This document shows positions 1 through 42,279 of a DNA stretch of 42,279 bases, one piece after another; positions within the stretch are counted from its first letter, which is position 1, and every line of letters begins with the position of its first letter. The stretch spans positions 1-42,279 of the forward strand of contig JAIRRI010000193.1 of the NCBI GenBank assembly GCA_031256055.1. The letters are read 5' to 3'. This DNA is from Bacteroidales bacterium (GTDB lineage Bacteria; Bacteroidota; Bacteroidia; Bacteroidales; P3). The translations under genes were made by a program, and so were the position numbers. The notes beneath the pieces were generated by a model. The model worked only from the letters and a program-made list of their open reading frames with translations, had not been told where the DNA came from and searched no databases.

Positions 1-539
1 GCTCCCCAAAGATATTTTTGATCGTAAATCAATTTAAATCCTCCAATAACGGCAGCTAAAAACCCCAATGCCAAAGCCTTACTTTCATGTCCGGCTTCCA
101 AAAGAATAAAGAAATAGGACGAAAAAGCAATTGCGATAGAGCCCGCAACGGCGAGCCAAACATTCATTCCAAAAGCTAGTAATAAAATGAAGCAACCAAC
201 CAATAATCCCATAATTTGTAGGGAGATATTAGGCATAAATCCATGTGATAAGTTGTATAGAAAATCGTTCACTTTGCTCACTGCCGGATAATTCACTTTT
301 CCGCCTCCGATGTGATACGTCGGCATACCGGAAAACATGGAATTGGTCCAATCCGTAGCTTCTCCCGTCTTTTCCAAATGTTGTTTGGCTTCTTGATATG
401 CACCGCGCCAACTGCTGTTATCGCCCGAAAATACCATTTTGCCTTGTAAAACAGGCGAAGTATAAACCAACGTTATTACAGCAAAAAATGCAATGGCTAA
501 TAAATAAGGATAAATTTTTTTGAAGTCAATGTTTTTCAT
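1..539 (-). CDS. YfhO-like multi-pass membrane protein, N-terminal part
   Basis: The reading frame is open from an ATG at 539 down to base 1, so only the first 179 or so residues are inside the window. It begins MKNIDFKKIYPYLLAIAFF, a first membrane segment. A periplasmic loop containing WTNSMFSGMPTYHIGG follows, and then further hydrophobic segments (roughly residues 100-160). This loop motif and spacing are typical of the large YfhO-family membrane proteins of Bacteroidota, which resemble GT-C type glycosyltransferases and are thought to act on surface glycans; the exact substrate is unknown. The start is supported by a -7 promoter box at 556-563 on the same strand. The gene is divergent from the GT2 glycosyltransferase at 638, which fits a surface-polysaccharide context. 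Confidence 0.8.
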   Translation of the reverse strand, partial: MKNIDFKKIYPYLLAIAFFAVITLVYTSPVLQGKMVFSGDNSSWRGAYQEAKQHLEKTGEATDWTNSMFSGMPTYHIGGGKVNYPAVSKVNDFLYNLSHGFMPNISLQIMGLLVGCFILLLAFGMNVWLAVAGSIAIAFSSYFFILLEAGHESKALALGFLAAVIGGFKLIYDQKYLWG

Positions 540-555
540 AAAAATATATTTTCTG

Positions 556-563
556 CAAAGATA
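556..563 (-). promoter_or_regulatory. -7 promoter box (TATCTTTG) of the YfhO-like gene
   Basis: Read on the minus strand the bases are TATCTTTG, matching the Bacteroidota TAnnTTTG element, 16 bases before the ATG at 539. No clear TTTG -33 box is present. Confidence 0.7.
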
Positions 564-612
564 CGAAAAAAAAAAGAATTATTCAAGTGTTGCTTAAATC
601 GAAAATAACTCC

Positions 613-620
613 TATCTTTG
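613..620 (+). promoter_or_regulatory. -7 promoter box (TATCTTTG) of the GT2 gene
   Basis: TATCTTTG lies 17 bases before the ATG at 638. It falls inside the longer open frame that begins at 587, which shows that the upstream ATG is not the real start. Confidence 0.7.
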
Positions 621-637
621 TAGGCGAAAATTTAATT

Positions 638-1660
638 ATGAATACCAATATGTCAAAAATCTCCGTAATAATCCCTGTTTACAATGCGGAAAAAACCATC
701 GTCCGCTGCATTGATTCTTTGCTAAATCAAGCACTTCAAGACATGGAAGTCATCATCGTGGACGATCACGGACAAGACAACAGTATAAAAATTATACAAC
801 ATCAAATTGCCGAACATCCGCTAAAATATAGATTTAAATTTGCAAAAACAGACGCCAATTCAGGTCCCGGAACAGCACGAAATGTAGGATTACAAATGGC
901 GCAAGGCGAATACGTAGCCTTTGTCGATAGCGATGATTGGGTAGAACCGGATATGTATTCAAGCCTGTATGAAACGGCGAAACAACATTCGGCAGATCTA
1001 TGCCATTGCAGCGCTGTTTGGGAAAATCCAAAAAAAAATCAACAACGCGTTTTGTCCAATATTTCTGTGAAACAAGGTAGTTTTTCCAATGAAAATAAAC
1101 GCTATTTTTTGGCAAATTTCAAAAGTTATTTTTGGTTTTATATTTACCGCCGTGAAATTTTAAACGAAAATAAAATTACTTTTCCGCCAGAAAAAGATTC
1201 TGAGGATATTTATTTTTTGACTTGTAATATTCTGTATGCCAAATCTATTGCACATGTAGATAAGCCTATGTATCACTACATTTATGATTCAAATTCGCTG
1301 AGCAGATTTAAAAATGAAAAACGTTATCTTGAGAGATTATCTACGTTTCGCCGATTGTTTGATTTTGCAAAAACGCACCATTTCTACGACGAATACAAAC
1401 AAGAATTACAGTTCGTTTACCTTAAAAAAGCCTATTTATCAGCAGTGATAAATTATTTAACGAATGCCAAGTGTCCGCAAGCAAAAATTTTGCAAAATAT
1501 CTATCAAGAATTTATCGAAATTTGTCCCGATTACACAAAAAACACACTGTATAAAATCCATTTTTTGTTTCGTTTTTCGGTTATCGTTTTATATCGAATG
1601 CCAAACTTTGCATGTCTGATTTTACCTTCAATTTTAAGGAAAAAATTCAATAAATTTTAA
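638..1660 (+). CDS. Glycosyltransferase family 2
   Basis: 340 aa. The GT-A fold nucleotide-sugar domain is at the N-terminus: ISVIIPVYN (residues 8-16), the donor-binding VDDHGQDNS (41-49), GPGTARNVGL (76-85), and the DxD-like VDSDDWVEPDM (96-106) that binds the divalent metal. The C-terminal third is Tyr/Phe-rich with basic residues and probably sits at the inner membrane. It likely adds a sugar to a lipid-linked surface polysaccharide; the acceptor cannot be read from sequence. The frame is open from 587, but the -7 box at 613-620 lies inside that extension, so I place the start at 638 (650 is an alternative, giving MSKISVII). It is divergent from a YfhO-like gene and has no same-strand partner close behind. 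Confidence 0.88.
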   Translation: MNTNMSKISVIIPVYNAEKTIVRCIDSLLNQALQDMEVIIVDDHGQDNSIKIIQHQIAEHPLKYRFKFAKTDANSGPGTARNVGLQMAQGEYVAFVDSDDWVEPDMYSSLYETAKQHSADLCHCSAVWENPKKNQQRVLSNISVKQGSFSNENKRYFLANFKSYFWFYIYRREILNENKITFPPEKDSEDIYFLTCNILYAKSIAHVDKPMYHYIYDSNSLSRFKNEKRYLERLSTFRRLFDFAKTHHFYDEYKQELQFVYLKKAYLSAVINYLTNAKCPQAKILQNIYQEFIEICPDYTKNTLYKIHFLFRFSVIVLYRMPNFACLILPSILRKKFNKF

Positions 1661-1717
1661 AGTTCAAGATACAAATTTCTCTGAACTTATTTTGAACCTC
1701 AATTTATTTCAGAAAAA

Positions 1718-1749
1718 TTTGGCTAATTGAAAAGTTATTTGTATTTTTG
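1718..1749 (+). promoter_or_regulatory. Complete Bacteroidota promoter (-33 TTTG, -7 TATTTTTG)
   Basis: TTTG at 1718-1721 and TATTTTTG at 1742-1749 are separated by 20 bases, the spacing expected for the Bacteroidota primary sigma factor. The ATG of the DNRLRE protein follows at 1792, leaving an untranslated leader of about 35-40 bases. Confidence 0.75.
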
Positions 1750-1791
1750 CATCGTAAATATCAAATTCATTAACATTAAATCCTTTGTATT

Positions 1792-3111
1792 ATGAAAAAA
1801 ATTAGCCTTTTAACTGCTTTTGCCATTATATATGGCAGCAGTGTGTTTTCTCAAACACAAATGAAAACAGTAATTTTTAAACCAGGTCCGGATATTGGAC
1901 AAGACGCTCCAATTTTTCGGAATGTATTTTACTCCGAATGGGAGAATTCAAATTATGGAAATCATGCTGAGATGAGAACAGAGGCATGGACCTGGGATGG
2001 GCACCCTGGAGTGATTCGCACACTATTAAAGTTTGACGAACTATCAACAATTCCAAAAAATGCCACAATTTTAAGTGCGGAATTGAAATTATATGGCGTA
2101 CCGCATAGCGGAGCAGCAAGTAATTCTTCTTACCCCGGAAGTCCTCACAACACTACAAATCCGTCATCAATCTACAGAGTAACGAGTGCTTGGGACGAAC
2201 AAATAGTAACCTGGAACACCCAGCCCAGTGTCGACAGCACACCAATAATAAGGATTCCTATAACAACAACCCAATGGAATTGGAACTTTACAAATAGTTC
2301 TGCAAACTTGGTTGCATTGGTTCAAAACTGGGTATCAAACCCTGAAACCAATTTCGGTTTTATGATGAAATTAGATGTAGAAACCCCTCGTCGGTGCGTT
2401 GTATATGCATCAAGCAATCATTCCGACCCTAAATTATGGCCAGAATTAATTGTTACTTATGAATATCAACCGGATTGTCCGCCTTGCGAAGCGAATTTTT
2501 CTTATATGGTGAATGCTGCCGTTCCTAACACATACTCTTTTATGGCTTCACACGCCGCAACAAGTCAATATTGGACAATCAATGGAGAACGTGTCTCAAA
2601 AGCAGGCTATCTCATTCATACCTTTTCGGGCGGAAATCATAAGGTGTGTTACCATAGACTTCACCCCACGAACGAAAACACTTACTGCGATAGGTGTATT
2701 ACAATTTATATAGAGAAATCTTTCACAATGGAGTCCGAATTAGAAGAACAGGAAAAGAGGAGATCTGCAAGTGCGAACGTTATACGAGGAACAATCCCTC
2801 CGGGAGACAGGATAGAGGATATGATGCATTTTGACGCTCTCAGTAAAATAGACAATATTAATGGTAAAATAAATATTTATCCCAATCCAACAACAAATGA
2901 TTGGAATATAGAACTATTTAGCAACACAACCGATAAAATTACTATTTCCATATTTGATATGATCGGAAAGTTGGTTTACAACGAGGCGAGTAGCATCGTT
3001 GCAGGGCAAAACTCTTTTAAAATTGAATCGAAGAATTTGCAGGCGGGAAGTTATATCATGCAAATAAGTGGTAATAGTATAAATTTCAGAGAGATAGTAA
3101 TCAAGCATTAA
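1792..3111 (+). CDS. Secreted DNRLRE / PKD-like protein with T9SS type A sorting domain
   Basis: 439 aa. Residues 1-20 form a Sec signal peptide ending near VFSQ. Residues about 25-225 look like a DNRLRE-type beta-sandwich (LLKFDELSTIPKNATILSAEL, VTWNTQP, WPELIVTYEY), found in secreted adhesin and polysaccharide-associated proteins. Residues about 230-310 resemble a PKD-like module (YSFMASH, YWTINGE, HTFSGGNHKVCY) with several cysteines. Residues about 358-439 match a T9SS type A C-terminal domain (INIYPNPTTNDWNIEL, IFDMIGKLV, LQAGSYIMQI), which directs export through the outer membrane and then cleavage and surface attachment. It is probably a cell-surface adhesin or structural protein; no catalytic motif is visible. 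It has its own promoter and a hairpin right after the stop. Confidence 0.85.
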   Translation: MKKISLLTAFAIIYGSSVFSQTQMKTVIFKPGPDIGQDAPIFRNVFYSEWENSNYGNHAEMRTEAWTWDGHPGVIRTLLKFDELSTIPKNATILSAELKLYGVPHSGAASNSSYPGSPHNTTNPSSIYRVTSAWDEQIVTWNTQPSVDSTPIIRIPITTTQWNWNFTNSSANLVALVQNWVSNPETNFGFMMKLDVETPRRCVVYASSNHSDPKLWPELIVTYEYQPDCPPCEANFSYMVNAAVPNTYSFMASHAATSQYWTINGERVSKAGYLIHTFSGGNHKVCYHRLHPTNENTYCDRCITIYIEKSFTMESELEEQEKRRSASANVIRGTIPPGDRIEDMMHFDALSKIDNINGKINIYPNPTTNDWNIELFSNTTDKITISIFDMIGKLVYNEASSIVAGQNSFKIESKNLQAGSYIMQISGNSINFREIVIKH

Positions 3112-3189
3112 AATTTCAAAATTAGAATAGCGAACAGAAATCAGCAATGCTAATCTGTTCGCTATTCTGATATTGAACTAAAATTTCAA
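3109..3189. repeat. Hairpin with 15-bp perfect arms flanked by 11-bp direct repeats
   Basis: AGAATAGCGAACAGA at 3124-3138 pairs perfectly with 3154-3168 around a 15-base loop. The 11-mer TAAAATTTCAA occurs at 3109-3119 and again at 3179-3189, bracketing the hairpin. The first copy includes the stop codon of the upstream gene. The hairpin may terminate transcription, although no T-run follows. The flanking repeats look like a target-site duplication, but AT-rich sequence makes this uncertain. Confidence 0.7.
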
Positions 3190-3192
3190 TAT

Positions 3193-3927
3193 ATGAAAAA
3201 AGCACTATTGTCAGCAAATATAGCATTTAAGAATTTTATTCTTTTTTTACGCCCTTCCATTTTTTTGGGATGGAGCAAGTCTTTTTTATTATTAATGGCA
3301 TATACTCTGTATTTGTCAAAATGGATAAGAGCTCAAAACAAAACGCTAAAATTCAATGATTTTTTTGTTTTTAAGAAAAAGCATAGTAAGAGAGAATTAT
3401 TGTATGAGCATGTAGTAAAACAGCAAAACTTAGAAAACGAGATAGTTGATTATTTGGAGTTTGGGGTAGCCTCCGGAGTTTCTTTTTCATGGTGGTTGAA
3501 AAAGCTGACAAACCCTGAAAATAAATTCTATGGTTTCGATACATTTGAGGGGTTACCTGAAAATTGGGGATTTGTTTTTCGGAAAGGAGATATGTCATCT
3601 GCTATTCCAACGGTCAATGATGATAGAGCATCTTTTTTTAAAGGGCTTTTTCAAGAAACCTTGTTGGATTTTTTGAAGAGAGGTTATCTCACAGGAAACA
3701 GAAGAAAAATTATACATTTAGATGCTGATATATTTTCTGCAACACTATTTGTTTTAACAACTTTATATCCATATCTTAACCGTGGCGATATTATTTTCTT
3801 TGACGAGTTCAACGTTCCAAAACATGAATTTTTGGCATTTAAAATATTTGTGGAATCTTATTACGTCAACTATGAAACGTTAGGAGCGGTCAACAACTAT
3901 TATCAAGTAGCATTTATGGTGAAATAA
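3193..3927 (+). CDS. TylF/MycF-like class I SAM-dependent methyltransferase
   Basis: 244 aa. The SAM-binding motif I is at residues 87-98 (YLEFGVASGVSF). It is followed by YGFDTFEGLPENWG (113-126), the glycine-rich acid loop typical of TylF-like sugar O-methyltransferases, and by IIHLDADIFSAT (173-184) and GDIIFFDEF (198-206), whose acidic residues usually bind a metal in this family. Members methylate hydroxyl groups of sugars in macrolides or surface glycans; with glycosyltransferases nearby, a surface-glycan role is a reasonable inference. The first 45 residues contain a hydrophobic stretch that could associate with the membrane. The start follows directly after the hairpin at 3124-3168, and no clear promoter box is seen. 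Confidence 0.8.
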   Translation: MKKALLSANIAFKNFILFLRPSIFLGWSKSFLLLMAYTLYLSKWIRAQNKTLKFNDFFVFKKKHSKRELLYEHVVKQQNLENEIVDYLEFGVASGVSFSWWLKKLTNPENKFYGFDTFEGLPENWGFVFRKGDMSSAIPTVNDDRASFFKGLFQETLLDFLKRGYLTGNRRKIIHLDADIFSATLFVLTTLYPYLNRGDIIFFDEFNVPKHEFLAFKIFVESYYVNYETLGAVNNYYQVAFMVK

Positions 3928-3957
3928 TTGTGTATGCTGGGCTAAGCTTTAAAAATA

Positions 3958-5190
3958 TCATTTAACCAATTCCCCCGCCAACTGTAGCAAAATCGTTTCC
4001 GAAAGTTTGGTCAGATACAAACTATTGGTATAACGATTTATGGCATTGAGATAATTACGTTGGGATTCGCGAAGTTCAAGCGCAGAGAGGCTTCCCAATT
4101 GATAACGTTCAAGCGAAATATCCATATTTTGTTTGGCAACTTCGATGTTTTCACTTTCCAAATTAACTAAGTCTCGATTGGTTTGATAATTGATAAAATT
4201 TAATCGCAGTTGGGTTTCCAAATTCAGCAGCGAAGCATCTTCGGCGTATTGTGCACTTTCATATACTAACTTCGCATTTCGGCGTCTGCGTTGAGTTTCC
4301 AAGCCATTGAATAAATTCATTCGCACGCCTGCGCCGTAATAAAATCCGCGATCCAACATGTTGTGATTATACAAATCATAGCCCGCATTTACGCTAACTG
4401 TCGGCATCAACAACGCATTGACTTCTTTTTTCGAAAACTCCGCCATCTGCGTTTCCAAGCGCGAAATATTTAAATCCGTGTTTTGTTCAAGCGCTTTGGC
4501 ACGAATTTCGGCATAATCCAAATATTGTGCATAAGGGATGTCCTCAACCACCTGAAAGTCCACGTCAACAGGGCGTGCAAGCAATTGATTAAGGCTCGTT
4601 TTAGCAGACAATATCAATTCCAAACTGCGCAAATACGAACTGCTGTCAGTATTGTAATCTACTTTGGCATTCAACACATCCAATTTCGACGCGCTGCCGA
4701 TTTCATATCTCGCCAACACATATTCGTAGCGAGCATGCGATACATCCAGCGTTTGTTTGATGGATTTTAACTGGTGTTCGGTGCTTACAATCAAGTAATA
4801 CTGATTCATCACTTGTCGAATCGTATTTTCCACAGTCGATCGAAAACTGATGCTATTGATTTCTTCAAACGATTTGAAACGATTATGGGCTGCAAACATT
4901 CCCAATCCATCAAAGACAGTCCATCCCAAATCAATACTTGCGCGAGCAGTGGCATCTGTAGGTTCGTTTTTGGAAAAATTTCCATTCAGAGCGATCGAAG
5001 GTGACGCACCGGCATTACCCCAAGACGCATAGACTTGCTCTGTTGTGTTTTTCGCAATTTTGATTGAATAGTTATTTTCCAACGCAAGTTGAATTGCTTG
5101 TTCAATAGTCATAGGTTCTGCAACCTGCGAAAAGCCTAAAAAAGGCGCAAGGAGCAACAATCCGAATAGTTTTTTAATTTTTGTTTTCAT
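3958..5190 (-). CDS. TolC-family outer membrane efflux protein
   Basis: 410 aa from the ATG at 5190 (an ATG at 5196 is an alternative; the frame continues to 5217 only by entering a repeat). A signal peptide ends near FLGFSQ. The mature protein begins with MTIEQAIQLALENNYSIK, the classic start of TolC family repeats. It then alternates long helices with beta segments in two copies, each containing an RYEIGSASKLDVLNAK or RYQLGSLSALELRESQ motif. It forms the outer-membrane channel of tripartite pumps. No membrane-fusion protein or inner-membrane transporter gene is adjacent, so its partner is elsewhere or it is shared. It follows the 139-aa gene on the same strand, with a 67-base palindromic element filling the gap. 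Confidence 0.9.
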   Translation of the reverse strand: MKTKIKKLFGLLLLAPFLGFSQVAEPMTIEQAIQLALENNYSIKIAKNTTEQVYASWGNAGASPSIALNGNFSKNEPTDATARASIDLGWTVFDGLGMFAAHNRFKSFEEINSISFRSTVENTIRQVMNQYYLIVSTEHQLKSIKQTLDVSHARYEYVLARYEIGSASKLDVLNAKVDYNTDSSSYLRSLELILSAKTSLNQLLARPVDVDFQVVEDIPYAQYLDYAEIRAKALEQNTDLNISRLETQMAEFSKKEVNALLMPTVSVNAGYDLYNHNMLDRGFYYGAGVRMNLFNGLETQRRRRNAKLVYESAQYAEDASLLNLETQLRLNFINYQTNRDLVNLESENIEVAKQNMDISLERYQLGSLSALELRESQRNYLNAINRYTNSLYLTKLSETILLQLAGELVK

Positions 5191-5203
5191 TTTCATTTTT
5201 TTT

Positions 5204-5270
5204 GTCATTCCGAGCACAGTCGAGGAATCTCTTTGCTATGGGATGTCTCGGCTACGCTCGACATGACGTC
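5204..5270. repeat. GTCATTCC palindromic element, copy A
   Basis: About 67 bases, starting GTCATTCCGAGC and ending CTCGACATGACGTC, with nested inverted arms. Its reverse complement closely matches the copies at 29195-29260 and 35416-35491, and it resembles 41718-41782. Read on the minus strand, its CTCGGAATGAC end faces the tolC start. Confidence 0.85.
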
Positions 5271-5272
5271 CG

Positions 5273-5692
5273 TTAATTAAATATCCTATACCAAAACGTC
5301 CGCTCCTTATCCTTCACATCTACCGCTTCCGCAATGGCTTGACAAATGGGCAAAAAACGAGAATAGTCGTTCTCGTTATGTACCAACCAATATTTTCCTT
5401 CAATGCGATTTTGACAAGCCAACACAAAACTGACATCAAATTTATCGTCTTTACTTTGAAGTTGTTTGAGTGCGGATTCATCATAATCCAAGGCTCTACA
5501 CATTAGCCACCAATCTCCGAAACCTCTTGCTCTTAACCATACTTCAGCTTTTTCATCGCCTTTGATCGCATTCGAAAACGCTGCTAATTCAGGATGCTTT
5601 TCGGTTGTCATCAAAGCCTTAAACGCCTTTCTGTCGCCCTTTACAGCAGATTTGAAGAGGTCTAATATATATTGTGAATAATCGCGTAGCAT
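5273..5692 (-). CDS. Uncharacterised 139-aa protein
   Basis: 139 aa, not recognised. It is a soluble, probably mainly helical protein with no signal peptide or membrane segment. Tryptophans cluster around WLRARGFGDWWLMCRALDYD (residues about 52-71), and a further aromatic stretch KYWLVHNENDYSRF follows; the C-terminus is RTFWYRIFN. No catalytic motif is apparent. It lies between the nitroreductase and tolC on the same strand and may be co-transcribed with them. Repeats flank it on both sides (5204-5270 and 5709-5762). Intact frame and ordinary codon use support a real gene. Confidence 0.65.
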   Translation of the reverse strand: MLRDYSQYILDLFKSAVKGDRKAFKALMTTEKHPELAAFSNAIKGDEKAEVWLRARGFGDWWLMCRALDYDESALKQLQSKDDKFDVSFVLACQNRIEGKYWLVHNENDYSRFLPICQAIAEAVDVKDKERTFWYRIFN

Positions 5693-5708
5693 TTTTAGTG
5701 GTTAGTGA

Positions 5709-5762
5709 TTAATGGTTAATGATTAATGGTCAAATTGTTAACCTTTAATCATTAATCATTAA
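5709..5762. repeat. AT-rich hairpin repeat overlapping the nitroreductase stop
   Basis: A 21-base arm at 5709-5729, built on the word TTAATGATTAATGG, pairs with 5742-5762 with two mismatches. The right arm contains the stop codon (5752-5754) of the nitroreductase gene. The short word is repeated in direct orientation too, which suggests slippage or repeat growth. Confidence 0.7.
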
Positions 5763-6501
5763 AAAATCCTTGTTTTATTAGGGTTTTCATAAATTTTTCA
5801 GAGAAAAATTCGTTATCGGTTTTTTTGTATCGTTTTTCGGTGAAAATTTGTGCTAAATTGGGGAGTTGATTTTCTTCGAGAAGTTTTTTGGTTAATTCCA
5901 AATTTTCTTTTTCGTGATAAAGTGCGTTGATTTTTTCGGTAGAATAAGGCGAATATTCCTCGTGATGAACCACAGCTTCAAGCGGTAAACGATCCGTCAA
6001 ATCAGGAGTCTCAGAAGGATAACCGACAGTGATTGCAGTAACCGGAACAACACCATGTGGGAGTTTCAACAGTTCGATAATTTCATCTGCCATGTAAGTT
6101 GCAGTACCTAAATAACAAATTCCTAAACCGGCGTCTTCCGCTGCAATGCAAACATTTTGCGCTGCTAAAATGGCATCAATTGCGCCATTGATAAACCACA
6201 AAAAATTGTTGTAACCCGGCTCTGCATGTCGTGCTTTGCACCATTGGTTAAAACGATTGACATCTGCGCAAAACGTCAGAACAACAGGCGCTTCCGAAAC
6301 CATCGCTTGATTAAAATGACATTTTTTCAATTGATCTTTACGCTCTTGATCTTGCGTCACGATGATACTATACACCTGCATATTTCCTGTTGTAGATGCA
6401 CGAGTTCCAGCTTCCAACAAGCGATTGAGTAAAGTCGGTTCAATCGGTTTTGAACTGTATTTGCGAATGCTTCTGTGTTGAAATAGTAATTCGGTTGGAT
6501 T
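5752..6501 (-). CDS. Nitroreductase-family flavoprotein
   Basis: 249 aa from the ATG at 6501. The N-terminus carries the FMN-binding HRSIRKYSSKPIE motif, then AGTRASTTGNMQVYSIIV, and the central FINGAIDAILAAQNVCIAAED / GLGICYLGTATY segments typical of NfsA/FRP-like NADPH oxidoreductases. VTAITVGYPSETPDLTDRLP closes the core, followed by a C-terminal arm with LPLEAVVHHEEYSPYS. It probably reduces nitro compounds, quinones or flavin in the cytoplasm. The frame stays open to 6534, but that extension runs through a short palindrome (6520-6547); the conserved start MNPTELLFQHRS is at 6501. The promoter box is at 6558-6565, so the palindrome lies in the 5' leader. Confidence 0.9.
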   Translation of the reverse strand, partial: NPTELLFQHRSIRKYSSKPIEPTLLNRLLEAGTRASTTGNMQVYSIIVTQDQERKDQLKKCHFNQAMVSEAPVVLTFCADVNRFNQWCKARHAEPGYNNFLWFINGAIDAILAAQNVCIAAEDAGLGICYLGTATYMADEIIELLKLPHGVVPVTAITVGYPSETPDLTDRLPLEAVVHHEEYSPYSTEKINALYHEKENLELTKKLLEENQLPNLAQIFTEKRYKKTDNEFFSEKFMKTLIKQGFFND

Positions 6502-6519
6502 CATTTTTTTTAAATTTTC

Positions 6520-6547
6520 GTAGGGGTAAGGCATGCCTCGCCCCTAC
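6520..6547. repeat. Short palindrome P1 (GTAGGGG...CCCCTAC)
   Basis: 28 bases, nearly self-complementary with small mismatches in each arm. It lies between the promoter box (6558-6565) and the start codon (6501) of the nitroreductase, so it would fold as a hairpin in the mRNA leader. Confidence 0.8.
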
Positions 6548-6557
6548 CATAATTTTG

Positions 6558-6565
6558 CAAAGATA
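6558..6565 (-). promoter_or_regulatory. -7 promoter box (TATCTTTG) of the nitroreductase gene
   Basis: TATCTTTG on the minus strand, 56 bases before the ATG at 6501. Confidence 0.7.
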
Positions 6566-6671
6566 CGAAAAAAAAATGTCAGAACCATGATTTTATCAAG
6601 GTTTTTGTTAAAGTTTTTTACGTTTTAACACTTTTTAACTTAAAATTTTCGATTTGCGTTTGTTTTTTATA

Positions 6672-6679
6672 TAATTTTG
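6672..6679 (+). promoter_or_regulatory. -7 promoter box (TAATTTTG), 4 bases before ATG
   Basis: TAATTTTG fits TAnnTTTG and ends 4 bases before the ATG at 6684. A start of transcription 4-7 bases downstream would fall at or just inside the start codon, suggesting a leaderless mRNA. Confidence 0.6.
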
Positions 6680-6683
6680 CAAT

Positions 6684-7727
6684 ATGAAAACAACTCTCTC
6701 CATTTTACTACTCTGTTTGACTTCAAAATGCTTGTCAAACAACGCATTTGGCGACACCGCTCGCATCGCCTTTTACAATGTCGAAAACTTGTTCGACTAT
6801 TTCAAAGATTCCATCAAAAATGATGATGCTTGGACACCACGAGGTGCAAATCGTTGGACAAAAGCACGCTACGAAAAAAAACAAAAAGACCTGTTTAAGG
6901 TTATTGCTGCCTTGGGATATGAGCAACCGCTTGCCATTCTCGGGCTTTGCGAAATTGAGAATAAAAAAGTTTTGCAAGACTTAGTTCGAGGAACACCGTT
7001 GCGTGTTCACAATTATCGCTACATTCACCATGAATCCGCAGATTTTCGAGGAATAGATGTAGCTATGATTTATCGTCCGGATTTGTTTGAAGTGCTCGAA
7101 CATTACCCGATATTACTGATTATTCCACCCGACACCGTTTCGCGAACACGAGATTTTTTGTACGTGAAAGGCGTTTTATTTCAACGAGATACGCTACATT
7201 TGATTATTTGTCACTTCCCTTCAAAATTTGGTGGATTGATGCAAACCATAGACCGACGTGCATTTGCAGGACGATTATTGCGAGAAAAAACAGATAGTAT
7301 CTTGTTGGAAAATCCTATGGCAAACATCATCACCATGGGCGATTTCAACGATGAGCCGTCTGATGAAAGTATAGCCGTTGCTTTTCGCTCTCGATGTGAT
7401 ACGACGAACTTTCAGCCTACAGATATGCTTAATCTTATGTGTCGTTTTGAAGGCAAGAAAGGCACACACAAATTTCGCGAAACATGGAGTATCATTGACC
7501 AAATCATGATTTCGAAATCTCTTATCAAAAATACCAACGGCTTCTCAATTTTGGAACAAAAGGCACATATTTTCGAACCTGATTTTTTGCTGGAAGACGA
7601 CAAAGTGAATATGGGGAAAAAGCCCTTTCGCACTTATATTGGACCACGTTATCACGGCGGTTTTAGCGACCATTTGCCAGTATTTGTCGATGTGGTTTCA
7701 AATTTTTTCGTATCTTTGCAAAAATGA
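6684..7727 (+). CDS. Secreted endonuclease/exonuclease/phosphatase-fold protein
   Basis: 347 aa. A signal peptide covers residues 1-24. The DNase I-like fold is marked by IAFYNVENLFD (Asn ligand), LGLCEIENKKVLQDL (metal-binding Glu), DVAMIYRPD, ICHFPSKFGG (catalytic His), ITMGDFNDEPSDESI (Asp/Asn pair) and the terminal SDHLPVFVDV (Asp-His). All the catalytic positions of the family appear to be present. Members hydrolyse phosphodiester or phosphomonoester bonds; export suggests scavenging of extracellular nucleic acid or phosphate. The 3' end carries the promoter of the next gene: the codons for the last residues overlap a TATCTTTG box, and the stop codon overlaps the next ATG. Confidence 0.88.
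   Translation: MKTTLSILLLCLTSKCLSNNAFGDTARIAFYNVENLFDYFKDSIKNDDAWTPRGANRWTKARYEKKQKDLFKVIAALGYEQPLAILGLCEIENKKVLQDLVRGTPLRVHNYRYIHHESADFRGIDVAMIYRPDLFEVLEHYPILLIIPPDTVSRTRDFLYVKGVLFQRDTLHLIICHFPSKFGGLMQTIDRRAFAGRLLREKTDSILLENPMANIITMGDFNDEPSDESIAVAFRSRCDTTNFQPTDMLNLMCRFEGKKGTHKFRETWSIIDQIMISKSLIKNTNGFSILEQKAHIFEPDFLLEDDKVNMGKKPFRTYIGPRYHGGFSDHLPVFVDVVSNFFVSLQK
7711..7718 (+). promoter_or_regulatory. -7 promoter box inside the upstream coding sequence
   Basis: TATCTTTG, preceded by a T-rich run, lies within the last codons of the EEP gene and ends 5 bases before the histidine kinase ATG at 7724. This would give an independent, probably leaderless transcript. Confidence 0.65.
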
Positions 7728-9346
7728 AACACTTGTATTTACATAAGGTTGGGATTGGATTTTTTATTGCAACAATGATTTGCATATGCGCGACGTTGTA
7801 TTTTGTATCGTCATTCAAAAACTTGCGAAATACGCAAAAGCAGTTGGACGAAGCCTATCGTATTTTTGAAAAAACGAATGAATTGGTGGCTTCATTAAAT
7901 GTAGCGCAAACCTTCGGCGAACGATATATTATTACTCAAAATGCCGATTTTTTACAGAGTTATCGCACCGAGGTCGACAACGGCTTTCGAGTGATGGATA
8001 CGTTGTTTTCGGAATTACCCGAAACACAGCAAAATCAATTGTTGGCATTGGCTGATTTATTTGAACAAAAAGAAATTTTATTGCAAAAATTCTCAAGCAG
8101 AGCGTATTTTACAACTTATACGAATCTCTTATTCGAACATCCGCAAATACCTGTTGACAAAGGCAATGAGCAACCTCGTGTAGAATCCACAATAGAAGTT
8201 GACACAACATTTGTGCGGAATGATCGCCGATTTTTCCGAAGATTATTTTCAAGCAGACAAGAGCCTACGCAGATTATTACCATTCGTCAAAGTGATACGA
8301 TTATTTCCGAACTGATCAGTCCACATCCTTCTGCTGCGGGAGCGGTTGACACCTTACTTCGAACGCTTGAACAAAATCAACGAAGACAACTCAAATCCCT
8401 CGAAAAGCAATATATTGCACTACTTTCAGCAGACCAAAAAATCGGACAAGATATTTCCGCTGTTTTAATTCTATTGCATGAAACCGCGCTAAATCGAGTG
8501 ATTGAGATGTTGTCGCAAAAAGATAGTTCGAGTAGGAAAGTTTTATTTGCGGGAATATTAGCGTTTTTTGTAGTATCTGTAGTTGTTTTCATAATTTTTC
8601 GAAGTGCCGAAAAGAATTTGCGTCAATCTCGCAAATTGGCAGAATCCAAGCGGATTACCGAAGAATTGATGCAAAGCAGACACCAACTGCTTTTATCAAT
8701 TTCCCATGATATCAAAGCACCGCTGTGTTCAATTTTGAGTTATTTGGAATTTTGGGATAAAGACGATTTATCTGCGGAAGAAATTCGCCAACTTTCTTCC
8801 ATGCAAAATTCGGCAACGCACATTTTGGATATGCTGACTAATTTGCTTGAATTTTCACGTTTGGAACAAAAGAAAACGCAAATTCAAAACCAAACTATTG
8901 AGCCAATTCCGTTGTTTTTGGAAATTGTGGACTTATTCAAACCTATGGCGGACGGCAAACAACTCAAGTTTTTATACCATTTCGAAAATTTAGACCATTG
9001 TCTAATTACGATTGATGCGTTGAAACTTCGTCAAATCGTAACCAATCTGATTTCAAACGCCATAAAATACACCACACAAGGCGAAGTTCAACTTTTTGTA
9101 GCCCTTTTAGATGATCCAACACGTTTAAAAATTAGTATATCCGACACAGGAATCGGCATTCCAAAAGAAAAGTTAGACACTATTTTCGATCCGTTTTTAC
9201 AATTTGAAAACCGTTCTGCAAACGTTGAGGGAAGCGGGTTTGGTTTGTTTGTGGTAATCGGTTTGGTCGATGTGATGAACGGAACGATCAACGTTCAATC
9301 TACCGAAAAAGGTACAACGTTTGATGTGGAACTTCCCGTGTTATGA
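7724..9346 (+). CDS. Membrane sensor histidine kinase (orphan)
   Basis: 540 aa. A membrane segment at residues 10-30 and another at about 273-292 bracket a roughly 240-residue periplasmic sensor region that matches no domain I can name. A linker (293-325) leads into the HisKA dimerisation domain with phospho-acceptor His328 (SISHDIKAPLCSILSY). The HATPase domain follows: N-box NLISNAIKYT (441-450), G1 DTGIGIP (474-480), F-box IFDPFLQF and G2 GSGFGLFVV (503-511). No receiver domain is fused and no response regulator lies nearby, so its partner is unknown. Its ATG overlaps the EEP stop (ATGA), and its own promoter box lies inside that gene. Confidence 0.92.
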   Translation: MKHLYLHKVGIGFFIATMICICATLYFVSSFKNLRNTQKQLDEAYRIFEKTNELVASLNVAQTFGERYIITQNADFLQSYRTEVDNGFRVMDTLFSELPETQQNQLLALADLFEQKEILLQKFSSRAYFTTYTNLLFEHPQIPVDKGNEQPRVESTIEVDTTFVRNDRRFFRRLFSSRQEPTQIITIRQSDTIISELISPHPSAAGAVDTLLRTLEQNQRRQLKSLEKQYIALLSADQKIGQDISAVLILLHETALNRVIEMLSQKDSSSRKVLFAGILAFFVVSVVVFIIFRSAEKNLRQSRKLAESKRITEELMQSRHQLLLSISHDIKAPLCSILSYLEFWDKDDLSAEEIRQLSSMQNSATHILDMLTNLLEFSRLEQKKTQIQNQTIEPIPLFLEIVDLFKPMADGKQLKFLYHFENLDHCLITIDALKLRQIVTNLISNAIKYTTQGEVQLFVALLDDPTRLKISISDTGIGIPKEKLDTIFDPFLQFENRSANVEGSGFGLFVVIGLVDVMNGTINVQSTEKGTTFDVELPVL

Positions 9347-9369
9347 TGATGCTGAACTTGAAAATAATC

Positions 9370-10122
9370 CTATTTCAAATATTTTAATCCGGCTCGAACG
9401 CAATAATTCAAAAAATAATACAAAGCCGCTACTATACTTAGTTTTTCGACATTTCGATAAATAGTCCAAGTCCATTTTGAAGCCAGTATTTTGTTCGCCG
9501 ATAACGATTTTTTTCGTTCTCGGTATAAAACCGTTACAGTATTTGTATTTTTTGCCAAATAACCTTGTTTCAAAATGGATAGCCAAAAAACAAAATCCTC
9601 GTGTCCGATTTCCTGAAAATAAACTTTTCCGACTTTTTTTGTGTCATAAATTCCTGCTGAAGTTCGGATGGTGTTTTCTTTCAAAAGTTCTTTGTAAGAC
9701 GCTGTTTTTGGTGCTATAACGATTCGGTTTTTTCGCTCTCCTATTTCATTTATTTTTTCGTGATTGGAAAAAACAATAGCCGTTGTTTCATCCGAAAAAA
9801 GTTCGATTTGCTGCTCTAATTTAGTCGGCAACCAAACATCATCGCTATCTAAAAAAGCAATGAACCGGCCATTGGCTTTTTCAATCGCAATATTTCTCGG
9901 AATTGTTGCCCCTCCAGAAGGAACATCTGTTTTATAGTAACTGATTCGTTTATCTTTTTCGCAATACGATCGAATAAGTTCTGCAGAACGATCGGTTGAA
10001 CCATCATCAACAACAAACATTTCCCAGTTTTGATAAGACTGCGACAATACAGATTCTATGGCTTGACCAATATATTTTTCGTCGTTATAGCAAGGTGTTA
10101 TGATGGAAACTAAATCATTCAT
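9370..10122 (-). CDS. Glycosyltransferase family 2
   Basis: 250 aa from the ATG at 10122. GT-A motifs are intact: VSIITPCYNDEKYI (5-18), FVVDDGSTDRS (36-46), ATIPRNIAI (72-80), and the metal-binding FLDSDDVWLPTK (90-101). A later acidic segment QEIGHEDFVFWLSIL resembles the acceptor-site ED-motif of sugar transferases such as WaaV/LgtF-type enzymes, so transfer to an LPS or capsule sugar is likely; the exact linkage is unknown. The open frame extends to 10149, but those first codons (MYLCKK...) are just the translated promoter box at 10139-10146. It is convergent with the histidine kinase gene, 23 bases away. Confidence 0.9.
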   Translation of the reverse strand: MNDLVSIITPCYNDEKYIGQAIESVLSQSYQNWEMFVVDDGSTDRSAELIRSYCEKDKRISYYKTDVPSGGATIPRNIAIEKANGRFIAFLDSDDVWLPTKLEQQIELFSDETTAIVFSNHEKINEIGERKNRIVIAPKTASYKELLKENTIRTSAGIYDTKKVGKVYFQEIGHEDFVFWLSILKQGYLAKNTNTVTVLYRERKKSLSANKILASKWTWTIYRNVEKLSIVAALYYFLNYCVRAGLKYLK

Positions 10123-10138
10123 TGGGATAGATTTTTTG

Positions 10139-10146
10139 CAAAGATA
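10139..10146 (-). promoter_or_regulatory. -7 promoter box (TATCTTTG) of the second GT2 gene
   Basis: TATCTTTG on the minus strand, 16 bases before the ATG at 10122. It decides the start, because the longer frame begins within this box. Confidence 0.75.
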
Positions 10147-10164
10147 CAAAAAATGTTTGAAATG

Positions 10165-10241
10165 TTTAATCGTTTAGTTGTTTAATTGTTGTTTTTTAGC
10201 ATATTAACAATTCAAACAATTAAACAACTTAAACGATTAAA
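10165..10241. repeat. AT-rich hairpin between divergent promoters
   Basis: The 26-base left arm (10165-10190) and the 27-base right arm (10215-10241) are complementary except for one extra base, around a 24-base loop. The word GTTGTTTAATTGTT recurs. It sits between the divergent GT2 promoter (10139-10146) and valS promoter (10275-10282). Confidence 0.8.
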
Positions 10242-10274
10242 AAAATGAAATGTTCACATTTCAATTTTTTTTTG

Positions 10275-10282
10275 TATCTTTG
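10275..10282 (+). promoter_or_regulatory. -7 promoter box (TATCTTTG) of valS
   Basis: TATCTTTG, 19 bases before the valS ATG at 10302, preceded by a T-run. It probably drives valS and the downstream permease and ligA genes. Confidence 0.7.
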
Positions 10283-10301
10283 TAAGTTAAAACAATGAGA
10301 T

Positions 10302-12959
10302 ATGAAAAACGACGAGATTGCTTTAAAATACAGTCCGCAAGATATTGAAGATAAATGGTACAGCCATTGGCTGGAAAAAAAATATTTTCACTCCGAACCC
10401 GATGATAGAGAGCCTTATTGCATTGTGATGCCACCTCCAAACGTTACGGGCGTGCTTCACATGGGGCACATGCTCAACAACACGATCCAAGACGTTTTGA
10501 TACGCAGGGCGCGAATGCAAGATAAAAATGCGTGTTGGGTGCCCGGAACAGACCATGCGTCAATCGCCACGGAAGCCAAGGTTGTGGCGAAATTAAAAGA
10601 GGAAGGTATTGATAAAAAAGATTTATCTCGTGAGGAATTTTTGAAACACGCTTGGGAGTGGAAAGAAAAACATGGTGGAATTATCCTTGAACAACTTAAA
10701 AAATTAGGTGCTTCGTGCGATTGGAAACGTACCAAATTCACAATGGATGAGGATTTGTACGAATCGGTGATTGATGTGTTTATTGATCTTTACAACAAGG
10801 GTTTGATTTATCGCGGTGTTCGCATGGTGAACTGGGATCCAAGTGCATTGACAGCTGTTTCCGATGAGGAAGTTATTCACAAAGAAATTCAAAGCAAATT
10901 ATATCATCTCAAATATCCGATTGTTGGCGAAAAAGATGCATTCGTAACGATCGCAACTACGCGTCCCGAAACGATTTTGGGCGATACAGCTGTGTGTTGC
11001 CATCCTGAAGATGAACGTTTTTTGCATCTCAAAGGGAAGTCGGTGATTATTCCACTTGTCAATCGGGAAATTCCGATTATTTTTGATGAATACGTAGATC
11101 GGGAATTTGGTACAGGTTGCTTGAAAATCACGCCTGCACACGATATTAACGATTATCATATCGGTATCAAACATAAATTGCCGAGTGTTGATATTTTTAA
11201 CGATAACGGAACAATCAACGAAAAAATCGGCTTGTATGCTGGAAAAGATCGTTTTGATGTTCGTAAAGAAATTGCTGTAGATCTTGAAAAATCAGGATAT
11301 TTAGTGAAAGTTGAAGACTATGTAAACAAAGTTGGTTTTTCCGAACGCACCAATGCGGTGATTGAACCAAAACTCTCGTTGCAATGGTTTTTGAATATGC
11401 AAGACATCGCCAAACCTGCGTTAGACGTGGTAATGAATGATACTGTCCAATTCCATCCCGCAAAATTCAAAAACACGTATCGCCATTGGATGGAGAATGT
11501 GAAAGACTGGAACATTTCTCGTCAATTGTGGTGGGGACAACGGATTCCGGCGTTTTATGCACCGAATGGTGAGGTTGTAGTGGCAAAAACGAAAGAGGAG
11601 GCGTTTGAAAAATTGAAAATGGAGAATGGAGAATTGAGAATTGAAGACGTTAGACAAGATGAGGATGTTTTGGACACCTGGTTTTCGTCGTGGTTGTGGC
11701 CCATCTCTGTGTTTGATGGCATTCGAAATCCCGACAACAAAGATTTCAAATATTACTATCCAACCAGCGATTTGGTTTCTGCACCGGATATTTTGTTTTT
11801 TTGGATAGCACGAATGATTATTGCAGGATTGGAATACTCGCACAAAATACCATTCAAAAATGTGTATTTAACAGGAATGGTTCGTGATAAATTAGGACGA
11901 AAAATGTCGAAATCCCTAGGAAATTCGCCCGATCCGCTGGATTTGATAAGAATTTACGGCGCAGATGGTGTACGTGTCGGGATGCTCCTCACCTCTCCTG
12001 CCGGAAACGATTTGCCGTTTGATGAAACGCTTTGCGAACAAGGTCGAAATTTTTGCAACAAAATTTGGAATGCGATGCGTTTGGTAAACGGTTGGGAAGT
12101 TTCAAACACTATCGAACAGCCTGAATATGCTAAGATTTCCATTGATTGGTTTGATGCAAAACTAAACGAACAATTAGCTATCATCGAAGATCATTTTGCA
12201 AAATATCGCCTCAGCGATGCGTTGATGGCAACTTACAAATTGGTTTGGGATGATTTTTGTTCGTGGTATTTGGAAATGATCAAACCTGCGTATTTGCAAC
12301 CAATAGACTCTGACACGCGTTTAATAACACTTAGTTTTTTCGATGAATTGTTGCAATTATTACATCCGTTTATGCCGTTTATTACGGAAGAAATTTGGCA
12401 TATTCTTGGTGTTGATGGCAAAAAATTTGGTATTGAAGATGAACCTGACGACGACATCATTATTTCGGAATTTCCGAAATCAGAAGTTTTTGACGAATCT
12501 CTCATTGTTAAATTCGAAATCGCACAACAAATTATTACAGAAATCCGAACTATTCGCAAAGAAAAAAACATCCCACAAAAAGATGCTCTAACGTTGTTTG
12601 TGAAAAAAAATAACGAACAACCCGAAACTCTTTTTGATAGCGTGATTCAGAAACTTTGCAATCTCGAAAAATTGGAAAATATTTCCAAAAAATTGGAAAA
12701 TGCATCTACGTTTATTGTCAAATCAACCGAATATTTCATTCCTCTCGGCGATAAAATTGATAAAGAAGCCGAAAAAACAAAGCTTTTATCCGAACTTAAA
12801 CAAGCCGAAAACCTGCTTCATTCCACGCAATCCAAACTTTCGAACGAACGTTTTGTAAGCAGCGCACCCGAACAAGTCATTACACTCGAGCGCAAAAAAC
12901 AAAGTGATGCGCAGCAAAAAATAGACGTGATTAATAAACAACTTGAACAACTGAATTAA
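10302..12959 (+). CDS. valS: Valyl-tRNA synthetase
   Basis: 885 aa, normal length. It charges tRNA-Val with valine in the cytoplasm. The class I signature [17 protein letters not shown] (44-60) contains the HIGH-type HMGH, and KMSKS is at 534-538. The CP1 editing domain carries [13 protein letters not shown] and [17 protein letters not shown]. The C-terminal 70 residues form the usual ValS coiled coil ([17 protein letters not shown]...). Residues about 437-449 ([12 protein letters not shown]) sit just before [10 protein letters not shown]. They are encoded by a tandem-like GGAGAATGGAGAATTGAGAA tract that looks like an intergenic repeat captured in frame. It is the first gene of a tight run: the permease starts 2 bases after its stop. 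Confidence 0.98.
11612..11644 (+). repeat. Purine-rich repeat embedded in valS
   Basis: ATTGAAAATGGAGAATGGAG followed by AATTGAGAATTGA: short imperfect direct repeats of GGAGAAT and TTGAGAA. The frame is kept and gives residues with MENGELRIE, the typical translation of intergenic repeats of this word. Confidence 0.5.
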
Positions 12960-12961
12960 CC

Positions 12962-17187
<4,226 letters not shown>

Positions 17188-17198
17188 TTTATAGGTAA

Positions 17199-17229
17199 AA
17201 AAAACTTCGCCGGTTAAGCGAAGTTTTTT
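17199..17229. terminator. Bidirectional intrinsic terminator after tonB
   Basis: AAAAAACTTCGC (17199-17210) pairs with GCGAAGTTTTTT (17218-17229) around a 7-base loop. A run of A on one side and T on the other gives terminators in both directions. It lies between the tonB stop and the NlpC start on the minus strand. Confidence 0.85.
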
Positions 17230-17248
17230 AGTTTATAACATCTCAACA

Positions 17249-17938
17249 TTAGCCGGTTAATGTGAATCTAATCGGCAAGTTGAATTGTACACGAACCGCT
17301 TTTCCGCGCTGTTTTCCGGGTGACCATCTTGGCATGTTTTGCACTACGCGAATAGCCTCTTCGTCTGCACCACCGCCGATTCCACGAACTACTCTTACAT
17401 CGGTAATACGGCCATCTCTTTCAACAACAAAAGTAAGGTGAACTGTACCTTGAATTCCAGCTTCACGAGCAAGTGGAGGATATCTAATGTTATCTCGCAA
17501 GTATTTCATACGTGCTTCATCGCCACCCGGAAAACCGGCATTCTCTTCTACTATAATGAAAATTTCTTCTTCGTCTTGCACCACTTCTGCTACTATATCC
17601 GGAGCAACATAGGCTTCAACTATCTCATTAGTAGATATTTCAGCACTGATTTCTATTTCGTTTTCAATCTCTTTACTGTCGTCTACAATAGTCAAATCCG
17701 TAGGAATTTCCATTGGAGGTGGAGGTGGAGGTGGAGGTGGAGGCGGCTCCACAAAGGTAGCGATTATATCTTCTTCATCAGCAGCAGCAGTTCTGCCAAT
17801 GTCGGATATATCTTTTGCATCGTAAGATTTCCATTCAAAAGCAATCAATACGATAGCCAGTGTAAACACTAACCCAATCTGTAAAAAGAGACCTTTTTTG
17901 TTCTCAAGGTCGGCTTTTTCTGTTTTTCTCTTTTCCAT
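17249..17938 (-). CDS. TonB energy transducer
   Basis: 229 aa. A short basic cytoplasmic start is followed by one membrane segment (about 20-38). A periplasmic linker has eleven consecutive prolines (about 67-77) encoded by tandem GGTGGA-type hexamers, then acidic residues. The TonB C-terminal domain occupies about 140-229: FPGGDEARMKYLRDNIRYPP, ARE AGIQGTVHLTFVV, GGADEEAIRVVQNMPRWSPG and VRVQFNLPIRF. It couples the ExbBD proton motor to outer-membrane TonB-dependent or SusC-like receptors. No exbB/exbD or receptor gene is adjacent. It has its own complete promoter at 17982-18013 and a terminator right after it, so it is a single-gene unit. The proline tract may vary in length between strains. 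Confidence 0.95.
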   Translation of the reverse strand: MEKRKTEKADLENKKGLFLQIGLVFTLAIVLIAFEWKSYDAKDISDIGRTAAADEEDIIATFVEPPPPPPPPPPPMEIPTDLTIVDDSKEIENEIEISAEISTNEIVEAYVAPDIVAEVVQDEEEIFIIVEENAGFPGGDEARMKYLRDNIRYPPLAREAGIQGTVHLTFVVERDGRITDVRVVRGIGGGADEEAIRVVQNMPRWSPGKQRGKAVRVQFNLPIRFTLTG

Positions 17939-17981
17939 GACAATTACTTTTTATGTGAAACCATGTATAGATTTTTCATGT

Positions 17982-18013
17982 CAAAGTTAGCACTTTTTTT
18001 TGAAAAAACCAAA
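17982..18013 (-). promoter_or_regulatory. Complete promoter of tonB (-33 TTTG, -7 TAACTTTG)
   Basis: On the minus strand TTTG (18010-18013) and TAACTTTG (17982-17989) are separated by 20 bases, and the tonB ATG is 43 bases further on at 17938. Confidence 0.75.
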
Positions 18014-18061
18014 TTTTTTGAAAAAAAAATATTCACTAATTTTTATAATACTGAAATTCAA

Positions 18062-18667
18062 TCACAAGCAAGATTGCACATATTGTCCCAAAATATCAAT
18101 TGCGACGTGATTTTGGCCACCTTCGGGAATGATGATATCGGCAAAACGTTTGCTTGGTTCGATAAATTGCGAATGCATGAGTTTGACTTTTTGTTCGTAG
18201 TGCTCCATCGCTTCGATGTAGGAACGTCCACGCTCTTGCGTATCTCGACGCATGATGCGCATTACGCGATCATCAGCCTCAGCATCCACAAATATTTTTA
18301 TGTCCAAACGTTTCAGAACTTCGGGCTGAGTGAAAATCAAGATACCTTCAACAATAATCACATTTTGCGAACAAATGGTGGTGGTTGCTTTCAAACGACT
18401 TGTTGTAACATAGTCGTAGTGCGGCATTTCGATACAATGGCCGGCTTTTAATTCATCCAAATGTTTCACTAATAAATCAAATTCGATCGCATCGGGATGA
18501 TCAAAATTGTGATGTTTGATTTGATCCGGTGTCAAATGGCTTGTGTCTTTGTAATAGGCATCTTGCGATACAATAGACACACTTCCTCTCGGAAATTTGT
18601 TCATGATTTTTTTTACGACGGTTGTTTTTCCTGAACCTGAACCGCCTGCAATGCCGATAATGATCAT
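18062..18667 (-). CDS. udk: Uridine kinase
   Basis: 201 aa from the ATG at 18667. The P-loop GIAGGSGSGKTT is at residues 5-16. The other uridine/cytidine kinase marks follow: SQDAYYKD (substrate pocket), NFDHPDAIEFDLL, PHYDYVTTSRL, VIIVEGILIF (Walker B-like), VDAEADDRVMRIMRRDTQERGRS and a typical C-terminus. It phosphorylates uridine and cytidine in pyrimidine salvage. The frame is open to 18700, but the extra residues come from sequence next to palindrome P2; the conserved MIIIGIAGG start is used here. It follows the CoA-transferase gene by 47 bases on the same strand and may share its transcript. Confidence 0.95.
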   Translation of the reverse strand: MIIIGIAGGSGSGKTTVVKKIMNKFPRGSVSIVSQDAYYKDTSHLTPDQIKHHNFDHPDAIEFDLLVKHLDELKAGHCIEMPHYDYVTTSRLKATTTICSQNVIIVEGILIFTQPEVLKRLDIKIFVDAEADDRVMRIMRRDTQERGRSYIEAMEHYEQKVKLMHSQFIEPSKRFADIIIPEGGQNHVAIDILGQYVQSCL

Positions 18668-18682
18668 GGTGTATGTGTTTGA

Positions 18683-18708
18683 TAGGGGCGTTGCGCGCAA
18701 CGCCCCTA
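18683..18708. repeat. Short perfect palindrome P2
   Basis: 26 bases, fully self-complementary: TAGGGGCGTTGCG followed by its reverse complement. It sits in the 47-base gap between the CoA-transferase and udk genes. Confidence 0.85.
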
Positions 18709-18714
18709 CAATTT

Positions 18715-20010
18715 TTATCCTACGAAATAAAAATGTGATCCATAACGTTCAAATGCTTCTTTATCCAACTGTTCGCGGTGATTCGGATGTGCGATTGAGA
18801 TGATCAATTTGGCACGTTCTTGCAACGTTTTTCCATACAAATTTACAACACCATATTCGGTGGCAAACCAGTGCATGTTGCTGCGTGTGGTTACAACGCC
18901 TGCACCTAAATTCAGGGTGTTGCAAATTTTGCTCACGCCTTTGTTCGTCACGGAAGGCATGGCAATAATGGGTTTTCCGCCTTTGCTCATTGATGCGCCA
19001 CGAATGAAATCAACTTGTCCGCCAACGCCCGAAAAATGCTTTGTGCCTAATGAATCAGCACACACTTGACCGGTGATGTCGACTTGCAATGCAGAGTTGA
19101 TGGCCGTTACTTTCGGATTTTTGCAAATCACGTTGATATCGTTAGTATAAGCTACATCCTTCATCAACACAGCCGGATTATCATCAATAAAACTGTATAC
19201 TTTATGACTTCCCATCAAAAATGTGGATACAATTTTTCCGGTGTCAATACCTTTTTCCGCACCGTTAATCACACCTTTTTCGTATAAACTCAACACGCCA
19301 TCGGCAAACATTTCGGTATGAACTCCCAAATTTTTATGATTACCCAATTGCGCCAACACAGCATTGGGAATCGCGCCAATTCCCATTTGTAATGTTGCGC
19401 CATCTTCGATTAATGCAGCTACATTTTTTCCGATTTGTGTTTCTATTTCATCGGGTTCAGCGAAATGTGCTTCAATCAGCGGTGTATTATCTTCACAGAA
19501 AATATCAATTTCCGAAAGTCTAATCATACCGTCACCAAAGGATCTCGGCACATTTGGATTGATCACAGCAATCACTGTATCTGCACACTGAACGGCTGCT
19601 AATGTCGCATCCACGGAAGTGCCCATAGATACATAACCATGCTTATCGGGTGGCGAAACTTGAATCATCACCACATTCGGATGACGATACCCTTCGCGAA
19701 TCAAACGCTGTGTTTCGTGCAAAAACACAGGGATATAGTCGGCATAACCGGCTTGCGTATCTTTGCGCACATTGTGCCCAACAAAAAACGAATCCAACTG
19801 AAAAACGCCTTCAAATTCGGCATTTGCGTACGGCGCATCGCCTTCGGTATGGAGATGTTGAATGTGAACATTCTTGAACTCCTTTTTACGTCCGCGTTCG
19901 CACATGGCTTGAATTAATTTTTGCGGAGCAGCAGCAACGCTGTGAATATGGATGATGTCATTGCTTTTAATGACTTTGACTGCCTCTTCGGCTGTTACAA
20001 TTTTTTGCAT
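18715..20010 (-). CDS. Acetyl-CoA hydrolase / 4-hydroxybutyrate CoA-transferase family
   Basis: 431 aa from the ATG at 20010. The fold of class I CoA-transferases is seen in both halves. The expected catalytic glutamate is Glu233 in LGVHTEMFADG, preceded by the CoA-binding GIGAIPNAVLAQLG and followed by FSGVGGQVDFIRGA and NLGAGVVTTRSNMHWFATEYG near the end. It transfers CoA between short-chain acids or hydrolyses acetyl-CoA; homologs often make acetate or butyrate-type fermentation products in Bacteroidota. Substrate cannot be set from sequence. The frame runs on to 20154 only because it enters the remnant pseudogene at 20049-20284; the MQKIVTAEEAV start and promoter at 20035-20042 fix the true start. 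Confidence 0.92.
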   Translation of the reverse strand: MQKIVTAEEAVKVIKSNDIIHIHSVAAAPQKLIQAMCERGRKKEFKNVHIQHLHTEGDAPYANAEFEGVFQLDSFFVGHNVRKDTQAGYADYIPVFLHETQRLIREGYRHPNVVMIQVSPPDKHGYVSMGTSVDATLAAVQCADTVIAVINPNVPRSFGDGMIRLSEIDIFCEDNTPLIEAHFAEPDEIETQIGKNVAALIEDGATLQMGIGAIPNAVLAQLGNHKNLGVHTEMFADGVLSLYEKGVINGAEKGIDTGKIVSTFLMGSHKVYSFIDDNPAVLMKDVAYTNDINVICKNPKVTAINSALQVDITGQVCADSLGTKHFSGVGGQVDFIRGASMSKGGKPIIAMPSVTNKGVSKICNTLNLGAGVVTTRSNMHWFATEYGVVNLYGKTLQERAKLIISIAHPNHREQLDKEAFERYGSHFYFVG

Positions 20011-20034
20011 AGTGGTGTTAGTGTTATTTTTTTG

Positions 20035-20042
20035 CAAAGATA
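20035..20042 (-). promoter_or_regulatory. -7 promoter box (TATCTTTG) of the CoA-transferase gene
   Basis: TATCTTTG on the minus strand, 24 bases before the ATG at 20010. It starts just after the remnant of the AbiEii-like gene. Confidence 0.7.
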
Positions 20043-20048
20043 CGAAAA

Positions 20049-20284
20049 TTACAATTGTTTCACTTCGGCGGTGATGCGTTTTTTGATGCCTGTCCAAGTT
20101 GCAGGAATGAGCATTTTGGGCATAACTTGATTCGGCATCTTCAAGATATGACAAACTTTCTATAGGCTAAAAACGCATCATCATCGTGATATTTTTCAAG
20201 ATATAAATTCATAATATCTTTCATTGAAAAATGGTTTAACAAGAAATAGAGATCTATGAAATCTTTTTTTGAACCTCCTTTTTG
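20049..20284 (-). pseudogene. Eroded C-terminus of an AbiEii/AbiGii-type nucleotidyltransferase toxin
   Basis: This 305-base gap (20011-20315) is not empty. Translated on the minus strand, frame one gives GGSKKDFIDLYFLLNHFSMK and then DIMNLYLEKYHDDDAFLAYRK before a stop (TGA). A second frame continues with SYLEDAES, and a third gives VMPKMLIPATWTGIKKRITA and EVKQL, ending at a TAA (20049-20051). Joined, these pieces match my recollection of the C-terminal layout of AbiEii-type toxins (KKDFxDLYFLL ... YFEDAE ... PMPxMLIPxTW). At least two frameshifts separate them, and the first 200 or so residues of a normal protein are missing, as is any AbiEi antitoxin. It is therefore a dead fragment on the same strand as, and just after, the GH16 gene. 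Confidence 0.65.
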
Positions 20285-20315
20285 TTAAAATAATTAAATA
20301 ATTTTTTTGTTTTCA

Positions 20316-21395
20316 TTAGTATTCGCATGAATGAATCTCCAAAGATAATTCGGTTCCCAGTGGTACTTCAAAGCCGTTTTTTAACTCTATAAAATCACTG
20401 GCTTTCAAAGTTATATTACCTCCTTGTGGAATAGTCGTTGCTCCACTTAAACTGATAGATTTTTTTACCGCATAGTTATAAGTGTTGAAGTCAATTTCAT
20501 TAACTACTTCACGACAACCGTAGTTTAATTGATAGACTTTTACATAATCAACATACATATATTCTTCAAAACGGGGAGATGTCGGAGGAAAAGGATGATC
20601 TTCCTCTTTCTGAATCGCCAAATTTAAAATAACTCGAACAGGGTCAGCAATATGGTTATTACTGTTACCGATATTGTCATTCCCCAATATTCTAATAGGC
20701 TTACCGTCAACAAAATATATAATCCAGTCTGCATCCCATTCAACAGCATAGGTATGCCACTCGGTATAAGGAGTTGCAAGAGTATGACGTAGTAGCCCAG
20801 CCCCAGCTTCATCTTGAAAACAATTCGCGGGATCCCTCTCATTATAACATGCATGAGCATTTGTTGCTATTTCATAGGGGTTATCCCTTGAACCGAAAAT
20901 TTCACAAATATCTATTTCCGATGCCCTGCCACCATAGTCGCCTTGTTCTACGGAAGTCCAAAACGCCGGAAAAAACCCATAGTTCTGCCTATATGGAAAT
21001 TTTATCCTTGCTTCAATATAGCCAAACTGAACACTATATTCCGGTTTTGTTTCTATCCAGCCGGACGTATAATTATACAAGACTCCGGGCTCACAATACC
21101 AGCATGCTCCTGTCCATACAAGTGAAGTATGTGAGCAAGTCGTTGCATCGTTATTAACCTTAATGACCAAATTACCATTTGAAACAGAAACGTTAGTCTT
21201 TGTATATAGCTGAGGCTGTGCAGTATGTGTGGCATGATTTGCCACTAACCATATCGACTCATTAATGCTATTGCCATCAAAATGGTCTTCAAATAGCAAC
21301 CTCCAAGCAGGGTCGTTGGGGTTGAACTTAGGTGTTTGTGCAACTATTACATGGTGTATTAGCAGTACCATTGTTATTAAATATATTTTTTTCAT
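20316..21395 (-). CDS. Secreted glycoside hydrolase family 16
   Basis: 359 aa. Signal peptide at residues 1-19. The GH16 beta-jellyroll begins at WRLLFEDHFDGNSIN (31-45). The catalytic stretch SEIDICEIFG gives the nucleophile Glu160 and acid/base Glu165 in the ExDxxE form with beta-bulge, as in laminarinases and related beta-glucanases. Later conserved parts are WHTYAVEWDADWIIYFVDGKP and MYVDYVKVYQL. The last 70 residues (ATTIPQGGNITLKASDFIEL and KNGFEVPLGTEL) resemble the coathanger-type beta-stack found at the end of many secreted Bacteroidota proteins. It probably cuts beta-1,3- or mixed-linked glucans or related galactans outside the cell. It follows the S74 gene by 10 bases. Confidence 0.9.
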   Translation of the reverse strand: MKKIYLITMVLLIHHVIVAQTPKFNPNDPAWRLLFEDHFDGNSINESIWLVANHATHTAQPQLYTKTNVSVSNGNLVIKVNNDATTCSHTSLVWTGACWYCEPGVLYNYTSGWIETKPEYSVQFGYIEARIKFPYRQNYGFFPAFWTSVEQGDYGGRASEIDICEIFGSRDNPYEIATNAHACYNERDPANCFQDEAGAGLLRHTLATPYTEWHTYAVEWDADWIIYFVDGKPIRILGNDNIGNSNNHIADPVRVILNLAIQKEEDHPFPPTSPRFEEYMYVDYVKVYQLNYGCREVVNEIDFNTYNYAVKKSISLSGATTIPQGGNITLKASDFIELKNGFEVPLGTELSLEIHSCEY

Positions 21396-21405
21396 AACAT
21401 ACCTC

Positions 21406-22470
21406 CTATTCTGTTAAAATCATTCGTTTGGTATCAATCAACTTACCGTCTACAATCAGCGAATACAGATACATCCCCGATTGCAACGACGAGGCGCGCA
21501 CTTCTACGGCATTTTCGCCTTGGGTTGTTGGCAGATTGTAGCATTGCAATTGCTTACCGGTTAGGTTGTAAATGCAAATCTTGGCATTGGTTGCATTTTC
21601 GGCAAGTTGGTAGGTTATTGTTGTTGCGCTGTTGAATGGGTTTGGAATGTTTTGGTGTAAAGCGTGAACAACGTTGGTTGTCGTTTGTTGAGATGAACGC
21701 TTTGGCTCACCAATATCAAAATTTGCAAAATAAGCACCGGTTTGAATGTCGGTTACTTGTTGTTGCAAGTGTTCTATGATTTCGTTTTGATCTTGGATTG
21801 CTTTTGTCAAATATGGAATCAGTCCTGCATAATCTATGCTGAGTATTTCGTCCTCACCAACGGTTGCTACTAAATCAGGAAAAAGTTCTCTCACTTCCTG
21901 CGCAATAAAGCCTACTCTGTTTTGATAGGCCAGATTTGTCGAAACATTTTTACCACTGCCATCTATCACAAAATCATACATCACAGGACGTAGTCTAGAT
22001 ATACGTTCTCTCATCGGAGAAAGTTCGCGAATGCTTGTTTTTAAGTTTGCATCAGAGCTAGCCAATATACCAATATACTGGCCATTTGAATGGTAGTAAG
22101 TCGAAAAAATAACATACATTTGATTGTTTAAAGTGCCGATAGTTGCTCCTCGGGAATTAAGCCCAGTTAGTGCCATAACTGGGGTAAAATTCGGATTACC
22201 AGAAAAAGAAGACATTGTCGTTGGAATAAATTGAAATCCAACATCGAGTGACTGGCCTATAAGATTTACTGCTGCTCTGCCTCTTATGACTGCCTTATTG
22301 TTAATATTAGACATGTTTATTTCAAATCGTGTGTTGATATCGAACAGCGTCGCTGAAGTATTTCCGGCATGAACAGCACCGTTTGGATGAACTTTGATTT
22401 GTGCATTAAGCAGAGAAGTGCAAACACACCAAATGAAGAAAATTGACGGAAAATACCTTTTTGTTTTCAT
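21406..22470 (-). CDS. Peptidase S74 (tail-fibre chaperone) domain protein with T9SS sorting domain
   Basis: 354 aa from the ATG at 22470. Signal peptide about 1-23. The region about 25-135 is a beta-rich passenger. An S74 intramolecular chaperone domain follows: the self-cleavage motif SDANLK (Ser139, Lys144) is in place, then LSPMRERISRLRPVMYDF, NRVGFIAQEVRELFPDLV, LSIDYAGLIPYLTKAI and a coiled coil IIEHLQQQV. Residues about 268-354 are a T9SS type A sorting domain (LHQNIPNPFNSATTITYQL, IYNLTGKQLQ, LQSGMYLYSL). S74 domains trimerise fibres and then cut themselves off. It lies 45 bases after the tricorn-like gene and 10 bases before GH16. The frame is open to 22500, but MKTKRYF at 22470 is a proper signal-peptide start. 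Confidence 0.88.
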   Translation of the reverse strand: MKTKRYFPSIFFIWCVCTSLLNAQIKVHPNGAVHAGNTSATLFDINTRFEINMSNINNKAVIRGRAAVNLIGQSLDVGFQFIPTTMSSFSGNPNFTPVMALTGLNSRGATIGTLNNQMYVIFSTYYHSNGQYIGILASSDANLKTSIRELSPMRERISRLRPVMYDFVIDGSGKNVSTNLAYQNRVGFIAQEVRELFPDLVATVGEDEILSIDYAGLIPYLTKAIQDQNEIIEHLQQQVTDIQTGAYFANFDIGEPKRSSQQTTTNVVHALHQNIPNPFNSATTITYQLAENATNAKICIYNLTGKQLQCYNLPTTQGENAVEVRASSLQSGMYLYSLIVDGKLIDTKRMILTE

Positions 22471-22515
22471 TATTTTTTCCCTTGTACGTATCGGGCGCAA
22501 CTTTTTGTTGGTATT

Positions 22516-25500
22516 TTATTTTTTAGGCTTGTTGTAATCAAAATCTTTCCATGGATCAACGAATTTGTCGGCTTCTTGCAAAAGAAGTTTGACTGCCTCC
22601 TCAACTTGTTGGTCACGGTTATTCCAAAGCGCGTTGGTTTCGTTTCGCACTTTAACATCAGGTTCTAGTTGTACATTTTCCAAAAAATCGCCATTTCTAT
22701 CAATATAACCACCAATTGGAATACCGTAAAACAAGCCGTTTTCAGGCAAATTTTCCCACCAAACACTCGTCATGGTTCCCGGAACGGGCATACCCACAAG
22801 TTTTCCAATTCCCATTTCTCTGTAAACCCAAGGCGTGCCATGTGCATTGGAATAACTGGCTTCGCCTTGCAACATGATGGATGGTTTGAGCCAACGTTTG
22901 GTCGGTTGATCATTGATTTTTTGTCCGCGCGGCACTTGTTCCAAATATTTTGTTCCGCTGAGCAAAACTTCCACATCCTCGTGCAAACGTCCGCCACCAT
23001 TGAAACGCACATCAATCACAACACCTTCTTTATCGTTATAACGACCTAAAATTTCAGAATACACCGTGCGATAACTTGCATCGTTCATGCCTTGAATATG
23101 TGCATAGCCAAGTCTTCCATTAGATAGTTTTTCCACGCGATCGCGTTGATTTTGAACCCAACGGTTGTAAAGCAGAGAAGTTTCGTTGGCAATCGGTCTG
23201 ATTTTTTCGGAATATTCGGTGCTTCCATCTCTGAACGTGAGCGTAGTTTCTGTGCCGATTTGTCCGTTCAACATGGCGAAAAAGTCTGTGTTTTCAAGGA
23301 TTTCGACGCCGTTGATTTTGGTGAGGTAATGTCCGGGTTTGACTTGGGTTCTGGCATTGTCAAAGGGGCTGTTGGCAATTATTTCTTCGATTTTAACACC
23401 TTTTTCGGCTTTCGTTAAATCAAACAATAAGCCTAATTTCGCAGTTGGCACGTTTGTTCCAAATGTTCCGCGGAAGCCTGAACCCGTGTGCGAAGCGTTG
23501 AGTTCGCCCAAATATTCGCTCAACAATTCCGAGAAATCCCAGTAATTATTGATGTATGGCAAGAATTTTTCATAGTCTTTGTAGAAGCCATCCCAATCCA
23601 CACCATGGAGATCCAGGCGATAGAATTTTTCAGCAACCGTGCGCCAAACGTGGTCAAGCATTGCTGCACGATTTGCATAAGGGTCTTGTTCAACCAAGGC
23701 TCTGTAGGTAACATTTTTGCGGGTTTTGGTGTTTTTTACATCCAAGGTAAAGATGGTGCCACCTGCGAAAACCATCAATTTGTCGCCTTTTTCGTCCATT
23801 TCAAGACTGGCGTTTTGCACACCTAATTTTTCTACCAATTTGGTTTCATTGGCTTTGAAATCGCGCATCCAAAGGTCGTAGCCTTTTTCCACGTTCACCA
23901 AATAAAATAATTTTTCGCCATCGGGCGTCAACACAAATCCGCCCAAATCGCTGGAATGAATGGTCATACGCTCAATTCGGTTTTCTATATGTCTCAATTC
24001 AAATTCCAAAGATTTTGATGTTGTATCTTTCCCGCCTGCGAGTTTTTGGCGTTCTTTGTCCAATTCTATATCCTCTTTGCTCATTTTAAATCTGTCGAGC
24101 GCTTCCTGATTGGTAAAAATTCCGAATACGTCATTTTGCGAGCCCCACGAAGCATGAGAACGCATACCAAACCTATCGCTTGCAAACAAAATCACATTGC
24201 CGTTCATGGCAAATTTCGGAGCATTTTCTATGTAGCCGCTATACGTGAGATTGGTGATTTCGCCACCTTGCGCTGACACCAAACCAATATCCACATAAGG
24301 ATGACGAATGGCGCCCATAAATGTCAACACCAACCATTTACTGTCGGGCGACCAAGCGAAGGATTGATCACCGTCGGCATACGACCAATTTCGGCTTCCA
24401 TCGGTAATTTGACGGATTTGTTTTGTATTCACATCAATCGCATGAATTTTTGTGCGATCGCGCAAAAAGGCAATTTCCTTGCCGTTTGGGGAAAATACAG
24501 GTTGAAAATCCTCGTGTTTGCTATCATTGACTAAAATTTCTTCAACAATGTTATCGGAACTGAAAAAATACGGCTCATTTTTTGCCATGTTTTTTGCGAC
24601 ACAAACCACCCAACTGCCATCACGACTTGCAGCATAGGCAAGGCTTCTGCCATCGGGCGACCAACTCAAACTGCGCTCAACTCCTGGAGTGTTGGTAATG
24701 CGTTTGGTAGTTCCAAATTCCACGGAAGTGACGTAAACATCGCCGCGAACTATGAGGGCAACCTCTTTTCCGTTAGGCGAGAACGTTGCTTCTGTTGCGC
24801 CTGTGGTGAGGGTTTGCAAGGTTATCGGATTTTCGTTGTCGCGGAAAATATCGACTTTGACTTGTTTAGGTTGTCCGTCTTTCGGCAATATGTAAAGTTT
24901 TCCATCAAAGGTGTAGCAAAGCGTTTCATTGTCGCTGATGGAAAGAAAACGAACGGGGTGGCGTTTGTAGTCTGTTAGAGTTCTGAAAGGAATCTCGCCT
25001 CCCGTACGAACTCTGTTTTCGAAATCGGCTTTCCAGATATTGAAATTACCATTAAGTTCACTCAAATAATAAACCGTTTTACCATCTTTACTTAATACAG
25101 GATTGCGACTATCTTGCACAAAATTGGTAATTTGTGTAAATTCTTTTGTTCCAAAATCGTAGTGCCAAACATCACGAGCCACCGACGAAGTCTGATGTTT
25201 GCGCCATTCGTTTTCTTGACCTGTGATATCTTCATACACCATGAATTTTCCATCGCTGCTGATGGTTACATTGTTCATCGCATTTGGCAACACCAAAACC
25301 GAACGTCCGCCTTGAGCCGAAACCTTGAACAATTGCGTTGCCCAGCCTGCAGGGAATTGCGCGTAAGACGCAGGATGTTGAATATTTGCCGTGAAATAAA
25401 CCTCTTTGCCATTATGCGAAAAACCTTGCAATCTTTCGTTTGCCGAATTGGTCGTTAATCGCATCGGAGAACCGCCTTCGGAAGGCATAATGAACACATC

Positions 25501-25761
25501 TTGATTGCCGTGGCGATTGGAATTGAAAGCAATTTGTTTGCTGTCGGGCGACCATTTGGGATTGTAGTTGTAAGCAGGATGTGAGGTCAATTGTATGGCT
25601 CGACCACCATCCACACTCACTTTGTAAATGTCGCCTTTATACATAAAAGCGATTTCTTTGCCATCAGGCGAAATGCTCGGATAGCGAATCCAAGACACAT
25701 CGGTTTGCGAAAAGCCCAAATACGAAAGGGCAAGCAGAACGAAAAAGAGGATTTTTTTCAT
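22516..25761 (-). CDS. Tricorn-like S41 protease with beta-propellers and PDZ domain
   Basis: 1081 aa. Signal peptide at 1-18. Repeated PD40/WD40-like blades fill the first 680 or so residues (SPDGKEIAFMY, WSPDSKQIAF, SPNGKEVALI, WSPDGRSLAYA, WSPDSKWLVLT). A helical tricorn C1 region follows (HVWRTVAEKFYRLDLHGVDW). A PDZ domain comes next (about 810-860, PGHYLTKINGVEI), and the S41 core (ARIA-type: RLGYAHIQGM, GVVIDVRFNGGGRL, and QGEASYSNAHG with the probable nucleophile Ser971). Tricorn proteins degrade peptides; with a signal peptide this one should act in the periplasm or outside. It heads a same-strand set with the S74 and GH16 genes and has a promoter at 25784-25791. Confidence 0.93.
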   Translation of the reverse strand: MKKILFFVLLALSYLGFSQTDVSWIRYPSISPDGKEIAFMYKGDIYKVSVDGGRAIQLTSHPAYNYNPKWSPDSKQIAFNSNRHGNQDVFIMPSEGGSPMRLTTNSANERLQGFSHNGKEVYFTANIQHPASYAQFPAGWATQLFKVSAQGGRSVLVLPNAMNNVTISSDGKFMVYEDITGQENEWRKHQTSSVARDVWHYDFGTKEFTQITNFVQDSRNPVLSKDGKTVYYLSELNGNFNIWKADFENRVRTGGEIPFRTLTDYKRHPVRFLSISDNETLCYTFDGKLYILPKDGQPKQVKVDIFRDNENPITLQTLTTGATEATFSPNGKEVALIVRGDVYVTSVEFGTTKRITNTPGVERSLSWSPDGRSLAYAASRDGSWVVCVAKNMAKNEPYFFSSDNIVEEILVNDSKHEDFQPVFSPNGKEIAFLRDRTKIHAIDVNTKQIRQITDGSRNWSYADGDQSFAWSPDSKWLVLTFMGAIRHPYVDIGLVSAQGGEITNLTYSGYIENAPKFAMNGNVILFASDRFGMRSHASWGSQNDVFGIFTNQEALDRFKMSKEDIELDKERQKLAGGKDTTSKSLEFELRHIENRIERMTIHSSDLGGFVLTPDGEKLFYLVNVEKGYDLWMRDFKANETKLVEKLGVQNASLEMDEKGDKLMVFAGGTIFTLDVKNTKTRKNVTYRALVEQDPYANRAAMLDHVWRTVAEKFYRLDLHGVDWDGFYKDYEKFLPYINNYWDFSELLSEYLGELNASHTGSGFRGTFGTNVPTAKLGLLFDLTKAEKGVKIEEIIANSPFDNARTQVKPGHYLTKINGVEILENTDFFAMLNGQIGTETTLTFRDGSTEYSEKIRPIANETSLLYNRWVQNQRDRVEKLSNGRLGYAHIQGMNDASYRTVYSEILGRYNDKEGVVIDVRFNGGGRLHEDVEVLLSGTKYLEQVPRGQKINDQPTKRWLKPSIMLQGEASYSNAHGTPWVYREMGIGKLVGMPVPGTMTSVWWENLPENGLFYGIPIGGYIDRNGDFLENVQLEPDVKVRNETNALWNNRDQQVEEAVKLLLQEADKFVDPWKDFDYNKPKK

Positions 25762-25783
25762 GGTTTGATGTTTTATTTTTCGG

Positions 25784-25791
25784 CAAAGATA
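25784..25791 (-). promoter_or_regulatory. -7 promoter box (TATCTTTG) of the tricorn-like gene
   Basis: TATCTTTG on the minus strand, 22 bases before the ATG at 25761, preceded by an A-run on the plus strand. Confidence 0.7.
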
Positions 25792-25815
25792 CGAAAAAAT
25801 TTTGGAATAACATAA

Positions 25816-25839
25816 AGGGTCGTTGCATGCAACGACCCT
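25816..25839. repeat. Short perfect palindrome P3
   Basis: 24 bases, fully self-complementary: AGGGTCGTTGCA followed by its reverse complement. It lies between the GIN lipoprotein stop and the tricorn-like gene promoter. Confidence 0.85.
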
Positions 25840-25861
25840 ACGACAAAATAATTATTGATTT

Positions 25862-26626
25862 TTACCGTCTTTCAAGCCTTGAACTGCCTGTAATATTGCT
25901 ATAACCGATGGTCGGATTGCCATCGTAACGCAATATACTTGAGCCCGATAATGTGGCTGAAAGCGTATTCAATACGGTGAATTCGGCCTTGCTCGCACCC
26001 GAAAGTTTGGCATCCAAATCATCGCAAACCATGCCGAAGCCCGATGCTCGGGAAGAACCCGACAAAACTAAGTCAAGCGTTTTGCACTGCCCTTCCAATT
26101 CCATTTTCGACGCACCACTAAGCACGGCAGAAATATGATTGGCTTCAATTCTTCCTCCGTTGCGAAGGCGAAAGGTTGATGCACTTCTCAAATCAATTCT
26201 CAAATCATCGCTAATCACGACATCTTCAATGTAAGCCGTACTTGATCCGCCAAGACTTATTAGTTCTAAATTTTTCACGGTTAAAGAAATCGTAAGATTG
26301 GGTTTACGATGCATAAATGATACATCGTCGTAGCGAAGACTTATGGTATATTTCATTTTTTCGGAAGATCCTTGTCCCAAACTACTCCAAACGATATGTG
26401 GATATACATTGTCGTTCACAGTTATGGTTATTGAATCTTCCGCATTTTCGTCTTCCGAAATGTAAATATACAGATCGCAGTCCATATCAAAAAGGTTTAA
26501 TCCTGTTATGTTCGGATATGTAAACGTTTGAGTAACTAGCATATCCGAAGGGTGAATGCGTTCGTGTTTGTTGCACGATGTGAGTAGGTAAATTAGGGCT
26601 ATGGCAATATAAGTTATATTTTTCAT
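25862..26626 (-). CDS. GIN-domain (DUF2807) lipoprotein
   Basis: 254 aa. A lipoprotein signal ends IYLLTSC, so Cys18 would be lipidated. Residues about 30-110 form a beta-sandwich. The rest is the GIN-type right-handed beta-helix with short repeats built on G-S/A-S: LGGSSTAYIEDV, LRSASTFRLRN, LSGASKMELEG, LSGSSRASG, LSGASKAEFTV, LSGSSILRYDG, ITGSSRLERR. The domain is common in Bacteroidota envelope proteins and is called a putative adhesin head; its ligand is unknown. It lies 24 bases after the repeat-rich outer-membrane protein and is the last gene of the sigma-factor locus. Confidence 0.88.
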   Translation of the reverse strand: MKNITYIAIALIYLLTSCNKHERIHPSDMLVTQTFTYPNITGLNLFDMDCDLYIYISEDENAEDSITITVNDNVYPHIVWSSLGQGSSEKMKYTISLRYDDVSFMHRKPNLTISLTVKNLELISLGGSSTAYIEDVVISDDLRIDLRSASTFRLRNGGRIEANHISAVLSGASKMELEGQCKTLDLVLSGSSRASGFGMVCDDLDAKLSGASKAEFTVLNTLSATLSGSSILRYDGNPTIGYSNITGSSRLERR

Positions 26627-26650
26627 GATGTTAAATTTTTAATTTTTGAT

Positions 26651-28120
26651 TTATAATTTTATGGATAGTCCAACGTCTAAACTCATATCAAACCCAAAGC
26701 GATTTTGCAAGGTCCACGTTTTCCAGTTGCTATTTAATGGAGTGGGTCTTTTATATCTCCACATGTTTAAACTCGGCACAATTTTTATTCCGATTTTATT
26801 GCCCCAATAATAAACCAAACCGCTACTTAAAGTCGTCCAGTTATCACTACCAAATCGGTGTCGAAATTGCTCGCTGAAAATTGGCGAAGCATCTGAAAAA
26901 ATAGAAGAACTACGATATAACGAGGTTTGTAAGTGCAAATTATTCCACAATTGTGTGTTGTTTCCAACACCGAGTCGAAAATCCATAGTAAATGTTTTGT
27001 TGCTAACAAAAGCTACATCAATATCCGTTCCAATAGCCATTAGACCATGAAGTTTTCGACCTCCGAGACGATAACTCAAAAACGTTGTGTGGTAAGTTGA
27101 CTGAATTACTTCCAATTCATGAAAGCGGTCATGTTTCAGAAAATTAAACAAACCGATGGATACCCCTTTTTCAATCGAATCCACTTTGTTGATGAGTCCG
27201 ATTTGCACGCCATTCAAGGTTTTCGTTTCGTTATATAAACCAATTTGAATGCCTCGAACGCGATCCGCACGGTTGTAAATTCCAGCCCATTGCATACCTT
27301 CAATTGTTGTGGCTTCGTTTGCAATACCGCTCGATTGAATGCCGATCAGCGTGTCTGCAACGTTATAAATTCCGCTCCATTGTATACCTTCAACTTTCTC
27401 GGCAACATTCGCAATACCGCTTGTTTGAATGCCTCGAATATCGCCGGAATGGTTATAAATTCCGGCAAATTGAATACCTTTCACATCTTTGGTGAAATTG
27501 CAAATTCCACCAAATTGAATGCCCTCAACCTGTTCGGTAAGATTCATAATTCCGCCAAATTGAACACCTCGCATCGGACCACTCACTTGATTATAAATTC
27601 CACCAAATTGAACGCCGTTAACTCCGCCAACCGCGCCCGTTAGCGCACTAAACGCCAAATTGAAAACATAATCTTCGGAATTCACGCCAAAAAGTCCAGC
27701 AGGATACGCAAAACTCAGATAAATTGGCGACGTTTGTTTGGGTGTGGACACGCTATCAATTTCGACGATTTGCGTGACAACGGTGTCCTTGATAATGATG
27801 GTTTCCAGTGGTTGTGCCATACTCGGCACAATGCCTGAAACTGCTGCCATTGTACCAACTCCAATGTTTCGAATAAGTCGGTTGGCTGATGTTCTTAAAT
27901 TTCTCATAGTAGATGATTGTTTTGGTTCTTCATCTATAATGATGCTATCTTTGAAAATGGTTGCAGTTGGTTCTTCAAAAAAAATTGTTGGCGCAGGTGC
28001 TGGGCGTTTAACCGATATGCGAATGGTATCGTAAATATAAATCGTGTCGCGTGTGGCTTGCGAAAAAAGGCTTGTTCCGATGAAAAGCCAGATGATGGTC
28101 AAAACATATTTAGTCTTCAT
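26651..28120 (-). CDS. Outer-membrane protein with LA_2272-like GIQxxGIxN repeats
   Basis: 489 aa from the ATG at 28120. Signal peptide about 1-21 (LFIGTSLFSQ). A periplasmic stretch rich in DTI/DTV words follows (about 22-145: RDTIYIYDTIRIS, IIIKDTVVTQIVEID), with a second hydrophobic piece (GVGTMAAVSGIVPSMAQ). About ten copies of a 15-residue unit G(I/V)Q(F/W)xGIxN then cover residues about 160-310, resembling surface repeats of the LA_2272 type. The last 150 residues alternate in beta-strand fashion and end ...DVGLSIKL, suggesting a membrane barrel. Function unknown. Its ATG overlaps the last 11 bases of the sigma factor gene, so translation is probably coupled. An ATG at 28132 is an alternative start. 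Confidence 0.75.
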   Translation of the reverse strand: MKTKYVLTIIWLFIGTSLFSQATRDTIYIYDTIRISVKRPAPAPTIFFEEPTATIFKDSIIIDEEPKQSSTMRNLRTSANRLIRNIGVGTMAAVSGIVPSMAQPLETIIIKDTVVTQIVEIDSVSTPKQTSPIYLSFAYPAGLFGVNSEDYVFNLAFSALTGAVGGVNGVQFGGIYNQVSGPMRGVQFGGIMNLTEQVEGIQFGGICNFTKDVKGIQFAGIYNHSGDIRGIQTSGIANVAEKVEGIQWSGIYNVADTLIGIQSSGIANEATTIEGMQWAGIYNRADRVRGIQIGLYNETKTLNGVQIGLINKVDSIEKGVSIGLFNFLKHDRFHELEVIQSTYHTTFLSYRLGGRKLHGLMAIGTDIDVAFVSNKTFTMDFRLGVGNNTQLWNNLHLQTSLYRSSSIFSDASPIFSEQFRHRFGSDNWTTLSSGLVYYWGNKIGIKIVPSLNMWRYKRPTPLNSNWKTWTLQNRFGFDMSLDVGLSIKL

Positions 28121-29105
28121 AAATGGTATCAATGATTACAGTCGTTTTTTTGATGATCAATGGAGGTTCTTCCTCAATAACTTCAGGAGTTTCTTCAATA
28201 ATTTTTTGATGAACAGGCTTTATAATTTGTAGTTGCAAATCTGTCGAATCTTCAAACCAGAAAAGCGTTTCGGGAATTTCATATTCAATCGTCGTTTGAA
28301 TATCCGATGAAATTTTTTGCGTATTTTCGTTGGCTTGATACGCGAGTGCTCCAACCACTATCGCGCCGCCACCAACAGCGGTGGCAATACCTGCCACAAC
28401 GCCCGTCGAAAGTCCAATGGAAACCGTCGAACTCGCCAACTCAACGCCCACAGGTATGGGTGGCATAGGCAAGGTAAAATTCGCAAATGTTTCACAATAC
28501 AGCGTGTCGATAGGGCTTGCCTTGGCAAACAACGCTGAAAACCATGCGAAAATAAAGAGGGATTTTTTTCGATGTTTTTTCATATCTAAGGCTTTTTGAT
28601 AAAGGAGGTCTTGTAATTTTTTTCGAGCACGGTTCAGATGAGATTTGGATGTGCCTTCCGAAATGCTCAACTGTTGGGCAATATCTTTGTGTGAATAACC
28701 GTCCACAACGTAAAGATAGAACACAACGCGATGATGTTCAGGCAGTAAATTCGCCGTTTCCAACAAATCATCCTGCGAAAATTCGGCTTGTTGAATGATT
28801 TGAAATACGGTTGTTTCATCGGTTTGCAGGGTTTCATAAGGCATGGCTTCGATGCGATCATCCAATCCCGAAAATATCGGATTTTTGGCACGAAGGTACA
28901 TCAACGACTCGTTCACGACAATTCGGCGCAACCAACCCTCAAAAGCGCCTTTCCCTTTAAACGTTTCGGCTTTTTGAATAGCCGTTACAAAGGCATTTTG
29001 AACCATATCCTCAGCCTGCCTACGGTCTTTTACGTACCGATAAGCCACTCCGAGCAAGCGTCCGGCTTCTTGCTCATAAACACGTGTCCATTGGATTTTT
29101 TGCAT
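28110..29105 (-). CDS. ECF sigma factor with a membrane-spanning C-terminal extension
   Basis: 331 aa, about twice the usual ECF length. Residues 1-70 match sigma region 2 (YRYVKDRRQAEDMVQNAFV, FEGWLRRIVVNESLMYLR). Residues 110-172 match region 4 (LLPEHHRVVFYLYVVDGYSH, IAQQLSISEGTSKSHLNRAR). A typical ECF factor would end near residue 173. Here the frame continues: KKHRKKSLFIFAWFSALFAK (176-195) looks like a Sec signal or anchor with an AKA cleavage-like site. A Gly-rich hydrophobic stretch follows (about 226-256), and then an acidic tail (EETPEVIEEEPP) ending DTIYED. Met175 could also start a separate exported protein. The tail's DTI words resemble the next gene's N-terminus. Promoter at 29168-29175. 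Confidence 0.88.
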   Translation of the reverse strand: MQKIQWTRVYEQEAGRLLGVAYRYVKDRRQAEDMVQNAFVTAIQKAETFKGKGAFEGWLRRIVVNESLMYLRAKNPIFSGLDDRIEAMPYETLQTDETTVFQIIQQAEFSQDDLLETANLLPEHHRVVFYLYVVDGYSHKDIAQQLSISEGTSKSHLNRARKKLQDLLYQKALDMKKHRKKSLFIFAWFSALFAKASPIDTLYCETFANFTLPMPPIPVGVELASSTVSIGLSTGVVAGIATAVGGGAIVVGALAYQANENTQKISSDIQTTIEYEIPETLFWFEDSTDLQLQIIKPVHQKIIEETPEVIEEEPPLIIKKTTVIIDTIYED

Positions 29106-29167
29106 ATGCTTGTATCTTTATGATGCGAAAATTTGAAAAGGTTGCAGTTTTGGGTGAATTTTTTTTG

Positions 29168-29175
29168 CAAAGGTA
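29168..29175 (-). promoter_or_regulatory. -7 promoter box (TACCTTTG) of the sigma factor locus
   Basis: TACCTTTG on the minus strand fits TAnnTTTG and lies 62 bases before the ATG at 29105. No distinct motif for autoregulation by the ECF factor was recognised. Confidence 0.6.
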
Positions 29176-29194
29176 CGAAAAAATAAATAAAGGT

Positions 29195-29260
29195 CGTCAT
29201 ATCGAGCACAGTTGAGACATCCTATAGCGAGGGGATTCCTTGACTACGCTCGGAATGACG
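29195..29260. repeat. GTCATTCC palindromic element, copy B
   Basis: About 66 bases from CGTCATATCGAGC to CTCGGAATGACG, in the opposite orientation to copy A. Its CTCGGAATGACG end is 21 bases before the GT9 gene's -7 box. Confidence 0.85.
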
Positions 29261-29281
29261 GCGCAGTTTCATTTTTTTTCG

Positions 29282-29289
29282 TATCTTTG
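29282..29289 (+). promoter_or_regulatory. -7 promoter box (TATCTTTG), 5 bases before ATG
   Basis: TATCTTTG after a T-run ends 5 bases before the GT9 ATG at 29295. The transcript would begin at or next to the start codon. Confidence 0.7.
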
Positions 29290-29294
29290 CACTC

Positions 29295-30311
29295 ATGAAA
29301 AAAATTCTAATCATCCGACTAAGTTCCATTGGCGACATCGTGCTGACAACTCCCGTTGTAAGATGTTTGAAAACACAGTCGGATTGTGAAATTCATTACC
29401 TCACAAAACCGTCAAATGTGCCGATTTTAGAAGCAAATCCCTATATTTCAAAAATTCATGTTTTGAAAGAGGATTGGAGCGAAATAATTCAAGAATTGAA
29501 AGCGGAAAATTTTGATTTTATTGTGGATTTGCATCGAAATTTGCGCTCTTTACGAATAAAATTAAGCCTTTGCAAACCGTCGTCAACCTTCAAAAAATGC
29601 AATTTCACGAAGTGGAAAATAGTACATTTAAAATGTTTTACGAAGCACAAATTACACGTTTCGCATGTTGTTGAACGTTACATGGAAACGGTGAAACCAC
29701 TTGGTATTACTTACGATGGAAAAGGTTTGGATTATTTCATTCCTGAAGCGTCTCGACTCCGCTCGACGCCCGCTGACACCTGTACCGTGAGCGGAGTCGA
29801 AGGGCAAATTCCTTCACATTTTTTGGAAAACGAATATATCGCAATCGCCGTTGGTAGTAAGCATGCAACCAAACAACTTCCAGTAGAAAAACTTTTGGAA
29901 ATTTGCAAAAACACAAATGAAAATTTTGTTTTGCTTGGCGATAACAACGACAAACAAAAAGCCGAAATCATTGTAAAATCAACTGAAAACAATGTATTCA
30001 ATGCTTGCGGAATTCTGAATTTAAATCAATCTGCCGCAGTTGTGCAACACGCCAAATACCTCATTTCGGGCGACACTGGGTTGATGCACATCGCAGCGGC
30101 ATTGAAAAAACCTGTTGTTTCCGTATGGGGAAGCACCGTTCCAGAATTCGGTATGTATGCTTATTTCCCGAAAGGACAAGAGCATTTGAGCAAAATTGTT
30201 CAAGTCGAAAATTTGTCGTGTCGTCCTTGCTCAAAACTTGGTTACGACGAATGTCCGAAAAAACATTTTAACTGTATGAACCAAATTAACACGCATGAAC
30301 TCAAAATTTGA
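29295..30311 (+). CDS. Glycosyltransferase family 9 (heptosyltransferase-like)
   Basis: 338 aa. The N-terminal half begins KKILIIRLSSIGDIVLTTPV and contains FDFIVDLHRNLRS, both typical of GT9/WaaF-like enzymes. The C-terminal half has IAVGSKHATKQLPVEKL, FVLLGDNNDKQKAE, HAKYLISGDTGLMHIAAAL (nucleotide-sugar loop), PVVSVWGSTVPEFGM and the Cys-rich end LSCRPCSKLGYDECPKKHFNC. It probably adds a core sugar to LPS at the inner membrane. Residues about 152-171, in the linker between the two Rossmann domains, are encoded by a palindromic insertion that leaves the frame intact. The protein is about 20 residues longer there than I would expect. mazG starts 17 bases before its stop. Confidence 0.92.
   Translation: MKKILIIRLSSIGDIVLTTPVVRCLKTQSDCEIHYLTKPSNVPILEANPYISKIHVLKEDWSEIIQELKAENFDFIVDLHRNLRSLRIKLSLCKPSSTFKKCNFTKWKIVHLKCFTKHKLHVSHVVERYMETVKPLGITYDGKGLDYFIPEASRLRSTPADTCTVSGVEGQIPSHFLENEYIAIAVGSKHATKQLPVEKLLEICKNTNENFVLLGDNNDKQKAEIIVKSTENNVFNACGILNLNQSAAVVQHAKYLISGDTGLMHIAAALKKPVVSVWGSTVPEFGMYAYFPKGQEHLSKIVQVENLSCRPCSKLGYDECPKKHFNCMNQINTHELKI
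29748..29806 (+). repeat. Palindromic repeat inserted in frame in the GT9 gene
   Basis: TCGACTCCGCTC (29753-29764) pairs perfectly with GAGCGGAGTCGA (29789-29800) around a 24-base loop. GC-rich compared with its surroundings. The word GAGCGGAGTCGAAGG is typical of dispersed intergenic palindromes; here it encodes about 20 residues (ASRLRSTPADTCTVSGVEG). Confidence 0.75.
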
Positions 30312-31065
30312 CGAACTCTTAGATATCATGGACAAACTCCGCGCAGGTTGCCCATGGGACAAAGCACAAACCCTCGAATCTCTGCGATATCTAACGATTG
30401 AGGAAACCTACGAACTCTCCGACGCGATTATCAATAACGATTTGGACGAAATCAAAAAAGAACTCGGAGATTTGTTGCTTCACGTTGTGTTTTATGCCAA
30501 AATCGGCGAAGAAAAAAACGCCTTCACGATTGATGATGTGTTGGATAATATCAATCAAAAATTAATCTCACGACATCCGCATATTTTTTCCGATACAAAA
30601 GCCGAAACGTCCGACCAAGTCAAAGCCAATTGGGAAGCCATCAAACTCAAAGAAAAAGGCAGAAAATCTGTTTTGGAAGGTGTTCCGAAAAGTTTGCCTG
30701 CAATGGTGAAAGCCTACAGAATTCAAGAAAAAGCGCGAGGTGTAGGTTTTGATTGGGACAATGCTCATCAAGTTTTGGAAAAAGTTATCGAGGAATTTCG
30801 TGAAATGCAGCATGAAGTAAAAAGCGGCGGTTCCCACGAACGAATTGAGGCTGAATTCGGTGATTTGATGTTTGCGCTAATCAATTATGCACGTTTTATC
30901 AATGTAAATCCCGACGATGCTCTCGAACGCACCAATCAGCGATTTATCAAGCGTTTCAACTATCTCGAAGAACAAACCATTCAAAAAGGAAAATCCCTTC
31001 ACGATATGACGCTTGATGAGATGAATGTTTATTGGGATCAAGCAAAAGAAAATGAACGAAAATAA
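30295..31065 (+). CDS. mazG: Nucleoside triphosphate pyrophosphohydrolase MazG
   Basis: 256 aa, the two-domain form. The first MazG domain has LRAGCPWDKAQTLESL, the metal-binding EETYELSDAI and KELGDLLLHVVFYA. The second has VGFDWDN, EEFREMQHE and EFGDLMFALINYAR. It hydrolyses (d)NTPs to the monophosphate plus pyrophosphate and cleans up abnormal nucleotides. It starts 17 bases before the end of the GT9 gene, so the two are translationally linked. The frame is closed by TAA just before an AT-rich hairpin (31071-31160). Confidence 0.95.
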   Translation: MNSKFDELLDIMDKLRAGCPWDKAQTLESLRYLTIEETYELSDAIINNDLDEIKKELGDLLLHVVFYAKIGEEKNAFTIDDVLDNINQKLISRHPHIFSDTKAETSDQVKANWEAIKLKEKGRKSVLEGVPKSLPAMVKAYRIQEKARGVGFDWDNAHQVLEKVIEEFREMQHEVKSGGSHERIEAEFGDLMFALINYARFINVNPDDALERTNQRFIKRFNYLEEQTIQKGKSLHDMTLDEMNVYWDQAKENERK

Positions 31066-31070
31066 AAATA

Positions 31071-31160
31071 AAAGGTTAAAGGCTAAAGGTAAAAGGTTAA
31101 GGGTTTCTATTAGTGCAACTCTAATCCTTTTACCCTTGACCTTTTACCTCTTAACCTCTT
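31071..31160. repeat. AAGGTTAAAGG-type long imperfect hairpin
   Basis: The left arm 31071-31103 (repeats of AGGTTAA, AGGTAAAAGG) pairs imperfectly with 31127-31160. The loop contains ATTAG and CTAAT, which pair further. It fills the gap between mazG and the MBL-fold gene and makes a false N-terminal extension of about 54 residues with a hydrophobic, signal-like stretch. Confidence 0.75.
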
Positions 31161-31186
31161 TGCAATCAAACTCAAATACTAAAAAT

Positions 31187-31819
31187 ATGACTACTAAAGT
31201 TTTTGCATTTAATCCCGTTGAAACCAACTGCTTCGTGTGTTACGACGAAACAGGCGAGTGTGTAATTATCGACCCATCTTGTGGCGATGAAAATGAATAT
31301 CAACAACTGTTCGATTTCATCAAAAAAAACAATCTAACGCCCAAACACATCATCATCACACATCCTCATGTTGACCACATAGTAGGAACTGCAAGGGTTT
31401 GCGACGAATATAAGTTGCCGTTGGCCATGCACAAAGCAGGGCTTTCCCAATTCGGAATGGCTATGCAACATGCCGAGTATTTAGGTTTGAGGTTAGACCG
31501 TTTACCTGAAAAACACATTTATGTTGAGGACGGCGACCTCATCAAATTCGGTAATTCCGAGTTTAAAGTGCTTTACACACCGGGGCATTCCGACGGCAGT
31601 ATTTGTTTGGTCAACATTCCCGAAAAGGTTGTATTTACAGGCGATGTGCTGTTTCACGGCGGTATTGGACGCACCGATTTAATGACAGGAAATTTCGAGA
31701 TGTTGAAAAAAAGTATTTACGACAAACTTTTTGTTTTGGGCGATGATTTTGTGGTAAGACCGGGTCATGGCGGTCGCACAGAAATCGGTTTTGAGCGCTA
31801 TAATAACCCATTTTTGTAG
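31187..31819 (+). CDS. MBL-fold metallo-hydrolase (glyoxalase II-like)
   Basis: 210 aa from the ATG at 31187. It begins TTKVFAFNPVETNCFVCYDE and has the metal-binding THPHVDHIVG (His59, His61, Asp63, His64), LYTPGHSDGSICLV, VVFTGDVLFHGGIGRTDL and VVRPGHGGRTEIGFE. This set is the hydroxyacylglutathione-hydrolase-like branch of the superfamily. Substrate is uncertain; many Bacteroidota members of this branch are uncharacterised thioester hydrolases. The frame is open back to 31025, but this is translated hairpin repeat, which would give a false hydrophobic leader. It follows mazG after 121 bases, and no TAnnTTTG box is clearly present. Confidence 0.92.
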   Translation: MTTKVFAFNPVETNCFVCYDETGECVIIDPSCGDENEYQQLFDFIKKNNLTPKHIIITHPHVDHIVGTARVCDEYKLPLAMHKAGLSQFGMAMQHAEYLGLRLDRLPEKHIYVEDGDLIKFGNSEFKVLYTPGHSDGSICLVNIPEKVVFTGDVLFHGGIGRTDLMTGNFEMLKKSIYDKLFVLGDDFVVRPGHGGRTEIGFERYNNPFL

Positions 31820-31835
31820 AAAAAATTACTAAAAA

Positions 31836-31867
31836 TTTGGTCAATTCAAGTTTTTTTTGTATCTTTG
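31836..31867 (+). promoter_or_regulatory. Complete promoter of tRNA-Lys (-33 TTTG, -7 TATCTTTG)
   Basis: TTTG at 31836-31839 and TATCTTTG at 31860-31867 are 20 bases apart. The tRNA begins 19 bases downstream of the -7 box. Confidence 0.8.
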
Positions 31868-31886
31868 CAGTCCTTTAAAAAAAGGC

Positions 31887-31959
31887 GGTCGCGTAGCTCA
31901 GCAGGTAGAGCACATCCCTTTTAAGGATGGGGTCCTGGGTTCGAATCCCAGCGCTACCA
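31887..31959 (+). tRNA. tRNA-Lys (anticodon TTT)
   Basis: A full cloverleaf: acceptor GGTCGCG with CGCTACC, D stem GCTC/GAGC, anticodon stem CATCC/GGATG with loop CTTTTAA (anticodon TTT, lysine), a 5-base variable loop, T stem CTGGG/CCCAG with loop TTCGAAT, and discriminator A. CCA is not encoded. The acceptor stem has one C-T mismatch at the fourth pair. A palindrome followed by a T-run terminates it (31967-32003). Confidence 0.93.
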
Positions 31960-31966
31960 CAAACAC

Positions 31967-31994
31967 GTAGGGGTCGAAAATTTTCGACCCCTAC
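31967..31994. repeat. Short perfect palindrome P4, probable terminator of tRNA-Lys
   Basis: 28 bases, fully self-complementary: GTAGGGGTCGAAAA followed by its reverse complement. Eight T residues follow at 31996-32003, giving a standard intrinsic terminator right after the tRNA. Confidence 0.85.
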
Positions 31995-32019
31995 ATTTTT
32001 TTTCATAACCCAAAAGAAT

Positions 32020-32673
32020 TTAATGCGCATCAATAAATTCCTGAAGCATTTCATGCCATGAGACAGTATCATACACTTGCGGGTCTGTTTGTTGATTGAA
32101 TAGCAAATCCAAGATGTATCTCGGTTTTTTACCACCGATGTGCATGGATTTAATGCAAGACACACAATATACACAAACATCCTCGCAAGGCATGGTATCC
32201 GCACGTTTTTTCATCATTTTGTGAACAGCATCAATTGGGATTTCCGGATAAAAACTATCTCCGCAACAAATCGAATTTGTTCGGTTATTGGATGTTTCAA
32301 TCACTTCAATATTCATTTTTTTAAGAAGTGTTCTTATGGCATTGTGCACCTGGCTTTTTGTTCGAATAGGACAAGCATCATGCACAGTCATCTTTAAACC
32401 GTTATAATTCGGAAATGGAAACGTATCGCTTTTGGCGAGAATTTCCCAAAGCGATTCCGTTGTAATTCCATCGTAAAGTGTGCTGAATCTTTTATCGCAA
32501 CCTGCGCAAGTGTTAATGATTTTAGTATTTGTCGGAAGTTTTGGATCATGTCTGCAACAAATTGTGTGTAATGTGATATCACCTAATTCTTGGCGTAAAA
32601 AATTAATAAGTTTTTCCGCATATTCCGGTTTGTACAATAACAATGCACATCCGGGATTATAAACTTGGTTCAT
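32020..32673 (-). CDS. Cysteine-rich CCG-domain (HdrB-like) iron-sulfur protein
   Basis: 217 aa. Two Cys-rich CCG modules are visible. The first has Cys9, Cys39-Cys40 (HTICCRHD) and the Cys56-x2-Cys59 pair (NTCAGC). The second has VHDACPIR, NSICCGDSFYP and VCVYCVSCIKSM. This pattern is the PF02754-like CCG domain of heterodisulfide reductase subunit B, glycolate oxidase GlcF and LutA, which binds an iron-sulfur cluster and helps redox of thiols or two-electron transfers. The partner oxidoreductase is not next to it. It follows cysS by 43 bases on the same strand and probably shares its transcript. Confidence 0.8.
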   Translation of the reverse strand: MNQVYNPGCALLLYKPEYAEKLINFLRQELGDITLHTICCRHDPKLPTNTKIINTCAGCDKRFSTLYDGITTESLWEILAKSDTFPFPNYNGLKMTVHDACPIRTKSQVHNAIRTLLKKMNIEVIETSNNRTNSICCGDSFYPEIPIDAVHKMMKKRADTMPCEDVCVYCVSCIKSMHIGGKKPRYILDLLFNQQTDPQVYDTVSWHEMLQEFIDAH

Positions 32674-32716
32674 AATTATTTCATTTTTGATTTATTAAGC
32701 CCTGATTTTGACTACA

Positions 32717-34189
32717 CTAAAAACTCCAACTTGCACCATCTTTGCCGTCTTTTACAACAATATTCAACGCTGTTAATGCATCACGAATATGGTCAGAAGT
32801 TGCATAATCCCTGTTGGTTTTCGCTTGTTGGCGGATGTCTAAAATCATTTGCATTAAGCCGTCGATGAGTTCGGAATTGTTACTGTCTGCTTCGTCTGAC
32901 AATCCTAAAATTTGCGTGTAATAAACGTCAAACAATTCTTTCAACGCTTTAATACCATCATTCAACAATGGTGTCTTTCCGTCTTTTGCCGAATTGATTA
33001 TCTTTGCTGCATCAAACAAACATGCAATGACTAATGGAGAACTGAAATCATCGTTCATCGCGGATTTGCAAAACGTTGAGAGGAGAGAAATTTCGAGTGT
33101 TGGCGTGGGTTGAAAATTCGTTCCAGGGGTTAACGTTTGCAGCGTCTTTTTCGCTTCTTGCAAACGTTTCAACCCTTTTTCTGCGGCTTGCAAAGCTTCG
33201 TTCGAAAAATCCAACGTGCTTCGATAATGCGCTTGAAGGATGAAAAACCGTATCGTCATTGGTGAATACGCTTTTTCCAAACTTGGGTGATCGCCTGTAA
33301 AAAATTGTTCCAGCGTGATGAAATTTCCCAACGATTTGCCCATTTTTTTACCATCAATGGTGATCATGTTATTGTGCATCCAATATTTTGCAGGCTCTGC
33401 GTTATTGGCAATGCACGCTTGCGCGATTTCACTTTCGTGATGCGGAAACTGCAAATCCATACCACCGCCGTGAATGTCGAATGTTTTACCCAAATATTTG
33501 CAACCCATCGCCGTACATTCCACGTGCCAACCCGGAAAACCTATGCTCCACGGCGAGTTCCAACGCATGATGTGCTCGGGCGAAGCCTTTTTCCACAAGG
33601 CAAAATCTGCGGGATTTCGCTTTTCGTGTTGACTGTCCAAATTATCTCGCGTTGTGGCTAAAAGTTCGTCCAATACGCGCCCTGATAATTTTCCGTAATG
33701 ATAATCTTTGTTGTATTTCGGCACATCGAAATACACCGAACCATTGGACTCATAGGCATATCCTGCGTCCAAAATTTGTTGTATGGCTTCGATCTGTTCG
33801 GGAATATGCCCTGTAGCGCGCGGTTCAATGCTCGGTCGTTGCACATTCAACATATCCATAAATTTATGATAGCGATCAATGTAATATTGTGCAACCTCCA
33901 TCGGCTCTAACTGTTCCAAGCGTGCTTTTTTCGCAATTTTATCCTCGCCTTCGTCGGCGTCATTCTCCAAATGTCCGACATCTGTGATGTTCCGAACATA
34001 ACGTACTTTGTACTTCAATTTTAAATAGCGAAAAACCAAGTCAAACGTAATCGCAGGGCGCGCATGTCCCAAATGCGGATCGCCGTAGACCGTTGGTCCA
34101 CACACGTACATCCCCACATTCGGCGCATGGAGTGGTTCAAAAACCTCTTTTTTTCGGGTCAGTGTGTTGTATAAATTGAGTGTATTCAT
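32717..34189 (-). CDS. cysS: Cysteinyl-tRNA synthetase
   Basis: 490 aa. It attaches cysteine to tRNA-Cys. The zinc-binding Cys30 is in [18 protein letters not shown] (29-45), which also holds the HIGH motif (HLGH, 39-42). Other zinc ligands are expected in [10 protein letters not shown] and [15 protein letters not shown] at about 282-286 replaces the KMSKS loop. C-terminal anticodon-binding residues end ...KDGASWSF, as in most Bacteroidota CysS. The -7 box is only 4 bases upstream, so the mRNA is probably leaderless. It is divergent from the SPFH gene. Confidence 0.97.
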
Positions 34190-34193
34190 TTTG

Positions 34194-34201
34194 CAAAGAT
34201 A
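34194..34201 (-). promoter_or_regulatory. -7 promoter box (TATCTTTG), 4 bases before cysS
   Basis: TATCTTTG on the minus strand ends 4 bases before the cysS ATG at 34189; transcription should begin at the start codon. Confidence 0.7.
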
Positions 34202-34228
34202 CGAAAAAATTAAAAATTTGAAAAAAAA

Positions 34229-34259
34229 TTTGGTCTATTCAAAAAAAATCGTAATTTTG
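34229..34259 (+). promoter_or_regulatory. Complete promoter of the SPFH gene (-33 TTTG, -7 TAATTTTG)
   Basis: TTTG at 34229-34232 and TAATTTTG at 34252-34259 are 19 bases apart. The ATG is at 34289. Confidence 0.75.
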
Positions 34260-34288
34260 TATCGAAATAATATCAAAATGCTATTAAA

Positions 34289-35230
34289 ATGAAAACACAA
34301 ACACACGAATTTATCAAAGAAATGAAAAGAAGTAACGGCTTTTTTCATTCATTTCTAAACTTATTACTGTTGGGAGGATTTATTTTCCTCGCCATTTTTT
34401 GCGGTAAACAAGGACATGTCGGACTAACCGTAACCATCTCTATTGTAGGATTTTTTGTTTGGCTCATTCATCTCTGTGGGCTATGTTTAATTCAGCCTAA
34501 CCAGTCTGCCGTTTTGGTTTTTTTCGGAAAATATTCGGGAACGATTAAACAAAACGGATTTTTCTGGGTTAATCCGTTTTACAGTCGGAAAAAACTTTGG
34601 CTTCGCGCAAGAAACTTGAACCCTGAGGTCATCAAAGTGAACGACAAAAACGGCAATCCGATTATGATCGGTATGATGTTGGTTTGGAAAATTAACGACA
34701 CATTCAAAGCCAGTTTCTGTATCGATTCGGAAAAATCAACAAATCCAACCACCGGAATGCTATCTCAAGATTTGAAATCTTTCGACAGATTTGTTCACGT
34801 TCAAAGCGATGCAGCTTTACGCAAAGTGGCAAGAATGTACGCTTACGATCATATCGACAGTAAAAGCGAGGAAATTACATTGCGTTCGGGCGATGACGAA
34901 ATCAATGCACATTTGGAACAAGAACTTAGCGAACGTTTGGCTATTGCGGGCATTGAGGTGGTCGAAGCGCGAATCAATAATTTGGCGTATGCACCTGAAA
35001 TTGCAAGTGTGATGCTTCGCCGTCAACAAGCCGAAGCCATTATCGCTGCACGCGAAAAAATCGTGGAAGGCGCAGTATCTATGGTGGAATTGGCATTGAA
35101 ACGCTTGGAAAAAGACGGCGTTGTTGAATTGGACAGCGATAAAAAAGCAACCATGGCAAGCCATTTAATGGTTGTTCTTTGTGCGGATGAAAATGTGAAA
35201 CCGGTGATTAATGCCGGAAGTTTGTACTAA
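34289..35230 (+). CDS. SPFH (band 7) domain membrane protein
   Basis: 313 aa. Two membrane segments in the first 70 residues (FLNLLLLGGFIFLAIFCG and VTISIVGFFVWLIHLCGL). Then comes an SPFH/band-7 domain (VLVFFGKYSGTIKQNGFFWV, RKKLWLRARNLNPEVIKVND, GNPIMIGMMLVWKI) and a helical end with IEVVEARINNLAYAPEIASV and MLRRQQAEAIIAAREKIVEG. Such proteins form large membrane-bound rings and are linked to membrane microdomains and stress in bacteria; the specific role here is unknown. A frameshifted Arc-like DNA-binding gene starts 10 bases after its stop; I recall this pairing from other Bacteroidota genomes. Confidence 0.92.
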   Translation: MKTQTHEFIKEMKRSNGFFHSFLNLLLLGGFIFLAIFCGKQGHVGLTVTISIVGFFVWLIHLCGLCLIQPNQSAVLVFFGKYSGTIKQNGFFWVNPFYSRKKLWLRARNLNPEVIKVNDKNGNPIMIGMMLVWKINDTFKASFCIDSEKSTNPTTGMLSQDLKSFDRFVHVQSDAALRKVARMYAYDHIDSKSEEITLRSGDDEINAHLEQELSERLAIAGIEVVEARINNLAYAPEIASVMLRRQQAEAIIAAREKIVEGAVSMVELALKRLEKDGVVELDSDKKATMASHLMVVLCADENVKPVINAGSLY

Positions 35231-35240
35231 TTTTTTGATC

Positions 35241-35403
35241 ATGGCAGAAAAAAAACCTTTTCGTTCTAAGGATTGATCCCGAACTCATGAAAGCCGTTGA
35301 AAAATGGGCTTCCGATGAGTTTCGAAGCACCAACGGGCAGTTGGAGTGGATTATTTCCGATGCCGTCAAAAAAGCAGGACGAAACCGCAGGCAAAAAAAA
35401 TGA
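35241..35403 (+). pseudogene. Arc-family small DNA-binding protein, frameshifted at an A8 tract
   Basis: From the ATG at 35241 the frame reads MAEKKPFRSKD and stops at TGA. If one base is removed from the run of eight A at 35248-35255, the frame becomes MAEKNLFVLRIDPELMKAVE and continues EKWASDEFRSTNGQLEWIIS to a TGA at 35401-35403, about 53 residues with no further break. This is a complete ribbon-helix-helix (Arc-type) protein: the beta strand FVLRIDP, then two helices. The homopolymer makes either a real mutation, a sequencing error or slippage during transcription possible. It directly follows the SPFH gene. An internal ATG (at LMKAVEKW) is in the right frame but lacks the DNA-binding strand. 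Confidence 0.7.
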
Positions 35404-35415
35404 AAGCCAAAAAAC

Positions 35416-35491
35416 CGTCATGTCGAGCATAGCGAAGCGAAGTCGAGACATCCCATAGCAAGGGGATTCCTCGACTTCGCTCGGAATGACG
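35416..35491. repeat. GTCATTCC palindromic element, copy C
   Basis: 76 bases from CGTCATGTCGAGC to CTCGGAATGACG, longer than A and B by an inner duplication (GCGAAGCGAAG). Same orientation as copy B. Its end is 20 bases before the panD -7 box. Confidence 0.85.
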
Positions 35492-35511
35492 TTTTATTCA
35501 GATTTTTTTTG

Positions 35512-35519
35512 TATCTTTG
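35512..35519 (+). promoter_or_regulatory. -7 promoter box (TATCTTTG) of panD
   Basis: TATCTTTG after a T-run, 8 bases before the panD ATG at 35528. It rules out the longer frame starting at 35486, which begins inside repeat copy C. Confidence 0.7.
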
Positions 35520-35527
35520 CACCTATT

Positions 35528-35869
35528 ATGCAAATCGAACTCCTCAAATCGAAAATCCACCGCGCAAGCGTTACGCACGCAAACCTGCACTATATCGGAA
35601 GTATTGAGATTGACGAAGACCTCATCGAAGCCGCCAATCTCATCGAAAACGAACGTGTACACATCTATAATATTACCAATGGCGAGCGTTTCGACACTTA
35701 CGTCATCAAAGGCAAGCGCGGTAGTGGAACCATCGGTATCAACGGTGCTGCAGCGCATAAAGCCAATGTTGGCGATTTGGTCATTATTGTGTCGTATTGC
35801 ACGATGGATTTCGAAAAAGCCAAAACATTCTCGCCAACGCTTGTTTTTCCTGTTAACAACAAACTTTAA
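35528..35869 (+). CDS. panD: Aspartate 1-decarboxylase
   Basis: 113 aa, normal length. It makes beta-alanine from aspartate for pantothenate and CoA synthesis. The self-cleavage site is Gly24-Ser25 ([10 protein letters not shown]), where Ser25 becomes the catalytic pyruvoyl group. Other conserved parts are [16 protein letters not shown] (7-22), [33 protein letters not shown] and the final hydrophobic strand. It is 5 bases before the flippase-like gene and so probably in the same operon. panC, often found next to it, is not in the window. Confidence 0.96.
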
Positions 35870-35874
35870 CACGT

Positions 35875-36888
35875 ATGAAAAACACTCAACTTTTGAGAAA
35901 CATCTTGAAATTTTCACTTTTCCTCGGGCTTGGGATTTTTATTACGTGGTGGTTTGTGAAAGATTTGGATGTCGAATATCGCAGGCTAATTATGGCGTCT
36001 TTTCGAAATGCAAACTACGGAATCATTGGAATAGCCTTAATTTTCGGCGTTATCAGTTTTTGGATTCGAGCCAAACGTTGGCAAATGCAAATGCAATCCA
36101 TGAATTATTTTCCGAAAACAAAAAACGTCTTAATGGGTGTGATGGTAGGTTATTTGGCGAATTTAGCATTTCCAAGATTGGGCGAAGTGGCACGTTGCGG
36201 ATTATTGGATAAATACGAAAAAATTCCCACAGCAAAATCTATCGGAACCGTAATAACCGAGCGAGTTTTAGACACGGTTTGTTTTTTGATTTTATTGATT
36301 TTGACCTTAGCCTTACAATTTGAACGTTTGTCGGATTATGCTATGGAAAATTTTACCGGATTATACGAAAAATTTACCAATCCGGAATTTGTTAGAAAAA
36401 TGCTATTTTTAGCAGGTTTAGGCATTTTGGCATTTGGTTTTTTCATCTTTTTCTTGAGAAAAAAAATCGCCCATACAAAAGTGTATCAAAAAGTGAAGGA
36501 ATTGATTTTGCAATTTTGGGAAGGTTTGATTTCATTGAAAAATCTTAAACATCCGTGGAGATTTATCATTTACACCGTTGCACTTTGGGTATGTTATTAT
36601 TTAATGGCTTATATCGTGTTTTTTGCTCTGACAGAAACGGCACATCTCCCGCCGAGTTCGGGTTTGGCATGTTTGGCATTTGGAACTATCGGTATCATTG
36701 TAACACCTGGAGGAATTGGGCTTTATCCCGTTATTATTGCAAACACGTTAATGCTTTACGGTGTTTCTGAACCCATTGGTTTTGCTCTCGGTTGGCTGAT
36801 TTGGACATCGCAAAATGTTACAGTTGTTATAGGTGGTTTGGCATCGTTGGTAATTATGCCGATGGTTAATCAAAAATCAAAATTGTAA
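35875..36888 (+). CDS. Flippase-like (LPG-synthase TM / UPF0104) membrane protein
   Basis: 337 aa with about eight membrane segments. Family marks: FWIRAKRWQMQMQ, GYLANLAFPRLGEVARCGLL, TERVLDTVCFLIL, FFALTETAHLPPS, and the glycine-rich GTIGIIVTPGGIGLYPVII. The UPF0104 family includes the flippase half of lysyl-phosphatidylglycerol synthase (MprF). Without a synthase domain it likely moves a lipid or lipid-linked molecule across the inner membrane, but the substrate is unknown. It is 5 bases after panD. The stop TAA (36886-36888) lies within palindrome P5. Confidence 0.88.
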   Translation: MKNTQLLRNILKFSLFLGLGIFITWWFVKDLDVEYRRLIMASFRNANYGIIGIALIFGVISFWIRAKRWQMQMQSMNYFPKTKNVLMGVMVGYLANLAFPRLGEVARCGLLDKYEKIPTAKSIGTVITERVLDTVCFLILLILTLALQFERLSDYAMENFTGLYEKFTNPEFVRKMLFLAGLGILAFGFFIFFLRKKIAHTKVYQKVKELILQFWEGLISLKNLKHPWRFIIYTVALWVCYYLMAYIVFFALTETAHLPPSSGLACLAFGTIGIIVTPGGIGLYPVIIANTLMLYGVSEPIGFALGWLIWTSQNVTVVIGGLASLVIMPMVNQKSKL

Positions 36889-36912
36889 AGACGTAATGCA
36901 TTACGTCTCTAC
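36885..36912. repeat. Short palindrome P5 overlapping a stop codon
   Basis: 28 bases, self-complementary except for one pair: GTAAAGACGTAATG and its near-complement. It includes the stop of the flippase-like gene and ends 4 bases before the lpxH ATG at 36917. Confidence 0.85.
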
Positions 36913-36916
36913 CAAA

Positions 36917-37681
36917 ATGACAAATATAGAAACCATATTGCTTAATCCCGAAAAAAAAATCTATTTTGCTTCGGATTTTCATTTAGGAACACCGAACGCA
37001 ATAGAAAGTGTTTCTCGCGAAAAGCGCATTGTTCAATGGTTAGACGAAATTTCGAAAGATGCGCAAACGGTTTTTTTGCTCGGTGATATTTTTGATTTTT
37101 GGTTCGAATACAACCATGTTGTTCCGAAAGGATACGTGAGATTTTTAGGGAAATTGGCGGAAATGGCGGACAAAGGCATTGATTTGCGATTATTCGTCGG
37201 CAATCACGATTTGTGGACATTCGGCTATTTGGAACGCGAAATCGGATTAAAAATTTATCACAAACACCAACTTTTTAAAATCGATGAAACCCTTTGTTTG
37301 ATTGGACATGGCGACGATTTGAGACAAAAGCAATTGATTAAAAAAATGTTTACTTGCCGATTCAATCAACGCTTGTTTGCTTTTCTACATCCTTGGATTG
37401 GTGTGGGATTAGCTAATTTTTGGTCTCGAAAAAGTCGTGCCAAAACAGGAAAAAATGATGCTGTTTTTGAATCCAACGAAAACGAAATGCAATATCTATT
37501 TTGCAAGGAATACTTGAAAAAAAATCCTGAAGTAACCTATTTTATTTTCGGACATCGCCATTTGCCTTTGGAGATCAAACTTTCCGAAACATCGACTTAT
37601 CTCAATACGGGCGATTGGTTGAACTACAATAGTTATTTGGAATGGAGCGCAACAAAAAAATTGCAACTCAAAACTTTTTAA
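36917..37681 (+). CDS. lpxH: UDP-2,3-diacylglucosamine diphosphatase (LpxH-like)
   Basis: 254 aa from the ATG at 36917. It is a calcineurin-like phosphoesterase with the motifs FASDFHLG (Asp-x-His), LGDIFDFWFEY (Asp), FVGNHDLWTF (Asn-His), LIGHGDDLR (His) and FGHRHLPLEI (His-x-His). This order and the FWFEY signature match LpxH, which makes lipid X from UDP-2,3-diacylglucosamine in lipid A synthesis. The longer frame (36896) begins in palindrome P5 and gives a spurious MHYVSTK lead. Its last 4 bases overlap the convergent recQ. An adjacent flippase-like gene may also serve lipid metabolism. Confidence 0.9.
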   Translation: MTNIETILLNPEKKIYFASDFHLGTPNAIESVSREKRIVQWLDEISKDAQTVFLLGDIFDFWFEYNHVVPKGYVRFLGKLAEMADKGIDLRLFVGNHDLWTFGYLEREIGLKIYHKHQLFKIDETLCLIGHGDDLRQKQLIKKMFTCRFNQRLFAFLHPWIGVGLANFWSRKSRAKTGKNDAVFESNENEMQYLFCKEYLKKNPEVTYFIFGHRHLPLEIKLSETSTYLNTGDWLNYNSYLEWSATKKLQLKTF

Positions 37682-39585
37682 TGCCAAACATAATCCCCAT
37701 CAGCGTTCTGTTTTACCTTGTCGTTGTCTAAAAGCCATTGCAAAAACAGCAAGATTTTTCGTTCACTGAATAGGGATAAAGCATTTCGAATATCGTCTAA
37801 TGGCGTGGGTTTCCATTGCAATAGCGGTTTGATGATTTCAACCATGCGATCAAATTCCACATCGCTTAATTCGGTTTTGTTTCGTTCGATACAGTAGTCG
37901 CAACGTCCGCAACGCTTGCTGTTGGTTTCGCCGAAATAGGTTAAAAGCAGTTGACTTCGACAACGATTGGTGCTTTCGGCATAATTCAAAACAGCGTCTA
38001 AACGCTCGCGAGCAGCCGTTTTGCGTCTGCGATAAACTTCCGGGTCGAGTTGTAAATTTGAGGCTTTTATGCGTTCTTGAACAAAGACAACTTGGGGTTT
38101 ATTTGGTGTCGGGATGTATTCTAAAATTTCCCATTTCATGAGATTTTGCAGGGCAATCATGACCTGTTCTTCGGGAATTTTCATGCGTCGCGCCAAATCA
38201 TGTTCGCGAATTTTTACAAAATCCGAAAACAAACCTCCATACGATCGCAGTAGCGTTTCCATGAAAGCGCCATACTTTTCATTTCGCACTTGAAAATCGT
38301 ACACATCGTCTTTATCTGCCCGAATCCATAATTTCGAAGGTACATTCAAATCTTCTGTAAAATTGATTAAACCTTGACGTTCAAGCAATCGCAAGGCATG
38401 ATACGTTGGCGAAAATTCCAAATTATAGGTTTGCGAAAAATCAGATAAATCAAAATCGAATCTCGCTCCTACCCCACTTCCAACAGGCACTTTACAATAA
38501 TCGCCCAATTTATCGTAAACGGTTTTGATGAACGAAATATCGGGATAGGTTTTCAAAAAATCCTCTTCCAATTTTTGTTTATCCACGTTTGAAAAAAGCA
38601 CCACCGCATGCGCACGCTGTCCATCTCGACCACCGCGCCCCGCCTCTTGGAAGTAGGCTTCTAACGAATCCGGCAAATCCAAATGCACCACAAAACGACA
38701 ATTCGGTTTGTCGATACCCATGCCGAATGCGTTTGTGGCAACGATAATTGGCGTTTGGTCGTGAATCCAATCGGCTTGTCGCTGATTTCGCACGGCTTGA
38801 TCTAATCCTGCATGATAACAGGCAGCACGAAATCCCTGATTACACAAATAATCTGCTATTTCCTGAGTTTTTTTTCGATTGCGAACATACACCACGCCTG
38901 CGCCTTTCACGGTTTCAATAATTTTGATCAAACGTCCTAACTTGTCTTCTTCATGAAACACGTAATACGTCAAATTTTCTCGTGCAAAACTTTTCTGAAA
39001 AACATGACGTTTTTTGAATGCTAATTTGTCTTGAATGTCAATAACAACAGATGGTGTAGCCGTTGCCGTAAGTGCGATAACCGGCACATCGGGCAAAAAC
39101 TCCCGAATTTTAGCAATTTTCAAATACGGCGGACGAAAATCGTAACCCCATTGCGAAACACAATGCGCCTCATCAATCGCCAAAAGACTGATTTTCATCC
39201 AGGGCAAATTCGCTAAAAAGGCTTGTGTTTCCAAACGTTCAGGCGATACATAAAGAAATTTCAACTGACCGGTGATGGCTTTATTCATTACCAATTCCGT
39301 TTCAAATTTATTCATGTCTGAAATGATGGTTGCTGCCTGAATGCCGCGTTTTTCAAGGTTGTCAACCTGATCTTTCATCAACGCAATAAGCGGCGAAATC
39401 ACCAAGCACAAGCCATCTAATGCCAATCCGGGCACTTGAAAACAAATGGATTTTCCGCCACCTGTGGGCAATAGCGCCAAGGTGTCGTCTCCGTTAAGTA
39501 CAGATAGAATAATATCTTCCTGCATCTCGCGGAAGCGCGGATGTCCCCAGTATTTCAGCAGTATGTTGCGGATTTCTTGTTGCAA
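37678..39585 (-). CDS. recQ: RecQ-family ATP-dependent DNA helicase
   Basis: 635 aa. Motif I (Walker A) ALLPTGGGKSICFQVPGLA begins at about 37; motif II is DEAH (138-141) followed by CVSQWGYDFRPPYL, the RecQ aromatic-rich loop. Later motifs: ALTATATPSVVIDI, VYVRNRKKTQEIADYL, VATNAFGMGIDKPNCRFVVH, QEAGRGGRDGQ. The RQC zinc site is in RCGRCDYCIERN with an upstream Cys (TNRCRSQLLLTYFGE), after a winged-helix region. No HRDC domain is recognisable. It unwinds DNA 3'->5' at stalled forks and in recombination. Promoter at 39604-39611, divergent from the DUF3127 gene. Confidence 0.96.
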   Translation of the reverse strand: MQQEIRNILLKYWGHPRFREMQEDIILSVLNGDDTLALLPTGGGKSICFQVPGLALDGLCLVISPLIALMKDQVDNLEKRGIQAATIISDMNKFETELVMNKAITGQLKFLYVSPERLETQAFLANLPWMKISLLAIDEAHCVSQWGYDFRPPYLKIAKIREFLPDVPVIALTATATPSVVIDIQDKLAFKKRHVFQKSFARENLTYYVFHEEDKLGRLIKIIETVKGAGVVYVRNRKKTQEIADYLCNQGFRAACYHAGLDQAVRNQRQADWIHDQTPIIVATNAFGMGIDKPNCRFVVHLDLPDSLEAYFQEAGRGGRDGQRAHAVVLFSNVDKQKLEEDFLKTYPDISFIKTVYDKLGDYCKVPVGSGVGARFDFDLSDFSQTYNLEFSPTYHALRLLERQGLINFTEDLNVPSKLWIRADKDDVYDFQVRNEKYGAFMETLLRSYGGLFSDFVKIREHDLARRMKIPEEQVMIALQNLMKWEILEYIPTPNKPQVVFVQERIKASNLQLDPEVYRRRKTAARERLDAVLNYAESTNRCRSQLLLTYFGETNSKRCGRCDYCIERNKTELSDVEFDRMVEIIKPLLQWKPTPLDDIRNALSLFSERKILLFLQWLLDNDKVKQNADGDYVWH

Positions 39586-39603
39586 TGCGGAGAGGATTTT
39601 TTA

Positions 39604-39611
39604 CAAAGATA
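39604..39611 (-). promoter_or_regulatory. -7 promoter box (TATCTTTG) of recQ
   Basis: TATCTTTG on the minus strand, 18 bases before the ATG at 39585. Confidence 0.7.
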
Positions 39612-39724
39612 CGAAAAAAAAAGAAGTCATAACCGAAATTTAAGTTAAAAAATGTTAAAACTTAAAAAAGTTTAACTAAGTCTTCGTAAAACCTTTTCGA
39701 TTTTCATTTGTCGTTTTTTTTTCG

Positions 39725-39732
39725 TATCTTTG
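39725..39732 (+). promoter_or_regulatory. -7 promoter box (TATCTTTG) of the DUF3127 gene
   Basis: TATCTTTG after a T-run, 15 bases before the ATG at 39748. It includes the TTG at 39730 that begins a slightly longer frame, which is therefore not the start. Confidence 0.7.
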
Positions 39733-39747
39733 CAAAAAAACTGCATT

Positions 39748-40149
39748 ATGGATATTACCGGACAACTGATTAAAATTCTTCCAGAAACCACAGGACAAGG
39801 TGCAAAAGGCCCTTGGATTAAGCAAGAATTTGTAATTGAAACCAGAGAACAATTCCCAAAAAAAGCATGTTTCAGTGTTTGGGGCGACAAAGTGGACATT
39901 CTTCGAAAATTCAGTATGAGCGACATGGTTAAAGTGTCATTCAATGTTGAATCTCGTGAACATACTGCTACCGGACGTTGTTACACCGAGTTGCGTGCCT
40001 GGCGTATTGATCGCGCTGACGAAAGTGGTGTATCTGCGCCAATACCTGCATATTCAAGTTCCGCACCTGCTCCGTCAAGCCCGAGACCTGCTGAAAATAC
40101 GGAAGGATTAACGTTTTCCAACGAACCTGCCAACGATTTGCCGTTCTAA
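39748..40149 (+). CDS. DUF3127 protein with SSB-like C-terminal tail
   Basis: 133 aa from the ATG at 39748. Residues 1-80 match DUF3127 (DITGQLIKILPETTGQGAKG, QEFVIETREQFPKKACFSVW, VKVSFNVESREHTATGRCYT), an OB-like domain found across Bacteroidota. A linker rich in Pro, Ala and Ser (residues about 90-118) leads to the end FSNEPANDLPF. This is close to the DDLPF/DDIPF tip of single-stranded DNA-binding proteins, which recruits repair enzymes. Function is not settled. It is divergent from recQ and 6 bases ahead of the L,D-transpeptidase gene. Confidence 0.85.
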   Translation: MDITGQLIKILPETTGQGAKGPWIKQEFVIETREQFPKKACFSVWGDKVDILRKFSMSDMVKVSFNVESREHTATGRCYTELRAWRIDRADESGVSAPIPAYSSSAPAPSSPRPAENTEGLTFSNEPANDLPF

Positions 40150-40155
40150 AATGTA

Positions 40156-41709
40156 ATGAAAAAATGGGAAATAGTAAGTTTTATCTTGCTTGGATTGGCT
40201 GCCTGCCAAACTCCACAGCAAGAAGAAACTGCTCCAACCATTGAATACATCAAACGTCCGAAAATCAAGAATACTGCCGATATACCTGTGTTTGACTATG
40301 ATTGGCTCACATCGGAAATCGAAACCTATTTTTTGTATTTTAGTTCGGATAGTGATTTGAACCAATTGGATTTGGTGCGAGATTATTATGCCTTGCACGC
40401 TTATCAGCCACATTGGATTGACATTTCCGATACGTTGCAACAGGCAGAATATTTGAGCATTTTGGCATCTGCCGAAACGCACGGATTAGACCGAAACACT
40501 TATCATTACGATCGTTTGGCAACCAATTTGGAAAACCTTTCGTTCTTTTACTTTGAAACGGGAAAAATCAACTATCAACTTTGGGCAGAAAGCGAAATCT
40601 TACTTTCCGATGGTTTGATTTTGTTTACAGAACACCTGAAACGTGGTGTATTCGATCCTTTAAGTAACGAGGATTATCACTATTTCATTTCCTCAAAAGA
40701 TACAATCTTCTTCCCTTTCGGAGTATTTTATGCAGAAAATTTATGGTCTTTTTTTCAAAATTTAACACCATCAAATGTTCAGTATAAAACACTTCAAAAC
40801 GAATATCTCAAACGTTTGAAAAAGCCTGAAAGTACAAGGGCAAACAGAGATATTGATACCTTGAACATTTTACGCGTTAATTTGGAGCGCTGGAGATGGC
40901 ATCCGTTATTTACAGAGAGTGATCAAAATGTGGTTTATGTGAATATACCGGCTTTTGAATTATATGTGTTAAAGGCCGATTCGGTGTTGATGTCGTCGAA
41001 AGTTTGTGTGGGTATCAAACGTCCGAAAACATACGCAACACATTATCGAAATTATCTAAAAAACCCCGAAAAAACACCAAAACCAAGGCATAACGAAACG
41101 CCCATACTCAAAGATAAAATCACTTATTTAACGCTGAATCCACAATGGCGCGTTCCAAGCGAGATCGCAAAGAATGAGATTTTGCGAAACATTCAAAAAG
41201 ATTCGAATTATTTGAGCAGAATGGGCTATCATGTGTATCGAGGAAACGTGCTGATTGATCCGCATTCCGTGAACTGGAACGCTATTACTCCGGCTAATCT
41301 GACCTACCGATTTGAACAATCCGCAGGCGAACTAAATGCTTTGGGAAAAATGAAATTTATGTTTCCGAATAAATTCAGCGTTTACCTGCATGACACACCT
41401 TCCAAGAACGATTTTTTGAGGCGCAATCGGGCTGTGAGTCACGGTTGTGTGAGGGTTGAAAATTATTTAGAATTGGCGCATACGTTGCTTTCGAATATCC
41501 CGAAATACAACATTGATTATCTTAGAAAAACCATAGGTTTGGACGAAGAAAACATTCGACAATTGAAAACCGTGAACGTGTTTTTAAATCCTCCGATTTC
41601 CGTTATCATCGACTATAAAACTGCATGGATTGACACTGATGGAAATCTGCATATCTACTCCGATGTGTACGAGCGAGACCTGTTGGTTTTGGAAGCGTTG
41701 CAAAAATAA
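40156..41709 (+). CDS. L,D-transpeptidase (YcbB-like) lipoprotein
   Basis: 517 aa. A lipoprotein signal ends LGLAAC, so Cys17 would be lipidated and the protein anchored. Residues about 50-230 form the helical scaffold domain of YcbB-type enzymes (LVRDYYALHAYQPHWID, LASAETHGLDRNTYHYDRL). The YkuD catalytic domain begins near NVVYVNIPAFELYVL and holds the active-site SHGCVRVENY (His429, Cys431), with PTKNDFLRRN-like loop before it. It forms 3-3 crosslinks or attaches proteins to peptidoglycan in the periplasm. It follows the DUF3127 gene by 6 bases and is followed by repeat copy D. Confidence 0.93.
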   Translation: MKKWEIVSFILLGLAACQTPQQEETAPTIEYIKRPKIKNTADIPVFDYDWLTSEIETYFLYFSSDSDLNQLDLVRDYYALHAYQPHWIDISDTLQQAEYLSILASAETHGLDRNTYHYDRLATNLENLSFFYFETGKINYQLWAESEILLSDGLILFTEHLKRGVFDPLSNEDYHYFISSKDTIFFPFGVFYAENLWSFFQNLTPSNVQYKTLQNEYLKRLKKPESTRANRDIDTLNILRVNLERWRWHPLFTESDQNVVYVNIPAFELYVLKADSVLMSSKVCVGIKRPKTYATHYRNYLKNPEKTPKPRHNETPILKDKITYLTLNPQWRVPSEIAKNEILRNIQKDSNYLSRMGYHVYRGNVLIDPHSVNWNAITPANLTYRFEQSAGELNALGKMKFMFPNKFSVYLHDTPSKNDFLRRNRAVSHGCVRVENYLELAHTLLSNIPKYNIDYLRKTIGLDEENIRQLKTVNVFLNPPISVIIDYKTAWIDTDGNLHIYSDVYERDLLVLEALQK

Positions 41710-41717
41710 TTACTTGT

Positions 41718-41782
41718 CGTCATTCCGTGCTTGACGCGGAATCCTCTTGCTATGGGATGTCTCGACTACACTCAACGTGACG
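41718..41782. repeat. GTCATTCC palindromic element, copy D (mosaic)
   Basis: About 65 bases from CGTCATTCCG to CGTGACG, oriented as copy A. The left part (CCGTGCTTGACGCGGAATCC) differs from A-C and is itself a small palindrome, while the right part (GGGATGTCTCGACTACACTC) matches A. It lies between two convergent genes and abuts the DUF721 stop. Confidence 0.8.
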
Positions 41783-42067
41783 TCAAAGAATAGCAATCGT
41801 TTTTACAATTTCTTGTGAAAAATGTACATTGATTTTTTGACGAAAATCATCGGATTGAAGTCGCAAATCGTTTTTTAATGCAGGTGAATCCACTTTTACA
41901 AACAAAATGCCGTTTTCTATTTCGATTTTCAGCGTATGTGCAAGAATTTCAGGCGACATCAAGGATTTCCAAATACTCACAACTTGTGCTTCGTCAAATA
42001 CATGTTGTTTGTTGTGAATTTTTGCAAATGCTTTAATCAATGCGGTTATCGGCGTGGGATTCGACAT
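41783..42067 (-). CDS. DUF721 protein (DciA-like)
   Basis: 94 aa. The sequence matches the short DUF721 domain: a helix (PTPITALIKAFAKIHNKQHV), VVSIWKSLMSPEILAHTLKI, and then a beta hairpin with ILFVKVDSPALKNDLRLQSD. DUF721 includes DciA, which loads the replicative helicase DnaB in bacteria without DnaC/DnaI, and the recF-DUF721 order is common in Bacteroidota. Its start overlaps the recF stop by 35 bases, so the two are translated together. Its stop TGA (41783-41785) directly touches repeat copy D. Confidence 0.85.
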   Translation of the reverse strand: MSNPTPITALIKAFAKIHNKQHVFDEAQVVSIWKSLMSPEILAHTLKIEIENGILFVKVDSPALKNDLRLQSDDFRQKINVHFSQEIVKTIAIL

Positions 42068-42279
42068 GGTTTACAATGTTATTTTCGGCAATATCAAATA
42101 GTTTGAATGTAATGTTTTGTTCGTTCAAAATTCGTTCTAAGCGGCGAGCATCTGTGTCGGTAATAAACACTTGTCCGAAGTCGTTGTGCCCCACCAATTC
42201 AAGCAGTTGAAGAACACGAGAGTTGTCCAATTTATCAAAAATATCATCTAAAAGTAAAATCGGGAAATAGCCGTTTTGT
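42033..42279 (-). CDS. recF: RecF, C-terminal part
   Basis: The frame enters from the right edge and ends at 42033. The visible 81 residues begin QNGYFPILLLDDIFDKLDNS, which is the Walker B and D-loop of the RecF ABC-type ATPase (LLLDDIFDKLD). They continue FGQVFITDTDARRLERIL, matching the RecF C-terminus. RecF acts with RecO and RecR to load RecA at single-strand gaps. The short frame starting at 42230 is only the part after an internal TTG; the gene clearly runs on to the right. It overlaps DUF721 by 35 bases. Confidence 0.92.
   Translation of the reverse strand, partial: QNGYFPILLLDDIFDKLDNSRVLQLLELVGHNDFGQVFITDTDARRLERILNEQNITFKLFDIAENNIVNHVESHADNRID

Follow-up and report, generated by a model that had tools for sequence, protein, structure and literature searches.

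To the question of how Bacteroidota monitor their outer membrane and inform the cytoplasm of its state, the Dma proteins provide a recent and partial answer. The locus described here raises the question of whether an ECF sigma factor can carry its own anti-sigma factor while the outer-membrane part of the system is left to a neighboring gene. It lies within a window of 42,279 nucleotides, by which we mean the whole stretch of DNA analysed, and which is one contig of a 2.1 Mb Bacteroidales genome (assembly 91% complete). A first-pass annotation had proposed that the sigma factor is a one-protein sigma/anti-sigma, and this idea has gained weight from 16 fused homologues in eight families of the order, from an anti-sigma-like motif and a membrane helix in the tail, and from a self-directed promoter. 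The argument refers to the following features.

29120..29146, minus strand: P1, an ECF-type promoter motif (TGCAACC-N13-GCATCAT) upstream of the fused sigma gene
28110-29105, minus strand: fused sigma open reading frame, 331 aa, no internal stops
28590..29105, minus strand: ECF sigma domain, residues 1-172 (regions 2 and 4), supported by Pfam and the sigma tree
28110..28589, minus strand: fused tail, residues 173-331, stop codon included
28434..28511, minus strand: anti-sigma-like motif, residues about 199-224 (IDTLYCETFANFTLPMPPIPVGVE)
28338..28421, minus strand: predicted single membrane helix, residues about 229-256
28113..28160, minus strand: putative C-terminal periplasmic strand, residues 316-331 (LIIKKTTVIIDTIYED)
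26651..28120, minus strand: exported LA_2272-repeat protein, 489 aa, probable outer-membrane partner
27908..28120, minus strand: partner N-terminal region, residues 1-71, with signal peptide 1 and DT strands (RDTIYIYDTIRISVKRP, KDSIIIDE)
27939..27965, minus strand, same orientation as P1: P2, a second copy of the P1 motif within the partner coding sequence
27905..27907, minus strand: internal in-frame ATG (partner Met72), followed by signal-peptide-like segment 2 (MRNLRTSANRLIRNIGVGTMAAVSGIVPSMAQ)
25862..26626, minus strand: DUF2807 (head-GIN) lipoprotein, the third gene

The sigma factor is complete by about residue 173, as the annotation had it, which is evident from above-cut-off Pfam matches to region 2 (residues 10-74; PF04542, 4.7e-17) and region 4 (residues 113-164; PF08281, 4.5e-16); region 3 is absent, as in ECF sigma factors. 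Its reading frame runs on from this domain for another 159 residues without a stop. In comparison with an orthologue of 92% identity, dN/dS is 0.06 for the sigma part, 0.16 for the tail and 0.08 for residues 173-260. Because the ratio is low both in the tail and across the junction, the tail is, to judge from these substitutions, real coding sequence under purifying selection, junction included. The fused protein is intact in four species of the genus (331, 331, 342 and 359 aa), the other three sharing 92, 53 and 49% identity with the protein of the window and having the same next gene each time. A profile built from the tail only, applied in two rounds of which the second added more members, detected 12 further fusions in seven other families of the order. 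Such retention, in four congeneric species and 12 additional genomes, shows that the fusion is no error. The tail profile returned no further clear fused members from 296 genomes of the phylum, only four weak matches, and a search of plasmids yielded matches to the sigma domain only.

In a tree of sigma domains, all 16 fusions fall into one clade (support 97/98), which also includes the sigma factor of a split system (genome G206) and a long-branch sequence (L128). Homologues split into two genes, which the annotation had regarded as evidence against its proposal, were indeed found (L202 in G206 and L203 in G048), each consisting of a sigma factor and a separate transmembrane protein that likewise ends in DT words. 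However, they are relatives of a clade in which the fusion is conserved, and thus account for where the tail came from without refuting the fusion.

What the tail contains is consistent with an anti-sigma function. The annotation had pointed to two hydrophobic segments. The one at residues 226-256 holds a credible helix (residues 236-254; mean KD 2.1), and a helix of this kind is present in 16 of 16 fused proteins, so that the protein is an ECF sigma factor with an in-frame, helix-bearing regulatory extension. The other, described as signal-like (residues 176-195), is marginal (KD 1.2) and ranges in hydrophobicity from 0.2 to 1.55 across the 16 homologues; therefore, it is probably not a second helix. 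The order of elements in the 16 tails is constant: a basic patch, a short hydrophobic stretch, the motif YIDxLxxxxLxxLxVPP, the helix, a linker of ~76-121 residues (longer in G155) and an ending of the form hhKKxhhxxxxVhxDTh. The tail of the window is acidic after the helix and ends 75 residues past it, closing with a KK..V..DTI strand.

When the 16 fused tails were compared by hhalign with the N-termini of separate anti-sigma proteins, a match with a probability of 87% (E 4e-6) was obtained, versus 0.8% for a reversed control. The separate proteins matched in this way sit beside the nearest relatives of the sigma factor, and several end in an outer-membrane barrel. This homology is detectable at the level of the family: in the genus tails alone the motif is too divergent (hhalign probability 1%), and a genus-only tail profile gave no significant match to separate anti-sigmas until relatives were added, meaning that the assignment for the genus runs via relatives in other families. 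Because of the match to separate anti-sigmas, some of them barrel-ended, and the existence of split relatives, we favor reading the tail as a fused anti-sigma factor whose barrel was lost or never present, comprising the motif, a single membrane helix, a linker in the periplasm and a DT strand at the C-terminus. The annotation was correct that the operon has no separate anti-sigma gene, but none is missing, since the tail itself holds an anti-sigma-like motif. Structure prediction lends this reading no support, as AlphaFold models built from three sequences reached a pLDDT of 35 and 38 for the sigma-tail protein and the partner, too low to be usable.

The next gene encodes the candidate for the outer-membrane half. 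It starts with an ATG at 28120 and overlaps the sigma gene by the 11 bases (28110-28120) noted earlier, passes the cut-off for LA_2272-repeat proteins (NF047436, 2.1e-11) and carries 10 GxQx[AGS] repeats, in agreement with the estimate of about ten. The GIN lipoprotein gene follows after 24 bases, as first described, and is confirmed by its DUF2807 domain (PF10988, 4.5e-24). The order of sigma fusion, LA_2272 partner and DUF2807 lipoprotein is kept in the genus, and an LA_2272-type partner also follows in G523 and G457; partners in G549 and G067 have OMP_b-brl-type matches instead. An internal hydrophobic segment of the long partner is difficult to square with simple export. Within the repeat stretch (27240-27640), the repeat codons give rise to long open frames on the other strand (27245-27643, plus). 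The operon adjoins, at 22516-25761, a gene for a Tricorn-type protease and, at 21406-22500, one for a T9SS-sorted protein that carries an S74 chaperone domain. In the fused-sigma operons at L166, L194, L197, L199 and L200, the third gene encodes no GIN lipoprotein but a secreted protein that shows PKD-like and T9SS-like features.

The annotation had taken DTI/DTV words shared by the tail and the partner as a hint of contact, and these have proven to be a paired feature with strong statistics. A DT[IVL] word lies in the last 60 residues of 15 of the 16 tails (11/275 background ORFs), and at least three such words lie in the N-terminal region of 14 of 15 partners (0/275 clean background ORFs), where they form several strands of the type DTVYIYDTI. 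These counts are not independent because the 16 systems are related, yet the DT region stays while partner barrels differ. The only fusion without a DT end is that of G155, which neighbors a DUF2807 gene and no DT partner; this joint loss is the best support for the putative contact. The G155 protein (L167 5581-7002, minus) has a long C-terminal WG-repeat-like domain and, with its DUF2807 neighbor, represents a different sensor on the same base.

Two promoter motifs point to autoregulation of the operon by this sigma factor. P1 is located 41 bp upstream of the sigma start in the window, and its strict form is found 40-48 nt upstream of 10 of the 16 fused genes, rising to ~14 of 16 with variants and corrected starts; the background rate is 8/423, and none of 33 related sigma genes with a separate anti-sigma has the motif. 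P2 lies 31 bp before the internal ATG in the window. If the spacing is held fixed, each of four genomes has P1 and P2 as its sole exact matches, and looser spacing adds one stray match in G000 and one in G002; a pattern search allowing two mismatches gives mostly noise, at control level. P2 occurs in the eight partner genes that have the internal signal-peptide-like segment, and in all eight an in-frame ATG and this segment come 28-43 bp after the -10 element. It is absent from partners without an internal signal peptide (G549, G167, G180, G067, G502 and G120) and also from G263. In our reading, the outer-membrane gene was originally transcribed from P2, which was retained when the DT region was placed ahead of it. 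Wherever both P1 and P2 can be read, the two match, being TGCAACC/TGCAACC in the genus, TGCCACC/TGCCACC in G523 and G561, and TGTAACC..CGTC/TGTAACC..CGTC in G252, although this matching rests on four lineages and 2 of 24 permutations match equally. A P1-like site, TGC[AC]ACC-N13-GCATCTT, precedes the same TonB-receptor-like gene, with a carboxypeptidase-regulatory start, in two species (L232, G000:C6:12328-12354, minus; L226, G001:C6:37694-37720, plus). This gene is possibly a further target of the sigma factor, and the site may also be a housekeeping promoter.

Other readings of these data must be weighed. Met175 might begin a separate exported protein, as the annotation had allowed, in which case the sigma factor would end near residue 173 and the fusion would reflect a lost stop codon or an assembly error. 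Relatives in the order do usually have a sigma factor of ~185 aa followed by a separate transmembrane anti-sigma. However, the intact fusions of the genus and of the 12 other genomes stand in differing gene contexts, most fused homologues outside the genus lack a Met at this position, and purifying selection spans the junction, which together make a separate protein very improbable. Less credible still is signaling of the iron or glycan type, through FecI/FecR and an STN-bearing receptor at the cell surface. Such a system would be in keeping with other LA_2272 proteins of the order, which follow sigma-FecR pairs and have a CarboxypepD_reg-like domain, but Pfam/NCBIfam scans found neither a FecR match in the tail nor a CarboxypepD_reg match or plug domain in the partner, and FecR-linked sigma factors form their own clade (100/100), distant from the fused one. 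The sigma-FecR operons, to which a search of the order for LA_2272 proteins first led, are a different system.

The remaining alternatives accept the fusion and concern its outer parts. The DT words could be shared beta-strand linkers of periplasmic proteins, with tail and partner each attached to a different ligand, for instance peptidoglycan or a common scaffold, and the partner being a regulated target rather than the lock; the words could then be general adhesion words of the periplasm instead of marking a specific contact. This possibility deserves attention because DT words are simple and because partner barrels differ by lineage (LA_2272, OMP_b-brl), so that no barrel surface is conserved. 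We nevertheless hold it to be less likely than not, given that both features occur together in 14 of 15 systems, are jointly lost in G155 and are rare elsewhere, and that Dma-type anti-sigmas made as a single chain, for which a separate partner is unnecessary, carry no DT at their C-termini. It also seems unlikely that P2 is a by-product of a conserved partner peptide (ATIxxxSII) with no promoter role. The site is within coding sequence, in one reading frame, and the peptide is fairly conserved. But the peptide of G252 differs (VTFLENRVI) exactly so that the DNA matches its own P1, and because this match alters the encoded amino acids, the constraint acts on DNA; the GCA/GCC change leaves the peptide of G523 and G561 unaltered and likewise matches their P1. 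Furthermore, the downstream ATG and signal-peptide-like segment are present in every P2 gene, and within the genus 14 of 14 P2 bases are kept, versus 26% of third positions, a score reached by 3 of 1485 windows.

Starting from what the sequences themselves display, namely the fusion, the conserved motif and helix, the DT pairing statistics and the P1/P2 motifs with their matching variants, we infer that sigma and anti-sigma are united in one protein and that a second protein supplies the outer-membrane half; the system would be a split relative of Dma3 governed by a P1/P2 circuit, and we consider this model probable. The sigma domain and the anti-sigma-like motif (about 199-224) would reside in the cytoplasm, one helix (about 229-256) would span the inner membrane, and the 75-residue acidic tail with its C-terminal KKTTVIIDTIYED strand would extend into the periplasm. 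There, RDTIYIYDTI strands of the partner may dock with the tail and keep the sigma factor inactive, such that the tail and partner would jointly do the job of a single Dma chain in other Bacteroidota. At rest, basal expression would supply membrane-held sigma factor and DT-bearing partner. A partner that is disturbed, lost or misassembled would be the signal, exposing the tail to proteases, after which a site 2 cut, probably by RseP, would free the sigma domain. An M50 protease (site-2, RseP-type) is present in the other four genus genomes; the window's own assembly, which is 91% complete, yielded none. Freed sigma factor is expected to act at P1, for its own operon, and at P2, nested in the partner gene, from which a short partner that begins at the internal signal peptide and has no DT region might be made along with the GIN lipoprotein. 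More tentatively, and with somewhat less than even confidence, we suggest a nested two-part trans-envelope switch, in which the sigma factor bears the membrane lock, the partner bears the key strands and P2 yields a partner without the key, so that activation would turn the partner from a holding into a non-holding form. The separate outer-membrane half, short paired motifs and nested promoter mean that parts can be swapped, mutated and tested with reporters independently.

Known systems share portions of this architecture. Among Bacteroidales, a recurring operon type with sigma, FecR and a CarboxypepD_reg-type LA_2272 protein was observed at L084, L096, L099, L100, L101, L103, L107, L115 and L117. 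These operons (L084, L100, L107 and others) resemble the window in having a sigma-linked LA_2272 protein, sometimes with DUF2807 downstream (L099), and differ in their separate FecR anti-sigma and sigma clade. Sigma factors with a C-terminal, membrane-bound anti-sigma extension are known as IutY (ECF243), which is cut by Prc and RseP, and as the fused proteins of ECF48/52/53, for which proteolysis is proposed rather than shown (PMC8999054). IutY differs in serving a TonB-receptor iron system, and ECF52/53 in being actinobacterial with zinc-finger domains (PMC8999054); shared tail sequence was looked for by Pfam/NCBIfam scans.

The closest likeness is to the dual membrane-spanning anti-sigma (Dma) family, which has a short N-terminal anti-sigma motif, a transmembrane helix, a periplasmic tether and a barrel of its own (PMC13088901). 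The window's nearest sigma relatives sit beside Dma1/Dma2-like proteins. Dma1 and Dma2, which act with Das sigmas (ECF21 type), share the motif, helix and tether with the tail, but their anti-sigma is a gene of its own with its own barrel, whereas that of the window is fused to the sigma factor and barrel-less (PMC13088901). The motif followed by a helix is found here within the fusion, and the chain contains no C-terminal barrel, for which the next gene is the candidate. Because the barrel is outside the chain, the system is not a Dma member, though it would work like Dma3 or IutY. Dma3 of Bacteroides thetaiotaomicron similarly has an N-terminal sigma domain, on a chain that spans the membrane and is joined to an outer-membrane barrel (PMC13088901); the chain of the window instead stops in the periplasm and leaves the outer-membrane part to a separate gene with DT strands. 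Dma3-like single proteins are also encoded in another genus of the window's family (L129 2020-3501, minus, in G008; L125 1852-3555, minus, in G029), with a sigma domain, a membrane helix directly after region 4, a long linker and a barrel-like end. Their position on a separate branch of the sigma tree, outside the fused clade, suggests that they arose independently, and thus that at least two separate sigma/anti-sigma fusions exist within one bacterial order.
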